DNA of 64,000 nucleotides from assembly GCF_023169885.1 (NCBI RefSeq), contig NZ_AP025516.1:1240001-1304000 (forward strand). Reading direction: 5' to 3'. The DNA is from Desulfofustis limnaeus (GTDB lineage: Bacteria > Desulfobacterota > Desulfobulbia > Desulfobulbales > Desulfocapsaceae). Shown here piece by piece: positions 1 through 64,000 of this stretch. Under the pieces are notes generated by a model, which saw only the letters and a list, made by a program, of their open reading frames with translations, ran no database searches and was not told where the DNA came from. Position 1 is the stretch's first letter. Every line of letters starts with the position of its first letter. Both the position numbers and the translations under genes were made by a program.

Positions 1-2
1 GT

Positions 3-1928
3 TTTCTGGCTGACTGGCTTTCTTTTCTGGTGTTGGTGGGCGACGGTTGGTCGCCGTCGGCGGCGCATCTGGCTGCAGGTGCAGTGGCCGGTGGGATGGG
101 AAGCGTTGCCCTGTTCGTTTACGGCTTGGGCAGAAAAAGGGGGGCGAAAACCATCACCAGGGTCACGCAGCTTTGCTGCCTGCCACTCTTCTGGGGTGGT
201 GCGGTGGCGGTGCAAGGGGCTGTCTTGGCGATCGCCCGGGAGGTCGTGTCGCTGCCTCCCGGCCTGGCTTTTGGGCCGGCGGCCCTGTGCGGATCGTTGT
301 TCTTCCTGCTGCCCCTGTTTATTCTTCAGTCGGGTGGCTTTCAACGTCTGGCGGAGCGGGTACAGCTCCGTTTTGCCGCCGTCGGTCTGGTGGTTCTGGC
401 ATTGGCGCTCCGCAGTCTTTATCTCGGGCTTCCTGAGTTGGTGGAGCGGGAGGCCTATTACTGGAATTTTGCTCAGCATCCGGCCCTGGCCTACCTGGAG
501 CATCCGCCCCTGGTGGCCTGGCTGGTCTGGTTGAGCACGGCGATTTTCGGCACTTCGGAAGCGGCGGTTCGTTTGCCGGCTTTTTGCTGCTGGTTCGTCG
601 TGGCATTTTTCAGCTATCGACTGAGCAGCAGAGCATGTGGCCGCTCGGCGGCCCTCGGCGTGGTCATGTTGGTGGCCGGCTTGCCGTATTTTTTCGGTAT
701 CGGCCTGATTATGACCCCGGACGCACCGCTCCACGCAGCCTGGGCGGCGCTTCTTTACTATCTCTATCGGGCCTTGGTGGAAAACCGTTCAGGGAGTTGG
801 CTCGGGGTCGGACTGAGCCTGGGTGTCGGCCTCCTGGCCGGATTTTCCATCGGTCTCCTGGTGCCGGCGCTGCTCTGTTTCGTGTTGTTTGACCGTCAGG
901 CGCGCCAGTGGTTGTGCCGGGTCGAACCCCTGGGGGCATTGCTCGTGGCTCTGTTGCTGTTCCTGCCGGTCCTCTGGTGGAACTTCCTGCACGATTGGGC
1001 CTCGTTCGCTTCCCGGGAGGAACTGCGACTCGACGGCACAACGGTCTTCAGTACCCACTACCTGCTAGCCTATCTGGGCATCAATCTGACGCCGGTGGGG
1101 ATAGTGGCCGTGCTGTTGTTTTTCGTGGGCGGGCGGTCGTACCTGACGCGCTTTGGCAGTGCGGAGATGGAGACCGATGCGCCGGAGACGAGAAGACGCT
1201 TTTTATTTCTGCTGGTAATGACCGCGGTACCGCTGCTCTTTTTTGTCGGCATCAGTGCAACGCACGAGGTGCGACTTAACTGGACGAGTCCCCTGTGGCT
1301 GTCCACCCTCCCTTTTTTCGGGGCGATCATCACCGGTTTGCCGGGACAGGGGCAGCTGCAACTGATGCGCGTTTTTCAGCGAGCCTGGTTCTGGACCGTG
1401 GCCATCCTTCTGGTCACTTACGGAAGTCTCCTGCATTATGCAGTGCTCGGGTTGCCCGGCCTGGACTACCCGAAACGGCCCTTTCTGGTCGGCTGGCAGG
1501 GGTTGGCCGGGGAGGTGGAGAAACTGGTGGAAGCCGCCGCCGCAGAGACCGGCAGCAGGCCGCTGGTGGTCGGTATGGATCCCTATCAAATCAGCAGCGG
1601 TCTGGCCTTTTACCGCAGCAAGATCGCTGCCGACCGCCCGGACCAAGCCAAGAGACTGGCAGTCGAGGAGACGGTCGGCTGGCATCTCTTTTCCTGGGAC
1701 GCCCAGATGTACGAACAATGGGCGGACCCGGCGGAGATGGCGGGCAGGGACATCTTGGCCGTGGCATCCAGCCGGATTCGCGTGGAATTCCCCTATTTCC
1801 GGAACCGGATAACCGGTATGGGACCGATCCTCGACCTGGTCGTCAGCAAAGACGGGCAACCGATCCGCACCATGTATTGCCGCCTGCTCTACGGGTATCG
1901 TCCCGATCCCGCTGGCGGGGGGCGCTAG
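3..1928 (+). CDS. GT39/PMT_2-type polytopic glycosyltransferase, 5' truncated
   Basis: The reading frame is open to the left edge, so the true start lies outside the window; the first in-window start is a GTG at 30. The protein is an integral membrane protein with about ten or more hydrophobic helices. Its family mark is the periplasmic loop EAYYWNF followed by YLEHPPLVAWL, typical of GT39/PMT_2 enzymes that move a sugar from a polyprenyl-phosphate donor onto lipid or glycan acceptors at the outer face of the inner membrane. The usual DE pair before AYYW reads RE here, so the acidic residue in front is replaced. About 140 residues with four hydrophobic segments precede the motif, longer than the simplest members. 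The last ~130 residues form a soluble C-terminal domain. Acceptor and donor cannot be told from sequence. Confidence 0.8.
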   Translation, partial: FLADWLSFLVLVGDGWSPSAAHLAAGAVAGGMGSVALFVYGLGRKRGAKTITRVTQLCCLPLFWGGAVAVQGAVLAIAREVVSLPPGLAFGPAALCGSLFFLLPLFILQSGGFQRLAERVQLRFAAVGLVVLALALRSLYLGLPELVEREAYYWNFAQHPALAYLEHPPLVAWLVWLSTAIFGTSEAAVRLPAFCCWFVVAFFSYRLSSRACGRSAALGVVMLVAGLPYFFGIGLIMTPDAPLHAAWAALLYYLYRALVENRSGSWLGVGLSLGVGLLAGFSIGLLVPALLCFVLFDRQARQWLCRVEPLGALLVALLLFLPVLWWNFLHDWASFASREELRLDGTTVFSTHYLLAYLGINLTPVGIVAVLLFFVGGRSYLTRFGSAEMETDAPETRRRFLFLLVMTAVPLLFFVGISATHEVRLNWTSPLWLSTLPFFGAIITGLPGQGQLQLMRVFQRAWFWTVAILLVTYGSLLHYAVLGLPGLDYPKRPFLVGWQGLAGEVEKLVEAAAAETGSRPLVVGMDPYQISSGLAFYRSKIAADRPDQAKRLAVEETVGWHLFSWDAQMYEQWADPAEMAGRDILAVASSRIRVEFPYFRNRITGMGPILDLVVSKDGQPIRTMYCRLLYGYRPDPAGGGR

Positions 1929-1949
1929 CCCCGACCCCGCAGGGTTACG

Positions 1950-3935
1950 CTATACCTTGAATGTGCTGGTCATGTCGCTCAGTCGAGCCGATAACTCGCT
2001 GAGTTGATCGGCACTCTCGGCCACCAGTTTACAGTCTTTGGACATCCGTTCCGCCGCTTGGTAGACCTCGGTGATGTCTCTGGTAATCTCGCCGGCAACC
2101 ACTGAACTCTGGGCCACATGTTCGTTGACCTCACCGATGCCCTGAGCCGTTTCGGCAACTTTTCCGGCGATTTCTCTGGTGGCCGCCTGTTGTTCGTCCA
2201 CCGCCTCACCGATGGAGGCAATCACCTGGTTGATCTTGGCGATGATGCCGGAGATCTCGGCAATGTCGGAGACGGCTGCTCCGGTCGTCTCCTGCATGGT
2301 TTCGATCTGTCGCCTGATATCCACGGTGGCGTCGGCGGTCTGCCGAGCCAGTTCCTTGATCTCGTTGGCCACCACAGCAAAACCTTTGCCTGCTTCCCCG
2401 GCTCTGGCCGCCTCGATGGTGGCGTTGAGGGCCAGCAGATTGGTCTGCTCGGAGATCTCGGTGATGGTCTCGGTCACCTTGCCGATCTGCGTGGCGGCGG
2501 TGCCCAGGGCGTCCATGCGACGACTGGTCTGCTGCGAGGCGGTCACGGCATTTACGGCTATCCCGCGTGCCGATTCCGCGTTGGCGGCAATCTTGTCGAC
2601 GGTACCGGTTAATTCATCGGTGGCGGCGGCCACCAGTTGGGTATTCTGTGCCGACTGTTCCATCGCCCCGGCCACCGATTGCATGTTGGTGCTCATCTGC
2701 TCGGCGGCGGCGGCCACGGTGTTGGCTCTGGTCGAGGTTGCTCCGGAGGCGGTGGTCAGTTCCCCGGCCGTTTTTCTCAGTTGGGTTGACGAACCGGCGA
2801 GGATGGTGGTGTCGTCGATGATGCCGGTGAGCATGGTCTTCAGGTCCCTGACCATGCTGTTGAGCGCGCGGGCCATGGTGCCGATCTCGTCCTGCTGGTC
2901 GATGGCCAACTGCTGCGTAAAGTCACCTTTGGCCATGGTTGAGGCGAAGTCGGCGGTACGTAGGATCGGGCGGGTGATAGCCTTGGTCAGCAGCAGTGCG
3001 CAGACGCCGCCAAAGAGCAGGGCGGCAGCGGCCATCACCACCACGCTGAAGCGGGCCCGACCGCCGGAGCCGAGCAGATCGTCGCCGAGCTGGGCCTGGT
3101 GGGTGGCGGCAGCGTGCCTGATGTCGTCCATCTGGCGGGACAGCTCCGGGGTCAGGCTGGTGAGGAGTTCGGCCACCAATGCATCCCGCTGTTGCACCAG
3201 TGCCACCACCTGTTGAAACACTTCCCGGTAAGCGATTGTATCCGCGGCCACAGAGCGGTTGCGAGCCAAAAGCGCTTCGTCGAAGACCAGTTTGCTTATC
3301 TTGCGGGTCTCTTCCGCCAGCTGGGTCAGGTGCTGCAGACATAGTTCGGCATCGGCAGGACGGCTGTACTGCAGGAAGTTGAGGGCGTTGATCTGGCCGT
3401 TGAGCAGGTTGCGCAGGGCCATGCCGGCTTGGTAGGTGGCCACGTCGTCGCGGTCACGACGGCCTTGGTCCATCATGGCGGCCAGTTCCTCGGCCATGCG
3501 CGACCCGAGTGTGTGGAGCTGTTGTTCCACCAGATCGATGTAGCGGGCGCGCAGTTCGATCAAGGTCCCGGTGGTTGTCTGATAGCTGGCGAATTCGTTC
3601 TGCAGCGCCTGTAACCGTTGCTTTTCGTCCGGGCTATCGGCTTTTTCCAAGGCCTCAGTCACTGACGTGGCAATTTCCTGGCTGCTCCGGCGATGGCTTT
3701 CGATGGCGGTGTCGCTGCCGGAGATGAGGAAATCCTTGATGGTCGCGTCGGCGGTGCTGAGATGCTGTCGCAGTTCCGCTGCCAGGCCGGCTTCCGCCGT
3801 CAGCGTACGGTACTGATCAAGGCCGGTCAGTACCGTGGTCAGCCCGCGCCAGCCGGTGAGGCTGACAATCAGCAGAAGCAGCAAGACCAGGCCGAAACCG
3901 GCGCCGATCTTGACGACGAGACTGAGACGTTTCAT
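1950..3935 (-). CDS. Methyl-accepting chemotaxis protein
   Basis: This is a 661-residue transmembrane chemoreceptor that would signal to CheA/CheW. A first membrane helix spans residues 8-30, and a helical, mostly periplasmic sensor region of about 260 residues follows. A second helix lies at 296-318, then a HAMP domain to about 371. The cytoplasmic signalling hairpin carries the highly conserved tip [18 protein letters not shown] near 496-513. The sensor region has no cache or PAS signature that I recognise and looks like a four-helix bundle. The C-terminus ends in STFKV without the NWETF-type CheR tether. The start is fixed by the strong ribosome site AGGAGG shortly upstream of ATG. No che genes are nearby, so it is an orphan receptor gene; its ligand is unknown. 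Confidence 0.95.
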
Positions 3936-4053
3936 GCGCGGATTCCTCCTTTCTGGCGTGGGCGAAACGAGCCTTCTGCCTGACGGCGGTTGACTGCCCG
4001 CCGGGAGCGGGTACCGCTCGGAGGGCAGCCTGAACGGACAACAGAACGGTTTG

Positions 4054-4083
4054 ATTTTACGCTCTTGTTTTCAGAGATGTCAA
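4054..4083 (-). promoter_or_regulatory. Sigma-70-type promoter for the chemoreceptor
   Basis: On the minus strand TTGACA (4078-4083) and TAAAAT (4054-4059) are separated by 18 bases. This gives an untranslated leader of about 110 bases before the chemoreceptor start at 3935. It is a consensus match only. Confidence 0.5.
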
Positions 4084-4140
4084 ATCAGTTTACAAAAAAA
4101 GTGCGGTTTCGACGAGTCAAGAGAGATCGGCGGTGCGGCG

Positions 4141-4185
4141 TTCGGGTACCGGGCCGGACTTTCAGGTCTCGGCCTGGTACCCGAA
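4141..4185 (-). terminator. Stable hairpin downstream of fumC
   Basis: A 15-base arm (4141-4155) pairs with 4171-4185 with a single mismatch around a 15-base loop, just past the fumC stop. A run of seven T on the minus strand lies about 40 bases further on rather than adjacent, so this is either an imperfect intrinsic terminator or an mRNA 3'-end stabilising stem. Confidence 0.45.
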
Positions 4186-4197
4186 CAGGCAGGAGGT

Positions 4198-5595
4198 TCA
4201 GCGCGATGGGTTGGGTGCGTTGCGGTCGCCGCCGTCGGCCAGGTATTCAGGGTCGAGAAGCCGCTCGAGCACCTCTCGATCCAGATCGGTGGTCTCCAGG
4301 GCCACGTCGAGGATGGGCCGGCCCTCCTGGCGCGCCTGTTTGGCGATGGCTGCCGCTTGCAGATAGCCCACCTGCGGTGCCAGGGCCGTGACCAGGATGG
4401 GATTGGTCGATAACGGCCGGCTCATGTGTTCCCGGCGGACGACCATGCCGGCAATGGCCTTGCCCCCCAGATCTCGGGCCGCTCCGGCGATCAGTTCGGC
4501 GCTTTCCAGCAGATCGGCGGCGGCCAGCGGCAACATGGTGTTGAGCTGGAAGTTGCCGGACTGGGCGGCGATGGTGATCGAGGTGTCATTGCCGATAACC
4601 CGGGCCGCCGCCATGCACACGGCCTCGGGGATGACCGGATTGACCTTGTCGGGCATGATCGAAGAGCCCGGCTGCAGGGCTGGCAGCACAATCTCGCCGA
4701 GGCCGCCGGCCGGCCCGGAGTTCATCCAGCGCAGGTCGTTGGCGATCTTCATCAGGGTGACCGCACAGACCTTCAGCTGGCCGGATGTCTCCAGGATCGT
4801 GTCGATGCTGCTTAGGCCCTGATAGGGGCTGGGCATGGCCGCAAAGGAGAAGCCGCTGGTTCTGGTCAGGGCGTCAAGCGCCTGGTCGACAAAAGGTTGC
4901 GGACAATTCACGCCGCTGCCGACGGCGGTGCCCCCCAGGGGCAGCAGTCGCAACCGTTGCAGCACCGATTGCAGACGGAGCGTGTTATCGTCGAGCTGGG
5001 CCGCCCAGCCTTCCAGTTCCCGGGAAAACCTGATGGGCAAGGCATCCATCAGATGGGTCCGCCCGGTTTTGACCACCTCCTTGTGCTCGGCGGCCTTTTC
5101 GCGTATGATCGCTGCCAGCCCCTCCAGCGCCGGCAGCACGGCGTCGTCGAGGATCAGTGCGGCGCTGACCTGCAAGGCGGAGGGGATGACGTCGTTGGAA
5201 CTCTGGCTCATGTTGACGTGGTCGTTTGGCGAGCAGGCGAGGCCATGATCGCGGCGGACGATGGTGGAGATCACCTCGTTGGCGTTCATGTTGCTGCTGG
5301 TGCCGGATCCGGTCTGCAGGACCGGTACCGGAAAGTGCGGGGCATAGTTGCCGGCCAACAGCGCGTCGATAGCGGCGATGATGGCGCTGGCCAGTTCCAG
5401 GCTGAGCAGGCCGAGGTTGCCGTTGGCCTCGGCGGCGGAGCGCTTGATCAGCAGCAATGCTCGGATAAAGCGCAGGGGCAACGGCCGTGGGGTGATGGTG
5501 AAATTGTTCAGCGCACGTTGGGTCTGCGCTCCGTACCAGGCATCGCGCGGCACCTCCACCGTCCCCATTGAGTCGGTTTCTTTTCGGGTATCCAT
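4198..5595 (-). CDS. fumC: Class II fumarate hydratase
   Basis: This cytosolic enzyme reversibly hydrates fumarate to L-malate without an iron-sulfur cluster. The 465 residues carry the fumarase/aspartase superfamily signature GSSIMPDKVNP (about residue 316) that contains the catalytic loop. The N-terminal block MGTVEVPRDAWYGAQTQRAL and the substrate-site block TGRTHLMDA also fit. Fumarase is preferred to aspartase because of the WYGAQTQR N-terminus. KVNP is followed by VIPEA, seen in both subfamilies, so a small chance of aspartase remains. The start has AAGGGAG seven bases upstream. A second, oxygen-sensitive class I fumarase lies at 22721-24235, so the organism keeps both types. The gene is divergent from the glycosylase gene at 5680. 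Confidence 0.88.
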   Translation of the reverse strand: MDTRKETDSMGTVEVPRDAWYGAQTQRALNNFTITPRPLPLRFIRALLLIKRSAAEANGNLGLLSLELASAIIAAIDALLAGNYAPHFPVPVLQTGSGTSSNMNANEVISTIVRRDHGLACSPNDHVNMSQSSNDVIPSALQVSAALILDDAVLPALEGLAAIIREKAAEHKEVVKTGRTHLMDALPIRFSRELEGWAAQLDDNTLRLQSVLQRLRLLPLGGTAVGSGVNCPQPFVDQALDALTRTSGFSFAAMPSPYQGLSSIDTILETSGQLKVCAVTLMKIANDLRWMNSGPAGGLGEIVLPALQPGSSIMPDKVNPVIPEAVCMAAARVIGNDTSITIAAQSGNFQLNTMLPLAAADLLESAELIAGAARDLGGKAIAGMVVRREHMSRPLSTNPILVTALAPQVGYLQAAAIAKQARQEGRPILDVALETTDLDREVLERLLDPEYLADGGDRNAPNPSR

Positions 5596-5679
5596 GGCAT
5601 CTCCCTTGTGCAGAGGTTCGTCTCGGGGTGATTACCGTATACGATAAGGCGTTTTTCTCGTTTCAGGAGATAAAAGCAG

Positions 5680-6234
5680 ATGACCAACCCAAGCGGGTCG
5701 GACACCGAACCGGCGACTTTCTCATTTTCTCAATGTTTCTCGGCGGTGGAGCCGGAGCGGGCGCTGATCCTCATCCTCGGTTCCTTCCCCGGCGTCGCAT
5801 CACTGGCGGCCGGGCAGTACTATGCCCATCCGCGCAACAGTTTCTGGCCGATCATGGCCGAGCTACTGGGCTTTGCTGCCGACCTCGATTACGGCCAGCG
5901 GGTGGCCCATCTGGTGAACAATCGGGTCGCCCTCTGGGATGTGCTAGCCCGTTGCCAACGCGCCGGCAGTCTCGATGCCGCCATTGAACCGGCATCGATC
6001 ACGGTCAATGATGTCTCTTTGTTTTTCGCTCGTCAGCGCGGGCTGAAGGCAGTGTTTTTCAACGGGGAGCGGGCCGAACGGGAGTTTCGCAGAAGGGTCC
6101 TGCCGCAGTTGGCCGACCTGTCCGCGGGTGTGGTACTGCGGCGGTTGCCGTCGACCAGCCCGGCCCATGCCGCCGTGCGGTATGCGGATAAGGTGGCGGC
6201 TTGGCGAGTGATTGTCGATTATCTGGATCGATGA
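5680..6234 (+). CDS. DNA-deoxyinosine (hypoxanthine) glycosylase, UDG family 6
   Basis: The 184-residue protein belongs to the uracil-DNA-glycosylase fold superfamily. It has LILGSFPG followed by QYYAHPRNSFWPIM, which holds the asparagine of the family 6 active site, and a C-terminal loop LPSTSPAHA that enters the DNA minor groove. Family 6 members excise hypoxanthine made by adenine deamination rather than uracil. Length and motif order match the family, and no iron-sulfur cysteines are present. AGGAG lies ten bases before the ATG. It is monocistronic and divergent from fumC. Confidence 0.88.
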   Translation: MTNPSGSDTEPATFSFSQCFSAVEPERALILILGSFPGVASLAAGQYYAHPRNSFWPIMAELLGFAADLDYGQRVAHLVNNRVALWDVLARCQRAGSLDAAIEPASITVNDVSLFFARQRGLKAVFFNGERAEREFRRRVLPQLADLSAGVVLRRLPSTSPAHAAVRYADKVAAWRVIVDYLDR

Positions 6235-6301
6235 CCATCACCACTAACCGATGGTGTCAGGTGCAACCGGGAGGAGTGCCTGGGTGACGGAATCCGGGAG
6301 A

Positions 6302-6333
6302 ACCGGTGGTCGGCGCAGCGGTCGACCACCGGT
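6302..6333. terminator. Hairpin between convergent genes
   Basis: A perfect 11-base-pair stem (6302-6312 with 6323-6333) and a 10-base loop lies between the converging glycosylase and desulfoferrodoxin genes. There is no T-run on either side, so it may act as a bidirectional stop or 3'-end stabiliser rather than a classical intrinsic terminator. Confidence 0.4.
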
Positions 6334-6364
6334 GGAGAAGCGGCTGGTGAGGCAGAAACTGCTA

Positions 6365-6739
6365 TCAGGCCTTCCACAGCCCGTGCAGGTTGCAGTACTC
6401 ACGCACGGTGACCTGGTCGGCCTCGATGGGGAAGAAGGCCTTGGGTTCCTGGCCGGGATTGAGGAAGACCTTGTAACTGGTGCCGTTGGCGTTTAGCTCA
6501 ATCCACTCGATCCAGTGTTTTTCCTCCATGGGGTGGGGCACGGAGCCAACCATCACTTCCCAACCGCCGGCCACTTTTTTGGCAACCGGAACGTGTTTTT
6601 CCTTGGCGGCGTCCACGGTGTTTTCAGTCATCAACACCATATTCTGCCCGCAGCAGACCAGTGCCCCGGCACCGCCGGTCAACACTTCGACGATGTTGCC
6701 GCATACATTGCATTTATACACTTCGAGTCTTTTTGCCAT
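6365..6739 (-). CDS. dfx: Desulfoferrodoxin (two-iron superoxide reductase)
   Basis: This 124-residue cytosolic enzyme reduces superoxide to hydrogen peroxide using electrons from rubredoxin. The N-terminal desulforedoxin-like knuckle has Cys10, Cys13, Cys29 and Cys30 for the Fe(Cys)4 centre. The catalytic iron ligands His49, His69, His75, Cys116 and His119 fall at exactly the positions known for Desulfovibrio desulfoferrodoxin, and Glu47-Lys48 precede the first histidine as in the family. The frame runs 40 codons further upstream, but the start is fixed by the strong AAGGAGG site just before ATG at 6739. A rubredoxin gene, its likely electron donor, is at 14445. A consensus promoter and Fur-like site lie about 180-220 bases upstream. 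Confidence 0.97.
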
Positions 6740-6912
6740 GGTGAAACCTCCTTGTTGAACGTTGATTCCGGTCGTGTGATGCGGGCCAGGCCCGCATGTC
6801 AACCTGGTAACGGTTTCCCGTCTCGAACCATGATAGGGTATGACCGGTGGTGGGGTCAAGGCCGGCTGCCGCTTTTGACGAGCATCGTCCGGCTACGATC
6901 AAGATGTTCGTC

Positions 6913-6931
6913 GCTAATAGTTCTCATTATC
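6913..6931 (-). promoter_or_regulatory. Fur-like operator at the dfx transcription start
   Basis: The minus strand reads GATAATGAGAACTATTAGC, which matches the 19-base Fur consensus at 15 of 19 positions. It sits immediately downstream of the proposed -10 box, where binding would block transcription. A related family member such as PerR is equally possible. Confidence 0.5.
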
Positions 6932-6938
6932 TTCTGAA

Positions 6939-6966
6939 ATTACACCACTACCTACACGTCTGTCAA
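6939..6966 (-). promoter_or_regulatory. Sigma-70-type promoter for dfx
   Basis: TTGACA (6961-6966) and TGTAAT (6939-6944) on the minus strand are separated by 16 bases. The predicted start near 6932 gives a leader of about 190 bases ahead of the dfx ATG. Confidence 0.55.
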
Positions 6967-7433
6967 CAAGTGATTGAACTAATTATAAAACAATGGTTAG
7001 TTTGAGCAGCGAAGGAAAACCTGCAGACCGACGATAACCCTGGTCTCTACGGAGCCGCCGGTGGCTCGGCCGTCGATACTGCACAGCGGGACGCAGAGCC
7101 GTGTCCGGCTTCGTTTCCGGACCTTGACCATTGACATTACCGCTTTCGTGTCTGATAAATTTATATGACTATCAGATTTCCCGGGCTGACCGGGCCTTCG
7201 CGATGCAGCCTTCGGAGGGCCGGCCAGCCCTTGCAACGTCGGTGATGATGGGTATGGTTCGATGTGGTTCCCCGTCATGGGGGGTAATGGCCGTTACTGT
7301 GGGGTTATCGTGTCGTCAAGCGCCACTCTGGGGATCATCACTGCTCCCGGCCTGGTGCACGTGAGGGGGTGTGTTGATGGTTGCGGGCTTGACAACATTA
7401 TTGTGGAAAGATGACAACCAAGGAGGTTATCCG

Positions 7434-7967
7434 ATGGGACTGAGAAAGGTGGTGACAACCGTGATGACAATCGGCGCGCTGGCAATGATTCCGCTGACGG
7501 CGTCCGCTTACGATCATGAAGTGAGTGCCCGGGGCATGAGTTTTTCCTGGTCCGTGGAAGGCAATCTGCTCAAGGGCAAGATGTCGGCCAAGACCGGGGG
7601 CTGGGTCGCCGTTGGCTTCAACCCGAGTTCGAAGATGAAGGACGCCAACATCATCATCGGCTACGTCAAAGACGGTACCGGCACCGTTGCCGATCATTTC
7701 GGCGATAAAGCGACCGGGCACTCTGCGGATACCGAATTGGGTGGGAGCGAGGATGTCACCCTGGTGGCGGCGAGCGAGGAAAACTCCATGACCACCATCG
7801 AATTCACCATGCCGATGGACTCCGCCGATGCCTACGATCAGGTCTTGCAAGCGGACGGGGACACCGTATTGCTGCTCGCCTACGGTCCCGATCGAGACAG
7901 TCTCAAGCCGCGCCATACCTTCCGCGCCAGCAAAGTGGTGAACCTGTCGACCGGAGCGGAGAAGTAG
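7434..7967 (+). CDS. Secreted DOMON-domain protein, first gene of oxidase operon
   Basis: The 177-residue product starts with a signal peptide (cleavage likely after ...LTASA, residue 25). The rest is one DOMON domain, a beta-sandwich that in related proteins binds haem b or sugars; GGWVAVGFNPSSKMKDANII is the typical strand-turn. The ATG at 7434 is chosen over an upstream in-frame start because AGGAGG lies seven bases before it and the signal peptide begins there. The gene is four bases upstream of the SCO gene and clearly co-transcribed with cytochrome oxidase. A periplasmic electron-transfer or assembly role for the oxidase is inference. Confidence 0.8.
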   Translation: MGLRKVVTTVMTIGALAMIPLTASAYDHEVSARGMSFSWSVEGNLLKGKMSAKTGGWVAVGFNPSSKMKDANIIIGYVKDGTGTVADHFGDKATGHSADTELGGSEDVTLVAASEENSMTTIEFTMPMDSADAYDQVLQADGDTVLLLAYGPDRDSLKPRHTFRASKVVNLSTGAEK

Positions 7968-7971
7968 CATC

Positions 7972-8799
7972 GTGAGGTGGCGGATGGGGCGGAACCTGTT
8001 CAGCGCGATTGCTTGTGTACCGCTTCTTCTCGGCGTGTTGATCGGCACCGCTTCTGCGGTCGAACGAGTTGAGGAAGATACGGCGCCGGGGAAAATCGCC
8101 GTCGTCGAGCGGACCGGTGCAACCGTCCCGCTGGAAGCCGTTTTCCGTGATGAAAACGGTGACCCGGTAACGCTTGGCAGTCTGCTGGCGCGACCGACTA
8201 TCCTGCTGCCCATCTATTTCACCTGCCCGAACAGTTGCAGCACCAATCTGGCCAACCTCGCGGTGGCCCTGGACCGGATGAAACTGCGTCCCGGGATCGA
8301 TTACCGTGCCATCGCCTTGAGTTTTGACGAACGGGAGACCCCGGCGGTGGCACGCTCCGCCAAGGCCAATTATCTGCGTCTGCTCGGCGATGATTTTCCC
8401 GCGGACCAGTGGTTTTTTCTGACCGGAGACCGGCCTTCGATCGAGGCGGTGCTCGATGCCGTCGGCTTTTCTTTCAAGGCCCTGCCGGACGGTACCTTCA
8501 TCCACCCGTCGATGCTGGTGGTGCTGGCCGAGAGCGGCATGATCATCAAGTATGTGTACGGCACCTTCATCCCCGGAGATGTTGAACTGGCGGTGGCGGA
8601 GGCGGCCCAGGGCCGGCCGGCCACCTCGATCAAACGTTTTCTCGATTATTGTTTCAACTACCTGCCTACCCGCTCGGCGGCAGTTTTTACCAACGTCAAG
8701 CTGATCGTTCTCCTGCTGTTTGGGGCCGGCTTGGCCGTTTTTTTTGTGCTCTTCCTGAAAAACAGAAAATCTGGTGAGCCCCGTGACCACGCACCCTGA
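7972..8799 (+). CDS. SCO1/SenC-family copper chaperone, membrane anchored
   Basis: SCO proteins metallate and reduce the CuA site of cytochrome oxidase subunit II. The 275-residue protein has an N-terminal signal sequence or anchor, a thioredoxin-like fold with the copper site Cys85-Pro-Asn-Ser-Cys89 and His178 (FIHPSM), and a second membrane helix near the C-terminus (about 237-260). This C-terminal anchor is unusual for the family, which is normally anchored only at the N-terminus. The GTG at 7972 follows GGAGAAG; an ATG at 7984 is a possible alternative. Its end overlaps the subunit I start by 26 bases. Confidence 0.9.
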   Translation: MRWRMGRNLFSAIACVPLLLGVLIGTASAVERVEEDTAPGKIAVVERTGATVPLEAVFRDENGDPVTLGSLLARPTILLPIYFTCPNSCSTNLANLAVALDRMKLRPGIDYRAIALSFDERETPAVARSAKANYLRLLGDDFPADQWFFLTGDRPSIEAVLDAVGFSFKALPDGTFIHPSMLVVLAESGMIIKYVYGTFIPGDVELAVAEAAQGRPATSIKRFLDYCFNYLPTRSAAVFTNVKLIVLLLFGAGLAVFFVLFLKNRKSGEPRDHAP

Positions 8800-10456
8800 A
8801 TCCGGCGGAACGCCCGCCGCCGTACCATCTTTTTTTGAGGCCTCCTCTCCCCCGGGACAAACCGGGATCAAGGCCTGGCTGCTGACCCACGATCACAAGC
8901 GGCTGGCCCTGATGTATCTGTGGGCGGTATTCTTCTGGCTGGTGCTGGCCTTGCTGCTGGGTCTAGCGCTGCGCGTTGAGCTGATGTTCATCGGCGAAAC
9001 GATCATGCCGGCCGAGATCTACAACACCGTGTTCACCCTGCACGGGGTGATCATGATCTTTCTTTTCGTCATCCCGGCGATACCGGCCATCTTCGGCAAC
9101 TTTTTCCTACCCATCCAGATCGGTGCCGACGACGTGTTCTTCCCCCGCTTGAACCTGTTCTCCTGGTATCTGTATATGATCGGCGGGGCCTTTGCCATCG
9201 TCTCGCTGTTTACCGGCGACGGTTTTGCCGATACCGGCTGGACTTTTTACGTACCGTTCAGCGTGACCACCGAGACCAACGTTTCGCTGACCGTGACCGC
9301 CGCCTTTATCCTCGGTATGTCGTCCCTGCTGACCGGCCTCAACTTCGTCACCACCGTGCACCGGATGCGCGTGAAAAACATGGGCTGGATGCAGGTGCCG
9401 CTGTTCACCTGGTCGCTCTACGCCACCGCCTGGGTGCAGATCCTGGCCACACCGGTGGTCTCCATCACCCTGGTGCTGGTGGTGCTCGAGCGTTTCCTCA
9501 ACATCGGCCTGTTCGACCCCGATCGGGGCGGCGACCCGCTGCTCTATCAGCACCTGTTCTGGATGTATTCGCATCCGGCCGTCTATATCATGATCCTGCC
9601 GGGCATGGGGGTCATCTCCGAGATCATTCCGGTGTTCTCGCGCAAGGCCATCTTCGGCTACAAGGGTATCGTCGTCTCGTCGCTGGCGATCGCCATCGCC
9701 GGATCACTGGTCTGGGCCCACCACATGTACACGAGCGGCATGAGCGACGTGTCGGTCTTCGTCTTCTCGCTCTTGACCTTCATCGTCGCCATCCCCAGCG
9801 CCATCAAGGTATTTTCGTGGGTTTCCACCATGTACAAGGGCTCCATCCTGATGACGCCGCCGCTGCTGCTGGCCCTGATCTTCATCTACCTCTTTTCCGT
9901 CGGCGGCCTGACCGGTCTGGTATTGGGCGCCGCCGGCACCGACATTCACGTGCACGATACCCAGTTTGTCGTGGCCCATTTTCACTTCACCATGTTCGGC
10001 GGCACCGGCTTCGCCTTTTTCGCCGCCCTGCATTTCTGGTGGCCGAAGATGTTCGGCGTCATGTATCATTTCGGCCGGGCCTACCTGGGGGCGTCGCTGG
10101 CCGCCATCGGCTTCATCTTCCACTACGTGCCCATGTTCATCCTCGGCATGCAGGGTATGCCGAGGCGGTACTACGATTACCTACCCCAGTTCGAGACCGG
10201 CAATTTCCTCGCCGGCTTCGGCGGCTTCCTGCTGGTTTTCGGCATCATGCTGATGTTTGTCAACCTGTGGATGAGCCTGATCGACCGCTGGCGACAACCG
10301 GCCGAAGCCGATCCCTGGGGTGGCACGACGCTGGAGTGGGCGGTTCCGTCACCGCCGCCGGTGCATAATTTTCTTCAGGAGCCGCGGGTTCTCGACTATC
10401 CCTATGATTTCTCCGAAGTGCTGGCCAGAGCGGCGGCCAAGGACAAAAAGGACTGA
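8774..10456 (+). CDS. ctaD: Haem-copper oxygen reductase subunit I, type A2
   Basis: This is the catalytic subunit with about 12 membrane helices. The ligands are visible: low-spin haem His90 (TLHG) and His404, high-spin haem His402 (HDTQFVVAHFHF), and CuB His267, His316 and His317. Tyr271 is the cross-linked tyrosine. Helix VI reads YSHPAV (265-270), not GHPEV, which is the defining mark of the A2 subfamily, where a tyrosine replaces the glutamate of the D channel. Lys345 of the K channel is kept. The start is a GTG inside the SCO gene; another GTG three codons later is possible. It reduces O2 to water and pumps protons; whether the haems are a or o type cannot be read here. Confidence 0.97.
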   Translation: MSPVTTHPESGGTPAAVPSFFEASSPPGQTGIKAWLLTHDHKRLALMYLWAVFFWLVLALLLGLALRVELMFIGETIMPAEIYNTVFTLHGVIMIFLFVIPAIPAIFGNFFLPIQIGADDVFFPRLNLFSWYLYMIGGAFAIVSLFTGDGFADTGWTFYVPFSVTTETNVSLTVTAAFILGMSSLLTGLNFVTTVHRMRVKNMGWMQVPLFTWSLYATAWVQILATPVVSITLVLVVLERFLNIGLFDPDRGGDPLLYQHLFWMYSHPAVYIMILPGMGVISEIIPVFSRKAIFGYKGIVVSSLAIAIAGSLVWAHHMYTSGMSDVSVFVFSLLTFIVAIPSAIKVFSWVSTMYKGSILMTPPLLLALIFIYLFSVGGLTGLVLGAAGTDIHVHDTQFVVAHFHFTMFGGTGFAFFAALHFWWPKMFGVMYHFGRAYLGASLAAIGFIFHYVPMFILGMQGMPRRYYDYLPQFETGNFLAGFGGFLLVFGIMLMFVNLWMSLIDRWRQPAEADPWGGTTLEWAVPSPPPVHNFLQEPRVLDYPYDFSEVLARAAAKDKKD

Positions 10457-10459
10457 GCC

Positions 10460-11056
10460 ATGGAGCGTGCTGTCGATAAGACCGGAATCAAGATCGGCAT
10501 GTGGATCTTCCTCTACTCGGAGATCATCCTCTTTGGCGGCCTGTTCGTCCTCTATGCCGTCTACTTCCATAATTTCCCCGGAGATTTTGCCGTTGCCGGG
10601 GAGGAACTCAACCGCCTGTTCGGCACGCTCAACACCGTCGTGCTGCTGGTCAGCAGTTTTACCGTGGCCGCCTCGATTACCGCGGTACAGCGGCGCCGGA
10701 CCGGCCAGGCCGTCGGTCTGCTCCTGTTTTCCCTCGGTTGCGGGCTGGTCTTTCTGATCAACAAATATTTCGAATGGGGCGCCAAGTTCGAGCACGGGCT
10801 CTACCCGAACTCGGACAGGTTGTTTGAGGCCGATCCGGGCTTTGCCATTTTTTTCGGTTTGTACTACACCATTACCGGTCTGCACGGCCTGCATGTGATC
10901 ATCGGCATGGTGTTGTTGACGGTCTCGCTGGTCATGGTGCTCCGGGGGCGAGTCGACCACCAACGCTATGCGCTGCTGGAAAACAGCGGGCTCTATTGGC
11001 ATCTGGTGGATTTGATCTGGATTTACGTCTTTCCCCTGTTTTATCTGGTTCTGTAA
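10460..11056 (+). CDS. ctaE: Cytochrome oxidase subunit III
   Basis: The 198-residue membrane protein has five predicted helices, matching short bacterial subunit III or CyoC proteins rather than the seven-helix form. The final segments TGLHGLHVIIG and WHLVDLIWIYVFPLFYL are characteristic of the family. It begins three bases after the subunit I stop and is followed by the subunit IV gene. Subunit III stabilises the catalytic subunit and its proton entry; it binds no haem. Confidence 0.95.
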   Translation: MERAVDKTGIKIGMWIFLYSEIILFGGLFVLYAVYFHNFPGDFAVAGEELNRLFGTLNTVVLLVSSFTVAASITAVQRRRTGQAVGLLLFSLGCGLVFLINKYFEWGAKFEHGLYPNSDRLFEADPGFAIFFGLYYTITGLHGLHVIIGMVLLTVSLVMVLRGRVDHQRYALLENSGLYWHLVDLIWIYVFPLFYLVL

Positions 11057-11065
11057 GAGGGAGTG

Positions 11066-11356
11066 ATGATGGAAGAACAAGAACAGGCCCATCAGCTGAG
11101 CTATCGATTCCTGGCCCTGATATTGGGCGGTCTGCTGGCGCTGACCGGGGTCACGGTGGCCGTCTCCTATGTCGACTGGGGGTTTCTCAATGTGCCGATC
11201 AGCCTCTTTGTCGCCTCCAGCAAGGCCACGCTGGTACTGCTGTTTTTCATGCACATCAAATATGAGGGGATGGCGATCAAGGTGTCCTTTATCAGCACCG
11301 TGTTGTTTCTCGCCATCATGATCAGTTTCACGTTCTGGGACGTGGCGTTTCGCTAA
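11066..11356 (+). CDS. Cytochrome oxidase subunit IV family protein
   Basis: This is a small three-helix membrane protein of about 96 residues of the prokaryotic COX4 family. The helix SKATLVLLFFMHIKYE is the hallmark of this family. Starts at 11063 (GTG), 11066 and 11069 (both ATG) are all in frame behind AGAGGGAG; the ATGs are better spaced. It lies between subunits III and II, as is common in caa3- and A2-type operons. It probably stabilises the complex. Confidence 0.9.
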   Translation: MMEEQEQAHQLSYRFLALILGGLLALTGVTVAVSYVDWGFLNVPISLFVASSKATLVLLFFMHIKYEGMAIKVSFISTVLFLAIMISFTFWDVAFR

Positions 11357-11371
11357 AATCTGGAGAGAGCG

Positions 11372-11968
11372 GTGAACATGGATCCCGTCAGAGGCGTAGA
11401 CCTGGCATTCTGGTACATACTCGGTATCTCGATCATCATGTTGATCGGCATTACCGTAGTGATGATTGCCTTTGTCATCATCTACCGGCGCAGCCGCCAT
11501 CCAGTGCCGGTCGATATCCGGGACAACCTCAACCTCGAGGTGGTCTGGACGGTGCTGCCGACGCTGATCGCGCTGACCATGTTCTGGGTGGGCTGGCAAT
11601 CCTACCTGGGGTTGCGTCAGGTCCCCGATGATGCGCTCGAGATCGACGTGGCGGGACAGATGTTTTCCTGGATCTTCGTCTACCCCAACGATAAGGAAAC
11701 GGAAAACCTGCTGGTGGTGCCGCAGGGGCGTGCTGTCAAGTTGAACATCTCCTCCTGGGACGTGCTGCACAGCTTCTATATTCCGTCCTATCGGATCAAA
11801 GTAGACGCCGTCCGGGGCATGGATACGTATGCCTGGTTCTTTGCCGATAAGGCCGGCGAATACGATATCCTGTGCACCGAGTACTGCGGCCTCGGGCATG
11901 CCGAGATGTTGGCCAAGCTGCGCATTGTCCCGGAAGCCGAATACCTGAGCTGGCTCGAGGAAGAATGA
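11372..11968 (+). CDS. ctaC: Cytochrome oxidase subunit II with CuA site
   Basis: The 198-residue protein has two N-terminal membrane helices and a periplasmic cupredoxin domain. All CuA ligands are present: His133, Cys168, Glu170, Cys172, His176 and Met179 (CTEYCGLGHAEM). There is no C-terminal CxxCH domain, so unlike caa3 or cco-type subunits it carries no cytochrome c and needs a separate electron donor. GTG at 11372 and ATG at 11378 are both plausible behind GGAGAG. Placing subunit II last, after I-III-IV, is not the textbook order. Its stop overlaps the next ATG by one base. Confidence 0.96.
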   Translation: MNMDPVRGVDLAFWYILGISIIMLIGITVVMIAFVIIYRRSRHPVPVDIRDNLNLEVVWTVLPTLIALTMFWVGWQSYLGLRQVPDDALEIDVAGQMFSWIFVYPNDKETENLLVVPQGRAVKLNISSWDVLHSFYIPSYRIKVDAVRGMDTYAWFFADKAGEYDILCTEYCGLGHAEMLAKLRIVPEAEYLSWLEEE

Positions 11969-12876
11969 TGGAGCGCCGAGCGACAGCGCTGAGCACTTCG
12001 TCCGGATTGACCGGCGTAGCGCTGCTCGCTCGTTTGCTGCAGGTTGCCAAACTGCCCTTGTGCTCGGCGGTCGCTGCCTCGGCCCTGGTCGGCTTGGTGC
12101 TGGCCGGCGACCGATTGGACAGCCGGGCCGTCGCTCTTTTTTTCGCCGTGCTGCTGCTGGCTGGCGGTGCTGCGGCCCTCAACAACTGCCAGGACCAGGT
12201 CTATGACCGGTTCTTTGGACGCACCCGGGAGCGGCCGGTGGCCCGCGGCGACCTGCCGGTCTCCGTGGCTCTGGTGATGGCGGCCTTGCTCTTCGTTGCC
12301 GGTGCGGCGGTGCTGGTGGTGACCTCCCGCTCCCTGAGCCCGCTGCTGGTGTCGTTGCTGGTGGTGGTCCTGTACAACGGCATCTACACCAGGTTGAAAC
12401 AAAAGACCAGTTGGGCCTTGCTGCCGGGAGCGATCTGCGGGGCCTTGCCACCCCTGATCGGTTGGCTGGCCGGGGGCGGGGAGCAGGGCGGTTTTGGGCT
12501 GGTGCTGGTCATGGTTTTCATGGCCGTCTGGCAGGTACCGCACTTCTGGCTGGTACTGCTCGACCATCGCAACGATTACCGCCAGGCGCCCTATCCGAGC
12601 CTGGCCGACGAACTGTCTCTGCCGGCCTTGCATATGGTAACGTTTATCTGGGCGGCGGCCTTCATGTCTCTGGTTCATACCTTTTTTCTGGTCGAAAGAT
12701 CTTTGTCCTACGGGCTTGTCATGATCAACAGCATCAGCTCTCTGATTGTGCTGGCGGTGTTTGCCCGTGAATTGTTTTGTCGACGACTGCCGCGTTACCG
12801 CGTGCTGTTTCATGTGCATAACGGTTTTTTGTTGCTGCTGATGACTCTTGTTGTCACGGATAACCTGTGGCGGTAA
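11968..12876 (+). CDS. ctaB: Protohaem IX farnesyltransferase (haem O synthase)
   Basis: This UbiA-family prenyltransferase attaches a farnesyl group to haem B, making haem O for the oxidase. The 302-residue protein has about eight or nine membrane helices. The prenyl-diphosphate/Mg site is NNCQDQVYDRFFGRTRERP and the second family motif is WQVPHFWLVLLDHRNDY. The frame is open further upstream inside ctaC, but the ATG overlapping the ctaC stop is the natural coupled start. No haem A synthase (CtaA) is in the window, so a haem O-containing oxidase is possible. Confidence 0.95.
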   Translation: MERRATALSTSSGLTGVALLARLLQVAKLPLCSAVAASALVGLVLAGDRLDSRAVALFFAVLLLAGGAAALNNCQDQVYDRFFGRTRERPVARGDLPVSVALVMAALLFVAGAAVLVVTSRSLSPLLVSLLVVVLYNGIYTRLKQKTSWALLPGAICGALPPLIGWLAGGGEQGGFGLVLVMVFMAVWQVPHFWLVLLDHRNDYRQAPYPSLADELSLPALHMVTFIWAAAFMSLVHTFFLVERSLSYGLVMINSISSLIVLAVFARELFCRRLPRYRVLFHVHNGFLLLLMTLVVTDNLWR

Positions 12877-12935
12877 GCGTACAACCGGGATAATCCTGCT
12901 CCGTGCAGTCGGGATCGATTCAAGAGGGTGTTGGA

Positions 12936-13094
12936 ATGGGTGGCAAGAAGAAGTGTTGCGGAAAATACGAGAAGAAAGGAAAGCATTGCGATGGGTGCCC
13001 GTTGCTCGGCGATAAGGACAAGTGCAAGGGCGACAAGAAGTATTGCAAGGACTGCAAGAACGGCACAAAAAAGACGAAGAAAAAGAAGAAATAA
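12936..13094 (+). CDS. Small Cys/Lys-rich protein of unknown function
   Basis: The 52-residue protein is very basic and holds seven cysteines: a CC pair, two CxxC pairs (HCDGC and YCKDC) and one single. It ends in a polylysine tail KKTKKKKK. GAGGG lies seven bases before the ATG at 12936. The spacing of the cysteines suggests metal or iron-sulfur binding, and the lysines suggest contact with nucleic acid or acidic partners; neither can be proved from sequence. It lies 59 bases after ctaB on the same strand and 26 bases before the selenoprotein gene. I do not recognise a named family. Confidence 0.7.
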   Translation: MGGKKKCCGKYEKKGKHCDGCPLLGDKDKCKGDKKYCKDCKNGTKKTKKKKK

Positions 13095-13120
13095 TTGGGT
13101 CAGGCGGGGAGGTGGCGGTG

Positions 13121-13477
13121 ATGGCGACGGTATCGTGGGCGTATCTGCGCAACGGTTGAGTGTCGTGCAAAAAGGCTCGGGAGGCCTTGCAGCACAAAGG
13201 GGCGAGCATCGAGGTGGTGGTCGATGCGAAGAAGAACGCTATCGGCGCGGAAGCTGCCTGGCAGCGTCTGGCGACAGCGGCAGAGGTGCATGTGGCCAGT
13301 GGCCGGAACGTCGTCAGTTATCGGCCCCAGCCGGATAACAAAGACGATCTGCTGAGCAAGGCGGTGGGGCGCAGCGGCAACCTCCGGGCCCCGACCCTCC
13401 TGGTTGGAGAGCACCTGCTTATCGGTTACAACGACGCCTTGTACGAACGGTTCTTGGAGAAACTCCGGAAATATTAA
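13121..13477 (+). CDS. ArsC-like selenoprotein (in-frame UGA at codon 13)
   Basis: Reading from ATG 13121, behind a strong GGGAGG site, the frame runs WAYLRNG-TGA-VSCKKA and continues to TAA at 13475-13477, giving 118 residues if TGA (13157-13159) is selenocysteine. That forms a Gly-Sec-x-x-Cys-Lys-Lys redox motif (Sec13, Cys16) in an ArsC/thioredoxin-like fold, and the C-terminal NLRAPTLLVG is the usual cis-proline segment. I know an ArsC-like family in which Cys and Sec forms occur at this site. A foldback suited to SelB starts directly after the UGA, and selB is present at 51775. Standard gene calling would start at GTG 13160 and lose the active site. A thiol or selenol oxidoreductase role is likely; the substrate is unknown, and arsenate reduction is not shown. 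Confidence 0.88.
13157..13195 (+). promoter_or_regulatory. Candidate bacterial SECIS element
   Basis: Right after the UGA, TGCAA (13166-13170) pairs with TTGCA (13187-13191) and GGC (13174-13176) with GCC (13184-13186), leaving an AAA bulge and a seven-base apical loop UCGGGAG. The loop starts 17 bases after the UGA and contains guanines, as bacterial SECIS loops do. The fold was drawn by eye. Confidence 0.6.
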
Positions 13478-14196
13478 CGGTCATGTGCCGGCCGACCCAC
13501 CGGGGAACTGGAGCCGGTGGCGTGGCCGGCGTCGGTGAGGACCAGACGGCGCACCAGTTCCTGGCCGATCGTGGCGCCACGATCGCGAATCGCCAGCAAT
13601 TGTTCCCGGGAATGACCGTGGTGGCGGTAATAGGTGCCGAGCACGGCCCGCCTTTCCGGGCGGCAGCCGGCTGCCTTGAGAAAAACGCCGATGGTGCTCC
13701 ACGGTTCGGGACTGGGGTGGCAGAAGATGATACTCTCGTCCACCGTGTCGGTAAAACGCCGCAACGAGCGGTTCAGGACCAGATTGTGCCACCGGTAATA
13801 GCCTCGGCAGGAAATGAGTGGCAGGACCCGGCGATCCGTGAAGAGGTCGTGACCGTAGCGGTCCAAAAGACTGAGAACGGGGCCGCTGGGGTTGTAGGAC
13901 CAGGTGGGGCCGGCCAGGACGATCAGGTCGTAGCCGGTGAAGCAGCAGCGACTCGGGGGCAGGATCGGCACCCGGGCTCGAAAAAAGGTTCGTAGCATCA
14001 TGATCAGGGTACGCAGGATGGATCCCAATGGAAAACCGATTTTTTCCTGGGGGCGGATCTGTTCGATTGTCACCGAAACGCCACGGCTGCGCAGGCCGGC
14101 CGCAAAAAGGTTGACCAGGCCGCGAGTCTGGCCGCTCAGGCTGAAGTAGAGGATAAGGACGCGAGGCTGGACGCTGGAGCGATACACGTTCGACAA
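13474..14196 (-). CDS. Flavodoxin-like NAD(P)H-dependent oxidoreductase family protein
   Basis: The protein of about 240 residues opens with VLILYFSLSGQTRGLV, a flavodoxin phosphate-binding loop for FMN. A second flavin-binding stretch is LAGPTWSYNPSGPVLSLLDR. The region after residue 140 is less typical and arginine-rich. The start is uncertain: the frame offers only TTG 14196, GTG 14187 or CTG 14202, and a GGAGG site lies too far upstream for any. The stop shares bases with that of the convergent selenoprotein gene (TTAA). Its partner and substrate are unknown. Confidence 0.7.
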   Translation of the reverse strand: MSNVYRSSVQPRVLILYFSLSGQTRGLVNLFAAGLRSRGVSVTIEQIRPQEKIGFPLGSILRTLIMMLRTFFRARVPILPPSRCCFTGYDLIVLAGPTWSYNPSGPVLSLLDRYGHDLFTDRRVLPLISCRGYYRWHNLVLNRSLRRFTDTVDESIIFCHPSPEPWSTIGVFLKAAGCRPERRAVLGTYYRHHGHSREQLLAIRDRGATIGQELVRRLVLTDAGHATGSSSPVGRPAHDR

Positions 14197-14396
14197 TGAC
14201 AGACGCCCGGTTGGCCGGACATTCGCCTCCGCAAATCAGTGCTCTGAGTGGTTTATCACCGAAAAATCGCACCGGGTAAGGAAGATGCTAGCGTTTCTCG
14301 TACCACGTTCCAGGCAGGAGGACAACATCTGTTCGCGGGCACGGAGAAACAGGGGCGGGGCGGAAGCATCGGGGCTCCCACAATAAAGGTAAAGGG

Positions 14397-14429
14397 GCGC
14401 CGCCTCCCTCCGGAGAAGAGCGGCGGCGC
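14397..14429 (-). terminator. Probable terminator of the rubredoxin transcript
   Basis: An 8-base-pair GC stem (14397-14404 with 14422-14429), extended by G-T pairs, lies just past the rubredoxin stop. It is followed on the minus strand by the T-rich run CCCTTTACCTTTATT. Confidence 0.5.
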
Positions 14430-14444
14430 TTTACAACGCGTGGA

Positions 14445-14606
14445 TCAACCGTCGTATTTCCAGAAGGCGTCCTTTTCGGCGCCGCAGACCGGACAGACCC
14501 AACCGTCGGGCAGATTCTCCCAGGCCGTACCCGGATCGACACCGTTTTCCACATCACCTTCGGCCGGATCGTACACATAACCGCACGGACATTCCCATTT
14601 CTGCAT
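14445..14606 (-). CDS. Rubredoxin
   Basis: This 53-residue one-iron electron carrier has the conserved body [10 protein letters not shown], a central [12 protein letters not shown] and the second knuckle [11 protein letters not shown]. The first knuckle is CPCGY, a C-x-C spacing one residue shorter than the common C-x2-C. GGGAGG lies six bases before the ATG. It probably passes electrons to desulfoferrodoxin (6365-6739) or to other oxygen-defence enzymes. It is monocistronic, with its own promoter and terminator. Confidence 0.95.
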
Positions 14607-14646
14607 GATTGCCTCCCTGTGCAAAGTTGTTGGTAAGGGTCTTATT

Positions 14647-14659
14647 GAGAAGAATTCTC
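14647..14659 (-). promoter_or_regulatory. Palindromic operator candidate at the rubredoxin promoter
   Basis: GAGAA-GAA-TTCTC is a perfect inverted repeat placed just downstream of the predicted transcription start. The binding regulator is not known. Confidence 0.4.
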
Positions 14660-14670
14660 GTTTGGTAATC

Positions 14671-14698
14671 AGTATAGCCGGTCCAGATTATCTGTCAA
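14671..14698 (-). promoter_or_regulatory. Sigma-70-type promoter for rubredoxin
   Basis: TTGACA (14693-14698) and TATACT (14671-14676) on the minus strand are separated by 16 bases, close to the consensus. Confidence 0.6.
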
Positions 14699-14730
14699 TA
14701 GCCGCAGCGCCAAAAGTCGGAAAAATAGGC

Positions 14731-16137
14731 TCACCGTCCTTCCGCCGCTCGTCTGATGATCTCTTTTGCCGGGATCAGCGCGGTGGCCGTCGCCGAGACG
14801 ATGTTGCCAGCGACGCCGGGACCGTCCCCGGCCATGAACAGCCCGTTGATGACGGTTTCCAGATGGTTGTCCGTCTCCACCTGGGTCGCGAAGAATTTGA
14901 TTTCCGGGGCGTAGAGCATGGTCTCGTCGTTGGCGACACCGGGAACCACCTGGTTCAATTGCTCCAGGCCGTCGATGATATTGGAGAGGATCCGCTCCGG
15001 CAGGGCCATGGCGATATCGCCGCAGGTCACGTTCTTCAACGTTGGATCGATATAGGAGTTACGGATACGATTCCAGGTTGAGCGCCGGCCCCGTTTCAGG
15101 TCTCCGTAGCGCTGCAGGATTGGCTTGCCGCCGCCGATCAGGGTGGCCAGTCTGCCGATGGACTCACCGTAGGCCTGGTTGTCCTCCACCGGGTCGGTGA
15201 GCACCACCTTGGAGAGAAAAGCGAAGTTGCTGTTGTCGCTCTTGCGGTCGGTGTAGGCGTGGCCGTTGACGCAGACGAAATGCTGGTAGTTCTCGAGGGC
15301 GACAAAGCCGCCGAAGTTGGTGCAGAAGGTGCGGGTCTGGTCGTCGTAACGGCTGGTCCTGATGAAGAAGGTCGGGTCGTAGATGACCGAGCAGAGATCC
15401 TGCATGATCTCGTTGTGCACCTCGACCCTGACGCCCACCTCGATACCGCGCTGGGAAACGGGGATACCGTTTTTGCGGGCCACGCCGCCAATCCATTCGG
15501 CACCGACCCGGCCGGGCGCCATGATGATGCACGGTGTCCGGTAGGTGGCTTGATCGGTGACCAGTCCGGTTACTGCCCCGTTTTCGACGATGATGTCCTG
15601 CGCCTCTTCCAGGTGGTGAAAGACCACGCCCCGGGAACCGATATAATCGGCCATGGCGGCGATATGGCCGGGCAGGTTGTCGCTGCCCAGGTGCTTCTGT
15701 TTGATGAGCAGCAGGTCGATGCCCTGCTTGCGCGCCTCCAGCCTGATCCGATGGGCCTTGTCCTGATCGGTGGGGAAGACCGGCCCGTCCATGCCGAAGC
15801 GGTTGAAGATCGCTTCGGTCTCGTCGATCAGGGCCTTGGCCGCCGATTCCGGCAGGAACTGGGTCAAATCGGTCTTGCCCAGTTTATGAATGAAATTGAG
15901 CTTGCCGTCGGAAAACAACCCGGCCCCGCCGATTCCGCACAGGATATTGCACGGCTGACAGTGGATACACCCCGAGTCCTTGATCGGGCAACGACGGTTG
16001 CGTGGCGATCGTCCTTTGTCGATGACCAGCACCCTGAGGCTGGAGTGCTCGGCCAGGTAAAAGGCGCCGAACAGGCCGGCCGGGCCGCCGCCGACGATGA
16101 CCACGTCAAAGGAGCGTGCTGGAGTAAAATGAGTCAT
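14731..16137 (-). CDS. FAD-dependent dehydrogenase of the COG2509 type
   Basis: The 468-residue flavoprotein has the N-terminal dinucleotide fold VVIVGGGPAGLFGAFYLAE and a C-terminal FAD-ribityl motif GLFMAGDGPGVAGNIVSA. A cysteine cluster at about 49-68 (RRCPIKDSGCIHCQPCNILC) could bind an iron-sulfur cluster or support thiol chemistry. The block GGAGLFSDGKLN follows, as in uncharacterised proteins of this group. The reaction is unknown in the family. The gene lies 37 bases after recA on the same strand but is probably functionally separate. The ATG has only a weak GAGGAA site about 14 bases upstream. Confidence 0.82.
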   Translation of the reverse strand: MTHFTPARSFDVVIVGGGPAGLFGAFYLAEHSSLRVLVIDKGRSPRNRRCPIKDSGCIHCQPCNILCGIGGAGLFSDGKLNFIHKLGKTDLTQFLPESAAKALIDETEAIFNRFGMDGPVFPTDQDKAHRIRLEARKQGIDLLLIKQKHLGSDNLPGHIAAMADYIGSRGVVFHHLEEAQDIIVENGAVTGLVTDQATYRTPCIIMAPGRVGAEWIGGVARKNGIPVSQRGIEVGVRVEVHNEIMQDLCSVIYDPTFFIRTSRYDDQTRTFCTNFGGFVALENYQHFVCVNGHAYTDRKSDNSNFAFLSKVVLTDPVEDNQAYGESIGRLATLIGGGKPILQRYGDLKRGRRSTWNRIRNSYIDPTLKNVTCGDIAMALPERILSNIIDGLEQLNQVVPGVANDETMLYAPEIKFFATQVETDNHLETVINGLFMAGDGPGVAGNIVSATATALIPAKEIIRRAAEGR

Positions 16138-16174
16138 GGTGGTAACGTTCCTCGGGAGACGGGCGGGTGGTGCC

Positions 16175-17206
16175 TCAGGCGGTCTTTTCGGCGGGTGCCT
16201 CTTGGTTGACGGTCAGGCCGTAACCGAGTCGTACCTTGTTTTCGATGTCCCGGCACATCTCCGGGTGGTCCACCAGGAATTGTTTGGCGTTTTCCCGGCC
16301 CTGGCCGATCCGTTCGTCCTGATAGGAATACCAGGCGCCGCTCTTGTCGACGATTTCCTGTTCGACCGCCAGATCGAGGATGTCACCCTCCCGGGAGATG
16401 CCCTCGCCATAAATGATATCGAACTCGCAATTTTTGAACGGCGGGGCGACCTTGTTTTTGACGACCTTCACCTTGGTGCGGTTGCCGATCACCTCCTGGC
16501 CGTCTTTGATCTGGTTCACCTTGCGGATATCGAGCCGTATGGAAGAATAGAATTTTAAGGCGTTACCGCCGGTGGTGGTCTCCGGGTTGCCGAACATGAC
16601 GCCGATCTTCATGCGGATCTGGTTGATAAATACGAGGATGCAGCGGCTCCGGTTGAGCACCCCGGTGAACTTGCGCATGGCATGCGACATCAGTCGGGCC
16701 TGCAGCCCCACATGGGCGTCGCCGACGTTGCCGTCGATCTCGGCGCGGGGTACCAGGGCCGCCACCGAATCGATGACGATGATGTCCACTCCGTTGGAGC
16801 GGATCAGGATCTCGGCGATCTCCAGGGCCTGTTCGCCGAAATCGGGTTGGGACACGAGCAGGTTGTCGATGTCTACCCCGAGGCGTTGGGCATAGCTGGT
16901 GTCCAGGGCGTGCTCAGCGTCGATGAAGGCGGCGGTTCCACCCCGTTTCTGCACTTCAGCGATGGCATGCAGGGCCAGGGTGGTCTTGCCGCTTGATTCC
17001 GGACCATAGATCTCGGTGACCCGGCCCCGCGGCAGCCCGCCGACACCAAGAGCAATATCGAGGCTGAGTGATCCGGTGGGGACGGCCGGCACTTCTTCCG
17101 TCTCCCGTGATCCGAGCCGCATGATCGATCCTTTGCCAAACTGCCGCTGGATCTGACTGAGGGCGTTTTCGACACTGCTCTGCTTGTTTTTGCTATCGTT
17201 GGACAT
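16175..17206 (-). CDS. recA: Recombinase RecA
   Basis: This is the DNA strand-exchange ATPase for homologous repair and the SOS co-protease. The 343-residue protein has Walker [10 protein letters not shown] near residue 69, Walker [13 protein letters not shown] and the loop-2 region [16 protein letters not shown]. The length is standard and the C-terminus is short and acidic to neutral. GGGAGTG lies six bases before the ATG. It follows cinA on the same strand after 112 bases, the conserved cinA-recA arrangement, and appears to have its own promoter in that gap. Confidence 0.99.
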
Positions 17207-17247
17207 GGTTCACTCCCGTGTTTCACTGGTTGATATCAAAGGAAAAA

Positions 17248-17298
17248 TGTCTCAGACAAAGCTCCCTTTAACATAAATGGAAGTCGGGCAAACGGCAA
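17248..17298 (-). promoter_or_regulatory. Candidate recA promoter with a palindromic operator
   Basis: On the minus strand TTGCCG (17293-17298) and TATGTT (17270-17275) are 17 bases apart. Just downstream is the odd palindrome TGTCT-N-AGACA (17248-17258), where a repressor would sit. It could be a LexA-type site, but it does not match the E. coli or Bacillus consensus. Confidence 0.4.
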
Positions 17299-17318
17299 GG
17301 ACGATCCTGCATCGCTGC

Positions 17319-18569
17319 TCAGCGGCCGGAGGTATTGGCCTGCAGGTGCAGCCGCAGCAGGTTCAAGCCGTTGTGGGCCGCCAGGGTTTGGATGCGGTGG
17401 CGGCTGCCGCTGAACAGATGCTGCGTGACCCGGCAACCGTCCGGCTCGGCAATCCCGATGAACACCGTTCCCACCGGTTTTGCTGGTGTGCCGCCCTCGG
17501 GCCCGGCGATGCCGGTGATGCCGATGCCGATGTCGGCTTGGCACCTCTCTCTGATGCCGACAGCCATGGCCTCTGCCACCTGGGTGCTGACCGCGCCCCA
17601 TCGTTCGATCAGTCCTGGGGCGACGCCGACCAGGTCGGCTTTGAGCCGATTGGCGTAAGCCACCGCGCCGCCGAGGAAATAGCAGGAACTGCCGGGTACT
17701 CTGGTGATACGATGGGCGAGCAGACCGCCGGTACACGATTCGGCAGCGGCCAGCCAATGTCCTGAGTTCTTGAGCAGCCGACCGACCGCGTGCTCCAGCT
17801 CATCGCTGTCGCGGCCGTAAACGGCGTTTCCCAGGGCTGTTTCCACCCGTCGGCAGGCATCGGCAAAGAGCTTGGTCGCTGCACCGGTGTCCCACTCACG
17901 GATCAGAACGCTTACGTGCACGTCGGGAAAGACCGGGTAATAACCGATTTTGATCGACGCGGGCAATTGCAGCGCCCTGATCCGCCGGTTGATTTCCGAT
18001 TCGGCAAGGCCAAAGGATTTGTAGATGCGTTGACAGGTCTGCAGGCCGCTGCCGCTTTGCCAGGCGGTCAGCTTGGGCAGGACGATGCGATCGAGCAGAT
18101 CGGTCATCTCCTCCGGGACGCCGGGCAGAAAGAAAATCGGCGTCTGGTCATGGACCAGCTGGTAGCCGGCAATCGGTGATGACGGATCGAAGGCCTCGGC
18201 GCCGCTGGGCAGCCAAGCCAGCTTTTCCAGGGGGTCGTCGGGGGCTGCCTGGCGCCGCTGCAGGTGTCTTCGTATCCGTGCGAGAATTTCCAGGTTGGGC
18301 ATGGTCGGCCGGTTCAGGGCCTGGGAGACCGCCTCGTTGGTCAGATCGTCATCGGTGGCGCCGAGCCCGCCGGTGACGATGATGAAATCGACCCGGCCGA
18401 TGGCCTGCAGCAGGGCCTCGCCGATCAGCGACGGAGAATCGCCGATGGTGCTCATGGCATGGATGGTGTGGCCGGCGTCGAACAGTCGGCGGGCGGCGTA
18501 ACCGCTGGTGGTGTTGAGGGTGCGACCGGAGGTCAGTTCGTCCCCGATGGCGATGATTTCACCGATCAT
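17319..18569 (-). CDS. cinA: CinA: nicotinamide-nucleotide amidase/ADP-ribose pyrophosphatase-like protein
   Basis: The 416-residue protein has an N-terminal MoaB/MogA-like domain (MIGEIIAIGDELTSG, TGGLGATDDD) and a C-terminal PncC amidase domain (about 255-410, AAAESCTGGLLAHRI and GITGIAGPEGG). CinA proteins recycle NMN to NaMN in pyridine-nucleotide salvage. Here it precedes recA and follows mtaB after three bases. The start at 18569 lies tightly behind the mtaB stop, suggesting coupled translation. Confidence 0.95.
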   Translation of the reverse strand: MIGEIIAIGDELTSGRTLNTTSGYAARRLFDAGHTIHAMSTIGDSPSLIGEALLQAIGRVDFIIVTGGLGATDDDLTNEAVSQALNRPTMPNLEILARIRRHLQRRQAAPDDPLEKLAWLPSGAEAFDPSSPIAGYQLVHDQTPIFFLPGVPEEMTDLLDRIVLPKLTAWQSGSGLQTCQRIYKSFGLAESEINRRIRALQLPASIKIGYYPVFPDVHVSVLIREWDTGAATKLFADACRRVETALGNAVYGRDSDELEHAVGRLLKNSGHWLAAAESCTGGLLAHRITRVPGSSCYFLGGAVAYANRLKADLVGVAPGLIERWGAVSTQVAEAMAVGIRERCQADIGIGITGIAGPEGGTPAKPVGTVFIGIAEPDGCRVTQHLFSGSRHRIQTLAAHNGLNLLRLHLQANTSGR

Positions 18570-18572
18570 GGC

Positions 18573-19886
18573 TTAGGCCTCAGGACGGGCCGTCACGCCG
18601 GTTGCCGTCACTGACGACAATTCGACCTGAACGACGCGGTTGATGAGACGATCATCACCTTCCACCCGGACGGTGATGTAATTGTCGGTGTGACCCTGCA
18701 GCAGACCGTCCCGGTCCCGCTCGGACTCGATCAGGGCCGGGCGGCGCGTCCCCAGGAAGCGCCGGTAAAAACCGTTGCGGCGCCGTTCGCTCAATTCCCG
18801 CAGCAGCGCCACTCGCTGCTGCTTGACCCGGTTCGGCACCTGTTCGGCAAAGGATGCCGCCCTGGTCCCCGGCCGCGGCGAGTAGGGGAAGGCGTGCAGG
18901 TAGGTGAAGTCGGTCTGTTCCAGCAGGGAAACGGTATTGTCGAAATGGCTCTGGCGCTCACCCGGAAAGCCGACCAAAACATCGATGCCGATGGCGGCAT
19001 CGGCGACCATCCGGCGGCACAGCGTCAACTTTTCAACGAAAGTCTCGGGGCGATAGGAGCGGTTCATCCGCGCCAGGATGAAGGCATCGCCGCTCTGCAA
19101 CGGGATATGCAGATGCGGCATGAAATTGTCCCGCTCCTTCATCAGGCTGAGCAGCTCTTCGTTGATCTCGGTGGGTTCGATGGAAGAGAGCCGGAAGCGC
19201 AGCTCGGGAAACCGTGAACAAAGGGTTTCCAGCAGGGTGACGATGGTCTGCCCCTCGGCCAGATCATTACCGTACTGGCCCACATGGATGCCGGTGACCA
19301 CCACCTCCTGGTGCCCGTGTTTCCGGTACGAGGCAACCTGGTCGAGGATCTCGGCCAGCGGCAGACTGCGGCTGCGTCCCCGGGTGAAGGGGACGATGCA
19401 ATAGCTGCAGAAATGGTTGCAGCCGTCCTGCACCCGCAGCAGCGCCCGGGTGCGGCCGGCGAAGTGGCCAATGGGCAAGCGACTGATGGGACGGATCGTC
19501 TCCATATCCTGCAGCGAGGGGTCGACGGCCGGCCGATGGCGGTGGACAATGAACTCGACCAGTTCGCTCTTGCGGTCGTTGCCGATCAGCAGGAGCCGCT
19601 CCGGTTGCAGATCGGGCAGGGCACGCAGCTCCGTTGCGGCCAGCTGCACGTGACAGCCGGTCACGGCCAGCACCGCCCCGGGGTTGACCCGCGCCAGGCG
19701 GCGCAGATCACGGCGCGACTGGGCGCTGGCCTTGGCGGTGACGGCACAGGTGTTGATGACGATGACGTCGGCCCGGGCCGGATCATCGACCAGGTTCAGG
19801 CCGCTGCCCTTTAGGCTGTCGGCGAAGGCGGCGGTCTCGAACTGGTTCACCTTGCAGCCGAGGGTATGCAGGTAGACACGTTTCAT
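18573..19886 (-). CDS. mtaB: tRNA (t6A37) methylthiotransferase
   Basis: This radical-SAM enzyme converts t6A37 to ms2t6A in tRNAs reading ANN codons. The N-terminal UPF0004 domain has cysteines in HTLGCKVNQ, NTCAVT and VTGCHVQ for the auxiliary cluster. The radical-SAM cluster motif is CNHFCSYC near residue 157, and a C-terminal TRAM domain follows. At 437 residues and with GCKVNQ, it fits MtaB rather than MiaB or RimO. The start overlaps the mnmA stop as ATGA, so the two tRNA-modification genes are translationally coupled. Confidence 0.95.
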   Translation of the reverse strand: MKRVYLHTLGCKVNQFETAAFADSLKGSGLNLVDDPARADVIVINTCAVTAKASAQSRRDLRRLARVNPGAVLAVTGCHVQLAATELRALPDLQPERLLLIGNDRKSELVEFIVHRHRPAVDPSLQDMETIRPISRLPIGHFAGRTRALLRVQDGCNHFCSYCIVPFTRGRSRSLPLAEILDQVASYRKHGHQEVVVTGIHVGQYGNDLAEGQTIVTLLETLCSRFPELRFRLSSIEPTEINEELLSLMKERDNFMPHLHIPLQSGDAFILARMNRSYRPETFVEKLTLCRRMVADAAIGIDVLVGFPGERQSHFDNTVSLLEQTDFTYLHAFPYSPRPGTRAASFAEQVPNRVKQQRVALLRELSERRRNGFYRRFLGTRRPALIESERDRDGLLQGHTDNYITVRVEGDDRLINRVVQVELSSVTATGVTARPEA

Positions 19887-20941
19887 GACGGAGCGGTTCG
19901 TCGTGGCGGTGCCAGGATCTCGCCGGAGCCCAGTACCTGATCCCCCCGGTAGAGCACGGCGAACTGCCCCGGTGCGACGGCTCGCTGCGGCCGGTCAAAC
20001 CGGAGGACAAAGGAATCGGCCGTGCTGGCGATAAGCCGCGCCGTAACCGGTCGGTGGGTGGAACGGATCTGCACCTCCACCTCGGTCCCCGGAGACGGCG
20101 GCTCGATCAGCCAGTTAACCTGCCCGGCGTGCACGGACTCCTGCAACAGGTCATGTTCTTTACCCACCACCAGGGTGTTGGCGGCGGCGTCGATGGTCGT
20201 CACGTACCAGGGCGTGCTGTCCGGCAGGCCAATGCCGCGCCGCTGGCCGATGGTGTAGTGCAACAGGCCGCGGTGTTCGCCCAGGTGCGTACCGTCAACG
20301 CTGACGATGGGTCCGGGCCGTTGTTCGTCGCCGGCCCGGGCGGCCAGGTGGGCGGCGATGCTCGTTTCCTGGAGAAAGCACACGTCCTGGCTCTCCCGGC
20401 CGCGAAAATCGGTGAAGCCGTGCTCCTCGACGAGCCGATAGGTCTCTTCCTTGCGCATGGCACCCAGCGGAAACAGTACCGCACCGAGCTGCTGCGGGCG
20501 AAGGCGGGCGAGAAAATAGGACTGATCTTTGTCCGGATCGATTCCGCGCAGCAGGGCCGGGCGTCCGTCACGAAACTCGCTGCGGGCATAGTGGCCGGTG
20601 GCCATGGAGGCACAGCCGGCGGCGGCGATCTGTTGGCGAAACAGGCCGAACTTGATGGTATGGTTACAGACCATGCAGGGGTTTGGCGTCAGTCCGGCCC
20701 CGTAGGTGGAGGAAAAATAGTCGAGTACGATGGCTGCGAATTGGCTCTTCAGGTCGATCACCTGCACCTCGATGTCCAGCGCTTCGGCCAGCCGGCCGAG
20801 GCGCTGCCGCTGTTCGTCGAAGCCCGGCTGGCCAATGTCCATGATAAAGCCGCGCACCGGATGATCCCGGCGCAACAGCAGGGCACAGGCGGTGGAGTCG
20901 ACACCGCCGCTCATGGCGATTCCGATCGGCGTAACGGTCAT
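19883..20941 (-). CDS. mnmA: tRNA-specific 2-thiouridylase
   Basis: MnmA thiolates U34 of tRNAs for Lys, Glu and Gln. The 352-residue protein begins with the PP-loop AMSGGVDSTA. The catalytic cysteines are in NPCMVCN (about 90-96) and QDVCFL (about 190), and the central domain has LLHYTIGQRRGIGL. It heads the minus-strand set mnmA-mtaB-cinA and is divergent from the U32 gene, with 212 bases between. No clear ribosome site precedes the ATG. Confidence 0.97.
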   Translation of the reverse strand: MTVTPIGIAMSGGVDSTACALLLRRDHPVRGFIMDIGQPGFDEQRQRLGRLAEALDIEVQVIDLKSQFAAIVLDYFSSTYGAGLTPNPCMVCNHTIKFGLFRQQIAAAGCASMATGHYARSEFRDGRPALLRGIDPDKDQSYFLARLRPQQLGAVLFPLGAMRKEETYRLVEEHGFTDFRGRESQDVCFLQETSIAAHLAARAGDEQRPGPIVSVDGTHLGEHRGLLHYTIGQRRGIGLPDSTPWYVTTIDAAANTLVVGKEHDLLQESVHAGQVNWLIEPPSPGTEVEVQIRSTHRPVTARLIASTADSFVLRFDRPQRAVAPGQFAVLYRGDQVLGSGEILAPPRRTAPS

Positions 20942-21153
20942 GAGCAGCGCCGGTGGGAAACCGGAAGGGGGCTATGGTTGGTGTGTCGTGGCATGGGGTT
21001 CTGCCTGGCGGCAGCCGTTATTGTTCTGATCGTCCTGCCGACCGCTCTGCCGTCTTGACGAGCGATTAACGGCCGCAGATCGATCCGGGCTTGCCGGTAC
21101 CGGCTTGGGTGGTGTAGAAAGCGAAATCCATCAATCCTAAAAGATACTGCAGC

Positions 21154-22428
21154 ATGAAAGAAAAACAAAGCAAGAAAGCGCCGCGGCCGGGGCTGCCCGA
21201 ATTGCTGGCCCCGGCCGGCAGTTTCGAGAAGATGGTGACCGCCATCCATTACGGGGCCGACGCCGTCTATCTGGGTGGTCCCGCCTATGGGCTGCGGGCT
21301 CGGGCCGGGACCTTCGATGAACCGGCCATGGCCGCTGCGGTGGCCTATGCGCACGCCCGCCGGGTGCCGGTCTACGTGACGGTCAATATCTTCGCCCATA
21401 ACGACGACCTGGCCGGCCTGCCCGACTACCTGCGCTCCCTGCAGGCCCTGGAGGTCGACGCAATCATCGTCGCCGACCCCGGGGTGCTGGCGCTGGCGAC
21501 GGAGATCGTCCCGCATCTGCCGGTCCATCTGTCCACCCAGGCCAACGTGACCAACGTCAATGCCGCCCGGTTCTGGTCGCGCCAGGGAGTCCGGCGGCTC
21601 AACCTGGCCCGGGAGCTGTCACTCCAGGAGATCCGGGCTCTGCGCCGGGGCTGCGATGCCGAATTGGAGGTGTTCGTGCATGGGGCCTTGTGCATCTCCT
21701 ATTCCGGCCGCTGCCTGCTCTCCCACTACCTGACCGGCCGCGACGCCAACCGGGGCAGTTGCGCGCAGCCGTGCCGTTTTCGTTATGCGCTGGTGGAACA
21801 GACCCGGCCGGAGCTGCACTACCCGATTGAAGAGGACCGGCACGGCGCCTATATCCTCAACGCCAAGGATCTCTGCTTGCTGGCCCGCCTGCCGGAGCTG
21901 GTGGCAGCCGGTGTTGATGCCCTGAAGATTGAAGGGCGGATGCGTTCGCTGTTCTACGTCGGTTCGGTGGTGCGAGTCTACCGGGCGGCGCTTGATTACC
22001 TGCAGACCCTCGATGACAGCGACTGGCGCCAGCCCGAGAGGCTCGTTTTGCCGCCGGAGCTGACCGACGAGATCATCCGGACCGGGACCAGGGAACTGAC
22101 CGAAAATTTCATCGACGGCCCCCCCGGGCCAACGGAGATGCTCTACGACCGTTCCCGGGCCGAGCAGCCCTACGAGCCGGTGGCAGTGGTCCGGGAGCTG
22201 GCCTCCCTGCCCCTGGTGGAGGTCCGCAACCCGCTGGTGGTCGGGGATTCCATCGAGTATATGCACCGCCGCACCGTTCACACTTCGCCGGCCCGGATCG
22301 AGGCTCTGTTCGATGAGGCCTGGCAACCGCTGCAACGTGCCAACCCGGGCAGCCGGGTCTATCTGTCGCTGGCCGAGCCGCTGCCCGGTGTGGCGGTGGA
22401 GGGGCTCTTTCGCCGTCGTAAAGGATAA
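21154..22428 (+). CDS. U32 family protein, TrhP/YegQ-like
   Basis: The 424-residue protein has ELLAPAGSFEKM at the N-terminus and the family block FVHGALCISYSGRCLLS followed by GSCAQPCR, whose cysteines hold an iron-sulfur cluster. Annotated as peptidase U32, the best-studied relatives (TrhP, RlhA) instead support prephenate-dependent hydroxylation of tRNA or rRNA bases. Its divergent neighbour mnmA, which acts on tRNA U34, fits an RNA-modification role. The Gly-rich prefix KEKQSKKAPRPG is disordered. The ribosome site is weak. Confidence 0.85.
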   Translation: MKEKQSKKAPRPGLPELLAPAGSFEKMVTAIHYGADAVYLGGPAYGLRARAGTFDEPAMAAAVAYAHARRVPVYVTVNIFAHNDDLAGLPDYLRSLQALEVDAIIVADPGVLALATEIVPHLPVHLSTQANVTNVNAARFWSRQGVRRLNLARELSLQEIRALRRGCDAELEVFVHGALCISYSGRCLLSHYLTGRDANRGSCAQPCRFRYALVEQTRPELHYPIEEDRHGAYILNAKDLCLLARLPELVAAGVDALKIEGRMRSLFYVGSVVRVYRAALDYLQTLDDSDWRQPERLVLPPELTDEIIRTGTRELTENFIDGPPGPTEMLYDRSRAEQPYEPVAVVRELASLPLVEVRNPLVVGDSIEYMHRRTVHTSPARIEALFDEAWQPLQRANPGSRVYLSLAEPLPGVAVEGLFRRRKG

Positions 22429-22443
22429 GCGGCAGAGTGTCTT

Positions 22444-22624
22444 TCGTTGTGCGCAATACCTACGGATGCTGGCGTTTCGGCCTGTTCATCGGCGCAATGA
22501 GGCCGGCAGACAGGCCATCCATGGCCTGACCGCCGGTGGCGGACATCCTGTCCGCCACCCTTCGGGCCTTGTTCAATGCGCCGATGGGCCTTCACGATGC
22601 ATCCTCCGGTATTGCGTACAACGA
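22444..22624. repeat. 181-bp palindromic element with nested hairpins
   Basis: The outer arms 22444-22469 and 22599-22624 are inverted repeats matching at 22 of 26 positions. Inside are a second pair, 22488-22500 with 22573-22585 (12 of 13), and two perfect hairpins: 22511-22518 with 22521-22528, and 22535-22545 with 22549-22559. There is no open frame. The layout resembles a miniature inverted-repeat (MITE/REP-like) element or a multi-branched RNA. No second copy was noticed in this window. Confidence 0.6.
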
Positions 22625-22632
22625 TACCAATT

Positions 22633-22650
22633 ACCCTTCTCCGGAAGGGT
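22633..22650. terminator. Short perfect hairpin between the U32 gene and class I fumarase
   Basis: ACCCTTC-TCCG-GAAGGGT forms a seven-base-pair stem with a tetraloop, followed by TTTAT on the plus strand. It lies between two convergent genes and could stop transcription from either side; the T-run is short. Confidence 0.4.
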
Positions 22651-22720
22651 TTATGCCTCTTCGATTCTCTCAGTGGTCGGTAAAACCAAGATCAATCAGC
22701 AAACCATTGCGATCCTCAGT

Positions 22721-24235
22721 TCATGATCGCAGTTTGGCGATCTCCTGCTGCCAGAAGGTCGGGCCGGTCTTGTGGACGGCCTCGCCGGCGGCATCGACGG
22801 CCACCGTCACCGGCATATCCTTGACCTCGAACTCATAGATCGCCTCCATGCCGAGATCGGCAAACGCCACCACCCGCGAGGCGGTGATCGCCTTAGCCAC
22901 CAGATAGGCGGCTCCGCCCACGGCCATCAAGTAGACGGCGCCGTGCCGCTTGATCAGTTCGATGGTGGCGTCGCCCCGTTCGGCCTTGCCGATCATGCCG
23001 TACAGGCCGGTTTTGCCGAGCATCATCGCGGTGTATTTGTCCATTCGGGTGGAGGTGGTCGGGCCGGCCGGGCCCACTACCTCGTCGCCCACCGGGTCCA
23101 CCGGGCCGACGTAATAGATGAAGCGACCGTTGAAGTCGACCCCCTCGGGCAGCGGCTGGCCGGCGTCGAGCAGCTGCTGGATGCGGCGGTGGGCGGCATC
23201 CCGGCCGGTGAGGATCTTGCCGCTGAGCAGCAGGGTGTCGCCGGCCTTCCAGCTGGCGATCTCTTCTTTGCTGATCCCGTCCAGGTTGACCTGGCGGGCG
23301 TCGCCGCTGTCGTCGCCGGCGATCTGCGGCCACTCGTCGAGCGATGGCGGGGTGAAGACTGCCGGCCCGGAGCCGTCCAAGGTAAAGTGGGTGTGGCGGG
23401 CCGCGGCGCAGTTGGGGATCATGGCCACCGGCAGGGAGGCGGCATGGGTCGGGTAGTCGAGGATCTTCACGTCGAGCACCGTGGTCAGGCCGCCGAGTCC
23501 CTGGGCGCCGATGCCCAGGGCGTTCACTTCGTCGAAGATCTGCAGGCGCAGTTCCTCGAGCCGGTTGGCAGGCCCCCGGGCGCGCAGCTCGTCGATGTCG
23601 ATCGGGTCCATCAGCGACTGCTTGGCCAGACACATGGCCTTGTCGATGGTGCCGCCGATGCCGATGCCGAGGATGCCGGGCGGGCACCAGCCGGCACCCA
23701 TGGCCGGCACCGTCTTCTTGACCCAATCGACGATCGAGTCGGCCGGGGTGAGCATGGCCATCTTGCTCTTGTTCTCCGAGCCGCCGCCCTTGGCGGCGAT
23801 CTGCACCTCGACGGCGTCACCCGGCACCATCTCCACATGGACCACCGCCGGGGCGTTGGTCTTGGTATTGATGCGGCTGCCGGCCGGATCGGCGACGATC
23901 GATTTACGCAGTGGATTGCTCGGGTCGCCATAGGCCCGGGTGACGCCTTCGTCGACCAGCTGCTGGATGGTCAGGTCCCCTTCGAAGCGGCAGTTCATGC
24001 CGAGCTTGACGAACACCGTGACGATGCCGGTATCCTGGCAGATGGGGCGCTTGCCAAGGGCGCACATCCGCGAGTTGATCAGGATCTGGCCGATGGCGTC
24101 GCGGGCGGCGCCGCTTTTTTCCCGCTCGTAGGCCTGAGTCATCGCCCGAACGAAATCAACCGGGTGATAGTAGCTGATATACTGCAGGCTGTCGGCGATG
24201 GAGGTGATGAAGTCTTCTGCTTTAATGGGTGCCAT
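22721..24235 (-). CDS. fumA: Class I fumarate hydratase (fused alpha and beta domains)
   Basis: This 4Fe-4S, oxygen-labile fumarase is one 504-residue chain joining the alpha domain (about 1-290) and the beta domain (about 320-504). Cluster cysteines are visible in RPICQDTG, GAGWCPPGILGIGIGG and MIPNCAAARHTHF. The beta domain has TSTRMDKYTAMML, as in the family. AAGGAG lies six bases before the ATG. It is monocistronic. With fumC at 4198 the cell has an oxygen-stable backup, which suits an organism exposed to oxygen at times. A related tartrate dehydratase activity is possible but less likely for a fused chain. Confidence 0.93.
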   Translation of the reverse strand: MAPIKAEDFITSIADSLQYISYYHPVDFVRAMTQAYEREKSGAARDAIGQILINSRMCALGKRPICQDTGIVTVFVKLGMNCRFEGDLTIQQLVDEGVTRAYGDPSNPLRKSIVADPAGSRINTKTNAPAVVHVEMVPGDAVEVQIAAKGGGSENKSKMAMLTPADSIVDWVKKTVPAMGAGWCPPGILGIGIGGTIDKAMCLAKQSLMDPIDIDELRARGPANRLEELRLQIFDEVNALGIGAQGLGGLTTVLDVKILDYPTHAASLPVAMIPNCAAARHTHFTLDGSGPAVFTPPSLDEWPQIAGDDSGDARQVNLDGISKEEIASWKAGDTLLLSGKILTGRDAAHRRIQQLLDAGQPLPEGVDFNGRFIYYVGPVDPVGDEVVGPAGPTTSTRMDKYTAMMLGKTGLYGMIGKAERGDATIELIKRHGAVYLMAVGGAAYLVAKAITASRVVAFADLGMEAIYEFEVKDMPVTVAVDAAGEAVHKTGPTFWQQEIAKLRS

Positions 24236-24398
24236 GACTACTCCTTGTGGTTATGGATGGTCTGGGTTCGCTCTGATAAAACCATGCGTCCGGCCAGCTC
24301 TGCGGCACGGACGTGAAAACGGACCGGGGCATCGGGTGTGGCGCCGGACGTCCGGATCTTGCTGCCGCCCTCGGGTCGCTGGCCTCACTCACCTGACG

Positions 24399-25244
24399 CT
24401 ACTCCGTCGGCTGGGGGCGGGGGAGGGTGCGCGGCCGCAGGCCGGTGCGGATCAGCTTGTCGTCCTCATGATAGCCGGATGGCGCGGTGGTGTTGGGCAT
24501 CAGGATGCCGCGCCGGCCGATGATCGTTCCCGGGTTGGTGACCGAGTTGCACCCGGTCTGGGCCCGGTCACCGAGGATGGCGCCGAGCTTGCGCAGGGTG
24601 GTGTCGACCAGTTCGCCGTCCACGGCTATTTTGACGGTCTCCGCGGCGAATTTGAGGTTGGCGAATTTGGTGCCGGCCCCGAGATTGGTATCGTTGCCCA
24701 GGATCGAGTCGCCCAGGTAGGCGAAATGCCCGGCCTTGGCGTCGTCGAGGAAGATCGAGTGCTTGACCTCGGTGGCGTGGCCGACGACGCAGCGCTCTCC
24801 CACCAGACAATAGCCGCGCAGGTAGGCGCCTTGCCGGACCTCGGTGCAGGCGCCGATGATGGCCGGCGCCTTGATGGTAGCCCCGCCTTCGACCAGAGAG
24901 CCTGGGCCGAGCGCGATCCGCTCACCGATCAGGATGGCCCCGGCCATGATCAGGGCCGCCCCTTCGAGCACCTTCCCTTGGAGGCTGACCCGGAGCTTCC
25001 CCTGGTTCACATCGCCCCACTCGATGTCCAGCGAGGCTGCCGGCAGGATGCGGCCGTCGTGCCACACCAGCGGCTGGGCCACCGGAATGCCACCGGTCAC
25101 TTCGGCCGGCAGCGGCGCCGGGTAGGGGTAGCTGTCCATGTAGGCGCGCAGCCGCTGCAAGGCGGTCCAGACCGGCTGGTCGGCGCTGAACAGGGCGGCG
25201 TGGGCGAACGCCTGGTAATCGAAGAGGGATGGGGCGGTCAGCAT
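24399..25244 (-). CDS. Left-handed beta-helix protein, GlmU C-domain-like
   Basis: The 281-residue protein has an N-terminal non-repeat region (about 80 residues) and then hexapeptide repeats forming a left-handed beta helix, as in GlmU acetyltransferase domains. Segments such as KHSIFLDDAKAGHFAYLGDS and NDTNLGAGTKFANLKF resemble GlmU's acetyl-CoA site, but the nucleotidyltransferase domain is missing. It is probably a sugar or nucleotide-sugar acyltransferase, or a degenerate relative; the substrate is unknown. The start at 25244 is chosen because AGAGGA sits six bases upstream; an in-frame ATG seven codons earlier has no site. Confidence 0.7.
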   Translation of the reverse strand: MLTAPSLFDYQAFAHAALFSADQPVWTALQRLRAYMDSYPYPAPLPAEVTGGIPVAQPLVWHDGRILPAASLDIEWGDVNQGKLRVSLQGKVLEGAALIMAGAILIGERIALGPGSLVEGGATIKAPAIIGACTEVRQGAYLRGYCLVGERCVVGHATEVKHSIFLDDAKAGHFAYLGDSILGNDTNLGAGTKFANLKFAAETVKIAVDGELVDTTLRKLGAILGDRAQTGCNSVTNPGTIIGRRGILMPNTTAPSGYHEDDKLIRTGLRPRTLPRPQPTE

Positions 25245-25519
25245 GGGGGTTCCTCTCAGCGGCAATCGATGGTGGCCTGATCGAACAAACTGCTACTATT
25301 GTAAAAAAGGAAGATTAGTTCAAGAATTTTTCCGGCAGACGGTGCCGACCGGTGGAACCGTCTTGACTTCAGAATTTTCAATGTTTAGCTTGTGCTCGGT
25401 TTATCAAAGGCGTCACCCCGGCGCCCGTCGTCACATTTTCGTTTCCGGCGCCTGATAGGGCCGCCCGGTTTTTCACAGATATGCGTATGGCCGTCGGCGA
25501 GACGGCTGTGGAGGTAGGT

Positions 25520-33711: not shown

Positions 33712-35360
33712 GCAAGATTAGCGGCAATACCCAGGGGCTCAAAAAGAGCCAATTACGCCAGCTCGAGCGAATCTCCAGCCGACGGGCACCCCGGGAACAG
33801 ATCATCAGCCCGGAGATGGCCCGCTCCCTCTGCGAGCTGTCGCATGAGCTCAATCGTCAGATCGGCCTGCTGATCCACCGCTCCGGCAAGATCGAGGCGG
33901 TGATCGTCGGTGATTACGGGTCCCTGCTGATCCCGGCCCTGCCGCCGCAGCGGGCCACCGGCGGGCGGTTGCGCGGCCTGCGGCTGGTCCATACCCATCC
34001 CGGCGGCGAAGACCTGACGGACGACGACCTGATGGACCTGGTCTTTCTCCGGCTCGATCTGATCGCGGTGCTGAAGATCGCCCGTGACGGCCTGCCGGAG
34101 CGGCTCTACGCCGCTCATCTGCTGCCTTCAGGCGAGGAAGGCCGGGCCTGGCAGTTTCTCGACCCGGTGCATCCGGCCGCCCAGCAGGTCTCTTTCACCG
34201 GTTTGGTGGAGGCACTGGAGCAGGAGTTCAGCCGCAGACAGCGTACCGCCGAGGTCGATCAGGGGCGGGACCGGGCCATTTTGATCAGCGTCAGCACCGA
34301 GCCGCGGGATCAGGCCGAGGCCTCCCTGGCCGAGCTTACCGAACTGGCGCGCAGCGACGATATCATTGTGCTCGATCGGGTCCTGCAACGCCGCTCGCGC
34401 ATCAACCCCCGGTATATTCTCGGCAAGGGGCGGCTTTCCGACATCGTCATTCGGGCCCTGCGGCTCGATGCCAACCTGTTGTTGTTCAACCAGGAACTCA
34501 ACCCGTCGCAGATCCGGTCGATCACCGATTTCACCGATCTGCGCGTCATCGATCGCACCCAGTTGATCCTCGATATCTTCGCCCATCGGGCCAGGAGCCG
34601 GGAGGGCAAGCTGCAGGTGGAGATGGCCCAGCTCAAATACCTGTTGCCGCGCCTCAGCTCCCGGGACGACGCCCTGTCCCGGCTGACCGGCGGCATCGGC
34701 GCCCGCGGTCCCGGTGAAACCAAGCTGGAGATCGACCGGCGCCGGATCAACGACCGTCTGGCCCGCTTGGCCAATGAACTCAAGGAGGTAGGCAGCGAGC
34801 GCTATCGCCGCCGGGCCCGTCGCCGCAAGAAGGATCTGCCGGTCCTCTCCCTGGTCGGTTATACCAATGCCGGCAAATCAACCTTGCTCAACACCCTTAC
34901 CGACAGCGCCATCGTCGCCGAGGACAAGCTCTTCGCCACGCTCGATCCCACCAGCCGGCGCCTGCGTTTTCCCGAAGAGATGGAGGTCATCATCACCGAT
35001 ACGGTGGGCTTCATCGACAACCTGCCGGAAGACCTGCTCCTGGCCTTCAAGGCAACGCTGGAAGAACTCGAGGAGGCGGATCTACTGCTCCATGTCATCG
35101 ATTACTCCAACCCCGCGTACCGTCATCAGATGCACGTCGTGCAGCGGCTGCTGCAGGAACTGGAGTTGGACAACCTGCCGATCCTGGCGGTCTTCAACAA
35201 GCTTGATCGGGTCCAGATGAGTGCGGAGCGATGGCGGCAGATCGAGGCGGAAGGGGTGGGGGTCAGCGCCCTGGATCAGGCGACACTGAGCCCGCTCCTG
35301 GAGCGGGCCCAGCAGCTGATGAAAAAAGCGCTGGCCACCCGCGATCAGGGCTGCAGGTAG
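33708..35360 (+). CDS. hflX: GTPase HflX, apparently starting at ATA
   Basis: HflX is a ribosome-binding GTPase that splits stalled or hibernating 70S ribosomes. G-motifs are GYTNAGKSTLLN and DTVGFIDNLPEDLL, and the N-terminal domain has LVHTHPGGEDLTDDDL, marking the long form. The first ATG, at 33816, is preceded by 36 in-frame codons reading KISGNTQGLKKSQLRQLER, which belong to the family's N-terminus. No ATG, GTG or TTG exists in that extension. GGGAGGA (33695-33701) sits six bases before ATA 33708, which overlaps the cytochrome stop as ATAA. An ATA start, or a mutated or misread ATG, is the best explanation. The 3' end overlaps the convergent PilZ gene. Confidence 0.9.
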   Translation: MSKISGNTQGLKKSQLRQLERISSRRAPREQIISPEMARSLCELSHELNRQIGLLIHRSGKIEAVIVGDYGSLLIPALPPQRATGGRLRGLRLVHTHPGGEDLTDDDLMDLVFLRLDLIAVLKIARDGLPERLYAAHLLPSGEEGRAWQFLDPVHPAAQQVSFTGLVEALEQEFSRRQRTAEVDQGRDRAILISVSTEPRDQAEASLAELTELARSDDIIVLDRVLQRRSRINPRYILGKGRLSDIVIRALRLDANLLLFNQELNPSQIRSITDFTDLRVIDRTQLILDIFAHRARSREGKLQVEMAQLKYLLPRLSSRDDALSRLTGGIGARGPGETKLEIDRRRINDRLARLANELKEVGSERYRRRARRRKKDLPVLSLVGYTNAGKSTLLNTLTDSAIVAEDKLFATLDPTSRRLRFPEEMEVIITDTVGFIDNLPEDLLLAFKATLEELEEADLLLHVIDYSNPAYRHQMHVVQRLLQELELDNLPILAVFNKLDRVQMSAERWRQIEAEGVGVSALDQATLSPLLERAQQLMKKALATRDQGCR

Positions 35361-35818
35361 AACCCGAGATCCTTGTCGAAGGCCTGGTGGCTGTTGAATT
35401 CGCAGCCGATCCGGTTGCGGTCCACCGAACGGACCACCACTTCCTTCTGCAACCGACTCTGTTTCCGGTTGTCCAGGGTAAAATCAAGCAGTGCCCGTTG
35501 GCCGACCTTGATTGAATGAACCCCGGAAACGGTGAAACCGATGCCGTTTCTCGACACGTCATAGATCTTCGCCGGTCCGCCGCCACCCCCATTGGAAAGG
35601 ATGCGATACGTCCCCTGGAGTTCGGCCCGCTTGCGATAATTACGGCGGAACTCAAGGGTTAGGGGAAAACCGATGCCGCACGAGCAGTTGACCTTGATGG
35701 TGTGCTTTCTGCCCCGATATTGGTCGACCCGGGCCTGCCGGGTCAGGCCGCATTGCGGGCAGGTGATGGTGGCTTGGCCTTCGTCGGAAACATAAATTTT
35801 TTCCAGAACCTGTCTCAT
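35345..35818 (-). CDS. PilZ-domain protein with N-terminal zinc-ribbon-like region
   Basis: The protein of about 157 residues starts with a cysteine pair module (CPQCG, about residue 20, and NCSCG, about residue 44) likely to bind zinc. The C-terminal PilZ domain (about 60-150) has the c-di-GMP-binding pair NYRKRAEL (RxxxR) and DVSRNGIGF (D-x-S-x-x-G). It is thus a candidate c-di-GMP effector. The ATG at 35818 is chosen; the longer frame adds 18 hydrophobic, unlikely residues, and neither start has a clear ribosome site. Its last 16 bases overlap the end of hflX on the other strand. Target process unknown. Confidence 0.82.
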   Translation of the reverse strand: MRQVLEKIYVSDEGQATITCPQCGLTRQARVDQYRGRKHTIKVNCSCGIGFPLTLEFRRNYRKRAELQGTYRILSNGGGGGPAKIYDVSRNGIGFTVSGVHSIKVGQRALLDFTLDNRKQSRLQKEVVVRSVDRNRIGCEFNSHQAFDKDLGFYLQP

Positions 35819-35986
35819 GATCGCCGATTGAGATACATGTAAGAAAAAAAAACGGAAAACAACATCCCCCACTTCTTATGATAGCTATTTTTCGATGCAG
35901 GTCAAAGAAAATGAACCTGGCGGGAAGATTGAGGCTCGGGGGCGGCGGGGAGGGGGCGAGCGGATGGTTCTGCCGCGGCTGCCGGG

Positions 35987-36157
35987 TCAGTCGTAGATAA
36001 CGGCGTTGTATTTTTCCAGGATCAGTTCGGTTTCTTCATCGAGTTGGGCGGCGACTTCGTGCAGGGCAAACTGGCGCCCGCACCGGGTACAGCGCATCCT
36101 GATCCGCCGGCAGCTGCGCAGCACTTCGAGATCGCCTTGACAGTGAGCGCACTTCAT
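35987..36157 (-). CDS. Small zinc-ribbon protein downstream of pyrE
   Basis: The 56-residue protein begins MKCAHCQGDLEVLRSC and continues RMRCTRCGRQFALHEV, giving two CxxC pairs about 16 residues apart, a classical zinc ribbon. The C-terminal half is an acidic helix ending in YNAVIYD. The start overlaps the pyrE stop as ATGA, showing translational coupling. The cysteine spacing and clean coupling argue that it is real. Function unknown; a nucleic-acid or protein contact role is possible. Confidence 0.75.
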   Translation of the reverse strand: MKCAHCQGDLEVLRSCRRIRMRCTRCGRQFALHEVAAQLDEETELILEKYNAVIYD

Positions 36158-36711
36158 GGCGTGCCCTGCAGCTCCTTTTTGGTGAACAGCGCCTTGAGCT
36201 CAAAGCCGCGTGCGGCCAGGTTTTCGGCGCCGCCTTCCTGGCGGTCGACGATGGTGACCACGATGCCCACGGAAAAACCGGCGGCCTCCACTCGATCGAT
36301 GACCTTGAGCAGGGTACCGCCGGTGGTGACCACATCTTCGATGAGCGCCACCGCACCGCCGGCCGGCAGGTTTTTCAGGCCTTCGATATAATTGCCGGTA
36401 CCGTGTCCCTTGGCCTCCTTGCGCACGATGAAGGCGGGGATGGGCCGGTTCTCCAGAAAGCTGACGATGGAAACGGCGGTGACCAGCGGGTCGGCTCCCA
36501 GAGTCATGCCGCCGACGGCATCGATCTCGCGGCCACAATCCCTGATCAGGGTGAAGAGCAGCTTACCGCACAGGTACGCCCCTTCGGCGCTGAGCGTGGT
36601 TTGTTTGCCGTCGATGTAAAAATCCGAGGTCTTGCCGGAGGTGAGGGTGAAGCTGCCTTCACGGTACGACTTCTCCAGCAGGATGGCCTTTAATCGTTCT
36701 TTATCGTTCAT
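36154..36711 (-). CDS. pyrE: Orotate phosphoribosyltransferase
   Basis: PyrE makes OMP from orotate and PRPP in pyrimidine synthesis. The 185-residue protein has the PRPP loop ALIEDVVTTGGTLL (about 117-130), GSFTLTSGKTSDFYID at the N-terminus and the flexible catalytic loop VRKEAKGHGTGNYIEG. The start at 36711 follows GGAAG by six bases; the open frame extends 36 codons upstream without support. It is divergent from glmS and co-transcribed with the small zinc-ribbon gene. Confidence 0.95.
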   Translation of the reverse strand: MNDKERLKAILLEKSYREGSFTLTSGKTSDFYIDGKQTTLSAEGAYLCGKLLFTLIRDCGREIDAVGGMTLGADPLVTAVSIVSFLENRPIPAFIVRKEAKGHGTGNYIEGLKNLPAGGAVALIEDVVTTGGTLLKVIDRVEAAGFSVGIVVTIVDRQEGGAENLAARGFELKALFTKKELQGTP

Positions 36712-36843
36712 GCGTACTTCCGGATATTTAATCTTTCTTTCCAGCGGGTTGACCAACAGCGATGGTACCTTTTTTTTCCGTCGAGGCAAAGAAAAAACTC
36801 GCCAAACGAAAAAACACAATGGTACGTTGCCGATGCAGCGGCC

Positions 36844-36864
36844 GTCGCCGGCTGCCCCGGCGAC
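36844..36864 (+). promoter_or_regulatory. Hairpin in the glmS leader
   Basis: GTCGCCGG (36844-36851) pairs perfectly with CCGGCGAC (36857-36864) around a five-base loop, 24 bases before the glmS ribosome site. It is not a glmS ribozyme, which is far larger. It may be a pause or mRNA-stability element. Confidence 0.3.
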
Positions 36865-36899
36865 TTCTGTCGTTATCGATCGATCAGCAGGAGAATTCC

Positions 36900-38741
36900 A
36901 TGTGCGGCATAGTTGGTTATATCGGCAAACGCCGGGTGGTCCCGGTGTTGTTGGAAGGCTTGAAACGGCTTGAGTATCGTGGTTACGACTCGGCCGGCGT
37001 GGTGTATCTGCAGGACAACGAACTGCGCCGCTATCGCTGCCGGGGCAAGCTCGCCGGTCTCGAGGCGGCGGTCTCGGCGGCCCTCGGTTCCCCAGCCTAT
37101 ACCGGGCTCGGCCATACCCGCTGGGCCACCCACGGCGCCCCCACCGAGCAGAACGCCCACCCCCACACCGACTGCAGCGGACGGCTGGTGGTGGTGCACA
37201 ACGGCATCATCGAGAACTACCATTCGCTCCGCGAGGAGTTGATCGGCAAGGGGCACCGGTTCACCTCCGAGACCGACACCGAAGTACTGGCCCATCTCAT
37301 TGAAGAGCATCTCGAGGGTGACCTGGTGGCGGCGGTGCGAGCCAGCCTGCGCCGGGTGGAAGGGTCCTATGCCGTCGGGGTGATGTGCGCCGATCACCCC
37401 GACCTGCTGGTGGCGGCCCGCAACCACAGCCCCCTGGTCCTTGGCGTGGAAGAGGACGGCTCGTCGTTCATGGCCTCCGATGTCCCGGCCCTGTTGCCGT
37501 ATACCCGGCAGGTCCTGTACCTCAACGATGAGGAGCTGGCGGTATTGAGAGACGGGGCACGGCAGATCTACCGGCTGGACAGCGGCGAACCGGTGCAGCG
37601 GGACATCACCGTCATCGACTGGAACGCCGCCATGGCGGAGAAGGCGGGCTTCAAACACTTCATGCTCAAGGAGATCTTTGAGCAGCCGCAAGCCATCACC
37701 AATACGGTGAGCGGCCGAATCAACCTGGAGACCGGCGAGGTGGTGCTGCCCGAGCTCACCCTCGGCGCCGACGCCTTGGCGACCATCGAGCGCATCAGCC
37801 TGGTGGCCTGCGGCACCTCCTGGCACGCCGCCCTGGTGGCCAAATACTGGATTGAAAAATATGCCGGCATCCCGGTGGAGGTCGATATCGCCTCGGAATT
37901 TCGCTACCGGTCGCTGCTGGTCAACGACCGGGTGCTGACCCTGGCCATCTCCCAGTCCGGCGAGACCGCCGATACCCTGGCCGGCATCCGCCGGGCCGCC
38001 CGGCTCGGCTCCCGGGTGATCACCATCTGCAACGTGGTGGGCTCGACCATGACCCGGGAGGCGGACGGCACCATCTATACCCACGCCGGGCCGGAGATCG
38101 GCGTGGCCTCTACCAAGGCCTTCATCTCCCAGCTGGCGGCCCTGTTTCTCTTCACCCTCTATCTGGCCCAGGTGAGACAGGCCATCCCTGCCGAACAGCG
38201 CCGCCGCCTCGGCCAGCAGCTGATCGACAGTGCCCGGGTGATCGAGCAGCTGCTGCCGCGGGTCCGTGAGCAGATCGGGACGATGATCGAGTCCTTCTAC
38301 GCCTGCCGGGACTTTCTCTTCGTCGGTCGCGGCGTCAATTTCCCGATTGCCCTGGAGGGGGCGCTCAAGCTCAAGGAGATCTCCTATATCCACGCCGAAG
38401 GTTACGCCGCCGGTGAGCTGAAGCATGGGCCGATCGCGCTGATCGATCGGGACATGCCGGTCCTGGCCATCGTCCCGCAGGACGCGGTCTACCAGAAGAC
38501 CGTCTCCAACATCGAGGAGATCAAGGCCCGGCAGGGGCGGCTGATCCTGATCGGGACCGAGGGTGATACGCACCTGCGCACCATCAGCGACGATATCATC
38601 TATCTGCCGGAGGTGCACGAGGATCTCAACCCGCTCATCTACACCATCCCGGCCCAGCTGCTCTCCTACGAGATTGCCGTCCGCCGGGGCTGCGATGTGG
38701 ATCAACCGCGCAACCTGGCCAAAAGCGTAACGGTTGAATAG
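36900..38741 (+). CDS. glmS: Glutamine-fructose-6-phosphate aminotransferase
   Basis: GlmS makes glucosamine-6-phosphate, the first step to UDP-GlcNAc for peptidoglycan and lipid A. The 613-residue protein begins MCGIVGYIG, and Cys2 is the N-terminal nucleophile after Met removal, which fixes this start; AGGAG lies six bases upstream. The glutaminase domain has GHTRWATHGAPTEQNAHPH. Two SIS domains follow (AISQSGETADT and GVASTKAF), and the C-terminal tail PRNLAKSVTVE is typical. The frame is open upstream, but without family support. Confidence 0.98.
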   Translation: MCGIVGYIGKRRVVPVLLEGLKRLEYRGYDSAGVVYLQDNELRRYRCRGKLAGLEAAVSAALGSPAYTGLGHTRWATHGAPTEQNAHPHTDCSGRLVVVHNGIIENYHSLREELIGKGHRFTSETDTEVLAHLIEEHLEGDLVAAVRASLRRVEGSYAVGVMCADHPDLLVAARNHSPLVLGVEEDGSSFMASDVPALLPYTRQVLYLNDEELAVLRDGARQIYRLDSGEPVQRDITVIDWNAAMAEKAGFKHFMLKEIFEQPQAITNTVSGRINLETGEVVLPELTLGADALATIERISLVACGTSWHAALVAKYWIEKYAGIPVEVDIASEFRYRSLLVNDRVLTLAISQSGETADTLAGIRRAARLGSRVITICNVVGSTMTREADGTIYTHAGPEIGVASTKAFISQLAALFLFTLYLAQVRQAIPAEQRRRLGQQLIDSARVIEQLLPRVREQIGTMIESFYACRDFLFVGRGVNFPIALEGALKLKEISYIHAEGYAAGELKHGPIALIDRDMPVLAIVPQDAVYQKTVSNIEEIKARQGRLILIGTEGDTHLRTISDDIIYLPEVHEDLNPLIYTIPAQLLSYEIAVRRGCDVDQPRNLAKSVTVE

Positions 38742-38765
38742 CGGGTAACGGGCAAGGGTGTCTCC

Positions 38766-39932
38766 ATGACGGTTCTCGGTATTGATGTGCTGCTCGACGC
38801 GGATGCTCCCTGGCCGCGGGGCGCCCGGCTCGGGCTGCTGTGCAACCACGCCTCGCTGAACGGCGCCCTGGTGCACAGCCGGCTGTTGCTGCACAAGCGG
38901 TTCGGCGCCGATCTGCGCTGCCTGCTGTCGCCACAGCACGGCTTTTTTGCCGAGAAGCAGGACAACATGATCGAGTCCGATCACGCCGTCGATGCGGCCA
39001 CCGGCCTGCCGGTGTTCAGCCTGTACGGCGAGACGAGGCGGCCGACCCCGCAGATGCTGGATTATTTCGACATCTTGCTGATCGACCTGCCCGATGTCGG
39101 TACCCGCGTCTACACCTTCCTCTACACCATGGGCTATTGCCTGGAGGCCGCCGCCCGGGCCGGCAAGAAGGTGGTGGTCCTGGACCGGCCCAACCCGATC
39201 GGCGGTACGGCGCTGGAAGGAAATATCCTGCAGGAAGAAATGACTTCTTTTGTCGGGCTTTATCCGCTACCCATGCGTCACGGCCTGACCTTCGGCGAGT
39301 TGGCCCGCTACATCAACGGGGAATACGGTCTCGGCGTCGACCTGCAGGTGGTGGCGATGCGGGGGTGGCAGCGGGAGATGTACTTTGCCGATACGGCGCT
39401 GCCCTGGGTCTTCCCGTCGCCGAACATGCCGAGCCCGCAGACGGCGCTGGTCTATCCCGGCCAGGTGATCTGGGAGGGGACCAACGTCTCGGAAGGGCGC
39501 GGCACCACCCTGCCGTTCGAATTGTTCGGGGCCCCCTATTGGCGCACCGATGAGTTGCTGGAGAAGCTGCGCACCATCGACCTGCCCGGCTGTCTGCTGC
39601 GGCCGTTGGTCTTTTCTCCCACCTCGGGCAAGTGGGCCGGCGAGAATTGTTACGGCTTCCAGCTGCACGTGACCGAGAGGAGACACTTCCTGCCCTATCG
39701 CACGGCGCTGGCCCTGCTGCAGGCGGCCCGGCTGCTCTACCCGGAATCGTTTGCCTACAAAGAGCCGCCGTACGAATATGAATATGAGAAGCTGCCGCTC
39801 GACCTGATTCTCGGGGATCGGAGCGTGCGTACCCGCCTCGAGGCTGGTGAGCCGGTAGTCGAAATCGAGCGCAGCTGGCAGCCGCAGCTGGCCGCTTTTG
39901 CTAAACTGCGGCAGTCGTACCTGCTTTACTGA
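38766..39932 (+). CDS. DUF1343/NamZ-like exo-beta-N-acetylmuramidase
   Basis: The 388-residue protein belongs to the DUF1343/YbbC family, whose characterised member NamZ releases MurNAc from the non-reducing end of muropeptide glycans. Family blocks are RLGLLCNHAS, LLSPQHGFF, IDLPDVGTRVYTFLYTM and LDRPNPIGG. There is no signal peptide, so a cytosolic location is expected, unlike many secreted relatives. It lies 24 bases after glmS and just before lpxD. With the MurU-like and AmgK-like genes at 43.2-45.2 kb it would form a MurNAc-recycling route; this is inference. Confidence 0.85.
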   Translation: MTVLGIDVLLDADAPWPRGARLGLLCNHASLNGALVHSRLLLHKRFGADLRCLLSPQHGFFAEKQDNMIESDHAVDAATGLPVFSLYGETRRPTPQMLDYFDILLIDLPDVGTRVYTFLYTMGYCLEAAARAGKKVVVLDRPNPIGGTALEGNILQEEMTSFVGLYPLPMRHGLTFGELARYINGEYGLGVDLQVVAMRGWQREMYFADTALPWVFPSPNMPSPQTALVYPGQVIWEGTNVSEGRGTTLPFELFGAPYWRTDELLEKLRTIDLPGCLLRPLVFSPTSGKWAGENCYGFQLHVTERRHFLPYRTALALLQAARLLYPESFAYKEPPYEYEYEKLPLDLILGDRSVRTRLEAGEPVVEIERSWQPQLAAFAKLRQSYLLY

Positions 39933-39946
39933 GAGGAGACAACTCC

Positions 39947-40993
39947 ATGAATAAACACTATACCGTGGGCCAGTTGGCCGCCCTGGTGGAAGGCGAGGTG
40001 ATCGGTGACAAGGAGCTGGTTATCGACGGTTTCGGGCCGCTCGATGCGGCCCAGCCGGGCCAGCTCAGCTTCCTGGCCAAGGCCGGCGGCCGCGAGGCGC
40101 TGGAAAAATCGGCCGCCTCGGCCTTTCTCGTGCCGCACGATTTCAGCTGCGAAGGCCGGGCCTTGATCAGGGTGCGTGACCCCTACCTGGCCGCGGCCAT
40201 CATCCAGAATGAGCTGCTGCGCCGGCCGTTCGTGGCCGCCGGTATCCATCAACGGGCCGTGGTCGGGGCCGACTGCTCGTTATCCGCGGAGATCAGCGTC
40301 GGGCCGCTGGCGGTGCTTGGTGAGCGGGTGCGGCTTGGCGCCCGAGTGAGCATCGGGGCCGGGGCAGTGATCGGCGCGGAGGTGAGCATCGGCGACGATT
40401 GCGTGATCCACCCCAACGTCACCATCGAGCCGCGCTGCCGCATCGGCAACCGGGTGATCATCCATGCCGGCACGGTCATCGGCAGCGACGGATACGGCTA
40501 TGCCACCGATCGCCACGGCAATCATGTCAAGCGGCCGCAGCTGGGCATCGTCCAGATCGACGACGACGTGGAGATCGGCGCCAACTGCTGCATCGATCGA
40601 GCCACCTTCGGCGTCACCCGGATCAGGTCTGGCGCAAAGATCGATAATCTGGTACAGATTGCCCACAACGTCGAGGTGGGTGAGAACAGCCTGATCGTCG
40701 CCCAAGTGGGCCTGGCCGGCTCCACGGTCCTCGGCCGCAATGTGGTGTTTGGCGGTCAGGCCGGGGCGGCCGGTCATCAGACCATCGGCGACCGGACGAT
40801 GGTGGCCGGCAAGGCGGCGGTGCACGGTGATCAACCGCCCGGCTCGATGCTGGCCGGGGTACCGGCCATTCCCGCCAAACAATGGTTCAAGGCCGCCAAC
40901 CTGTTCGGCAAGCTGCCGGATCTGGCGAAGGATCTGCGGCAGCTGAAGAAAGAGGTGGCCGCTTTGCGGGAGAAGGACGAACCCTCGTCGTGA
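39947..40993 (+). CDS. lpxD: UDP-3-O-acylglucosamine N-acyltransferase
   Basis: LpxD adds the N-linked 3-hydroxyacyl chain in lipid A synthesis. The 348-residue protein has the uridine-binding N-domain (about 1-100), a left-handed beta helix of hexapeptide repeats (about 105-300) with the catalytic-histidine region VQIAHNVEVGENSLI, and a C-terminal helix. AGGAG lies nine bases before the ATG. It opens the lpxD-fabZ-lpxA-lpxI cluster. Confidence 0.97.
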   Translation: MNKHYTVGQLAALVEGEVIGDKELVIDGFGPLDAAQPGQLSFLAKAGGREALEKSAASAFLVPHDFSCEGRALIRVRDPYLAAAIIQNELLRRPFVAAGIHQRAVVGADCSLSAEISVGPLAVLGERVRLGARVSIGAGAVIGAEVSIGDDCVIHPNVTIEPRCRIGNRVIIHAGTVIGSDGYGYATDRHGNHVKRPQLGIVQIDDDVEIGANCCIDRATFGVTRIRSGAKIDNLVQIAHNVEVGENSLIVAQVGLAGSTVLGRNVVFGGQAGAAGHQTIGDRTMVAGKAAVHGDQPPGSMLAGVPAIPAKQWFKAANLFGKLPDLAKDLRQLKKEVAALREKDEPSS

Positions 40994-41005
40994 TGGAGTG
41001 AGGAC

Positions 41006-41458
41006 ATGGAAGATATAGCCGTCAAAGAGCCCATCGACATCATGGGCATCATGCGCTTGTTGCCGCATCGTTACCCCTTTCTGCTGGTGGACCGGATCAC
41101 CTCGCTGGTGCCCGGCAAAACGGTGGCCGGCATCAAGAACGTAACCATGAACGAGCCCTTTTTTCAGGGCCATTTTCCGTCTCGGCCGGTGATGCCGGGG
41201 GTCCTGATCCTCGAAGGGATGGCCCAAGTGGGTGGCTGCATGGCGTACCACAGCCTGCCCGATACGGTGGGGGAAAAGCTGATCTATTTCGCCGGCATCG
41301 ACAAGGCGCGCTTTCGTCGGCCGGTGGTGCCCGGCGATCAGATCCTCTTTCAACTGGAACTGCTGAAGATGAAGCGGATGGTCATGGTCATGGACGGCAC
41401 GGCGTTTGTCGACGGCCAACTGGTGGCCGAAGCGCAACTGATGGCCAGCTTCGGCTGA
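41006..41458 (+). CDS. fabZ: 3-hydroxyacyl-ACP dehydratase
   Basis: FabZ dehydrates 3-hydroxyacyl-ACP in fatty-acid synthesis and competes with LpxA/LpxD for the hydroxyacyl pool. The 150-residue hot-dog-fold protein has catalytic His in [12 protein letters not shown] and Glu in [12 protein letters not shown]. Its place between lpxD and lpxA is conserved in Gram-negatives. The start follows GAGTGAGGAC directly after lpxD (12 bases). Confidence 0.98.
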
Positions 41459-41508
41459 GCGTTGCCCGAACCAAAGCAAGCACGCAACGAGTAAGGACTA
41501 CACGATAT

Positions 41509-42306
41509 ATGAGCATTCATGAAACAGCGGTCGTCGATGCCACGGCCGAGCTGGATTCTTCCGTGGTCGTCGGCCCCTATGCCGTCATCGGTCCCCAGGT
41601 CAAGATCGGGGCCGCCACGCGGGTCGAACCGCACGCCGTGGTCAACGGCCCGACGACGATCGGTGAGCGGAACCTGATCGGCAGCTTCGCCACCGTGGGT
41701 GGTGCCCCCCAGGATCTGAGCTACCGGGGTGAACCGACCGAGCTGATCATCGGCAACGACAACCAGATCCGGGAATACGCCTCGATCCACCGCGGTACCC
41801 CGCACGGCCGGGGCAAGACTGTGATCGGCAACCATTGTCTGCTGATGGCCTATATCCACATCGCCCATGACTGCCAGATCGGCGACAACGTCATCATGGC
41901 CAACGTGGCCACGCTGGCCGGTCACGTGCAGGTGGGGGAACGGGCCTCCATCGGCGGCCTGGTGGCGGTGCACCAGTTCTGCCGGATCGGCGCCTATTCC
42001 TATATCGGCGGTGTCTCCGGGCTCAGCCTCGATGTCCCTCCCTATGTCATCGTGGCCGGGATCAGGGATCGAACCAGGGTCTCGGGGATCAACAAGGTCG
42101 GCTTGCGGCGCAACGGCTTCAGCCGGGAGACCATTGCCAACCTGGACGCGGTCTTCCGCATCATCTACCGCTCGCCGAACCTGCTTCTCAAGGACGCGTT
42201 GGAACTGGCCCGTAAGGATTTTCCCGATTGCCCAGAAGTGGCGCGGATGGTTGAGTTCTTCGAGACCTCGAAGCGCGGCGTCGTGCGGCGCACGGAAGAG
42301 GATTGA
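41509..42306 (+). CDS. lpxA: UDP-N-acetylglucosamine acyltransferase
   Basis: LpxA catalyses the first lipid A step, O-acylation of UDP-GlcNAc. The 265-residue protein is a hexapeptide-repeat beta helix with a C-terminal helical domain. The catalytic histidine lies in YIHIAHDCQIGDNV, and REYASIHRGT and GLNKVGLRR-like ISGINKVGLRRNGF are family blocks. Its stop overlaps the lpxI ATG by one base. Confidence 0.97.
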   Translation: MSIHETAVVDATAELDSSVVVGPYAVIGPQVKIGAATRVEPHAVVNGPTTIGERNLIGSFATVGGAPQDLSYRGEPTELIIGNDNQIREYASIHRGTPHGRGKTVIGNHCLLMAYIHIAHDCQIGDNVIMANVATLAGHVQVGERASIGGLVAVHQFCRIGAYSYIGGVSGLSLDVPPYVIVAGIRDRTRVSGINKVGLRRNGFSRETIANLDAVFRIIYRSPNLLLKDALELARKDFPDCPEVARMVEFFETSKRGVVRRTEED

Positions 42307-43160
42307 TGGCCGTCGCGGTGACCTCGGACAGCGGCAAGATCGGCATTATCGCCGGTGGCGGGCAGTTTCCGCTGCTCTTTATCGAGGCCGCCCGGGCGGC
42401 GGGACGACAGGTGTATGTGGTCGCCCACCGCAGTGAGACCGACCAGGTGGTGGCCGAGGCGGCGGACCGTTCCTGTTGGGTGAAGCTCGGGCAACTGGGG
42501 AAGATTATATCTTTTTTTCGAGAGCACGGGGTGCAAGAGACGGTGTTTCTCGGCACTATCACCAAGACCCGGATCTTCCGTGACGTGCTGCCGGACCTGA
42601 AGGGATTGACCCTGTGGAACAAGATCGACAGTAGGCAGGATGACGCCATCCTCCGGGCCGTGGCTGCCGAGCTGGAGCGGGAGCAGATCACGGTGCTGGA
42701 GTCGACCCTGTTCCTCAAACACCTGCTGTTCCCCAAAGGGGTCTTGACCAGGAAGAAGCCGAACCACGGACAACGCCGCGATATCGAATTCGGCTGGCGC
42801 CACGCCCGGGCCATCGGTGAACTGGACATCGGTCAGTGTGTGGTCGTGCGCGATTGCTCGGTGATGGCGGTGGAGGCCATCGAGGGGACCGACGCCACCA
42901 TCCTTCGCGGCGGCGCTTTGGCCAAAGAACAGGCGGTGGTGGTGAAACTGCGCAAGCCGGGACAGGATTTCCGCTTCGACCTGCCGGCCACCGGAGTCGG
43001 CACCATCGACACCATGCGCCAGGTGCAGGCCGCGGTGCTGGCCGTCGAGGCGGGACAGTCGCTGCTCTTCGATCGGGACCGGATGATTGCTGCCGCCGAT
43101 GCGGCCGGGATCATTGTGGTCGGCGTTGAAGAGAGGCCGGACGGCAGTCTCGACTATTGA
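42306..43160 (+). CDS. lpxI: UDP-2,3-diacylglucosamine pyrophosphatase LpxI
   Basis: LpxI hydrolyses UDP-2,3-diacylglucosamine to lipid X and is the alternative to LpxH in many non-enteric bacteria. The 284-residue DUF1009 protein has KIGIIAGGGQFPLLF at the N-terminus and the C-terminal block VVVKLRKPGQDFRFDLPATG with the acidic active-site region GTIDTM. The ATG overlaps the lpxA stop (TGATG); a TTG one codon earlier is less likely. Confidence 0.95.
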   Translation: MAVAVTSDSGKIGIIAGGGQFPLLFIEAARAAGRQVYVVAHRSETDQVVAEAADRSCWVKLGQLGKIISFFREHGVQETVFLGTITKTRIFRDVLPDLKGLTLWNKIDSRQDDAILRAVAAELEREQITVLESTLFLKHLLFPKGVLTRKKPNHGQRRDIEFGWRHARAIGELDIGQCVVVRDCSVMAVEAIEGTDATILRGGALAKEQAVVVKLRKPGQDFRFDLPATGVGTIDTMRQVQAAVLAVEAGQSLLFDRDRMIAAADAAGIIVVGVEERPDGSLDY

Positions 43161-43206
43161 GCCAGCCTCCTTTTCGGGCGACCACCTTTTTGCGGCGGAT
43201 GAAGCC

Positions 43207-44145
43207 ATGCAGGCAATGATTCTGGCAGCCGGTTACGGTACCCGGTTGCGCCCTTATACGCTGATTCGGCCAAAACCGCTGTTTCCGGTGTTGAACCGGC
43301 CGTTGTTGCCGGCAACGATCGAGCGGTTGCGGAACAGTGGTTGCCGCCGAATCATCGTCAACTGCCACCACCTCGCCGGACAGATCGGCGCTGCGCTGGC
43401 CGGCCTGGCCGGCGTCGAACTGCAGGAGGAACCCGCCATCCTCGGCACCGGCGGCAGCCTCGCTCAGGTGCTGGACCGGATCGATCCGGGGGCGCCGCTG
43501 CTCGTCTGCAACGGCGATATCTATCACACCGTCGACGTCGCCGCCCTGTACCGGCAGCACTGCGCCGGCGGACTGCGGATAACCATGGCGCTGCACCATT
43601 ACCCGCGGTTCAGCAAGGTGCTGGTGCGCGACGGGCTGGTCACCGCTTTCGACGCGCCCGCCGGGTCGGCCGGAACCTGTGCCTACACCGGTATCCAGGT
43701 GATCGATCCGCAGGTGCTGCGCACTATGGACGAGCGCCGGCCCTATTGCATTATCGACCATTACCGGCAATTGCTTGCCGGTGGCGAGGCCATCGGCGCA
43801 GCGGTGGTGGCTGCTCCCAACTGGAGCGACATCGGTACCGTGGCCGATTACCTGGGCCTGCATGGCGACCTGCTGTCCGGACGCAAGGAGGTATGGCCCG
43901 AGCTGCAGCGCCACACGAGCTCGAGCTTCGTTGTCGATGATCAGGCGGTTGTCGCTGCGGGGTGTCGGTTCAACGACTGGGTCTGCATCGGCAAGGCGCG
44001 GATCGGGCCCGGGGCGCGGATCAGCCGTTCGGTGCTGTGGGACGGTGCCGAGGTGCCACCGCACACCGTCGTGGAGGATCGGTTGGTCGTTGCCGTTAGC
44101 GAGGCTGTGGTCGGTACCGCCCGGCCATCAATCGAGGTATTATGA
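43207..44145 (+). CDS. Sugar-1-phosphate nucleotidyltransferase, MurU-like
   Basis: The 312-residue protein begins MQAMILAAGYGTRLRPYT, the NTP-binding loop of sugar nucleotidyltransferases, followed by KPLFPVLNRP and CNGDIYH (metal-binding Asp). The C-terminal 90 residues form a short hexapeptide-repeat helix (VCIGKARIGPGARIS) that classical MurU lacks. It overlaps the next kinase gene as ATGA. In Pseudomonas, MurU converts MurNAc-1-P to UDP-MurNAc after AmgK, and the same gene pair occurs here; GDP-mannose or other products remain possible. Only a weak ribosome site precedes ATG 43207. Confidence 0.82.
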   Translation: MQAMILAAGYGTRLRPYTLIRPKPLFPVLNRPLLPATIERLRNSGCRRIIVNCHHLAGQIGAALAGLAGVELQEEPAILGTGGSLAQVLDRIDPGAPLLVCNGDIYHTVDVAALYRQHCAGGLRITMALHHYPRFSKVLVRDGLVTAFDAPAGSAGTCAYTGIQVIDPQVLRTMDERRPYCIIDHYRQLLAGGEAIGAAVVAAPNWSDIGTVADYLGLHGDLLSGRKEVWPELQRHTSSSFVVDDQAVVAAGCRFNDWVCIGKARIGPGARISRSVLWDGAEVPPHTVVEDRLVVAVSEAVVGTARPSIEVL

Positions 44146-45173
44146 CCCTTTCTGCCGACCTCACCGACACTATTGCCCGGTTGCTGGCGCCTCTGATACC
44201 AGGAGGGCAGCAGCCGGTCCTGCAGCCGTTGCTCGGAGACGGTTCGGCGCGCCGGTTTTTCCGCGTTTTTGCCGGCGGCCGCCCGCTCTGTCTGGCGGCC
44301 CTGCCGGCCGGTGGCAGCCAGCGCGAATTGGCCGAGGCGGCCTCCTGGCTGGCCATTGTCCGGCACCTGCATCAGGCGGGTGCCCCGGTGCCGCAGGTCC
44401 TTGGCGCCGATCTGTCGATCGGGCTCTTGTTGTTCGAGGATTTCGGCGATTGCCGGTTGCATGACCTGCTGCACCGGGATCGGCCCCGCGGGCTGGCGCT
44501 CTATCCCGAGATCGTACGCCGGTTGGCGCAGATGCAGGTGCGCGGGGTGGAAGGGTTTCAGACGGACTGGTGCTACGATGCGCCGTGCTACGACCAGGCG
44601 GTCATGGTGGAGCGGGAATCGCTCTATTTTCTCTCCGCCTTTTGGGTTGATACCCTCTTTGCGGAGGAGGTGGCCGGGTTGCGTGAGGAGTTTGAGCGGC
44701 TCGCCGCCACGGCGGCCGCCACCTGCCAGCCGCTGTTCATGCACCGGGATTTCCAGAGTCGCAACATCATGGTCGGCGAAGATCGTTTGGGTTTTATCGA
44801 CTTTCAGGCCGGACGGCTGGGGCCGCCGGCCTACGATGTCGCCTCGTTGCTGATCGACCCGTACGCATCCTTGTCCGATCGTCAGCAGCACCAGGTGTTT
44901 GCCCTCTACCTGGAGGAGATGGGCCGGCTGGGCGGAGTCGATCTGGCGGCCCTGCAGGCCTCCTATCCGTACCTGGCGGTGCAGCGCAATCTCCAGATTA
45001 TCGGCGCCTTTGCCTATCTTTCCGGACGCCGGGGTAAGGGGTTCTTTCGCGGCTTTATCCTGCCGTCGCTGATCATGCTGCAGAACCGGCTGGCTGATCC
45101 CCTCTTTACCGACCTGCCGGTGCTGCGCCAGACCGTGGCAACGTCAATCACCACCTATCGTCGCATGATCTGA
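44142..45173 (+). CDS. Sugar kinase of the aminoglycoside phosphotransferase family, AmgK-like
   Basis: The 343-residue kinase has the glycine-rich start GDGSARRFFRV, the catalytic loop FMHRDFQSRNIMV and the metal site GFIDFQAGRLGPPAYDVASL. AmgK phosphorylates MurNAc and GlcNAc at C1 in cell-wall recycling; the coupling with the upstream MurU-like gene supports this role, but it is not proved. The start overlaps the upstream stop by four bases. der follows after 53 bases. Confidence 0.85.
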   Translation: MTLSADLTDTIARLLAPLIPGGQQPVLQPLLGDGSARRFFRVFAGGRPLCLAALPAGGSQRELAEAASWLAIVRHLHQAGAPVPQVLGADLSIGLLLFEDFGDCRLHDLLHRDRPRGLALYPEIVRRLAQMQVRGVEGFQTDWCYDAPCYDQAVMVERESLYFLSAFWVDTLFAEEVAGLREEFERLAATAAATCQPLFMHRDFQSRNIMVGEDRLGFIDFQAGRLGPPAYDVASLLIDPYASLSDRQQHQVFALYLEEMGRLGGVDLAALQASYPYLAVQRNLQIIGAFAYLSGRRGKGFFRGFILPSLIMLQNRLADPLFTDLPVLRQTVATSITTYRRMI

Positions 45174-45226
45174 GAGGGCCACGGCGCCTCGTCCGGATCG
45201 GTGTTTTAAAACGGAGCAGTGAAATC

Positions 45227-46579
45227 ATGAGTAGTCCAGCAGCCATCGTCGCCCTGATCGGCCGGCCCAACGTCGGCAAATCAACCCTGTTCAACCGCAT
45301 GACCCGGTCGCGCAAGGCCATCGTCGACCCCACCCCCGGCGTCACCAGAGACCGTCATTATGATCGGGTGGAGTGGAAGGAGCGTTCATTCATCCTGGTC
45401 GATACCGGCGGCATCGACGAGCGGGGCGGGGACGTCATGGCCGGCTCGATCCGCAGTCAGGCCTTGGCCGCCGCGGAGGAGGCCGACGTCATCCTGCTGC
45501 TGCTGGACGCCAAGCAGGGCCTTGTCCCGGCCGATTATGAAGTGGTTGAGCTGCTACGCCGGGTGCAGAAGAAGATTCTCTACGTGGTCAACAAGATCGA
45601 CGGACCGGAGCAGGAGCAGGAGTTGCTGCTGCCCTTTTACGAATTGGGGGTGGAACCGCTGTGGGTGGTTTCCGCCGAGCATAACTACGGGTTCGCCACC
45701 CTGATGGACGGCCTGGTGGAACAGCTGCCGGCGGAAGCGGCGCCCCTGCACCTGCCCGACCAGACGGTGCGGGTGGCCTTCCTCGGCCGGCCCAACGTCG
45801 GCAAGTCGTCGATGATCAACCGGATCATCGGTGCCGAACGGATGGTGGTGTCGCCGGTATCGGGGACCACCCGCGACTCGGTGGATACCCTGTTGAGCCA
45901 CAAGGATCGCCACTACCTGCTGATCGATACGGCGGGCATCCGGCGCAAGGGGAAGACCACGGAGAAACTGGAAAAATTCAGTATCCTCAAGGCCCTGTCG
46001 GCGCTCGAACGGTGCGATATCGCCGTGGTCATGCTCGATGCGGAGGAAGGGCTCACCGAGCAGGATACCAAGATCATCGGCTATACCCAGGAGCAGGGGC
46101 GGGCCTTGATCCTGCTGGTCAACAAGTGGGACCTGGTGGCCGACGACCGCAAGCGGCAGCAGCAGATCCTCGAAGAGATCGGCCGGGCCGTCCCCTTCGT
46201 CGGCTTCGCTCCTCTACTTACCGTCTCGGCCTTGAGCGGCTACGGGTTCAAGCGGCTCTTTCCGGTCATCGGAGCCGTCTATCGGCAGTTCACCGCGACT
46301 TTTCCCACCGCTGCCTTGAACCGGCTGCTCACCGATGCGGTGGCCCACCATTCACCGCCCATTTACAAGAACAAGCGCCTCAAATTCTATTACACCACCC
46401 AGCTGAGCAGCCGGCCGCCGACTTTTGTGGTCATGTCCAACAGCTCCAAGGGGGTACACTTCTCCTACCAGCGCTACCTGGTGAACCGCTATCGGGAAGG
46501 GCTCGGACTCGATCGGGTGCCGCTGCGCCTCATCTTCAAGGACAAGGCGCAGCAGCGTGATCGCCGGCGCGGCCGTTGA
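45227..46579 (+). CDS. der: Ribosome assembly GTPase Der (EngA)
   Basis: Der is an essential GTPase of 50S subunit assembly with two tandem G domains and a KH-like C-terminus. Both P-loops are plain: GRPNVGKSTLFN (about 10) and GRPNVGKSSMIN (about 188), with DTGGID and DTAGIRRKGK as switch II. The KH-like domain includes PPIYKNKRLKFYYTTQ. The length, 450 residues, is standard. The gene ends back-to-back with the convergent aminotransferase gene. Confidence 0.98.
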   Translation: MSSPAAIVALIGRPNVGKSTLFNRMTRSRKAIVDPTPGVTRDRHYDRVEWKERSFILVDTGGIDERGGDVMAGSIRSQALAAAEEADVILLLLDAKQGLVPADYEVVELLRRVQKKILYVVNKIDGPEQEQELLLPFYELGVEPLWVVSAEHNYGFATLMDGLVEQLPAEAAPLHLPDQTVRVAFLGRPNVGKSSMINRIIGAERMVVSPVSGTTRDSVDTLLSHKDRHYLLIDTAGIRRKGKTTEKLEKFSILKALSALERCDIAVVMLDAEEGLTEQDTKIIGYTQEQGRALILLVNKWDLVADDRKRQQQILEEIGRAVPFVGFAPLLTVSALSGYGFKRLFPVIGAVYRQFTATFPTAALNRLLTDAVAHHSPPIYKNKRLKFYYTTQLSSRPPTFVVMSNSSKGVHFSYQRYLVNRYREGLGLDRVPLRLIFKDKAQQRDRRRGR

Positions 46580-47767
46580 TCACAGGCGCTGGGCGCGGTC
46601 GAAGGCGGCCTTGAAGCCGGGGGCGGAGCGGGCGATATAGCCCTCGTCGATGCAGAAGGCCAGGCGCATGTGCCCCGGCGAGCCGAAACCCCGGCCGGGA
46701 ACGGCCAGGATCCGCTCTTCCTGGAGCAATGCGCAGAAGCGGGCATCGTCCTCGATGGGGGTCTGCGGAAAGATATAAAAGGCCCCCTTCGGCGGCAGGA
46801 ACCGGTAGCCGATATCGCTCAGGATGGAGCAGAACAGGTCGCGGCGTCGGGCGTAGACGGAGGTATCGATGGAGACCTCCTGCAGTTCGGCGACGACTCG
46901 CTGCATGAAGGCCGGGGCGTTGACGAAGCCGAGGATGCGGGTGGCCAGCGTCATGGCGTCGAGCAGCGGTCCCTTGTCGTCGGCCTCCGGATGGACGGCC
47001 ACGTAACCGATACGCTCGCCGGGCAGCGACAGGTCCTTGGAAAACGAAGAGAGGACGATGCTGTTGCGGACCAGGTGGAAGATCGGCGGCACCTGGCAGT
47101 CGTCAAAGACGATCTTGCGATAAGGCTCGTCGGAGATCAGGTAGATGGTCGAGCCGAACCGGTTGCCCACCTCTTCCAGCAGCGCCCCGAGCGCCCTGAT
47201 CGCAGCGGCGGGGTAGACCTGGCCGGTGGGGTTGTTCGGTGAGTTGATGATGACCGCCTTGGTCTTTTCGGTGAGCGCCGCTTCGATGGCACCCAGATCG
47301 AGGTTGAAGTCGGCGTCGGTCTGCACCACCCGGGCGACGCCGCCGTGGTTGTCCACATAGAAGCCGTATTCCACGAAGTAGGGGGCCAGCATGACCACCT
47401 CGTCGCCGGGATCGAGCAGGGCCTTCATGACCACGTTGATCGCCCCGGCGGCGCCGCAGGCCATCAGCAGGTCGCCGTGGTGGATGGCCACTCCCTGCTC
47501 GGCGGACATCCGGGCGGCGATGGCCTCCCGGACCCAAGGCAGGCCGCCGTTGGGCATGTAGCTGTGCTGGCCGGGGGTGGTGTTCTTGGCCAACTCCAGC
47601 AACACGTCGTTGAACTGCGGCGGCGGCGGCACGTCGGGGTTTCCCAGGCTGAAATCGAAGACCTGGTCGGCGCCATACTGGATCTTCAACTTGGCGCCCT
47701 CTTCAAACATCTTGCGGATCCAGGACGACCGGGTCGAGAATCCTAACATTTTTTCTGAAATGGCCAT
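46580..47767 (-). CDS. PLP-dependent class I aminotransferase
   Basis: The 395-residue fold-type I aminotransferase has the PLP lysine in SSFSKDLSLPGERIGY, the substrate and cofactor residues NSPNNPTG and the C-terminal arginine region MRLAFCID. It is of the AspC/aromatic group, but the N-terminal SLGNPDVPPPPQF places it with broad-specificity members. The amino acid cannot be named. AGAGGAAACC precedes the ATG. Confidence 0.9.
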   Translation of the reverse strand: MAISEKMLGFSTRSSWIRKMFEEGAKLKIQYGADQVFDFSLGNPDVPPPPQFNDVLLELAKNTTPGQHSYMPNGGLPWVREAIAARMSAEQGVAIHHGDLLMACGAAGAINVVMKALLDPGDEVVMLAPYFVEYGFYVDNHGGVARVVQTDADFNLDLGAIEAALTEKTKAVIINSPNNPTGQVYPAAAIRALGALLEEVGNRFGSTIYLISDEPYRKIVFDDCQVPPIFHLVRNSIVLSSFSKDLSLPGERIGYVAVHPEADDKGPLLDAMTLATRILGFVNAPAFMQRVVAELQEVSIDTSVYARRRDLFCSILSDIGYRFLPPKGAFYIFPQTPIEDDARFCALLQEERILAVPGRGFGSPGHMRLAFCIDEGYIARSAPGFKAAFDRAQRL

Positions 47768-47796
47768 GGTTTCCTCTACAATCGGTACCGAAACGG

Positions 47797-48629
47797 TTAG
47801 CTGAATTTTTTCTTGAAATAATCGTACGCCTGGTTGATTTCCTTCATCTTTTCTTCGGCCACCGAGCGGAATTCGTCGCCCAGGTGCGAGACCTTGTCGG
47901 GGTGGTACTTCATGCTCAGCTGCCGGTAGGCCTTTTTGATCGCCTCCATGTCCGCCCCCGGCTCGAGGCCGAGCACCGCGTAGAAGCCGGTGTCATTCTC
48001 CCGGCTGGCGGTTTCCTGTTGCCGTCGCCGGTAGGTGTATTTAGCCTCGATGGTACGCAGGTCGTAGTCGGCGATCTCGAGAAAAGCGGCGATGCGCCGG
48101 GCGGTCTGGAGTTCGTTGTCGGGGACCGGCGTCTTGGTGAAGATGATCTGGTAGATCAACTCCAGCAGGATGAGCCGCGGTTCGTAGGCGAAGGTCGTGC
48201 GAAACTCCTGGAGCAGCGATTCGAGCGATTCGGTGGCGCCGGTAGCCTCCTTGATCAGATTCTTGACCCAGGCCATCTGGGTCTGGTTGTAGCGCAAGTT
48301 GTATTGGAAAAAACGGTGAATGGTCTGGACCTCGTCCCTGGAGACGTGGCCGTCCAACTGCGCGATCTTGATCAGGATGCGGACCAGCAGCCAGACGAAA
48401 CGGTTGTGGCTCTCGGTCTGGGAGGCCTCGTAGGTGGCGATGCGGTTGCGGGCCCAATAGGAAAAGCCCCAGAACAGGGCGACAAAGAGCAGGACCGCAA
48501 AGAAACCGGAAAAAAAGAGAAAGCCGATCAGGTTGATGAGGGCTGGCGCCCCGCCGGTGACCAGGGCGACCAGCGTCAGGATCAGGAGGCAGCCGCCGCA
48601 GCCGGGCGGTTGCGGTTGTCGATAGCGGG

Positions 48630-48633
<4 letters not shown>
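47797..48633 (-). CDS. DjlA-like membrane co-chaperone with TerB and J domains
   Basis: The 278-residue protein has a hydrophobic N-terminus with one or two membrane helices (about 14-60), a TerB-like helical domain (about 78-195, RILIKIAQLDGHVSRDEV) and a C-terminal J domain. The J domain carries the HPD motif (MKYHPDKVSHLG), needed to stimulate DnaK ATPase. DjlA has the same order. A CGGC knuckle lies in the N-terminal tail. Its start overlaps the ftsY stop as ATGA, so expression is coupled to ftsY. Confidence 0.88.
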
Positions 48634-49808
<1,175 letters not shown>

Positions 49809-49896
49809 GGCGTGTCTCCTGCGGAGGTTGAGCGTTGGTTTGTTTTTGGTGGCGCGGCCCGGCGATCATCGGCCATCGGCTGACCACAAATATATC

Positions 49897-49925
49897 ATAG
49901 TAAGGGCTTGGGGGGCGGAACGCAA
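49897..49925 (-). promoter_or_regulatory. Promoter candidate for ftsY
   Basis: TTGCGT (49920-49925) and TACTAT (49897-49902) on the minus strand are 17 bases apart. Confidence 0.45.
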
Positions 49926-50001
49926 CAAAAAGAGCACGCTACCCCGTCGGGCCGCGGTGGGCACGCCGGTCGTTTGGTACCTTGCATGTGCACAATATGA
50001 G

Positions 50002-50029
50002 TTGCAATTCGCGGGAGCGGCATTAATGT
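50002..50029 (+). promoter_or_regulatory. Promoter candidate for mrp
   Basis: TTGCAA (50002-50007) and TAATGT (50024-50029) are 16 bases apart, about 60 bases upstream of the mrp start. Confidence 0.4.
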
Positions 50030-50092
50030 AGTAGGGCCGTTCGCAGGCCGGTCGGCATCTATCTACTATTTTCCGTTTCAGGAGGAAGGAAC

Positions 50093-51040
50093 ATGTCTCA
50101 TTCATGTGGGAGCGGCGGCTCGTGTTCGACCAAAGAGTCGCAACAAGCTGCCTTGGCACAGCAAGACAACGCGATTACCCGTTCGCTTGGTAAAATCAAG
50201 AACAAGATCCTGGTCATGAGCGGCAAGGGCGGCGTCGGCAAATCGACGGTCTCCGTTAATCTGGCGCTCAGCCTGGCCCAGAAGGGCTACCAGGTGGGTC
50301 TGATGGATGTCGACATCCACGGTCCGGACGTGGTCCGGATGCTCAACCTCACGGGCAAGCTCGAGGCCCCGAAATCACCGGACGCGCTGGTGCCGCCGCT
50401 GCGTTACAACGACCGGTTGAAGGTCGTTTCCCTGGAATACATGATGCGTGACCGCGACGAGGCGATCATCTGGCGCGGCCCGCTGAAGATCCAGGCGATT
50501 CGCCAATTCATCGCCGATATGGATTGGGGGGAGTTGGATTATCTGGTGATCGACGCCCCGCCCGGCACCGGCGACGAACCGTTAACGGTTGCCCAGACCA
50601 TTCCGCTGGTCAAGGCCATCGTCGTGACCACGCCGCAGAAAGTGGCACTGGCCGATGTGCGCAAATCCATCAACTTCTGCCGCTCGGTGGAGGTGGAGAT
50701 CGTCGGGGTGGTGGAGAACATGTCCGGTTTCGTCTGCCCGCACTGCAACCAGACCGTCGATATCTTCAAGTCCGGCGGCGGTGAGGAAGTCGCCCGCGAA
50801 TTCGACCTTCCCTTCCTCGGCAAAGTACCCATGGACCCGAAAGTGGTCGAAGCCGGTGACGACGGCGTGCCCTATCTGTCTTCCGAGGCCGACAGCCCGG
50901 CCACCAAGGCCTTCGGCGCCATCGTCGCCGCTGTGGAAAAACGGTTGCCGCCGGTGGCTGCTCCGACAACCCTGAAAATGGCCGGTCAGTCCGGCTCCTG
51001 CGCCTGTTCCTCGGGAGGGTGCGGTTCACAGAAAGCGTAG
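50093..51040 (+). CDS. mrp: Mrp/NBP35-family iron-sulfur carrier ATPase
   Basis: The 315-residue P-loop ATPase has the deviant Walker A SGKGGVGKSTVSVNLA and MDVDIHGPD. The cluster-binding CxxC is in FVCPHCNQT. It also has an N-terminal CGSGGSC patch and a C-terminal tail CACSSGGCGS, giving extra cysteines at both ends. Mrp/ApbC proteins deliver Fe-S clusters to apo-enzymes. AGGAGGAAGGAAC precedes the ATG. The U-rich stretch after the stop (51054-51060) may aid termination, although no strong stem is seen. Confidence 0.94.
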   Translation: MSHSCGSGGSCSTKESQQAALAQQDNAITRSLGKIKNKILVMSGKGGVGKSTVSVNLALSLAQKGYQVGLMDVDIHGPDVVRMLNLTGKLEAPKSPDALVPPLRYNDRLKVVSLEYMMRDRDEAIIWRGPLKIQAIRQFIADMDWGELDYLVIDAPPGTGDEPLTVAQTIPLVKAIVVTTPQKVALADVRKSINFCRSVEVEIVGVVENMSGFVCPHCNQTVDIFKSGGGEEVAREFDLPFLGKVPMDPKVVEAGDDGVPYLSSEADSPATKAFGAIVAAVEKRLPPVAAPTTLKMAGQSGSCACSSGGCGSQKA

Positions 51041-51130
51041 CTGCAGCCTTTTATTTTTTGCTCAATGATGGCATGATAGGGCGAACAACGTGGTACGTTT
51101 CCCCGAAAACCTTGTATGCGTCGGTAGGCC

Positions 51131-51760
51131 ATGAGAATAGAACAACACATTGTCGGCATGATGGGCGTCTGCGCCTATATCCTCAGCTGCGAAAAGACCC
51201 GGCATGCCGCCATTGTCGATCCCGGCGGCGACGAGGAGCGGCTGCTCGCCGCCGTCGAGCGAGCCGGTCTGACGGTGGTCTACATCATCGCCACGCACGG
51301 TCACCCCGATCATGTCTGCGGCAATCGCCGGATCAAGGAAGCCACCGGGGCCAAGATCGTCATGCATGAGGCCGATGACGACTTCTTCAACCAGCCGAAC
51401 ATCAAGAACTATTTTTCCATGCTCGGCCTCGAGGAGTCGCCGCCGGCCGACCTGCGGGTCAGCGACGGCGATCTTCTCGCCATTGGCGAGGAGTCGCTGC
51501 GGGTCATCCATACCCCCGGACACACGCCCGGGGGCATGTGCCTGTACAGCCCCCCTGACCTGCTCACCGGCGACACCCTGTTCGTCGGCGGCATCGGTCG
51601 GACCGATTTTCCCGGCGGCTCCCACGCCGAACTGATCGCCTCCATCGGTAAAAAGCTGCTGGTCCTGCCGCCCCAGACCACCGTCTGGCCCGGTCACGGC
51701 TACGGCGGCAGCCACTCGACCATCGAGGACGAGCGGCGTTCCAATCCCTATCTTCGTTAA
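51131..51760 (+). CDS. Metallo-beta-lactamase-fold hydrolase, glyoxalase II-like
   Basis: The 209-residue hydrolase has the dinuclear metal motif THGHPDHVCGN, the third histidine in HTPGHTPGGMC, the bridging Asp in LLTGDTLF and the last histidine in WPGHGYGGS. This spacing matches small glyoxalase II-like thioesterases that occur widely in anaerobes. The substrate is unknown. Only 14 bases separate its stop from selB, so the two are probably co-transcribed. Confidence 0.88.
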   Translation: MRIEQHIVGMMGVCAYILSCEKTRHAAIVDPGGDEERLLAAVERAGLTVVYIIATHGHPDHVCGNRRIKEATGAKIVMHEADDDFFNQPNIKNYFSMLGLEESPPADLRVSDGDLLAIGEESLRVIHTPGHTPGGMCLYSPPDLLTGDTLFVGGIGRTDFPGGSHAELIASIGKKLLVLPPQTTVWPGHGYGGSHSTIEDERRSNPYLR

Positions 51761-51774
51761 CCAACCCCGGCCTC

Positions 51775-53706
51775 ATGCGCGAAATTGTCCTCGGCACCGC
51801 CGGCCATGTGGATCATGGTAAAACCAGCTTTATCCGGGCATTGACCGGTATCGAGACGGACCGGCTCAAGGAGGAGAAGAAACGGGGCATCACCATCGAA
51901 CTCGGTTTCGCCTATCTCGACCTCCCCTGCGGACATCGTCTCGGCATCGTCGACGTGCCCGGCCATGAGCGGTTTGTCAAGAACATGGTGGCCGGTGCCA
52001 CCGGCATGGATCTCCTGGCTTTCGTCATCGCCGCGGACGAGGGGATCATGCCGCAGACCAGGGAGCACTTCGACATCTGCCGGCTGCTCGGCGTCAAACA
52101 GGGGTTCGTGGTGGTCACCAAGAAAGACTTGGTGGACGAGGACTGGCTGGAGATGGTGATTGAGGAGATCGGTGAGTTCTGCCGGGGCAGCTTCCTGGAA
52201 GATGCCCCGGTCATCCCGGTGTCGTCGGTCACCGGCGAGGGGCTCGACCAGGTGGTGGCGATTGTCGACCGTTTCGTCCGCGAGCACCAGTTCAGTGAGG
52301 CCTTCGGCCCGTTCCGGCTGCCCATCGATCGCGCCTTTGCCATGAAGGGCTTCGGGGCGGTGGTCACCGGCACCTCGGTGTCGGGGCGGGTGGCGGTGGG
52401 TGATGAGGTCCGCCTCTATCCCGGTGACAAGCAGGCCAAGGTGCGCGGTATCCAGGTTCACTCCCAGGCGGTGGAGTTGGTCGAGGCCGGTCATCGGACG
52501 GCCATCAACCTGCAGGGCACGGAACTGGACGAGATCTCGCGCGGCATGGTGCTGGCTTCCCCCGGATGCCTCGAGTCCAACTACATGCTCGATTGCTGGC
52601 TGCTTTATCTGTCGTCCAACGCCAAGCCGCTGAAGCATCGCAGTCGGGTTCGGGTCCATCTGGGCACCGCCGAGGTGATCGGTCGGGTCTCGTTGCTGGC
52701 TGGTGATGAGGTGCGGCCCGGCGACGAAATGCCGGTGCAACTGCTGCTCGAAGAGCCGGTGGCGGTCTGGCCCGGCGACCGTTACGTCATTCGCAGCTAC
52801 TCGCCGGTGGCCACCGTCGGCGGCGGCGAGGTACTGGGCAACCAGTCGCCGCGCAAACGCAAGCGGTTGACCGCCAAGGATCGTGACCTCAACCGGGCGG
52901 TATTCAACGTGCTGCGCGACGGCTCGGTGGAAGAGCGACTGCTGCTGCTGCTCAAGGAATCGGGAATGACCGGGCTCTCCTTCGATGAACTCGGGGTTCG
53001 GCTGGGTGTCTTCGGCAAGCAGCTCACCAAGCTGCTCGGGCCGCTGCTGTCCGCCAGGCGCATGGTGGTGGTCGACTCGGCGGCGCAGCGCTACCTGATC
53101 AGGGAGATGGCCGACCAGCTCAACGAGACCATTCTCGTTTCGCTGACCGCCTATCACCAGGCCAATCCCTTGAAAAACGGACTGTCCAAGGAAGAGGTCC
53201 GCTCCGGTTTCAAACAGGCGGTGGACCCGAAGGTGTTCAATTACTGCCTCAACGACCTGCTGCGCCGGGAACTGGTGGTCCAGGAGGAATCGGTGATCAG
53301 ACTGGCCTCTCACCAGGTGGCCTTGCAGGGCGACGAACAGCAACTGCGCCAGGAACTGCAGGACTGGTACCGGCAGCGCGGCCTGATGACGCCCACCATC
53401 AAAGAGACCTATGAGCGGTTCGGCGACTACCCGCAGACGATGGTCAAAAACGTGCTCAACCTCCTGCTTGGCGACGGCACCCTGCTCAAGGTGAGCGAGT
53501 CGCTCTACTATGATGCGGCCCAGTTGCAGGGTCTGCAGCGAAAGGTCGAGGCCCATCTGCAGGAGCATGGGGAGATCGACGCCCCCGGCTTCAAGGACCT
53601 CAGCGGCCTGACCAGAAAGTTCTCCATTCCGATCCTGGAATATCTCGATCGGGTCAAACTGACCATCCGCATCGGTGATAAGCGCGTCCTGCGCAAACGA
53701 ACCTGA
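51775..53706 (+). CDS. selB: Selenocysteine-specific elongation factor
   Basis: SelB delivers selenocysteyl-tRNA(Sec) to ribosomes at UGA codons followed by a SECIS hairpin. The 643-residue protein has the EF-Tu-like G domain ([32 protein letters not shown]), two beta-barrel domains and a C-terminal set of winged helices (about 400-643) that bind SECIS RNA. It implies that at least one selenoprotein is made; the ArsC-like gene at 13121 is one target. No selA, selC or selD is in the window. Confidence 0.97.
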
Positions 53707-53720
53707 TCCCCTCCGGCCGC

Positions 53721-55103
53721 TCAGGGGCGGCGGTTCCAGCTGATGAGCAGAAACCGTCTGGTCGTGGCGGTGATCTTCACCGGCTCGGCGATGGCCAGCC
53801 CGGGAATGGCGACCACCATCTCCTGGTTACCGAGGATGGGGATGCGATCACGGCTGTGGACGGGGATCTTGCGATCGGAAAAATAGCGCCGGATTTTCTT
53901 GCTGCCCGGTGCGCCCAGCGGCCAGAACCGCTCTCCGGCCCGTGGCGCCCGCAGGGTCAGCGGCAGGCGGACCCGATCACCATCGACGATCAGCTCGCCC
54001 GGGCCCGGTTGCGGGTGGTGATCAAACCGGCGCAGGCTGATGGTTGCCGCCAGCGCCGGTACTTCGTACACGCCTTCCCCCGGCAGGAGTAAGGGAGGTA
54101 GCGAACTGCCCGGCGGGGAGCTGCCGCGTTGCCGGTCGCGCTGCTGGAAAACCAGGTTCGTCCCGATTTTTCGTGCCGTTATCCGTTGCGGCAGATGCAG
54201 CTCCACTCCCTGCTCCCCATGCATCAGGCAGGCGAGCAGCTGCTTGATATGTTCAGCGGTGGGACGGCAGCCGCTGTGCCAGCAGATCTTCTCCAGCAGT
54301 CGGCGCTGCAGGGCGGGGTGGAGAGCCAGTACCGGGGGGATGGCCAACTGCAGCCCTCCGGTCCGGTCGACCACCCGGTCGTAGAGGTGAGCGACCTGCT
54401 GCTCCAGGTAGTCGTCGTCGTCGCGAAACACCTCCGCCATGCTCAGCAGGGTCTTTTTGATCGCCGGGTTGAAGTCCCTTTCCAGCAGCGGCAGCAGGTC
54501 GAGGCGGACGCGGTTGCGCAGGAAGCGGCGGGAGAGGTTGCTGCTGTCGAGACAAAAGGCGATGGCCCGGGACTCGAGATAGGTGACGATCTCCTGCTTG
54601 CCGATATCGAGCAACGGACGGATCACCCGGCCGCTCTTGCGGGCCATACCGGCCAAGCCCTGCAGGCCGGTACCGCGGAGCAGCCGGATCAGCAGCTCTT
54701 CCGCCTGGTCGTCATTGGTGTGGCCGACTCCGATCAGGTCGGCGCCGATCTCCCGGCGGAGCTCTTCCAGGGCGTGATAGCGGAGGCGGCGGGCGCAGGC
54801 CTCGACCGATTCTCCACTGCCTTTTTGTTCGGCGGGCACGTCGACGACGGCGACCCGGCAGTCGATCTGCAGCCGCCGGCAGTGGTCTTGGACCAGGCGT
54901 TGCTCTTGTTCGCTCTCACCGGGGCGCAGCCGATGATCCACGTGGACGGCGCTGAGCCGGCAGCCTCCCGCCGTCTCGGCCAGCAGATGAAGCAGACCGA
55001 CCGAATCGGCCCCGCCGGAGACGGCGACGAGGATATGGTCGCCGTCCTTAACCAGGCGGTGGCGCCGCAATCCGTGCTGGAACCGACGGGTCAGTGAGGT
55101 CAT
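53721..55103 (-). CDS. tilS: tRNA(Ile)-lysidine synthase
   Basis: TilS converts C34 of the CAU-anticodon tRNA-Ile to lysidine, which makes it read AUA. The 460-residue protein has the PP-loop VAVSGGADSVGLLHLL and GHTNDDQAEELLIRLLRGTG, a central helical domain and a C-terminal TilS domain (SKKIRRYFSDRKIP). AGGGGC lies six bases before the ATG at 55103; the open frame runs 101 codons further without support. It ends 14 bases from the convergent selB gene. Confidence 0.95.
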   Translation of the reverse strand: MTSLTRRFQHGLRRHRLVKDGDHILVAVSGGADSVGLLHLLAETAGGCRLSAVHVDHRLRPGESEQEQRLVQDHCRRLQIDCRVAVVDVPAEQKGSGESVEACARRLRYHALEELRREIGADLIGVGHTNDDQAEELLIRLLRGTGLQGLAGMARKSGRVIRPLLDIGKQEIVTYLESRAIAFCLDSSNLSRRFLRNRVRLDLLPLLERDFNPAIKKTLLSMAEVFRDDDDYLEQQVAHLYDRVVDRTGGLQLAIPPVLALHPALQRRLLEKICWHSGCRPTAEHIKQLLACLMHGEQGVELHLPQRITARKIGTNLVFQQRDRQRGSSPPGSSLPPLLLPGEGVYEVPALAATISLRRFDHHPQPGPGELIVDGDRVRLPLTLRAPRAGERFWPLGAPGSKKIRRYFSDRKIPVHSRDRIPILGNQEMVVAIPGLAIAEPVKITATTRRFLLISWNRRP

Positions 55104-55275
55104 GGCTGCCCCTGCGGACGGCCCGGGTAGGTGTGGTTCATGGGTGAGCGTGCGGGTGCGCTTTTTATTTGCTTTGTGCGTTACGTCTGTCGTATACCAT
55201 ACGGAAAAGGTGGCGGTCGTGCAACAGGCCTTTGCCAGCCGCCGCCGACCAGGAGCAGAAGGGAGTCGAGTACCC

Positions 55276-55677
55276 GTGTTGAAGATACTCATTGTCGAAG
55301 ACGAATTCATCAGCCGCGCCCTGCTTATGGAGATGCTGGCCGCCCACGGAGTGTGCCACGTCGCGGTCAACGGGCGAGAGGCGATAGATGTGCTGCGCCG
55401 GTCCATGCAGAGCGGCGGGGGCTATGACTTGGTCTGTCTGGATATCATGATGCCGGAGATGGATGGCCAGGAAGTGCTCACCGAGATCAGGAACATGGAA
55501 CGGGAGTTCGGGTTGTCCGGGCGCCGGGCCACCAAGGTGATCATGACCACCGCCCTGACCGACTCGCAAAGCATCATGAAGGCCTTTACCGAAGGGTGCT
55601 GTGAAGCCTATCTGACCAAACCGATCGATCGTTCGAAGCTGCAGGCGACTCTGCAGGACCTGAATCTCATCCCCTGA
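55276..55677 (+). CDS. CheY-like single-domain response regulator
   Basis: The 133-residue receiver domain has the acidic pocket ILIVEDEF, phospho-acceptor Asp56 (CLDIMMPEMDG), Thr in MTTALTD and Lys115 (YLTKPID). There is no output domain. The GTG at 55276 is chosen because the domain starts there and AAGGGAG lies about ten bases upstream; the longer frame is not receiver-like. The Hpt gene follows eight bases later, so the pair is probably a phosphorelay segment. Confidence 0.88.
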   Translation: MLKILIVEDEFISRALLMEMLAAHGVCHVAVNGREAIDVLRRSMQSGGGYDLVCLDIMMPEMDGQEVLTEIRNMEREFGLSGRRATKVIMTTALTDSQSIMKAFTEGCCEAYLTKPIDRSKLQATLQDLNLIP

Positions 55678-55685
55678 CGCGTACC

Positions 55686-56018
55686 ATGGCCGATCAGCAG
55701 CGACGGGAACAGATCAAAACCTATCTCCGGGACCAGTTCAACCTCTCTGCCGACCAGATCGACGGGATGATCCCCGGCTTCATCACTTCCCTGGCCGACC
55801 ACCTGGCCAAGCTGGAAGCGGCCTTTGCCGACCACGACCTCCCGGGTGTGGGCAAGGCCGCGCATACCATCAAGGGGGCTCTGCTCAACCTCGGCCTGCA
55901 CGATTGCGCCGATCTTGCCTATGAGCTGGAAAAAAAAGGTAAGAAACAGCAGGCTGACGAAGAGTTCGAGCGACTCTTCACGGTCCTGCGCGAAAGGTTG
56001 CGGCCCTACCTCGCCTGA
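55686..56018 (+). CDS. Hpt-domain phosphotransfer protein
   Basis: The 110-residue all-helical protein carries His60 in AAHTIKGALLNLG, the phospho-accepting motif of Hpt domains. It consists of little more than this domain. Its place next to a lone receiver suggests they exchange phosphate. The nearest kinase is the hybrid one at 58799, about 2.8 kb away; a link is inference. Confidence 0.9.
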   Translation: MADQQRREQIKTYLRDQFNLSADQIDGMIPGFITSLADHLAKLEAAFADHDLPGVGKAAHTIKGALLNLGLHDCADLAYELEKKGKKQQADEEFERLFTVLRERLRPYLA

Positions 56019-56045
56019 CCCTCACTCTCCTCGTTTTTGCCGCTG

Positions 56046-57518
56046 TCAACCGCACGCGTCGCTGCCGCGACGCCGCTGCAGGATCTCCAGCAGCCGCTGG
56101 TGAATATGGTCAAAGCCGCCGTTGGAGAGGATGGCGATCACGTCGCCCGGGCGGGCCTCCTGTTCAAGCCAGGCCAGGATGGTCTCGGTGTCGGCACAGG
56201 CCGTGGCCGGCACACCGTGGTTGCCGATGTCCGCGGCGAGCCGGTCGGCCGCTAGCCGGTCGTCACGATCGCTGCTCTTGAGCACCGGCGGCTCCTTGAT
56301 GATCGCCAGATCGGCGGCGTCAAACGAGGAAGCGTATGCCTCCTGGAACAGCGACCGGCGCGAGGTGTTGGATCGTGGCTCGAAGACCGCGATCAGCCGC
56401 TGGCCCGCATAGGCCTGGCGCAGGGCTCTGAGGGTCTCGCGGACGGCGGTCGGGTGATGCGCGAAATCGTCGATAACGGTTATCCCGTCGACCGTGCCGC
56501 GGACCTCCTGACGCCGTCTGACACCTCTGAAGGCGGCCAGGCTGCGGCCCAGCGCGGACTGATCGAAGCCGAGCCGATGCAGGACCGCTGCCACCGCCAC
56601 GGCATTGAGGCAGTTGTGCAACCCCGGCTGGCCGATGCTCAGTCGGGTAAACGCTTGGCCCTGCCGCTCCAGCGAGAAGGAGCTGCGTTCTCGGCCGATG
56701 TCCAGCTCGGTAAGACGCCAGTGGCGGCCGATCGAGCAACCGTATCCCTGGACCGGGCAGGGGGCGTCCCGGACCACGTCGGCGACCTGCTCGTCGTCCA
56801 GGTTGGCGACCAGCAGACCGGTGGCCGGCAGCAACGCGACGAAGGCCCGGAATGAACGCTTGATGGCCTCCAGGTCGGCGAAGATGTCGGCGTGGTCGAA
56901 CTCGATCGAGGTGATGATCGCGATCTCCGGTCGATAATGGAGAAACTTCGAGCCCTTGTCGAAGAAGGCGGTATCGTATTCGTCGCCTTCGATGACGAAG
57001 AAGGGACCTGCGCCGAGGCGAAAGTTGGCGGCGAACTCTTGGACGATGCCGCCGATCATGAAACTGGGGTCGCTGCCCAGGGCGTGCAGAGCGGCGGCGA
57101 GCATCGAGGCGGTTGTCGTCTTGCCGTGGGTGCCGGCCACCACCAACGGGCACCGCTGAGCGAGAAACAGCTGCTCCAGGACCTGGGGCATGGACAGATA
57201 GGGCAGGCCGAGCCTGACCAGCGCCTGGGCTTCCGGGTTGTCACGGCTGATGACATTGCCGACCACCACCAGGTCCGGTCGCCCGGCCAGGTTGTCCGGC
57301 CGGTAGCCGGTGCAGATAGGAATGCCCAGTCTGGCCAGCAGGTCGGACATGGGCGGGTAGAGCGGATTGTCCGAGCCGCTGACCCGGTAGCCGCGCTGGA
57401 CGAGCATACCGGCCAGGGCGGCCATCGCCGTACCGCCGACGCCCATCAGGTGGATCGATTCGATCCGGTCGGGCAGCCGGTTCAGGGCGGGATCGAGGTC
57501 GAGCAGTGGATCACTCAT
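56046..57518 (-). CDS. mpl: UDP-MurNAc:tripeptide ligase Mpl
   Basis: Mpl joins recycled L-Ala-gamma-D-Glu-meso-DAP tripeptide to UDP-MurNAc. The 490-residue Mur ligase has the N-terminal Rossmann domain HLMGVGGTAMAALAGML, the ATP loop AGTHGKTTTASM (129-136), EGDEYDTAFFDKGSKF (the mark that separates Mpl from MurC) and FEPRSNTSRR, also Mpl-specific. It overlaps the small upstream gene by eight bases. With the NamZ/AmgK/MurU-like genes it points to active peptidoglycan recycling. Confidence 0.95.
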   Translation of the reverse strand: MSDPLLDLDPALNRLPDRIESIHLMGVGGTAMAALAGMLVQRGYRVSGSDNPLYPPMSDLLARLGIPICTGYRPDNLAGRPDLVVVGNVISRDNPEAQALVRLGLPYLSMPQVLEQLFLAQRCPLVVAGTHGKTTTASMLAAALHALGSDPSFMIGGIVQEFAANFRLGAGPFFVIEGDEYDTAFFDKGSKFLHYRPEIAIITSIEFDHADIFADLEAIKRSFRAFVALLPATGLLVANLDDEQVADVVRDAPCPVQGYGCSIGRHWRLTELDIGRERSSFSLERQGQAFTRLSIGQPGLHNCLNAVAVAAVLHRLGFDQSALGRSLAAFRGVRRRQEVRGTVDGITVIDDFAHHPTAVRETLRALRQAYAGQRLIAVFEPRSNTSRRSLFQEAYASSFDAADLAIIKEPPVLKSSDRDDRLAADRLAADIGNHGVPATACADTETILAWLEQEARPGDVIAILSNGGFDHIHQRLLEILQRRRGSDACG

Positions 57519-57702
57519 GTCGCGGCACGGCCTCGTCGACGGTTCGGTAGATGGCCTTGAAGGTCTCGTCGAAGGTGGACGGCGTCAGACGACCCACCTC
57601 GATGAATTTGACGGCGATCTCTTTGGCGATCTTGAGGATGGTGTCGTCGCTGACCCCCTGGCCGGCGCGTGGTTGTTCCTGGCGGTTGTTCGGTTGGCCC
57701 AT
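57511..57702 (-). CDS. Small conserved-looking protein upstream of mpl
   Basis: The 63-residue protein has a disordered head (GQPNNRQEQPRAGQG) and an amphipathic helical body, DDTILKIAKEIAVKFIEVGR followed by LTPSTFDETFKAIYRTV. A perfect AGGAGG lies seven bases before the ATG, and its end overlaps mpl by eight bases, so it is translated with mpl. I do not know a function. Confidence 0.75.
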   Translation of the reverse strand: MGQPNNRQEQPRAGQGVSDDTILKIAKEIAVKFIEVGRLTPSTFDETFKAIYRTVDEAVPRHE

Positions 57703-57805
57703 CGGGTGCCTCCTGGTCGAATGGGGCGGGCGAAAGCGGCGCAGGGTACGCCGCCTTGGTCTTCATCTGCCGGTAAGAGTTGTACGTATCGTGGACGGCG
57801 GACGA

Positions 57806-57918
57806 AAAAGCGCCTCTGCTGCCGGAAGAAGGCCAATTCGTCACAGTGCAGCAGAGGCGGGCGCCGACGAGAAGAACCGGCCAAGCCCTCCCCGTGGAAT
57901 ATCGTCTTTTTCGCTTGT
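57806..57918 (-). ncRNA. Candidate terminated leader or small RNA upstream of the mpl operon
   Basis: A consensus-like minus-strand promoter (57925-57953) and a strong intrinsic terminator (57811-57859 plus T-run) bracket about 113 bases with no open frame. The product would be either a small RNA or an attenuated leader for the mpl operon 100 bases downstream. I could not match it to a known riboswitch class by eye. Confidence 0.4.
57811..57859 (-). terminator. Strong intrinsic terminator
   Basis: A perfect 12-base-pair stem (57811-57822 with 57848-57859) and a 25-base loop are followed on the minus strand by CTTTTTCGTC. It is the clearest intrinsic terminator in the window, yet no minus-strand gene lies upstream of it. 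Confidence 0.75.
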
Positions 57919-57924
57919 GCCACT

Positions 57925-57953
57925 GTTATAAACCAGGCGGGCGGTCGATGCAA
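57925..57953 (-). promoter_or_regulatory. Promoter candidate for the terminated leader/mpl operon
   Basis: TTGCAT (57948-57953) and TATAAC (57925-57930) on the minus strand are 17 bases apart, just upstream of the terminated RNA. Confidence 0.45.
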
Positions 57954-57971
57954 CGAGATCCTCGGTGTCGC

Positions 57972-58007
57972 TTGCCTTGTCCGTGATTATGATCTATTAT
58001 CGATAAT
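57972..58007 (+). promoter_or_regulatory. Promoter and autoregulatory operator candidate of the GntR gene
   Basis: TTGCCT (57972-57977) and TATTAT (57995-58000) are 17 bases apart. The perfect palindrome ATTATCGATAAT (57996-58007) overlaps the -10, as an autorepressor site would. AAGGAGG follows at 58014-58020. Confidence 0.5.
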
Positions 58008-58024
58008 CAATAGAAGGAGGAGCC

Positions 58025-58672
58025 ATGGCGACCCAGGTTGTTCGTAAGAGTCTGAAGGACCAGATCAAGACCATTCTCATCGAGCGCATCGTCACCGGCC
58101 GGTTGCAGCCGGGGGACCGGATCAAGGAGCTGCAGGTGGCCCGGGAGCTGGGGACCAGCCAGGCCCCGGTGCGAGAGGCGATCCGCTGCCTGGAGACGCT
58201 CGGTTACGTCGATCACACGCCGCACGTGGGAGCGATGGTCAAGTCCTTTGATCGCCGGGAGGTGGAAGAGGCGTATCAGGTCAGGGAGGCGGTGGAGGTC
58301 TATGCGCTCACCCGACTCGGCCACTCCCGGGACAAACTGCTCGCCGTTCTATCCACCTGTCTGGAGGAGATGGAGAAAGGCATCGCCGAGCGCGAGTTTC
58401 AGCGTTTCACCGCAGCGGACAACCTGTTTCACCGGACCATCGTCGAAGCCTCCGGCAACCAGACCATGATCCGCGTCTGGGATTCCCTGAAGATCCAGGT
58501 GCAGGTGGTGGCCACCGTGGTGGAGGCGGCCATGCCGCTCGATGTCATCTACCGGATGCACCCGCCGATCATCGAGGCGCTGCGCGGTGAAGCGGACGAC
58601 CGGGCGGCGCATCTGCTGGCCGATCACTATCAGACCATCGGCACCTTCTGGCGACAGCGCAGCGACGACTGA
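58025..58672 (+). CDS. GntR-family regulator, FCD subfamily
   Basis: The 215-residue regulator has an N-terminal winged helix (PGDRIKELQVARELGTSQAPV followed by REAIRCLE is the family core) and a C-terminal all-helical FCD domain. That domain offers Asp/His residues for a metal and a small carboxylate ligand (DNLFHRTIVEASGN, HPPIIEALRG). Members often sense organic acids. The ATG lies four bases behind AAGGAGG. No metabolic operon is attached, so its targets are unknown apart from probable self-control. Confidence 0.92.
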   Translation: MATQVVRKSLKDQIKTILIERIVTGRLQPGDRIKELQVARELGTSQAPVREAIRCLETLGYVDHTPHVGAMVKSFDRREVEEAYQVREAVEVYALTRLGHSRDKLLAVLSTCLEEMEKGIAEREFQRFTAADNLFHRTIVEASGNQTMIRVWDSLKIQVQVVATVVEAAMPLDVIYRMHPPIIEALRGEADDRAAHLLADHYQTIGTFWRQRSDD

Positions 58673-58798
58673 CGACTGCCGCTCAGACAAATCCAATCGT
58701 TTCTTGTTGCTTTCTTGCCAGAAAGAAGTGCTTGTGATAGAGCTTGATAGACATGGTTTCGCATCTCGGATCGGACAAAGGAGCTTGCAAGCGGCGAC

Positions 58799-61273
58799 GT
58801 GGTTCTCGATCTCATCAAAAATATCGCTCTACTCGTCACCTTGGCGGTCGGGCTCCGTTTCCTCGGCTATCGGCTGGAGCATCAACGTATCGTCTTTCTG
58901 ATTCTGGCCGGGATCCTCTTCGGCTTGGTCGGTGTCGTCGGCATGATGACCCCGCTCACCTTCGCCCCGGGCGTCATTTACGATGGCCGCTCCATCGTGT
59001 TGAGCCTGGCCGGCCTCTTCGGCGGGCCGGTGGTTGCCGCCATCGCCGCTCCGATCTGTGCGGCTTACCGGCTCGAGCTTGGCGGTCCGGGCGCGTTGCC
59101 GGGAGTGGGGGTGATCGTCGAGGCGGCCGCCCTGGGCGTGGCGCTCTACTATCTGCGCCGCCAAGATGAGCGGTGGGTCAGCCCGCTGAGCTTGCTGCTG
59201 TTCGGCATCCTGGTCCATCTCCTGATGTTGGGGCTGCAGCTGCTCATCCCGGGGGTCGGGTTGGCGATCGTGCGCCAGATCGGGCCGACCGTTCTGCTCT
59301 TCTTCCCCGTCGCCTTTTTGTTGATCGCCCAGATTTTTCTCGAGGTGGAGCGCCGCCGCAGCGCCGAAAAGCAGATCAAGCAGAGTGAGGAGTATTACCG
59401 GAGCCTGTTCGAGAACAACCAGATACCGATGCTGATCGTCGATCCGGAGCAGGTCGCGATCAACGATGCCAACCCGGCGGCGGCCGAATTCTACGGCTGG
59501 ACGCAGGAGGAACTGCGGAGCATGGATCTGGCGCCACTTACCGGTCGGTCGCCGGAGGAGGTGCGCGAGACCGTGCGCACGGTGCGAGACAACGGCCGTA
59601 ACCGGACCTTTGCCAGTCATCGCCGGGCCGACGGCCAGCAACGCCACGTGGAGGTGTTCAGCGGGCCCATCCGGGTGCGCGGCAGGGATCTGCTCTACCT
59701 GTTGGTGGTCGATATCTCCGAGCGCCGGGAGGCCGAGGAGGCGCTGCGTCACAGCGAAGCCAAACAGCGGGCGATGATCCAGGCCTCACCCATGGCCATT
59801 ATCAGTATCAACCGAGACAGCCGGGTATTGTCCTGGAACCGTGCGGCCGAGACGATTTTCGGCTGGACGACCGAAGAGGTGGTGGACCGGCCGTTGCCCT
59901 TGTCCCTGTTCGGGTCACCGGAGGAGTTCACGGAGGCCAGCCGCCGGGTGTTTTCCGGTGAACGGATGGTGCAGAAGGAGTTCGTGCGCCACCGCAAAGA
60001 CGGCACCACGATCGACGTGAGCGTCTCGGCAGCCCCGGTGCGCAGCCCTGACGGCCGCATCGATGCGATCGTCGCGTTGATCGAGGACATTTCCCAGCGC
60101 AAGCAGACGGAGCGGAATCACGAGAAGCTCGAACAGCAATTGTTACAGGCCCGGAAGATGGAGGCGGTCGGCCAGTTGGCCGGCGGCGTGGCCCACGATT
60201 TCAACAACCTGCTACAGGTCATCATCGGCCATGGCGAGATGATGGCCGACGAGCGGACGATGCCGAGGAACCTGCATGACAACCTCGAGCAATTGTTGAA
60301 TGCGGCGCAGCGGGCCGCCGGGTTGGTTCGGCAACTGCTCGCCTTCAGTCGTCGGCAGGTGCTGGAGATGCAGGACCTCGATTTGAACACAGTGATCGGC
60401 GAGTGCCTGAAGATGGCTCGCCGGGTGATCGGCGAGATGATCACGGTGGTGCCGGTGTACGGCCATAACCTGGCCACCATCCGGGCCGATCGCAACCAGT
60501 TGGAGCAGATTCTGCTCAATCTGCTGATCAATGCCCGCGACGCCATGCCCAACGGCGGGACGATCACCGTTGAGACGGAAAACGTGCTGATCGATGAATC
60601 CTATCGGCAACAGCACCCCTATGCCCGGACCGGCCGCTATGTGCTGCTCAGTGTCATTGACACCGGTTACGGCATGGATGAGGAGACGCGCAACCGGGTC
60701 TTCGAACCGTTCTTCACCACCAAGGGGCTGGGCCGCGGCACCGGCCTGGGGCTGGCCACCGTCTACGGCTTGGTGCGGCAGCACGACGGGTTGATCCACG
60801 TCTACAGTGAATTAGAAAAAGGCACCAGCTTCAAGATCTACCTGCCGGCCGTGGAGCGGAGCGCTGCGGCGGTGGGCGATAAGATCCAAGGGGCGGTGGT
60901 GGGGGGCAGCGAGACCATTCTGGTGGCCGAGGATGAAGTCCAGGTGCTGAAATTGACCGCCACCATCCTCGAGCATGCCGGGTACCGGGTCTTGACCGCC
61001 GGCGACGGCGAGGAGGCCCTGGCCCTTTTTCGCCGCAACCCGGATGCCATCGATCTCGTCCTGCTCGACGTCATCATGCCGAAACTGGGCGGTTTTGCCG
61101 TCTATGAACAGATGAAGGCCCTGCGCCGGGACGTCCGCGTCATCTTCACCAGCGGCTACAGCATCAACGCCATTCACACCGATTTCGTTCTCTACGAAGG
61201 GTTGCAGCTGATCCAAAAGCCGTGTGGACGAGAAGATCTGCTGCGCAAGATCAGGTCCGTTCTGGACGCGTGA
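58799..61273 (+). CDS. Hybrid sensor histidine kinase with 5TM-LYT and two PAS domains
   Basis: The 824-residue membrane kinase begins with five or six helices (about 1-190) of the 5TM_5TMR_LYT type. Two PAS domains follow (about 200-315 and 325-440), then HisKA with His466 (GGVAHDFNNLLQ), a HATPase domain (DTGYGMDEETRNR, GTGLGLATVYGLV) and a receiver with Asp757 (LLDVIMPKLGG). GTG 58799 is the only start that keeps the first helix; AAGGAG lies 15 bases upstream, with the palindrome GCTTGCAAGC between. No output regulator adjoins. The LysM-type name reflects relatives that sense cell-wall fragments, but the ligand here is unknown. Confidence 0.92.
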   Translation: MVLDLIKNIALLVTLAVGLRFLGYRLEHQRIVFLILAGILFGLVGVVGMMTPLTFAPGVIYDGRSIVLSLAGLFGGPVVAAIAAPICAAYRLELGGPGALPGVGVIVEAAALGVALYYLRRQDERWVSPLSLLLFGILVHLLMLGLQLLIPGVGLAIVRQIGPTVLLFFPVAFLLIAQIFLEVERRRSAEKQIKQSEEYYRSLFENNQIPMLIVDPEQVAINDANPAAAEFYGWTQEELRSMDLAPLTGRSPEEVRETVRTVRDNGRNRTFASHRRADGQQRHVEVFSGPIRVRGRDLLYLLVVDISERREAEEALRHSEAKQRAMIQASPMAIISINRDSRVLSWNRAAETIFGWTTEEVVDRPLPLSLFGSPEEFTEASRRVFSGERMVQKEFVRHRKDGTTIDVSVSAAPVRSPDGRIDAIVALIEDISQRKQTERNHEKLEQQLLQARKMEAVGQLAGGVAHDFNNLLQVIIGHGEMMADERTMPRNLHDNLEQLLNAAQRAAGLVRQLLAFSRRQVLEMQDLDLNTVIGECLKMARRVIGEMITVVPVYGHNLATIRADRNQLEQILLNLLINARDAMPNGGTITVETENVLIDESYRQQHPYARTGRYVLLSVIDTGYGMDEETRNRVFEPFFTTKGLGRGTGLGLATVYGLVRQHDGLIHVYSELEKGTSFKIYLPAVERSAAAVGDKIQGAVVGGSETILVAEDEVQVLKLTATILEHAGYRVLTAGDGEEALALFRRNPDAIDLVLLDVIMPKLGGFAVYEQMKALRRDVRVIFTSGYSINAIHTDFVLYEGLQLIQKPCGREDLLRKIRSVLDA

Positions 61274-61495
61274 TATCTGGACCCGATTCTTCTTGCCGTC
61301 TGTTTCCCTTTACCGTCCCGTAACGACCGGTTGTCCTCTTCCGGACGGTGTCGCCGTCGCTGCCCGTCGATCGGATCACCCGCCTGCGGCCTGTGGTTTC
61401 TTCACGTCGCGCCCTGCCGTCACCTTGCGTTTTCCCTGCTGAGGACGTATGGTAGTGCTACAATGTGGCACAAAAACGGAGCGCAGGAGAAGTCG

Positions 61496-62737
61496 ATGCA
61501 GGGAACGAGGATTGGACGGGTCTCGATTTGCTTGGCGGTATTGCTGGTCTTGGCGAGTGCCGGGTTGGCTATCCGGCCGCTGCTTGCAGATACCGGCCAG
61601 GTCCTGGAGCTGGAAGAGGCGGAACGGCTTGCGGTAGAGCGCGATCTGCCCCTGCAGGCGGCTCGGGCGAGAGCCGAGCGGTACAGGGAAGAGGCCTTGA
61701 TCGCCACCCAGTTTGCCGATCCGCAACTGGTGGCGGGGTACGAAGACGGCTACGCGATGGAGGAGTATCTGATCGGGCTGCGCCAGGAGATCCCCAGCCG
61801 GCGCAATCAGCAGACGCAAAAAACGGTGCGGCTGCACCTCCAGAGTGCTGAACAGCAGCAGGCAGAGCTGGCGGAACGGGCGGTTCGGCGCGATGTGCGG
61901 CTGGCCTGGCTGGAGGTGTGGTATCGATCCACCGCGGTACGTATCGTCGAACGCACCGGATTGATCCTCAGCGAGTTGGTCGAGGTGGCCGGCGAACGAT
62001 ACGGGGCCGGGGCCTTTTCCCAGCAGCAGGTTTTGACGATCGAGCTGGAGGAGCGGCGGCAGCGGGACCGGCTGCTCGATGCGCTGGAGCAGCGGGATGC
62101 AGCTCGGGTCGAGTTGGCTCGTTTGGTCGGCGCTGAGCCGTCGCGCCGGGACCTCCCGGAGGGGGTGCCGCAACTGCCGCAGGTCGAACCACTCGAACAG
62201 CTGCAGCAAACCCTTGGCGACCACCCAGCGGTACAGGCGCTCCAAGAGCGGGTGCGGGCGGCAAGCCAGGAGGCGGAGCTGGCCGGCCGCGCCTACAACG
62301 GCTTCATGGTTGATCTGCTCTACAGCCGCAACAACCTGGAACAAGACCGGGTCGGACTGATGTTCAGCGTACCGCTGCCCCTCGCCCCCGGTCAGCGCCA
62401 GGATCGCCGCGCCGCCGCCGGAGAACATCAGGCGGAATCGATGCGCCTGGAACGCGACAACCTCCTGCGCACCCTCATGAGCGACACGGAGATCCTGCAG
62501 CAACGCTTGGATCGTCTCGGTCAGAGGCTGAAACTATCGGCCGACGCCATCCTGCCCCATGCGGAACTGGTAACGGAGGCGGTCACCGCCGGCTACCAGT
62601 ACAGTACCGATGATTTCTTCAGCGTCCTGCGCTCGGTGCTGCTCCAACTCGAAAGCCGGCTCAGCCACGCCCGGCTACAGGCCGATCACGCCGGAACCCA
62701 GGCGCAATTGCTCTACTATCAGGTCCACGAGTCATGA
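61496..62737 (+). CDS. TolC-family outer-membrane efflux protein
   Basis: The 413-residue protein has a signal peptide (cleavage near residue 31) and two OEP repeats of long coiled-coil helices rich in Gln, Arg and Glu, forming the periplasmic tunnel of a trimeric channel. The group is CusC/CzcC-like. AGGAG lies six bases before the ATG; the longer open frame is not supported. TACAAT at 61459-61464 is a possible -10. Its stop overlaps the adaptor start as ATGA, so the two are coupled. Confidence 0.9.
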   Translation: MQGTRIGRVSICLAVLLVLASAGLAIRPLLADTGQVLELEEAERLAVERDLPLQAARARAERYREEALIATQFADPQLVAGYEDGYAMEEYLIGLRQEIPSRRNQQTQKTVRLHLQSAEQQQAELAERAVRRDVRLAWLEVWYRSTAVRIVERTGLILSELVEVAGERYGAGAFSQQQVLTIELEERRQRDRLLDALEQRDAARVELARLVGAEPSRRDLPEGVPQLPQVEPLEQLQQTLGDHPAVQALQERVRAASQEAELAGRAYNGFMVDLLYSRNNLEQDRVGLMFSVPLPLAPGQRQDRRAAAGEHQAESMRLERDNLLRTLMSDTEILQQRLDRLGQRLKLSADAILPHAELVTEAVTAGYQYSTDDFFSVLRSVLLQLESRLSHARLQADHAGTQAQLLYYQVHES

Positions 62738-64000
62738 AAACGGCAATGCTGGCCGTGCTGGCCTTCGTTCTCGGCGGTCTGGCCGCCTGGTGGTTCGTTC
62801 CGGGACCGGCATCACCTCCCGGCTCCGGGCCCGATCAAACGGTGCACCAGCCGGAGCGTCAGGTCCTCTACTATCGTCATCCCCACAGCCCGCAGATCAC
62901 CTCCGATAAACCGCTGCAGGACGAGATGGGGATGGACTACATCCCCATCTATGCCGATGACGATGGCGGTGGCGGCAGCGCCATCCGTATCGCTCCCGAG
63001 ATGACTCAGAACCTTGGCGTGCGCACGGCCGTGGCCCGACGGGAGACGGTGACGCCGACCATCGAGGCCTTTGCCGTGGTCGATTACAATGAACAGCGCC
63101 TGAGCCATGTCCATGTGCGCGCCGAAGGCTGGGTAGAGGAGCTGGCGGTGCGGTCGCTGGGAGAACGGGTGCGGCAGGGCGAGCTGCTCTTCACCTGGTA
63201 TTCGCCGCCACTGGTAAACGCCCAGGAGGAATACCTGCGGACGCTTGCCGGCGGTTCGGAACGGGTGCGCGAGGCATCGCGGGAGCGGCTCGTGGCGCTG
63301 GGCGTGGCACCTGCCACCATCGCCGCGCTGCCGGCCCGAGGGCGGCCGTTTCAGCAGTTGCCGGTCTATGCCCCGGCGGACGGGGTGGTCACCCAGATCG
63401 GCGTGCGCGACGGCATGTATATCATGCCGGCCCTGGACCTGCTGACCCTAGCCGACTTGTCCTCCGTCTGGATCTATGTGGATCTGTTCGAGCACCAGGC
63501 CCGCCAGGTGACAGTCGGCCAACAGGCAACACTGTCGCTGGTCGGATTCCCCGGGGAGCCGCTGACCGGCAGCGTCGAATTCCTCTCTCCACAGCTCGAT
63601 CCCCAGACGCGTACGGTCCGGGCCCGGCTCCGTTTTCCTAACGAGCAGGAACAGCTGAAGCCGAACCTGTACGGTCGCGCCAAGATCATCCTGCCGGCCC
63701 GCCAAGACGTCCTGCTGGTGCCCCGGCAGGCACTGATCAGCAGCGGCGACCGGCAGCGGGTGGTGGTGGCCCGGGAGGACGGCCGGTTCGCCCCGGCGGA
63801 GGTGAGCAGCGGCGCCGAATACGGGGACCTGGTGGAGATTGTCGACGGGCTGACCGAGGGTGATCGGGTCGTCGTCTCGGCCCAGTTCCTGCTCGATTCC
63901 GAGGCGAGCCTGCGGGCCGCCTTCACCCGGATGGAACCGCTCGAGGCCGCCAATGGTGAAGCTGCCGAAGTGGCGCCCCAGGTAGTCTGGAGCAACGGCA
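62734..64000 (+). CDS. CusB-type RND efflux periplasmic adaptor, 3' truncated by the window
   Basis: The frame runs off the right edge after about 422 residues. An N-terminal signal anchor is followed by a heavy-metal-binding-like segment, YYRHPHSPQITSDKPLQDEM then GMDYIPIY, and by the barrel-sandwich, hairpin and beta-barrel domains of membrane-fusion proteins (VYAPADGVVTQIGVRDGMYI, DLSSVWIYVDLFEH). In typical CusB-type proteins the first segment reads YxCPMHP...CPICGM; here both cysteine pairs are gone, though His and Met residues remain. An RND pump gene probably follows outside the window. Copper or silver export is the likely role, by family. Confidence 0.9.
   Translation, partial: MKTAMLAVLAFVLGGLAAWWFVPGPASPPGSGPDQTVHQPERQVLYYRHPHSPQITSDKPLQDEMGMDYIPIYADDDGGGGSAIRIAPEMTQNLGVRTAVARRETVTPTIEAFAVVDYNEQRLSHVHVRAEGWVEELAVRSLGERVRQGELLFTWYSPPLVNAQEEYLRTLAGGSERVREASRERLVALGVAPATIAALPARGRPFQQLPVYAPADGVVTQIGVRDGMYIMPALDLLTLADLSSVWIYVDLFEHQARQVTVGQQATLSLVGFPGEPLTGSVEFLSPQLDPQTRTVRARLRFPNEQEQLKPNLYGRAKIILPARQDVLLVPRQALISSGDRQRVVVAREDGRFAPAEVSSGAEYGDLVEIVDGLTEGDRVVVSAQFLLDSEASLRAAFTRMEPLEAANGEAAEVAPQVVWSNG

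Follow-up and report, generated by a model that had tools for sequence, protein, structure and literature searches.

The reading frame at positions 13121-13477 of the Desulfofustis limnaeus DNA analysed here (a 64,000-nucleotide stretch of contig NZ_AP025516.1, hereafter the window) is, as judged from its sequence and that of its relatives, a real selenoprotein gene belonging to an already catalogued family, NCBIfam NF041106. Its product is very probably a selenocysteine-containing member of this ArsC/Spx-like thioredoxin-fold family, in which the UGA would be read with SelB and a hairpin and in which Sec13 and Cys16 would act together in redox chemistry. The frame contains a single TGA; with this codon taken as selenocysteine it gives a translation of 118 residues with the motif N-G-U-V-S-C-K-K, in which Sec13-V-S-Cys16 constitutes a UxxC pair. 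Mechanical ORF calling, by contrast, yields only GTG 13160-13477 (105 aa). All of this agrees with a preliminary description of the window, which had proposed the same frame, length and Sec13, a ribosome-binding site of its own, a Gly-UGA-x-x-Cys-Lys-Lys motif, and a default start at GTG 13160 that loses the active site. The positions of the gene and of the features which bear on its interpretation are collected in Table 1.

Table 1. Features of the window that relate to the selenoprotein gene and its surroundings.
Feature	Position	Strand	Remarks
ArsC-like selenoprotein gene (NF041106)	13121-13477	+	118 residues and stop; Sec at residue 13
In-frame UGA (TGA), putatively read as selenocysteine; UxxC with Cys16	13157-13159	+	Relatives: UGA in 125/128, Cys in 3/128
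Ribosome-binding site GGGGAGG	13106-13112	+	8 nt 5' of ATG 13121; direct sequence reading
Candidate bacterial SECIS hairpin	13165-13195	+	Loop CGGGA at 13178-13182; weak alone; comparative evidence
selB, selenocysteine-specific elongation factor	51775-53706	+	TIGR00475, 365.1 bits (cut-off 242.25)
Cytochrome oxidase genes coxA, coxC, coxD, coxB and a ctaB-like gene (context)	8774-12876	+	Best profile matches
52-aa Cys/Lys-rich ORF with CC...CxxCP and a Lys tail (context)	12936-13094	+	Homologues in 14/128 loci (E <= 1e-5)

The product scores 110.7 bits against NF041106 (ArsC_rel_Se_1, "ArsC family (seleno)protein"; cut-off 85), residues 4-108 aligning to positions 1-107 of the 107 in the model, which is to say the whole profile. 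The defining trait of the family, Sec or Cys as the first residue of a U/CxxC pair, is present as the UGA at residue 13. Profile searches of the product with Pfam ArsC (PF03960; 14.3 bits, gathering cut-off 24) and with the Pfam Glutaredoxin model (20.3 bits) remained under the respective cut-offs. In the table of a 2026 review NF041106 is listed as "Arsenate reductase-like protein, UxxC" (PMC13188914), and the window protein shares with it both the whole-profile match and the UxxC motif. The Global Ocean Sampling selenoproteome of 2008 contains an entry "Arsenate reductase 2" (cd03032, UxxC, 42 sequences; PMC2398784), and ArsC-like selenoproteins are also given in a 2006 paper (PMC1794560). 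Based on motif and domain we infer that "Arsenate reductase 2" is the NF041106 family; the ArsC-type domain with UxxC is common to both, while the sequences of that survey entry are ocean-metagenomic. On account of the NCBIfam model and of these three literature entries the family is counted here as known. With an NCBIfam model in existence, the word hidden used in the preliminary description is only partly apt. The arsenate reductase selenoproteins reported with UxxS (PMC1088965) likewise have Sec in an ArsC-type protein, but the window protein has UxxC, and the UxxS type occupies a separate row in the review table. No published function for the NF041106 family was found in the literature searched. 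Within the family the window protein is divergent: its end branch measures 0.74, and no relative in the tree is more than 51% identical to it.

The conservation of the gene was analysed in the 60 genomes of the window's taxonomic family (its own included) and in 395 genomes of the phylum, two samples which partly overlap. In the taxonomic family 49 genomes have an NF041106 match, 47 of them above the cut-off, and each of the 49 matches carries one in-frame TGA. In the phylum 28 genomes exceed the cut-off and all 28 genes have one TGA; of eight further sub-threshold matches, five have one TGA and three have none. From G005, the other Desulfofustis species listed, no match was obtained. A scan of named genome contigs confirmed at least 575 stretches, and the best 80 of these, which were kept, include contigs labelled Chloroflexi/Anaerolineales, Poribacteria, Calditrichaeota and SAR324; the resulting sample of relatives leans to near relatives. 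After removal of duplicates it comprised 128 distinct relatives, the window gene itself standing outside the count. It left out one sequence without a match to the motif (L145) and four weak ones unmatched at E 1e-5 (L221-L224), and one gene that ends at a contig edge (L087) was excluded from the folding, codon and tree analyses. Three of the four weak sequences (L222, L223 and L224) come from one family of the same phylum and are sub-threshold NF041106 matches whose open frames, 103-104 aa long, each contain one TGA in frame, perhaps a second subfamily; L221, from the same family, has no in-frame TGA.

The preliminary description had looked to relatives for a Cys at position 13 and for conserved sequence upstream of the UGA, and both expectations were borne out. 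All 128 relatives have Sec or Cys at the equivalent position (Table 1), and the pair is completed by Cys in 125 of them and by Ser in three. The surroundings of the UGA are conserved, and in most cases an ATG stands 11 codons before it. In the tree the Cys genes lie in a five-row clade (support 99/88) alongside two Sec genes; two changes are needed and one is possible. Because of this placement Cys looks to be derived from Sec in this family.

A SECIS-like foldback had also been proposed, and a hairpin is indeed present behind the UGA. Taken alone, that of the window is weak: its stability is -13.8 kcal/mol (z = -1.69, 12 of 200 shuffled sequences being as stable), and among 39 other 42-nt stretches taken from this gene, 12 reach the stability of the stretch which contains it. 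Across the family the 42 nt after the UGA are more stable than the gene's own mean in 108 of 125 UGA genes, but the same holds for each of the three Cys genes, so that stability by itself lacks specificity. The most or second most stable stretch sits behind the UGA in just 23 of the 125 genes. A hairpin scan found a hairpin behind the UGA in 122/125 genes versus 97% of control stretches; only the loop G and the codon bias therefore carry weight. A G within the first two loop bases occurs in 102/125 genes as against 49% of controls. At codon +8 the third base is G in 98 of 118 genes (44.8 expected), and where this codon specifies Glu it is GAG in 58 of 60 cases, compared with 424/843 further downstream in the same genes (p = 1.5e-14, a value that overstates the case, as +8 was picked among 15 positions and the genes are related). 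Codons +2, +4, +6, +10 and +11 depart from expectation too. At +7 a final G is favoured by Arg (p 0.002) and Gly (p 0.0003), and Gln shows no bias (44/65 vs 188/277, p 1.0). The window gene reads CGG GAG at +7/+8; Glu also occupies +8 in two of the three Cys genes, encoded by GAA in both. RNAalifold returned no single consensus fold for the UGA genes or for three groups of them divided by codon +7. In the group that includes the window gene (48 genes), a helix closes at +18/+24 around a 5-nt loop, with pairing frequencies of 96, 90, 100 and 92%. The clearest sign of a functional element is that synonymous choice after the UGA appears to be constrained as expected for a bacterial SECIS; this family-wide constraint is strong.

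With respect to the decoding machinery, selB lies in the same window, as had been pointed out (Table 1). The genome further contains a tRNA-Sec (72.5 bits, anticodon tca) and two selD genes (L225 and L226) with one in-frame TGA each, and SelD may itself be a selenoprotein twice over. The preliminary description had named absence of selA, selC or selD from the genome as evidence against a selenoprotein. The tRNA and SelD are there; for selA, TIGR00474 gave no match in the genome and PF03841 a single one of 19.4 bits, under its cut-off, but the expected site reads as N. The next gene after selA is there, and the N begin on its 5' side, where selA would sit. In the taxonomic family selA is above the cut-off in 45/60 genomes, that of the same genus (G005) included, it adjoins 16S rRNA in three of eight scanned selA loci (L239, L250 and L256), and long N runs occur in two of 30 such loci; two complete genomes (G013 and G045) likewise gave no selA match. 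As the syntenic place consists of N and 45 of the 60 genomes have the gene, the missing selA carries no weight, and we rejected it as a refutation. It should be noted that Desulfosediminicola ganghwensis and D. flagellatus have 40 and 43 known selenoprotein genes, respectively, according to our reading of a table column (PMC12013277).

An AlphaFold2 model of the product (mean pLDDT 94) has a fold of the Spx/ArsC/glutaredoxin type and places Sec13-x-x-Cys16 where the first helix begins. The protein is most likely a thioredoxin-fold selenol redoxin with a Sec-Cys pair. SelB and Sec-tRNA would read the UGA as selenocysteine, aided by the hairpin behind it, a step for which conservation among the relatives provides the backing. 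Sec13 would attack an oxidised substrate such as a peroxide, a disulfide, a persulfide or some other oxidised group. In most members of the family Sec13 would then form a selenenylsulfide with Cys16, to be reduced by a cellular thiol system. From the neighbours found in part of the family one might guess that the protein serves in oxidant, sulfur or iron defence.

Among the genes directly downstream on the same strand, within at most 250 bases, a member of the rhodanese-rubrerythrin cluster is found in 23 of the 128 loci, bioF in 13, comM in 10 and NFACT in seven; directly upstream, by the same definition, are ferritin (15), an FAD-dependent oxidoreductase (12), parC (8) and ctaB (4). The bioF-, comM-, parC- and NFACT-like genes occupy these places in other lineages. 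A ferritin, a rhodanese-rubrerythrin fusion or AhpC/TSA is present within 3 kb in 47/128 loci. These are raw counts from mostly related genomes, without a background control; the rhodanese-rubrerythrin, ferritin, FAD and AhpC/TSA names come from the Pfam domains of one representative per cluster, and we named bioF, comM, NFACT and parC from the sequences ourselves. Among 26 loci with a rhodanese-rubrerythrin cluster member, 23 show an overlap of the start of that gene with the stop of the ArsC-like gene, an arrangement of Desulfocapsa-type genomes; the other three (L044, L130 and L163) have no such gene directly downstream. The active-site residue of the rhodanese (VYxHSGVRS or VYxRSG) is Cys in 15 of the 23 and encoded by UGA in eight (L042, L045, L049, L121, L123, L127, L133 and L147), which places two selenoprotein genes next to each other. 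The 2026 review (PMC13188914) also lists rhodanese-like selenoproteins of the UxxG type. One could suppose a redox partnership between the ArsC-like selenoprotein and the rhodanese-rubrerythrin protein, the two making up a two-selenoprotein module for the removal of persulfide or peroxide. The genome of the window has two full-length rhodanese-rubrerythrin homologues elsewhere, both without inner stops, and here they would have to act unlinked and with a Cys rhodanese. We regard this partnership as unlikely.

On the opposite strand an ORF (13474-14196, -) that looks flavodoxin-like by eye overlaps the end of the selenoprotein gene; it has relatives in six loci and no Pfam match at 1e-4. Elsewhere in the window there are a TwoAYGGAY RNA (22457-22611, -; Rfam RF01731, 44.5 bits, gathering 43) and a gene resembling the ExtM cytochrome of selenite/tellurite reduction (31855-33711, +; 294.2 bits, under the cut-off of 800).

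The comparison with proteins of solved structure bears on two more specific functions. Foldseek gave four matches with E < 0.001, all of them Spx structures with moderate TM-scores (0.51-0.55). In VIA-align Spx 3ihq came first (Z 9.1, rmsd 2.6, 88 residues aligned), nearly tied in Z with YffB 1rw1 (Z 8.2, rmsd 4.4, 94 aligned), arsenate reductase 3f0i (Z 8.0, rmsd 2.6, 90 aligned), which stands ahead of some Spx rows, and NrdH 1h75 (Z 7.9, rmsd 2.6, 76 aligned). By sequence profile search Spx is likewise first among the solved relatives, represented by five sequences (E 2.7e-5 to 3.8e-5). In the alignment with Spx of Bacillus subtilis the CxxC of Spx corresponds to the UxxC of the window protein, which has Sec in place of the first Cys, and the LRRP motif corresponds to LRAP, R89 matching an arginine of LRRP. 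A selenium Spx-type regulator, in which Sec-x-x-Cys would be a redox switch on RNA polymerase, would account for this resemblance. In the same comparison, although the alignment is weak there, Spx residues 49-52 fall on a gap in the NF041106 family; among them is Gly52, which in Spx is part of the contact with the C-terminal domain of the RNA polymerase alpha subunit (PMC2801614). Together with the near tie of the other three folds this makes such a regulator improbable in our view.

Even less credence can be given to a true arsenate reductase with Sec as its catalytic residue. The name of the family and the presence of ArsC-family folds such as 3f0i in the structural lists speak for it; against it are the Pfam ArsC score below the cut-off, a best "arsenate reductase" entry at only E 0.56 in the sequence search in which Spx reached 2.7e-5, and the UxxC motif, since UxxS is what has been reported for selenoproteins of the arsenate reductase type. 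The term ArsC-like, used in the preliminary description, holds as the name of a family and a fold, but in sequence Spx proteins, and not arsenate reductases, come closest among those of solved structure.

The preliminary description had further drawn a redox setting from the oxidase operon and the small Cys/Lys-rich gene upstream. In that operon coxB and the subunit IV gene score above their cut-offs, and the matches of coxA, coxC and ctaB are below theirs. The position of the selenoprotein gene directly behind the operon, shared by the window and related genomes, might suggest a maturation factor of a caa3-type oxidase which supplies thiol reductant to the copper site. However, oxidase genes are near the selenoprotein gene in at least 23 of the 128 loci (a lower bound, given the many short contigs), the 23 all falling within the 35-row clade to which the window gene belongs, and elsewhere the selenoprotein gene is kept without them. 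The ORFs downstream (14731-16137 and 16175-17206) are also syntenic, which makes position alone weak evidence. Oxidase partnership was consequently rejected as a general explanation, and a maturation factor has, we believe, very little probability. The 52-aa ORF, which has no Pfam match, travels mostly with the oxidase: 12 of its 14 homologues stand beside oxidase genes and most selenoprotein loci lack it. Its product may be a metal-binding protein with a connection to the oxidase.

Finally, an ordinary ORF starting at GTG 13160 behind an accidental stop or decayed codon, which is what mechanical ORF calling returns and in favour of which the non-significant hairpin of this one sequence can be cited, is practically discounted by the conservation across relatives of the first 12 residues and the UGA, by the usual ATG upstream, and by the codon bias behind the UGA.

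A redox-active selenoprotein of a known family thus being the preferred reading, the finding is mainly a matter of annotation: a call from GTG 13160 drops the first 13 residues of a conserved family, the active-site Sec included. NF041106 is widespread among the genomes of the window's taxonomic family, sparse over the phylum, and also present in contigs labelled as other phyla. In Desulfocapsa-type genomes the gene overlap with a fusion that in part itself contains UGA offers a testable hint at the function of the family.
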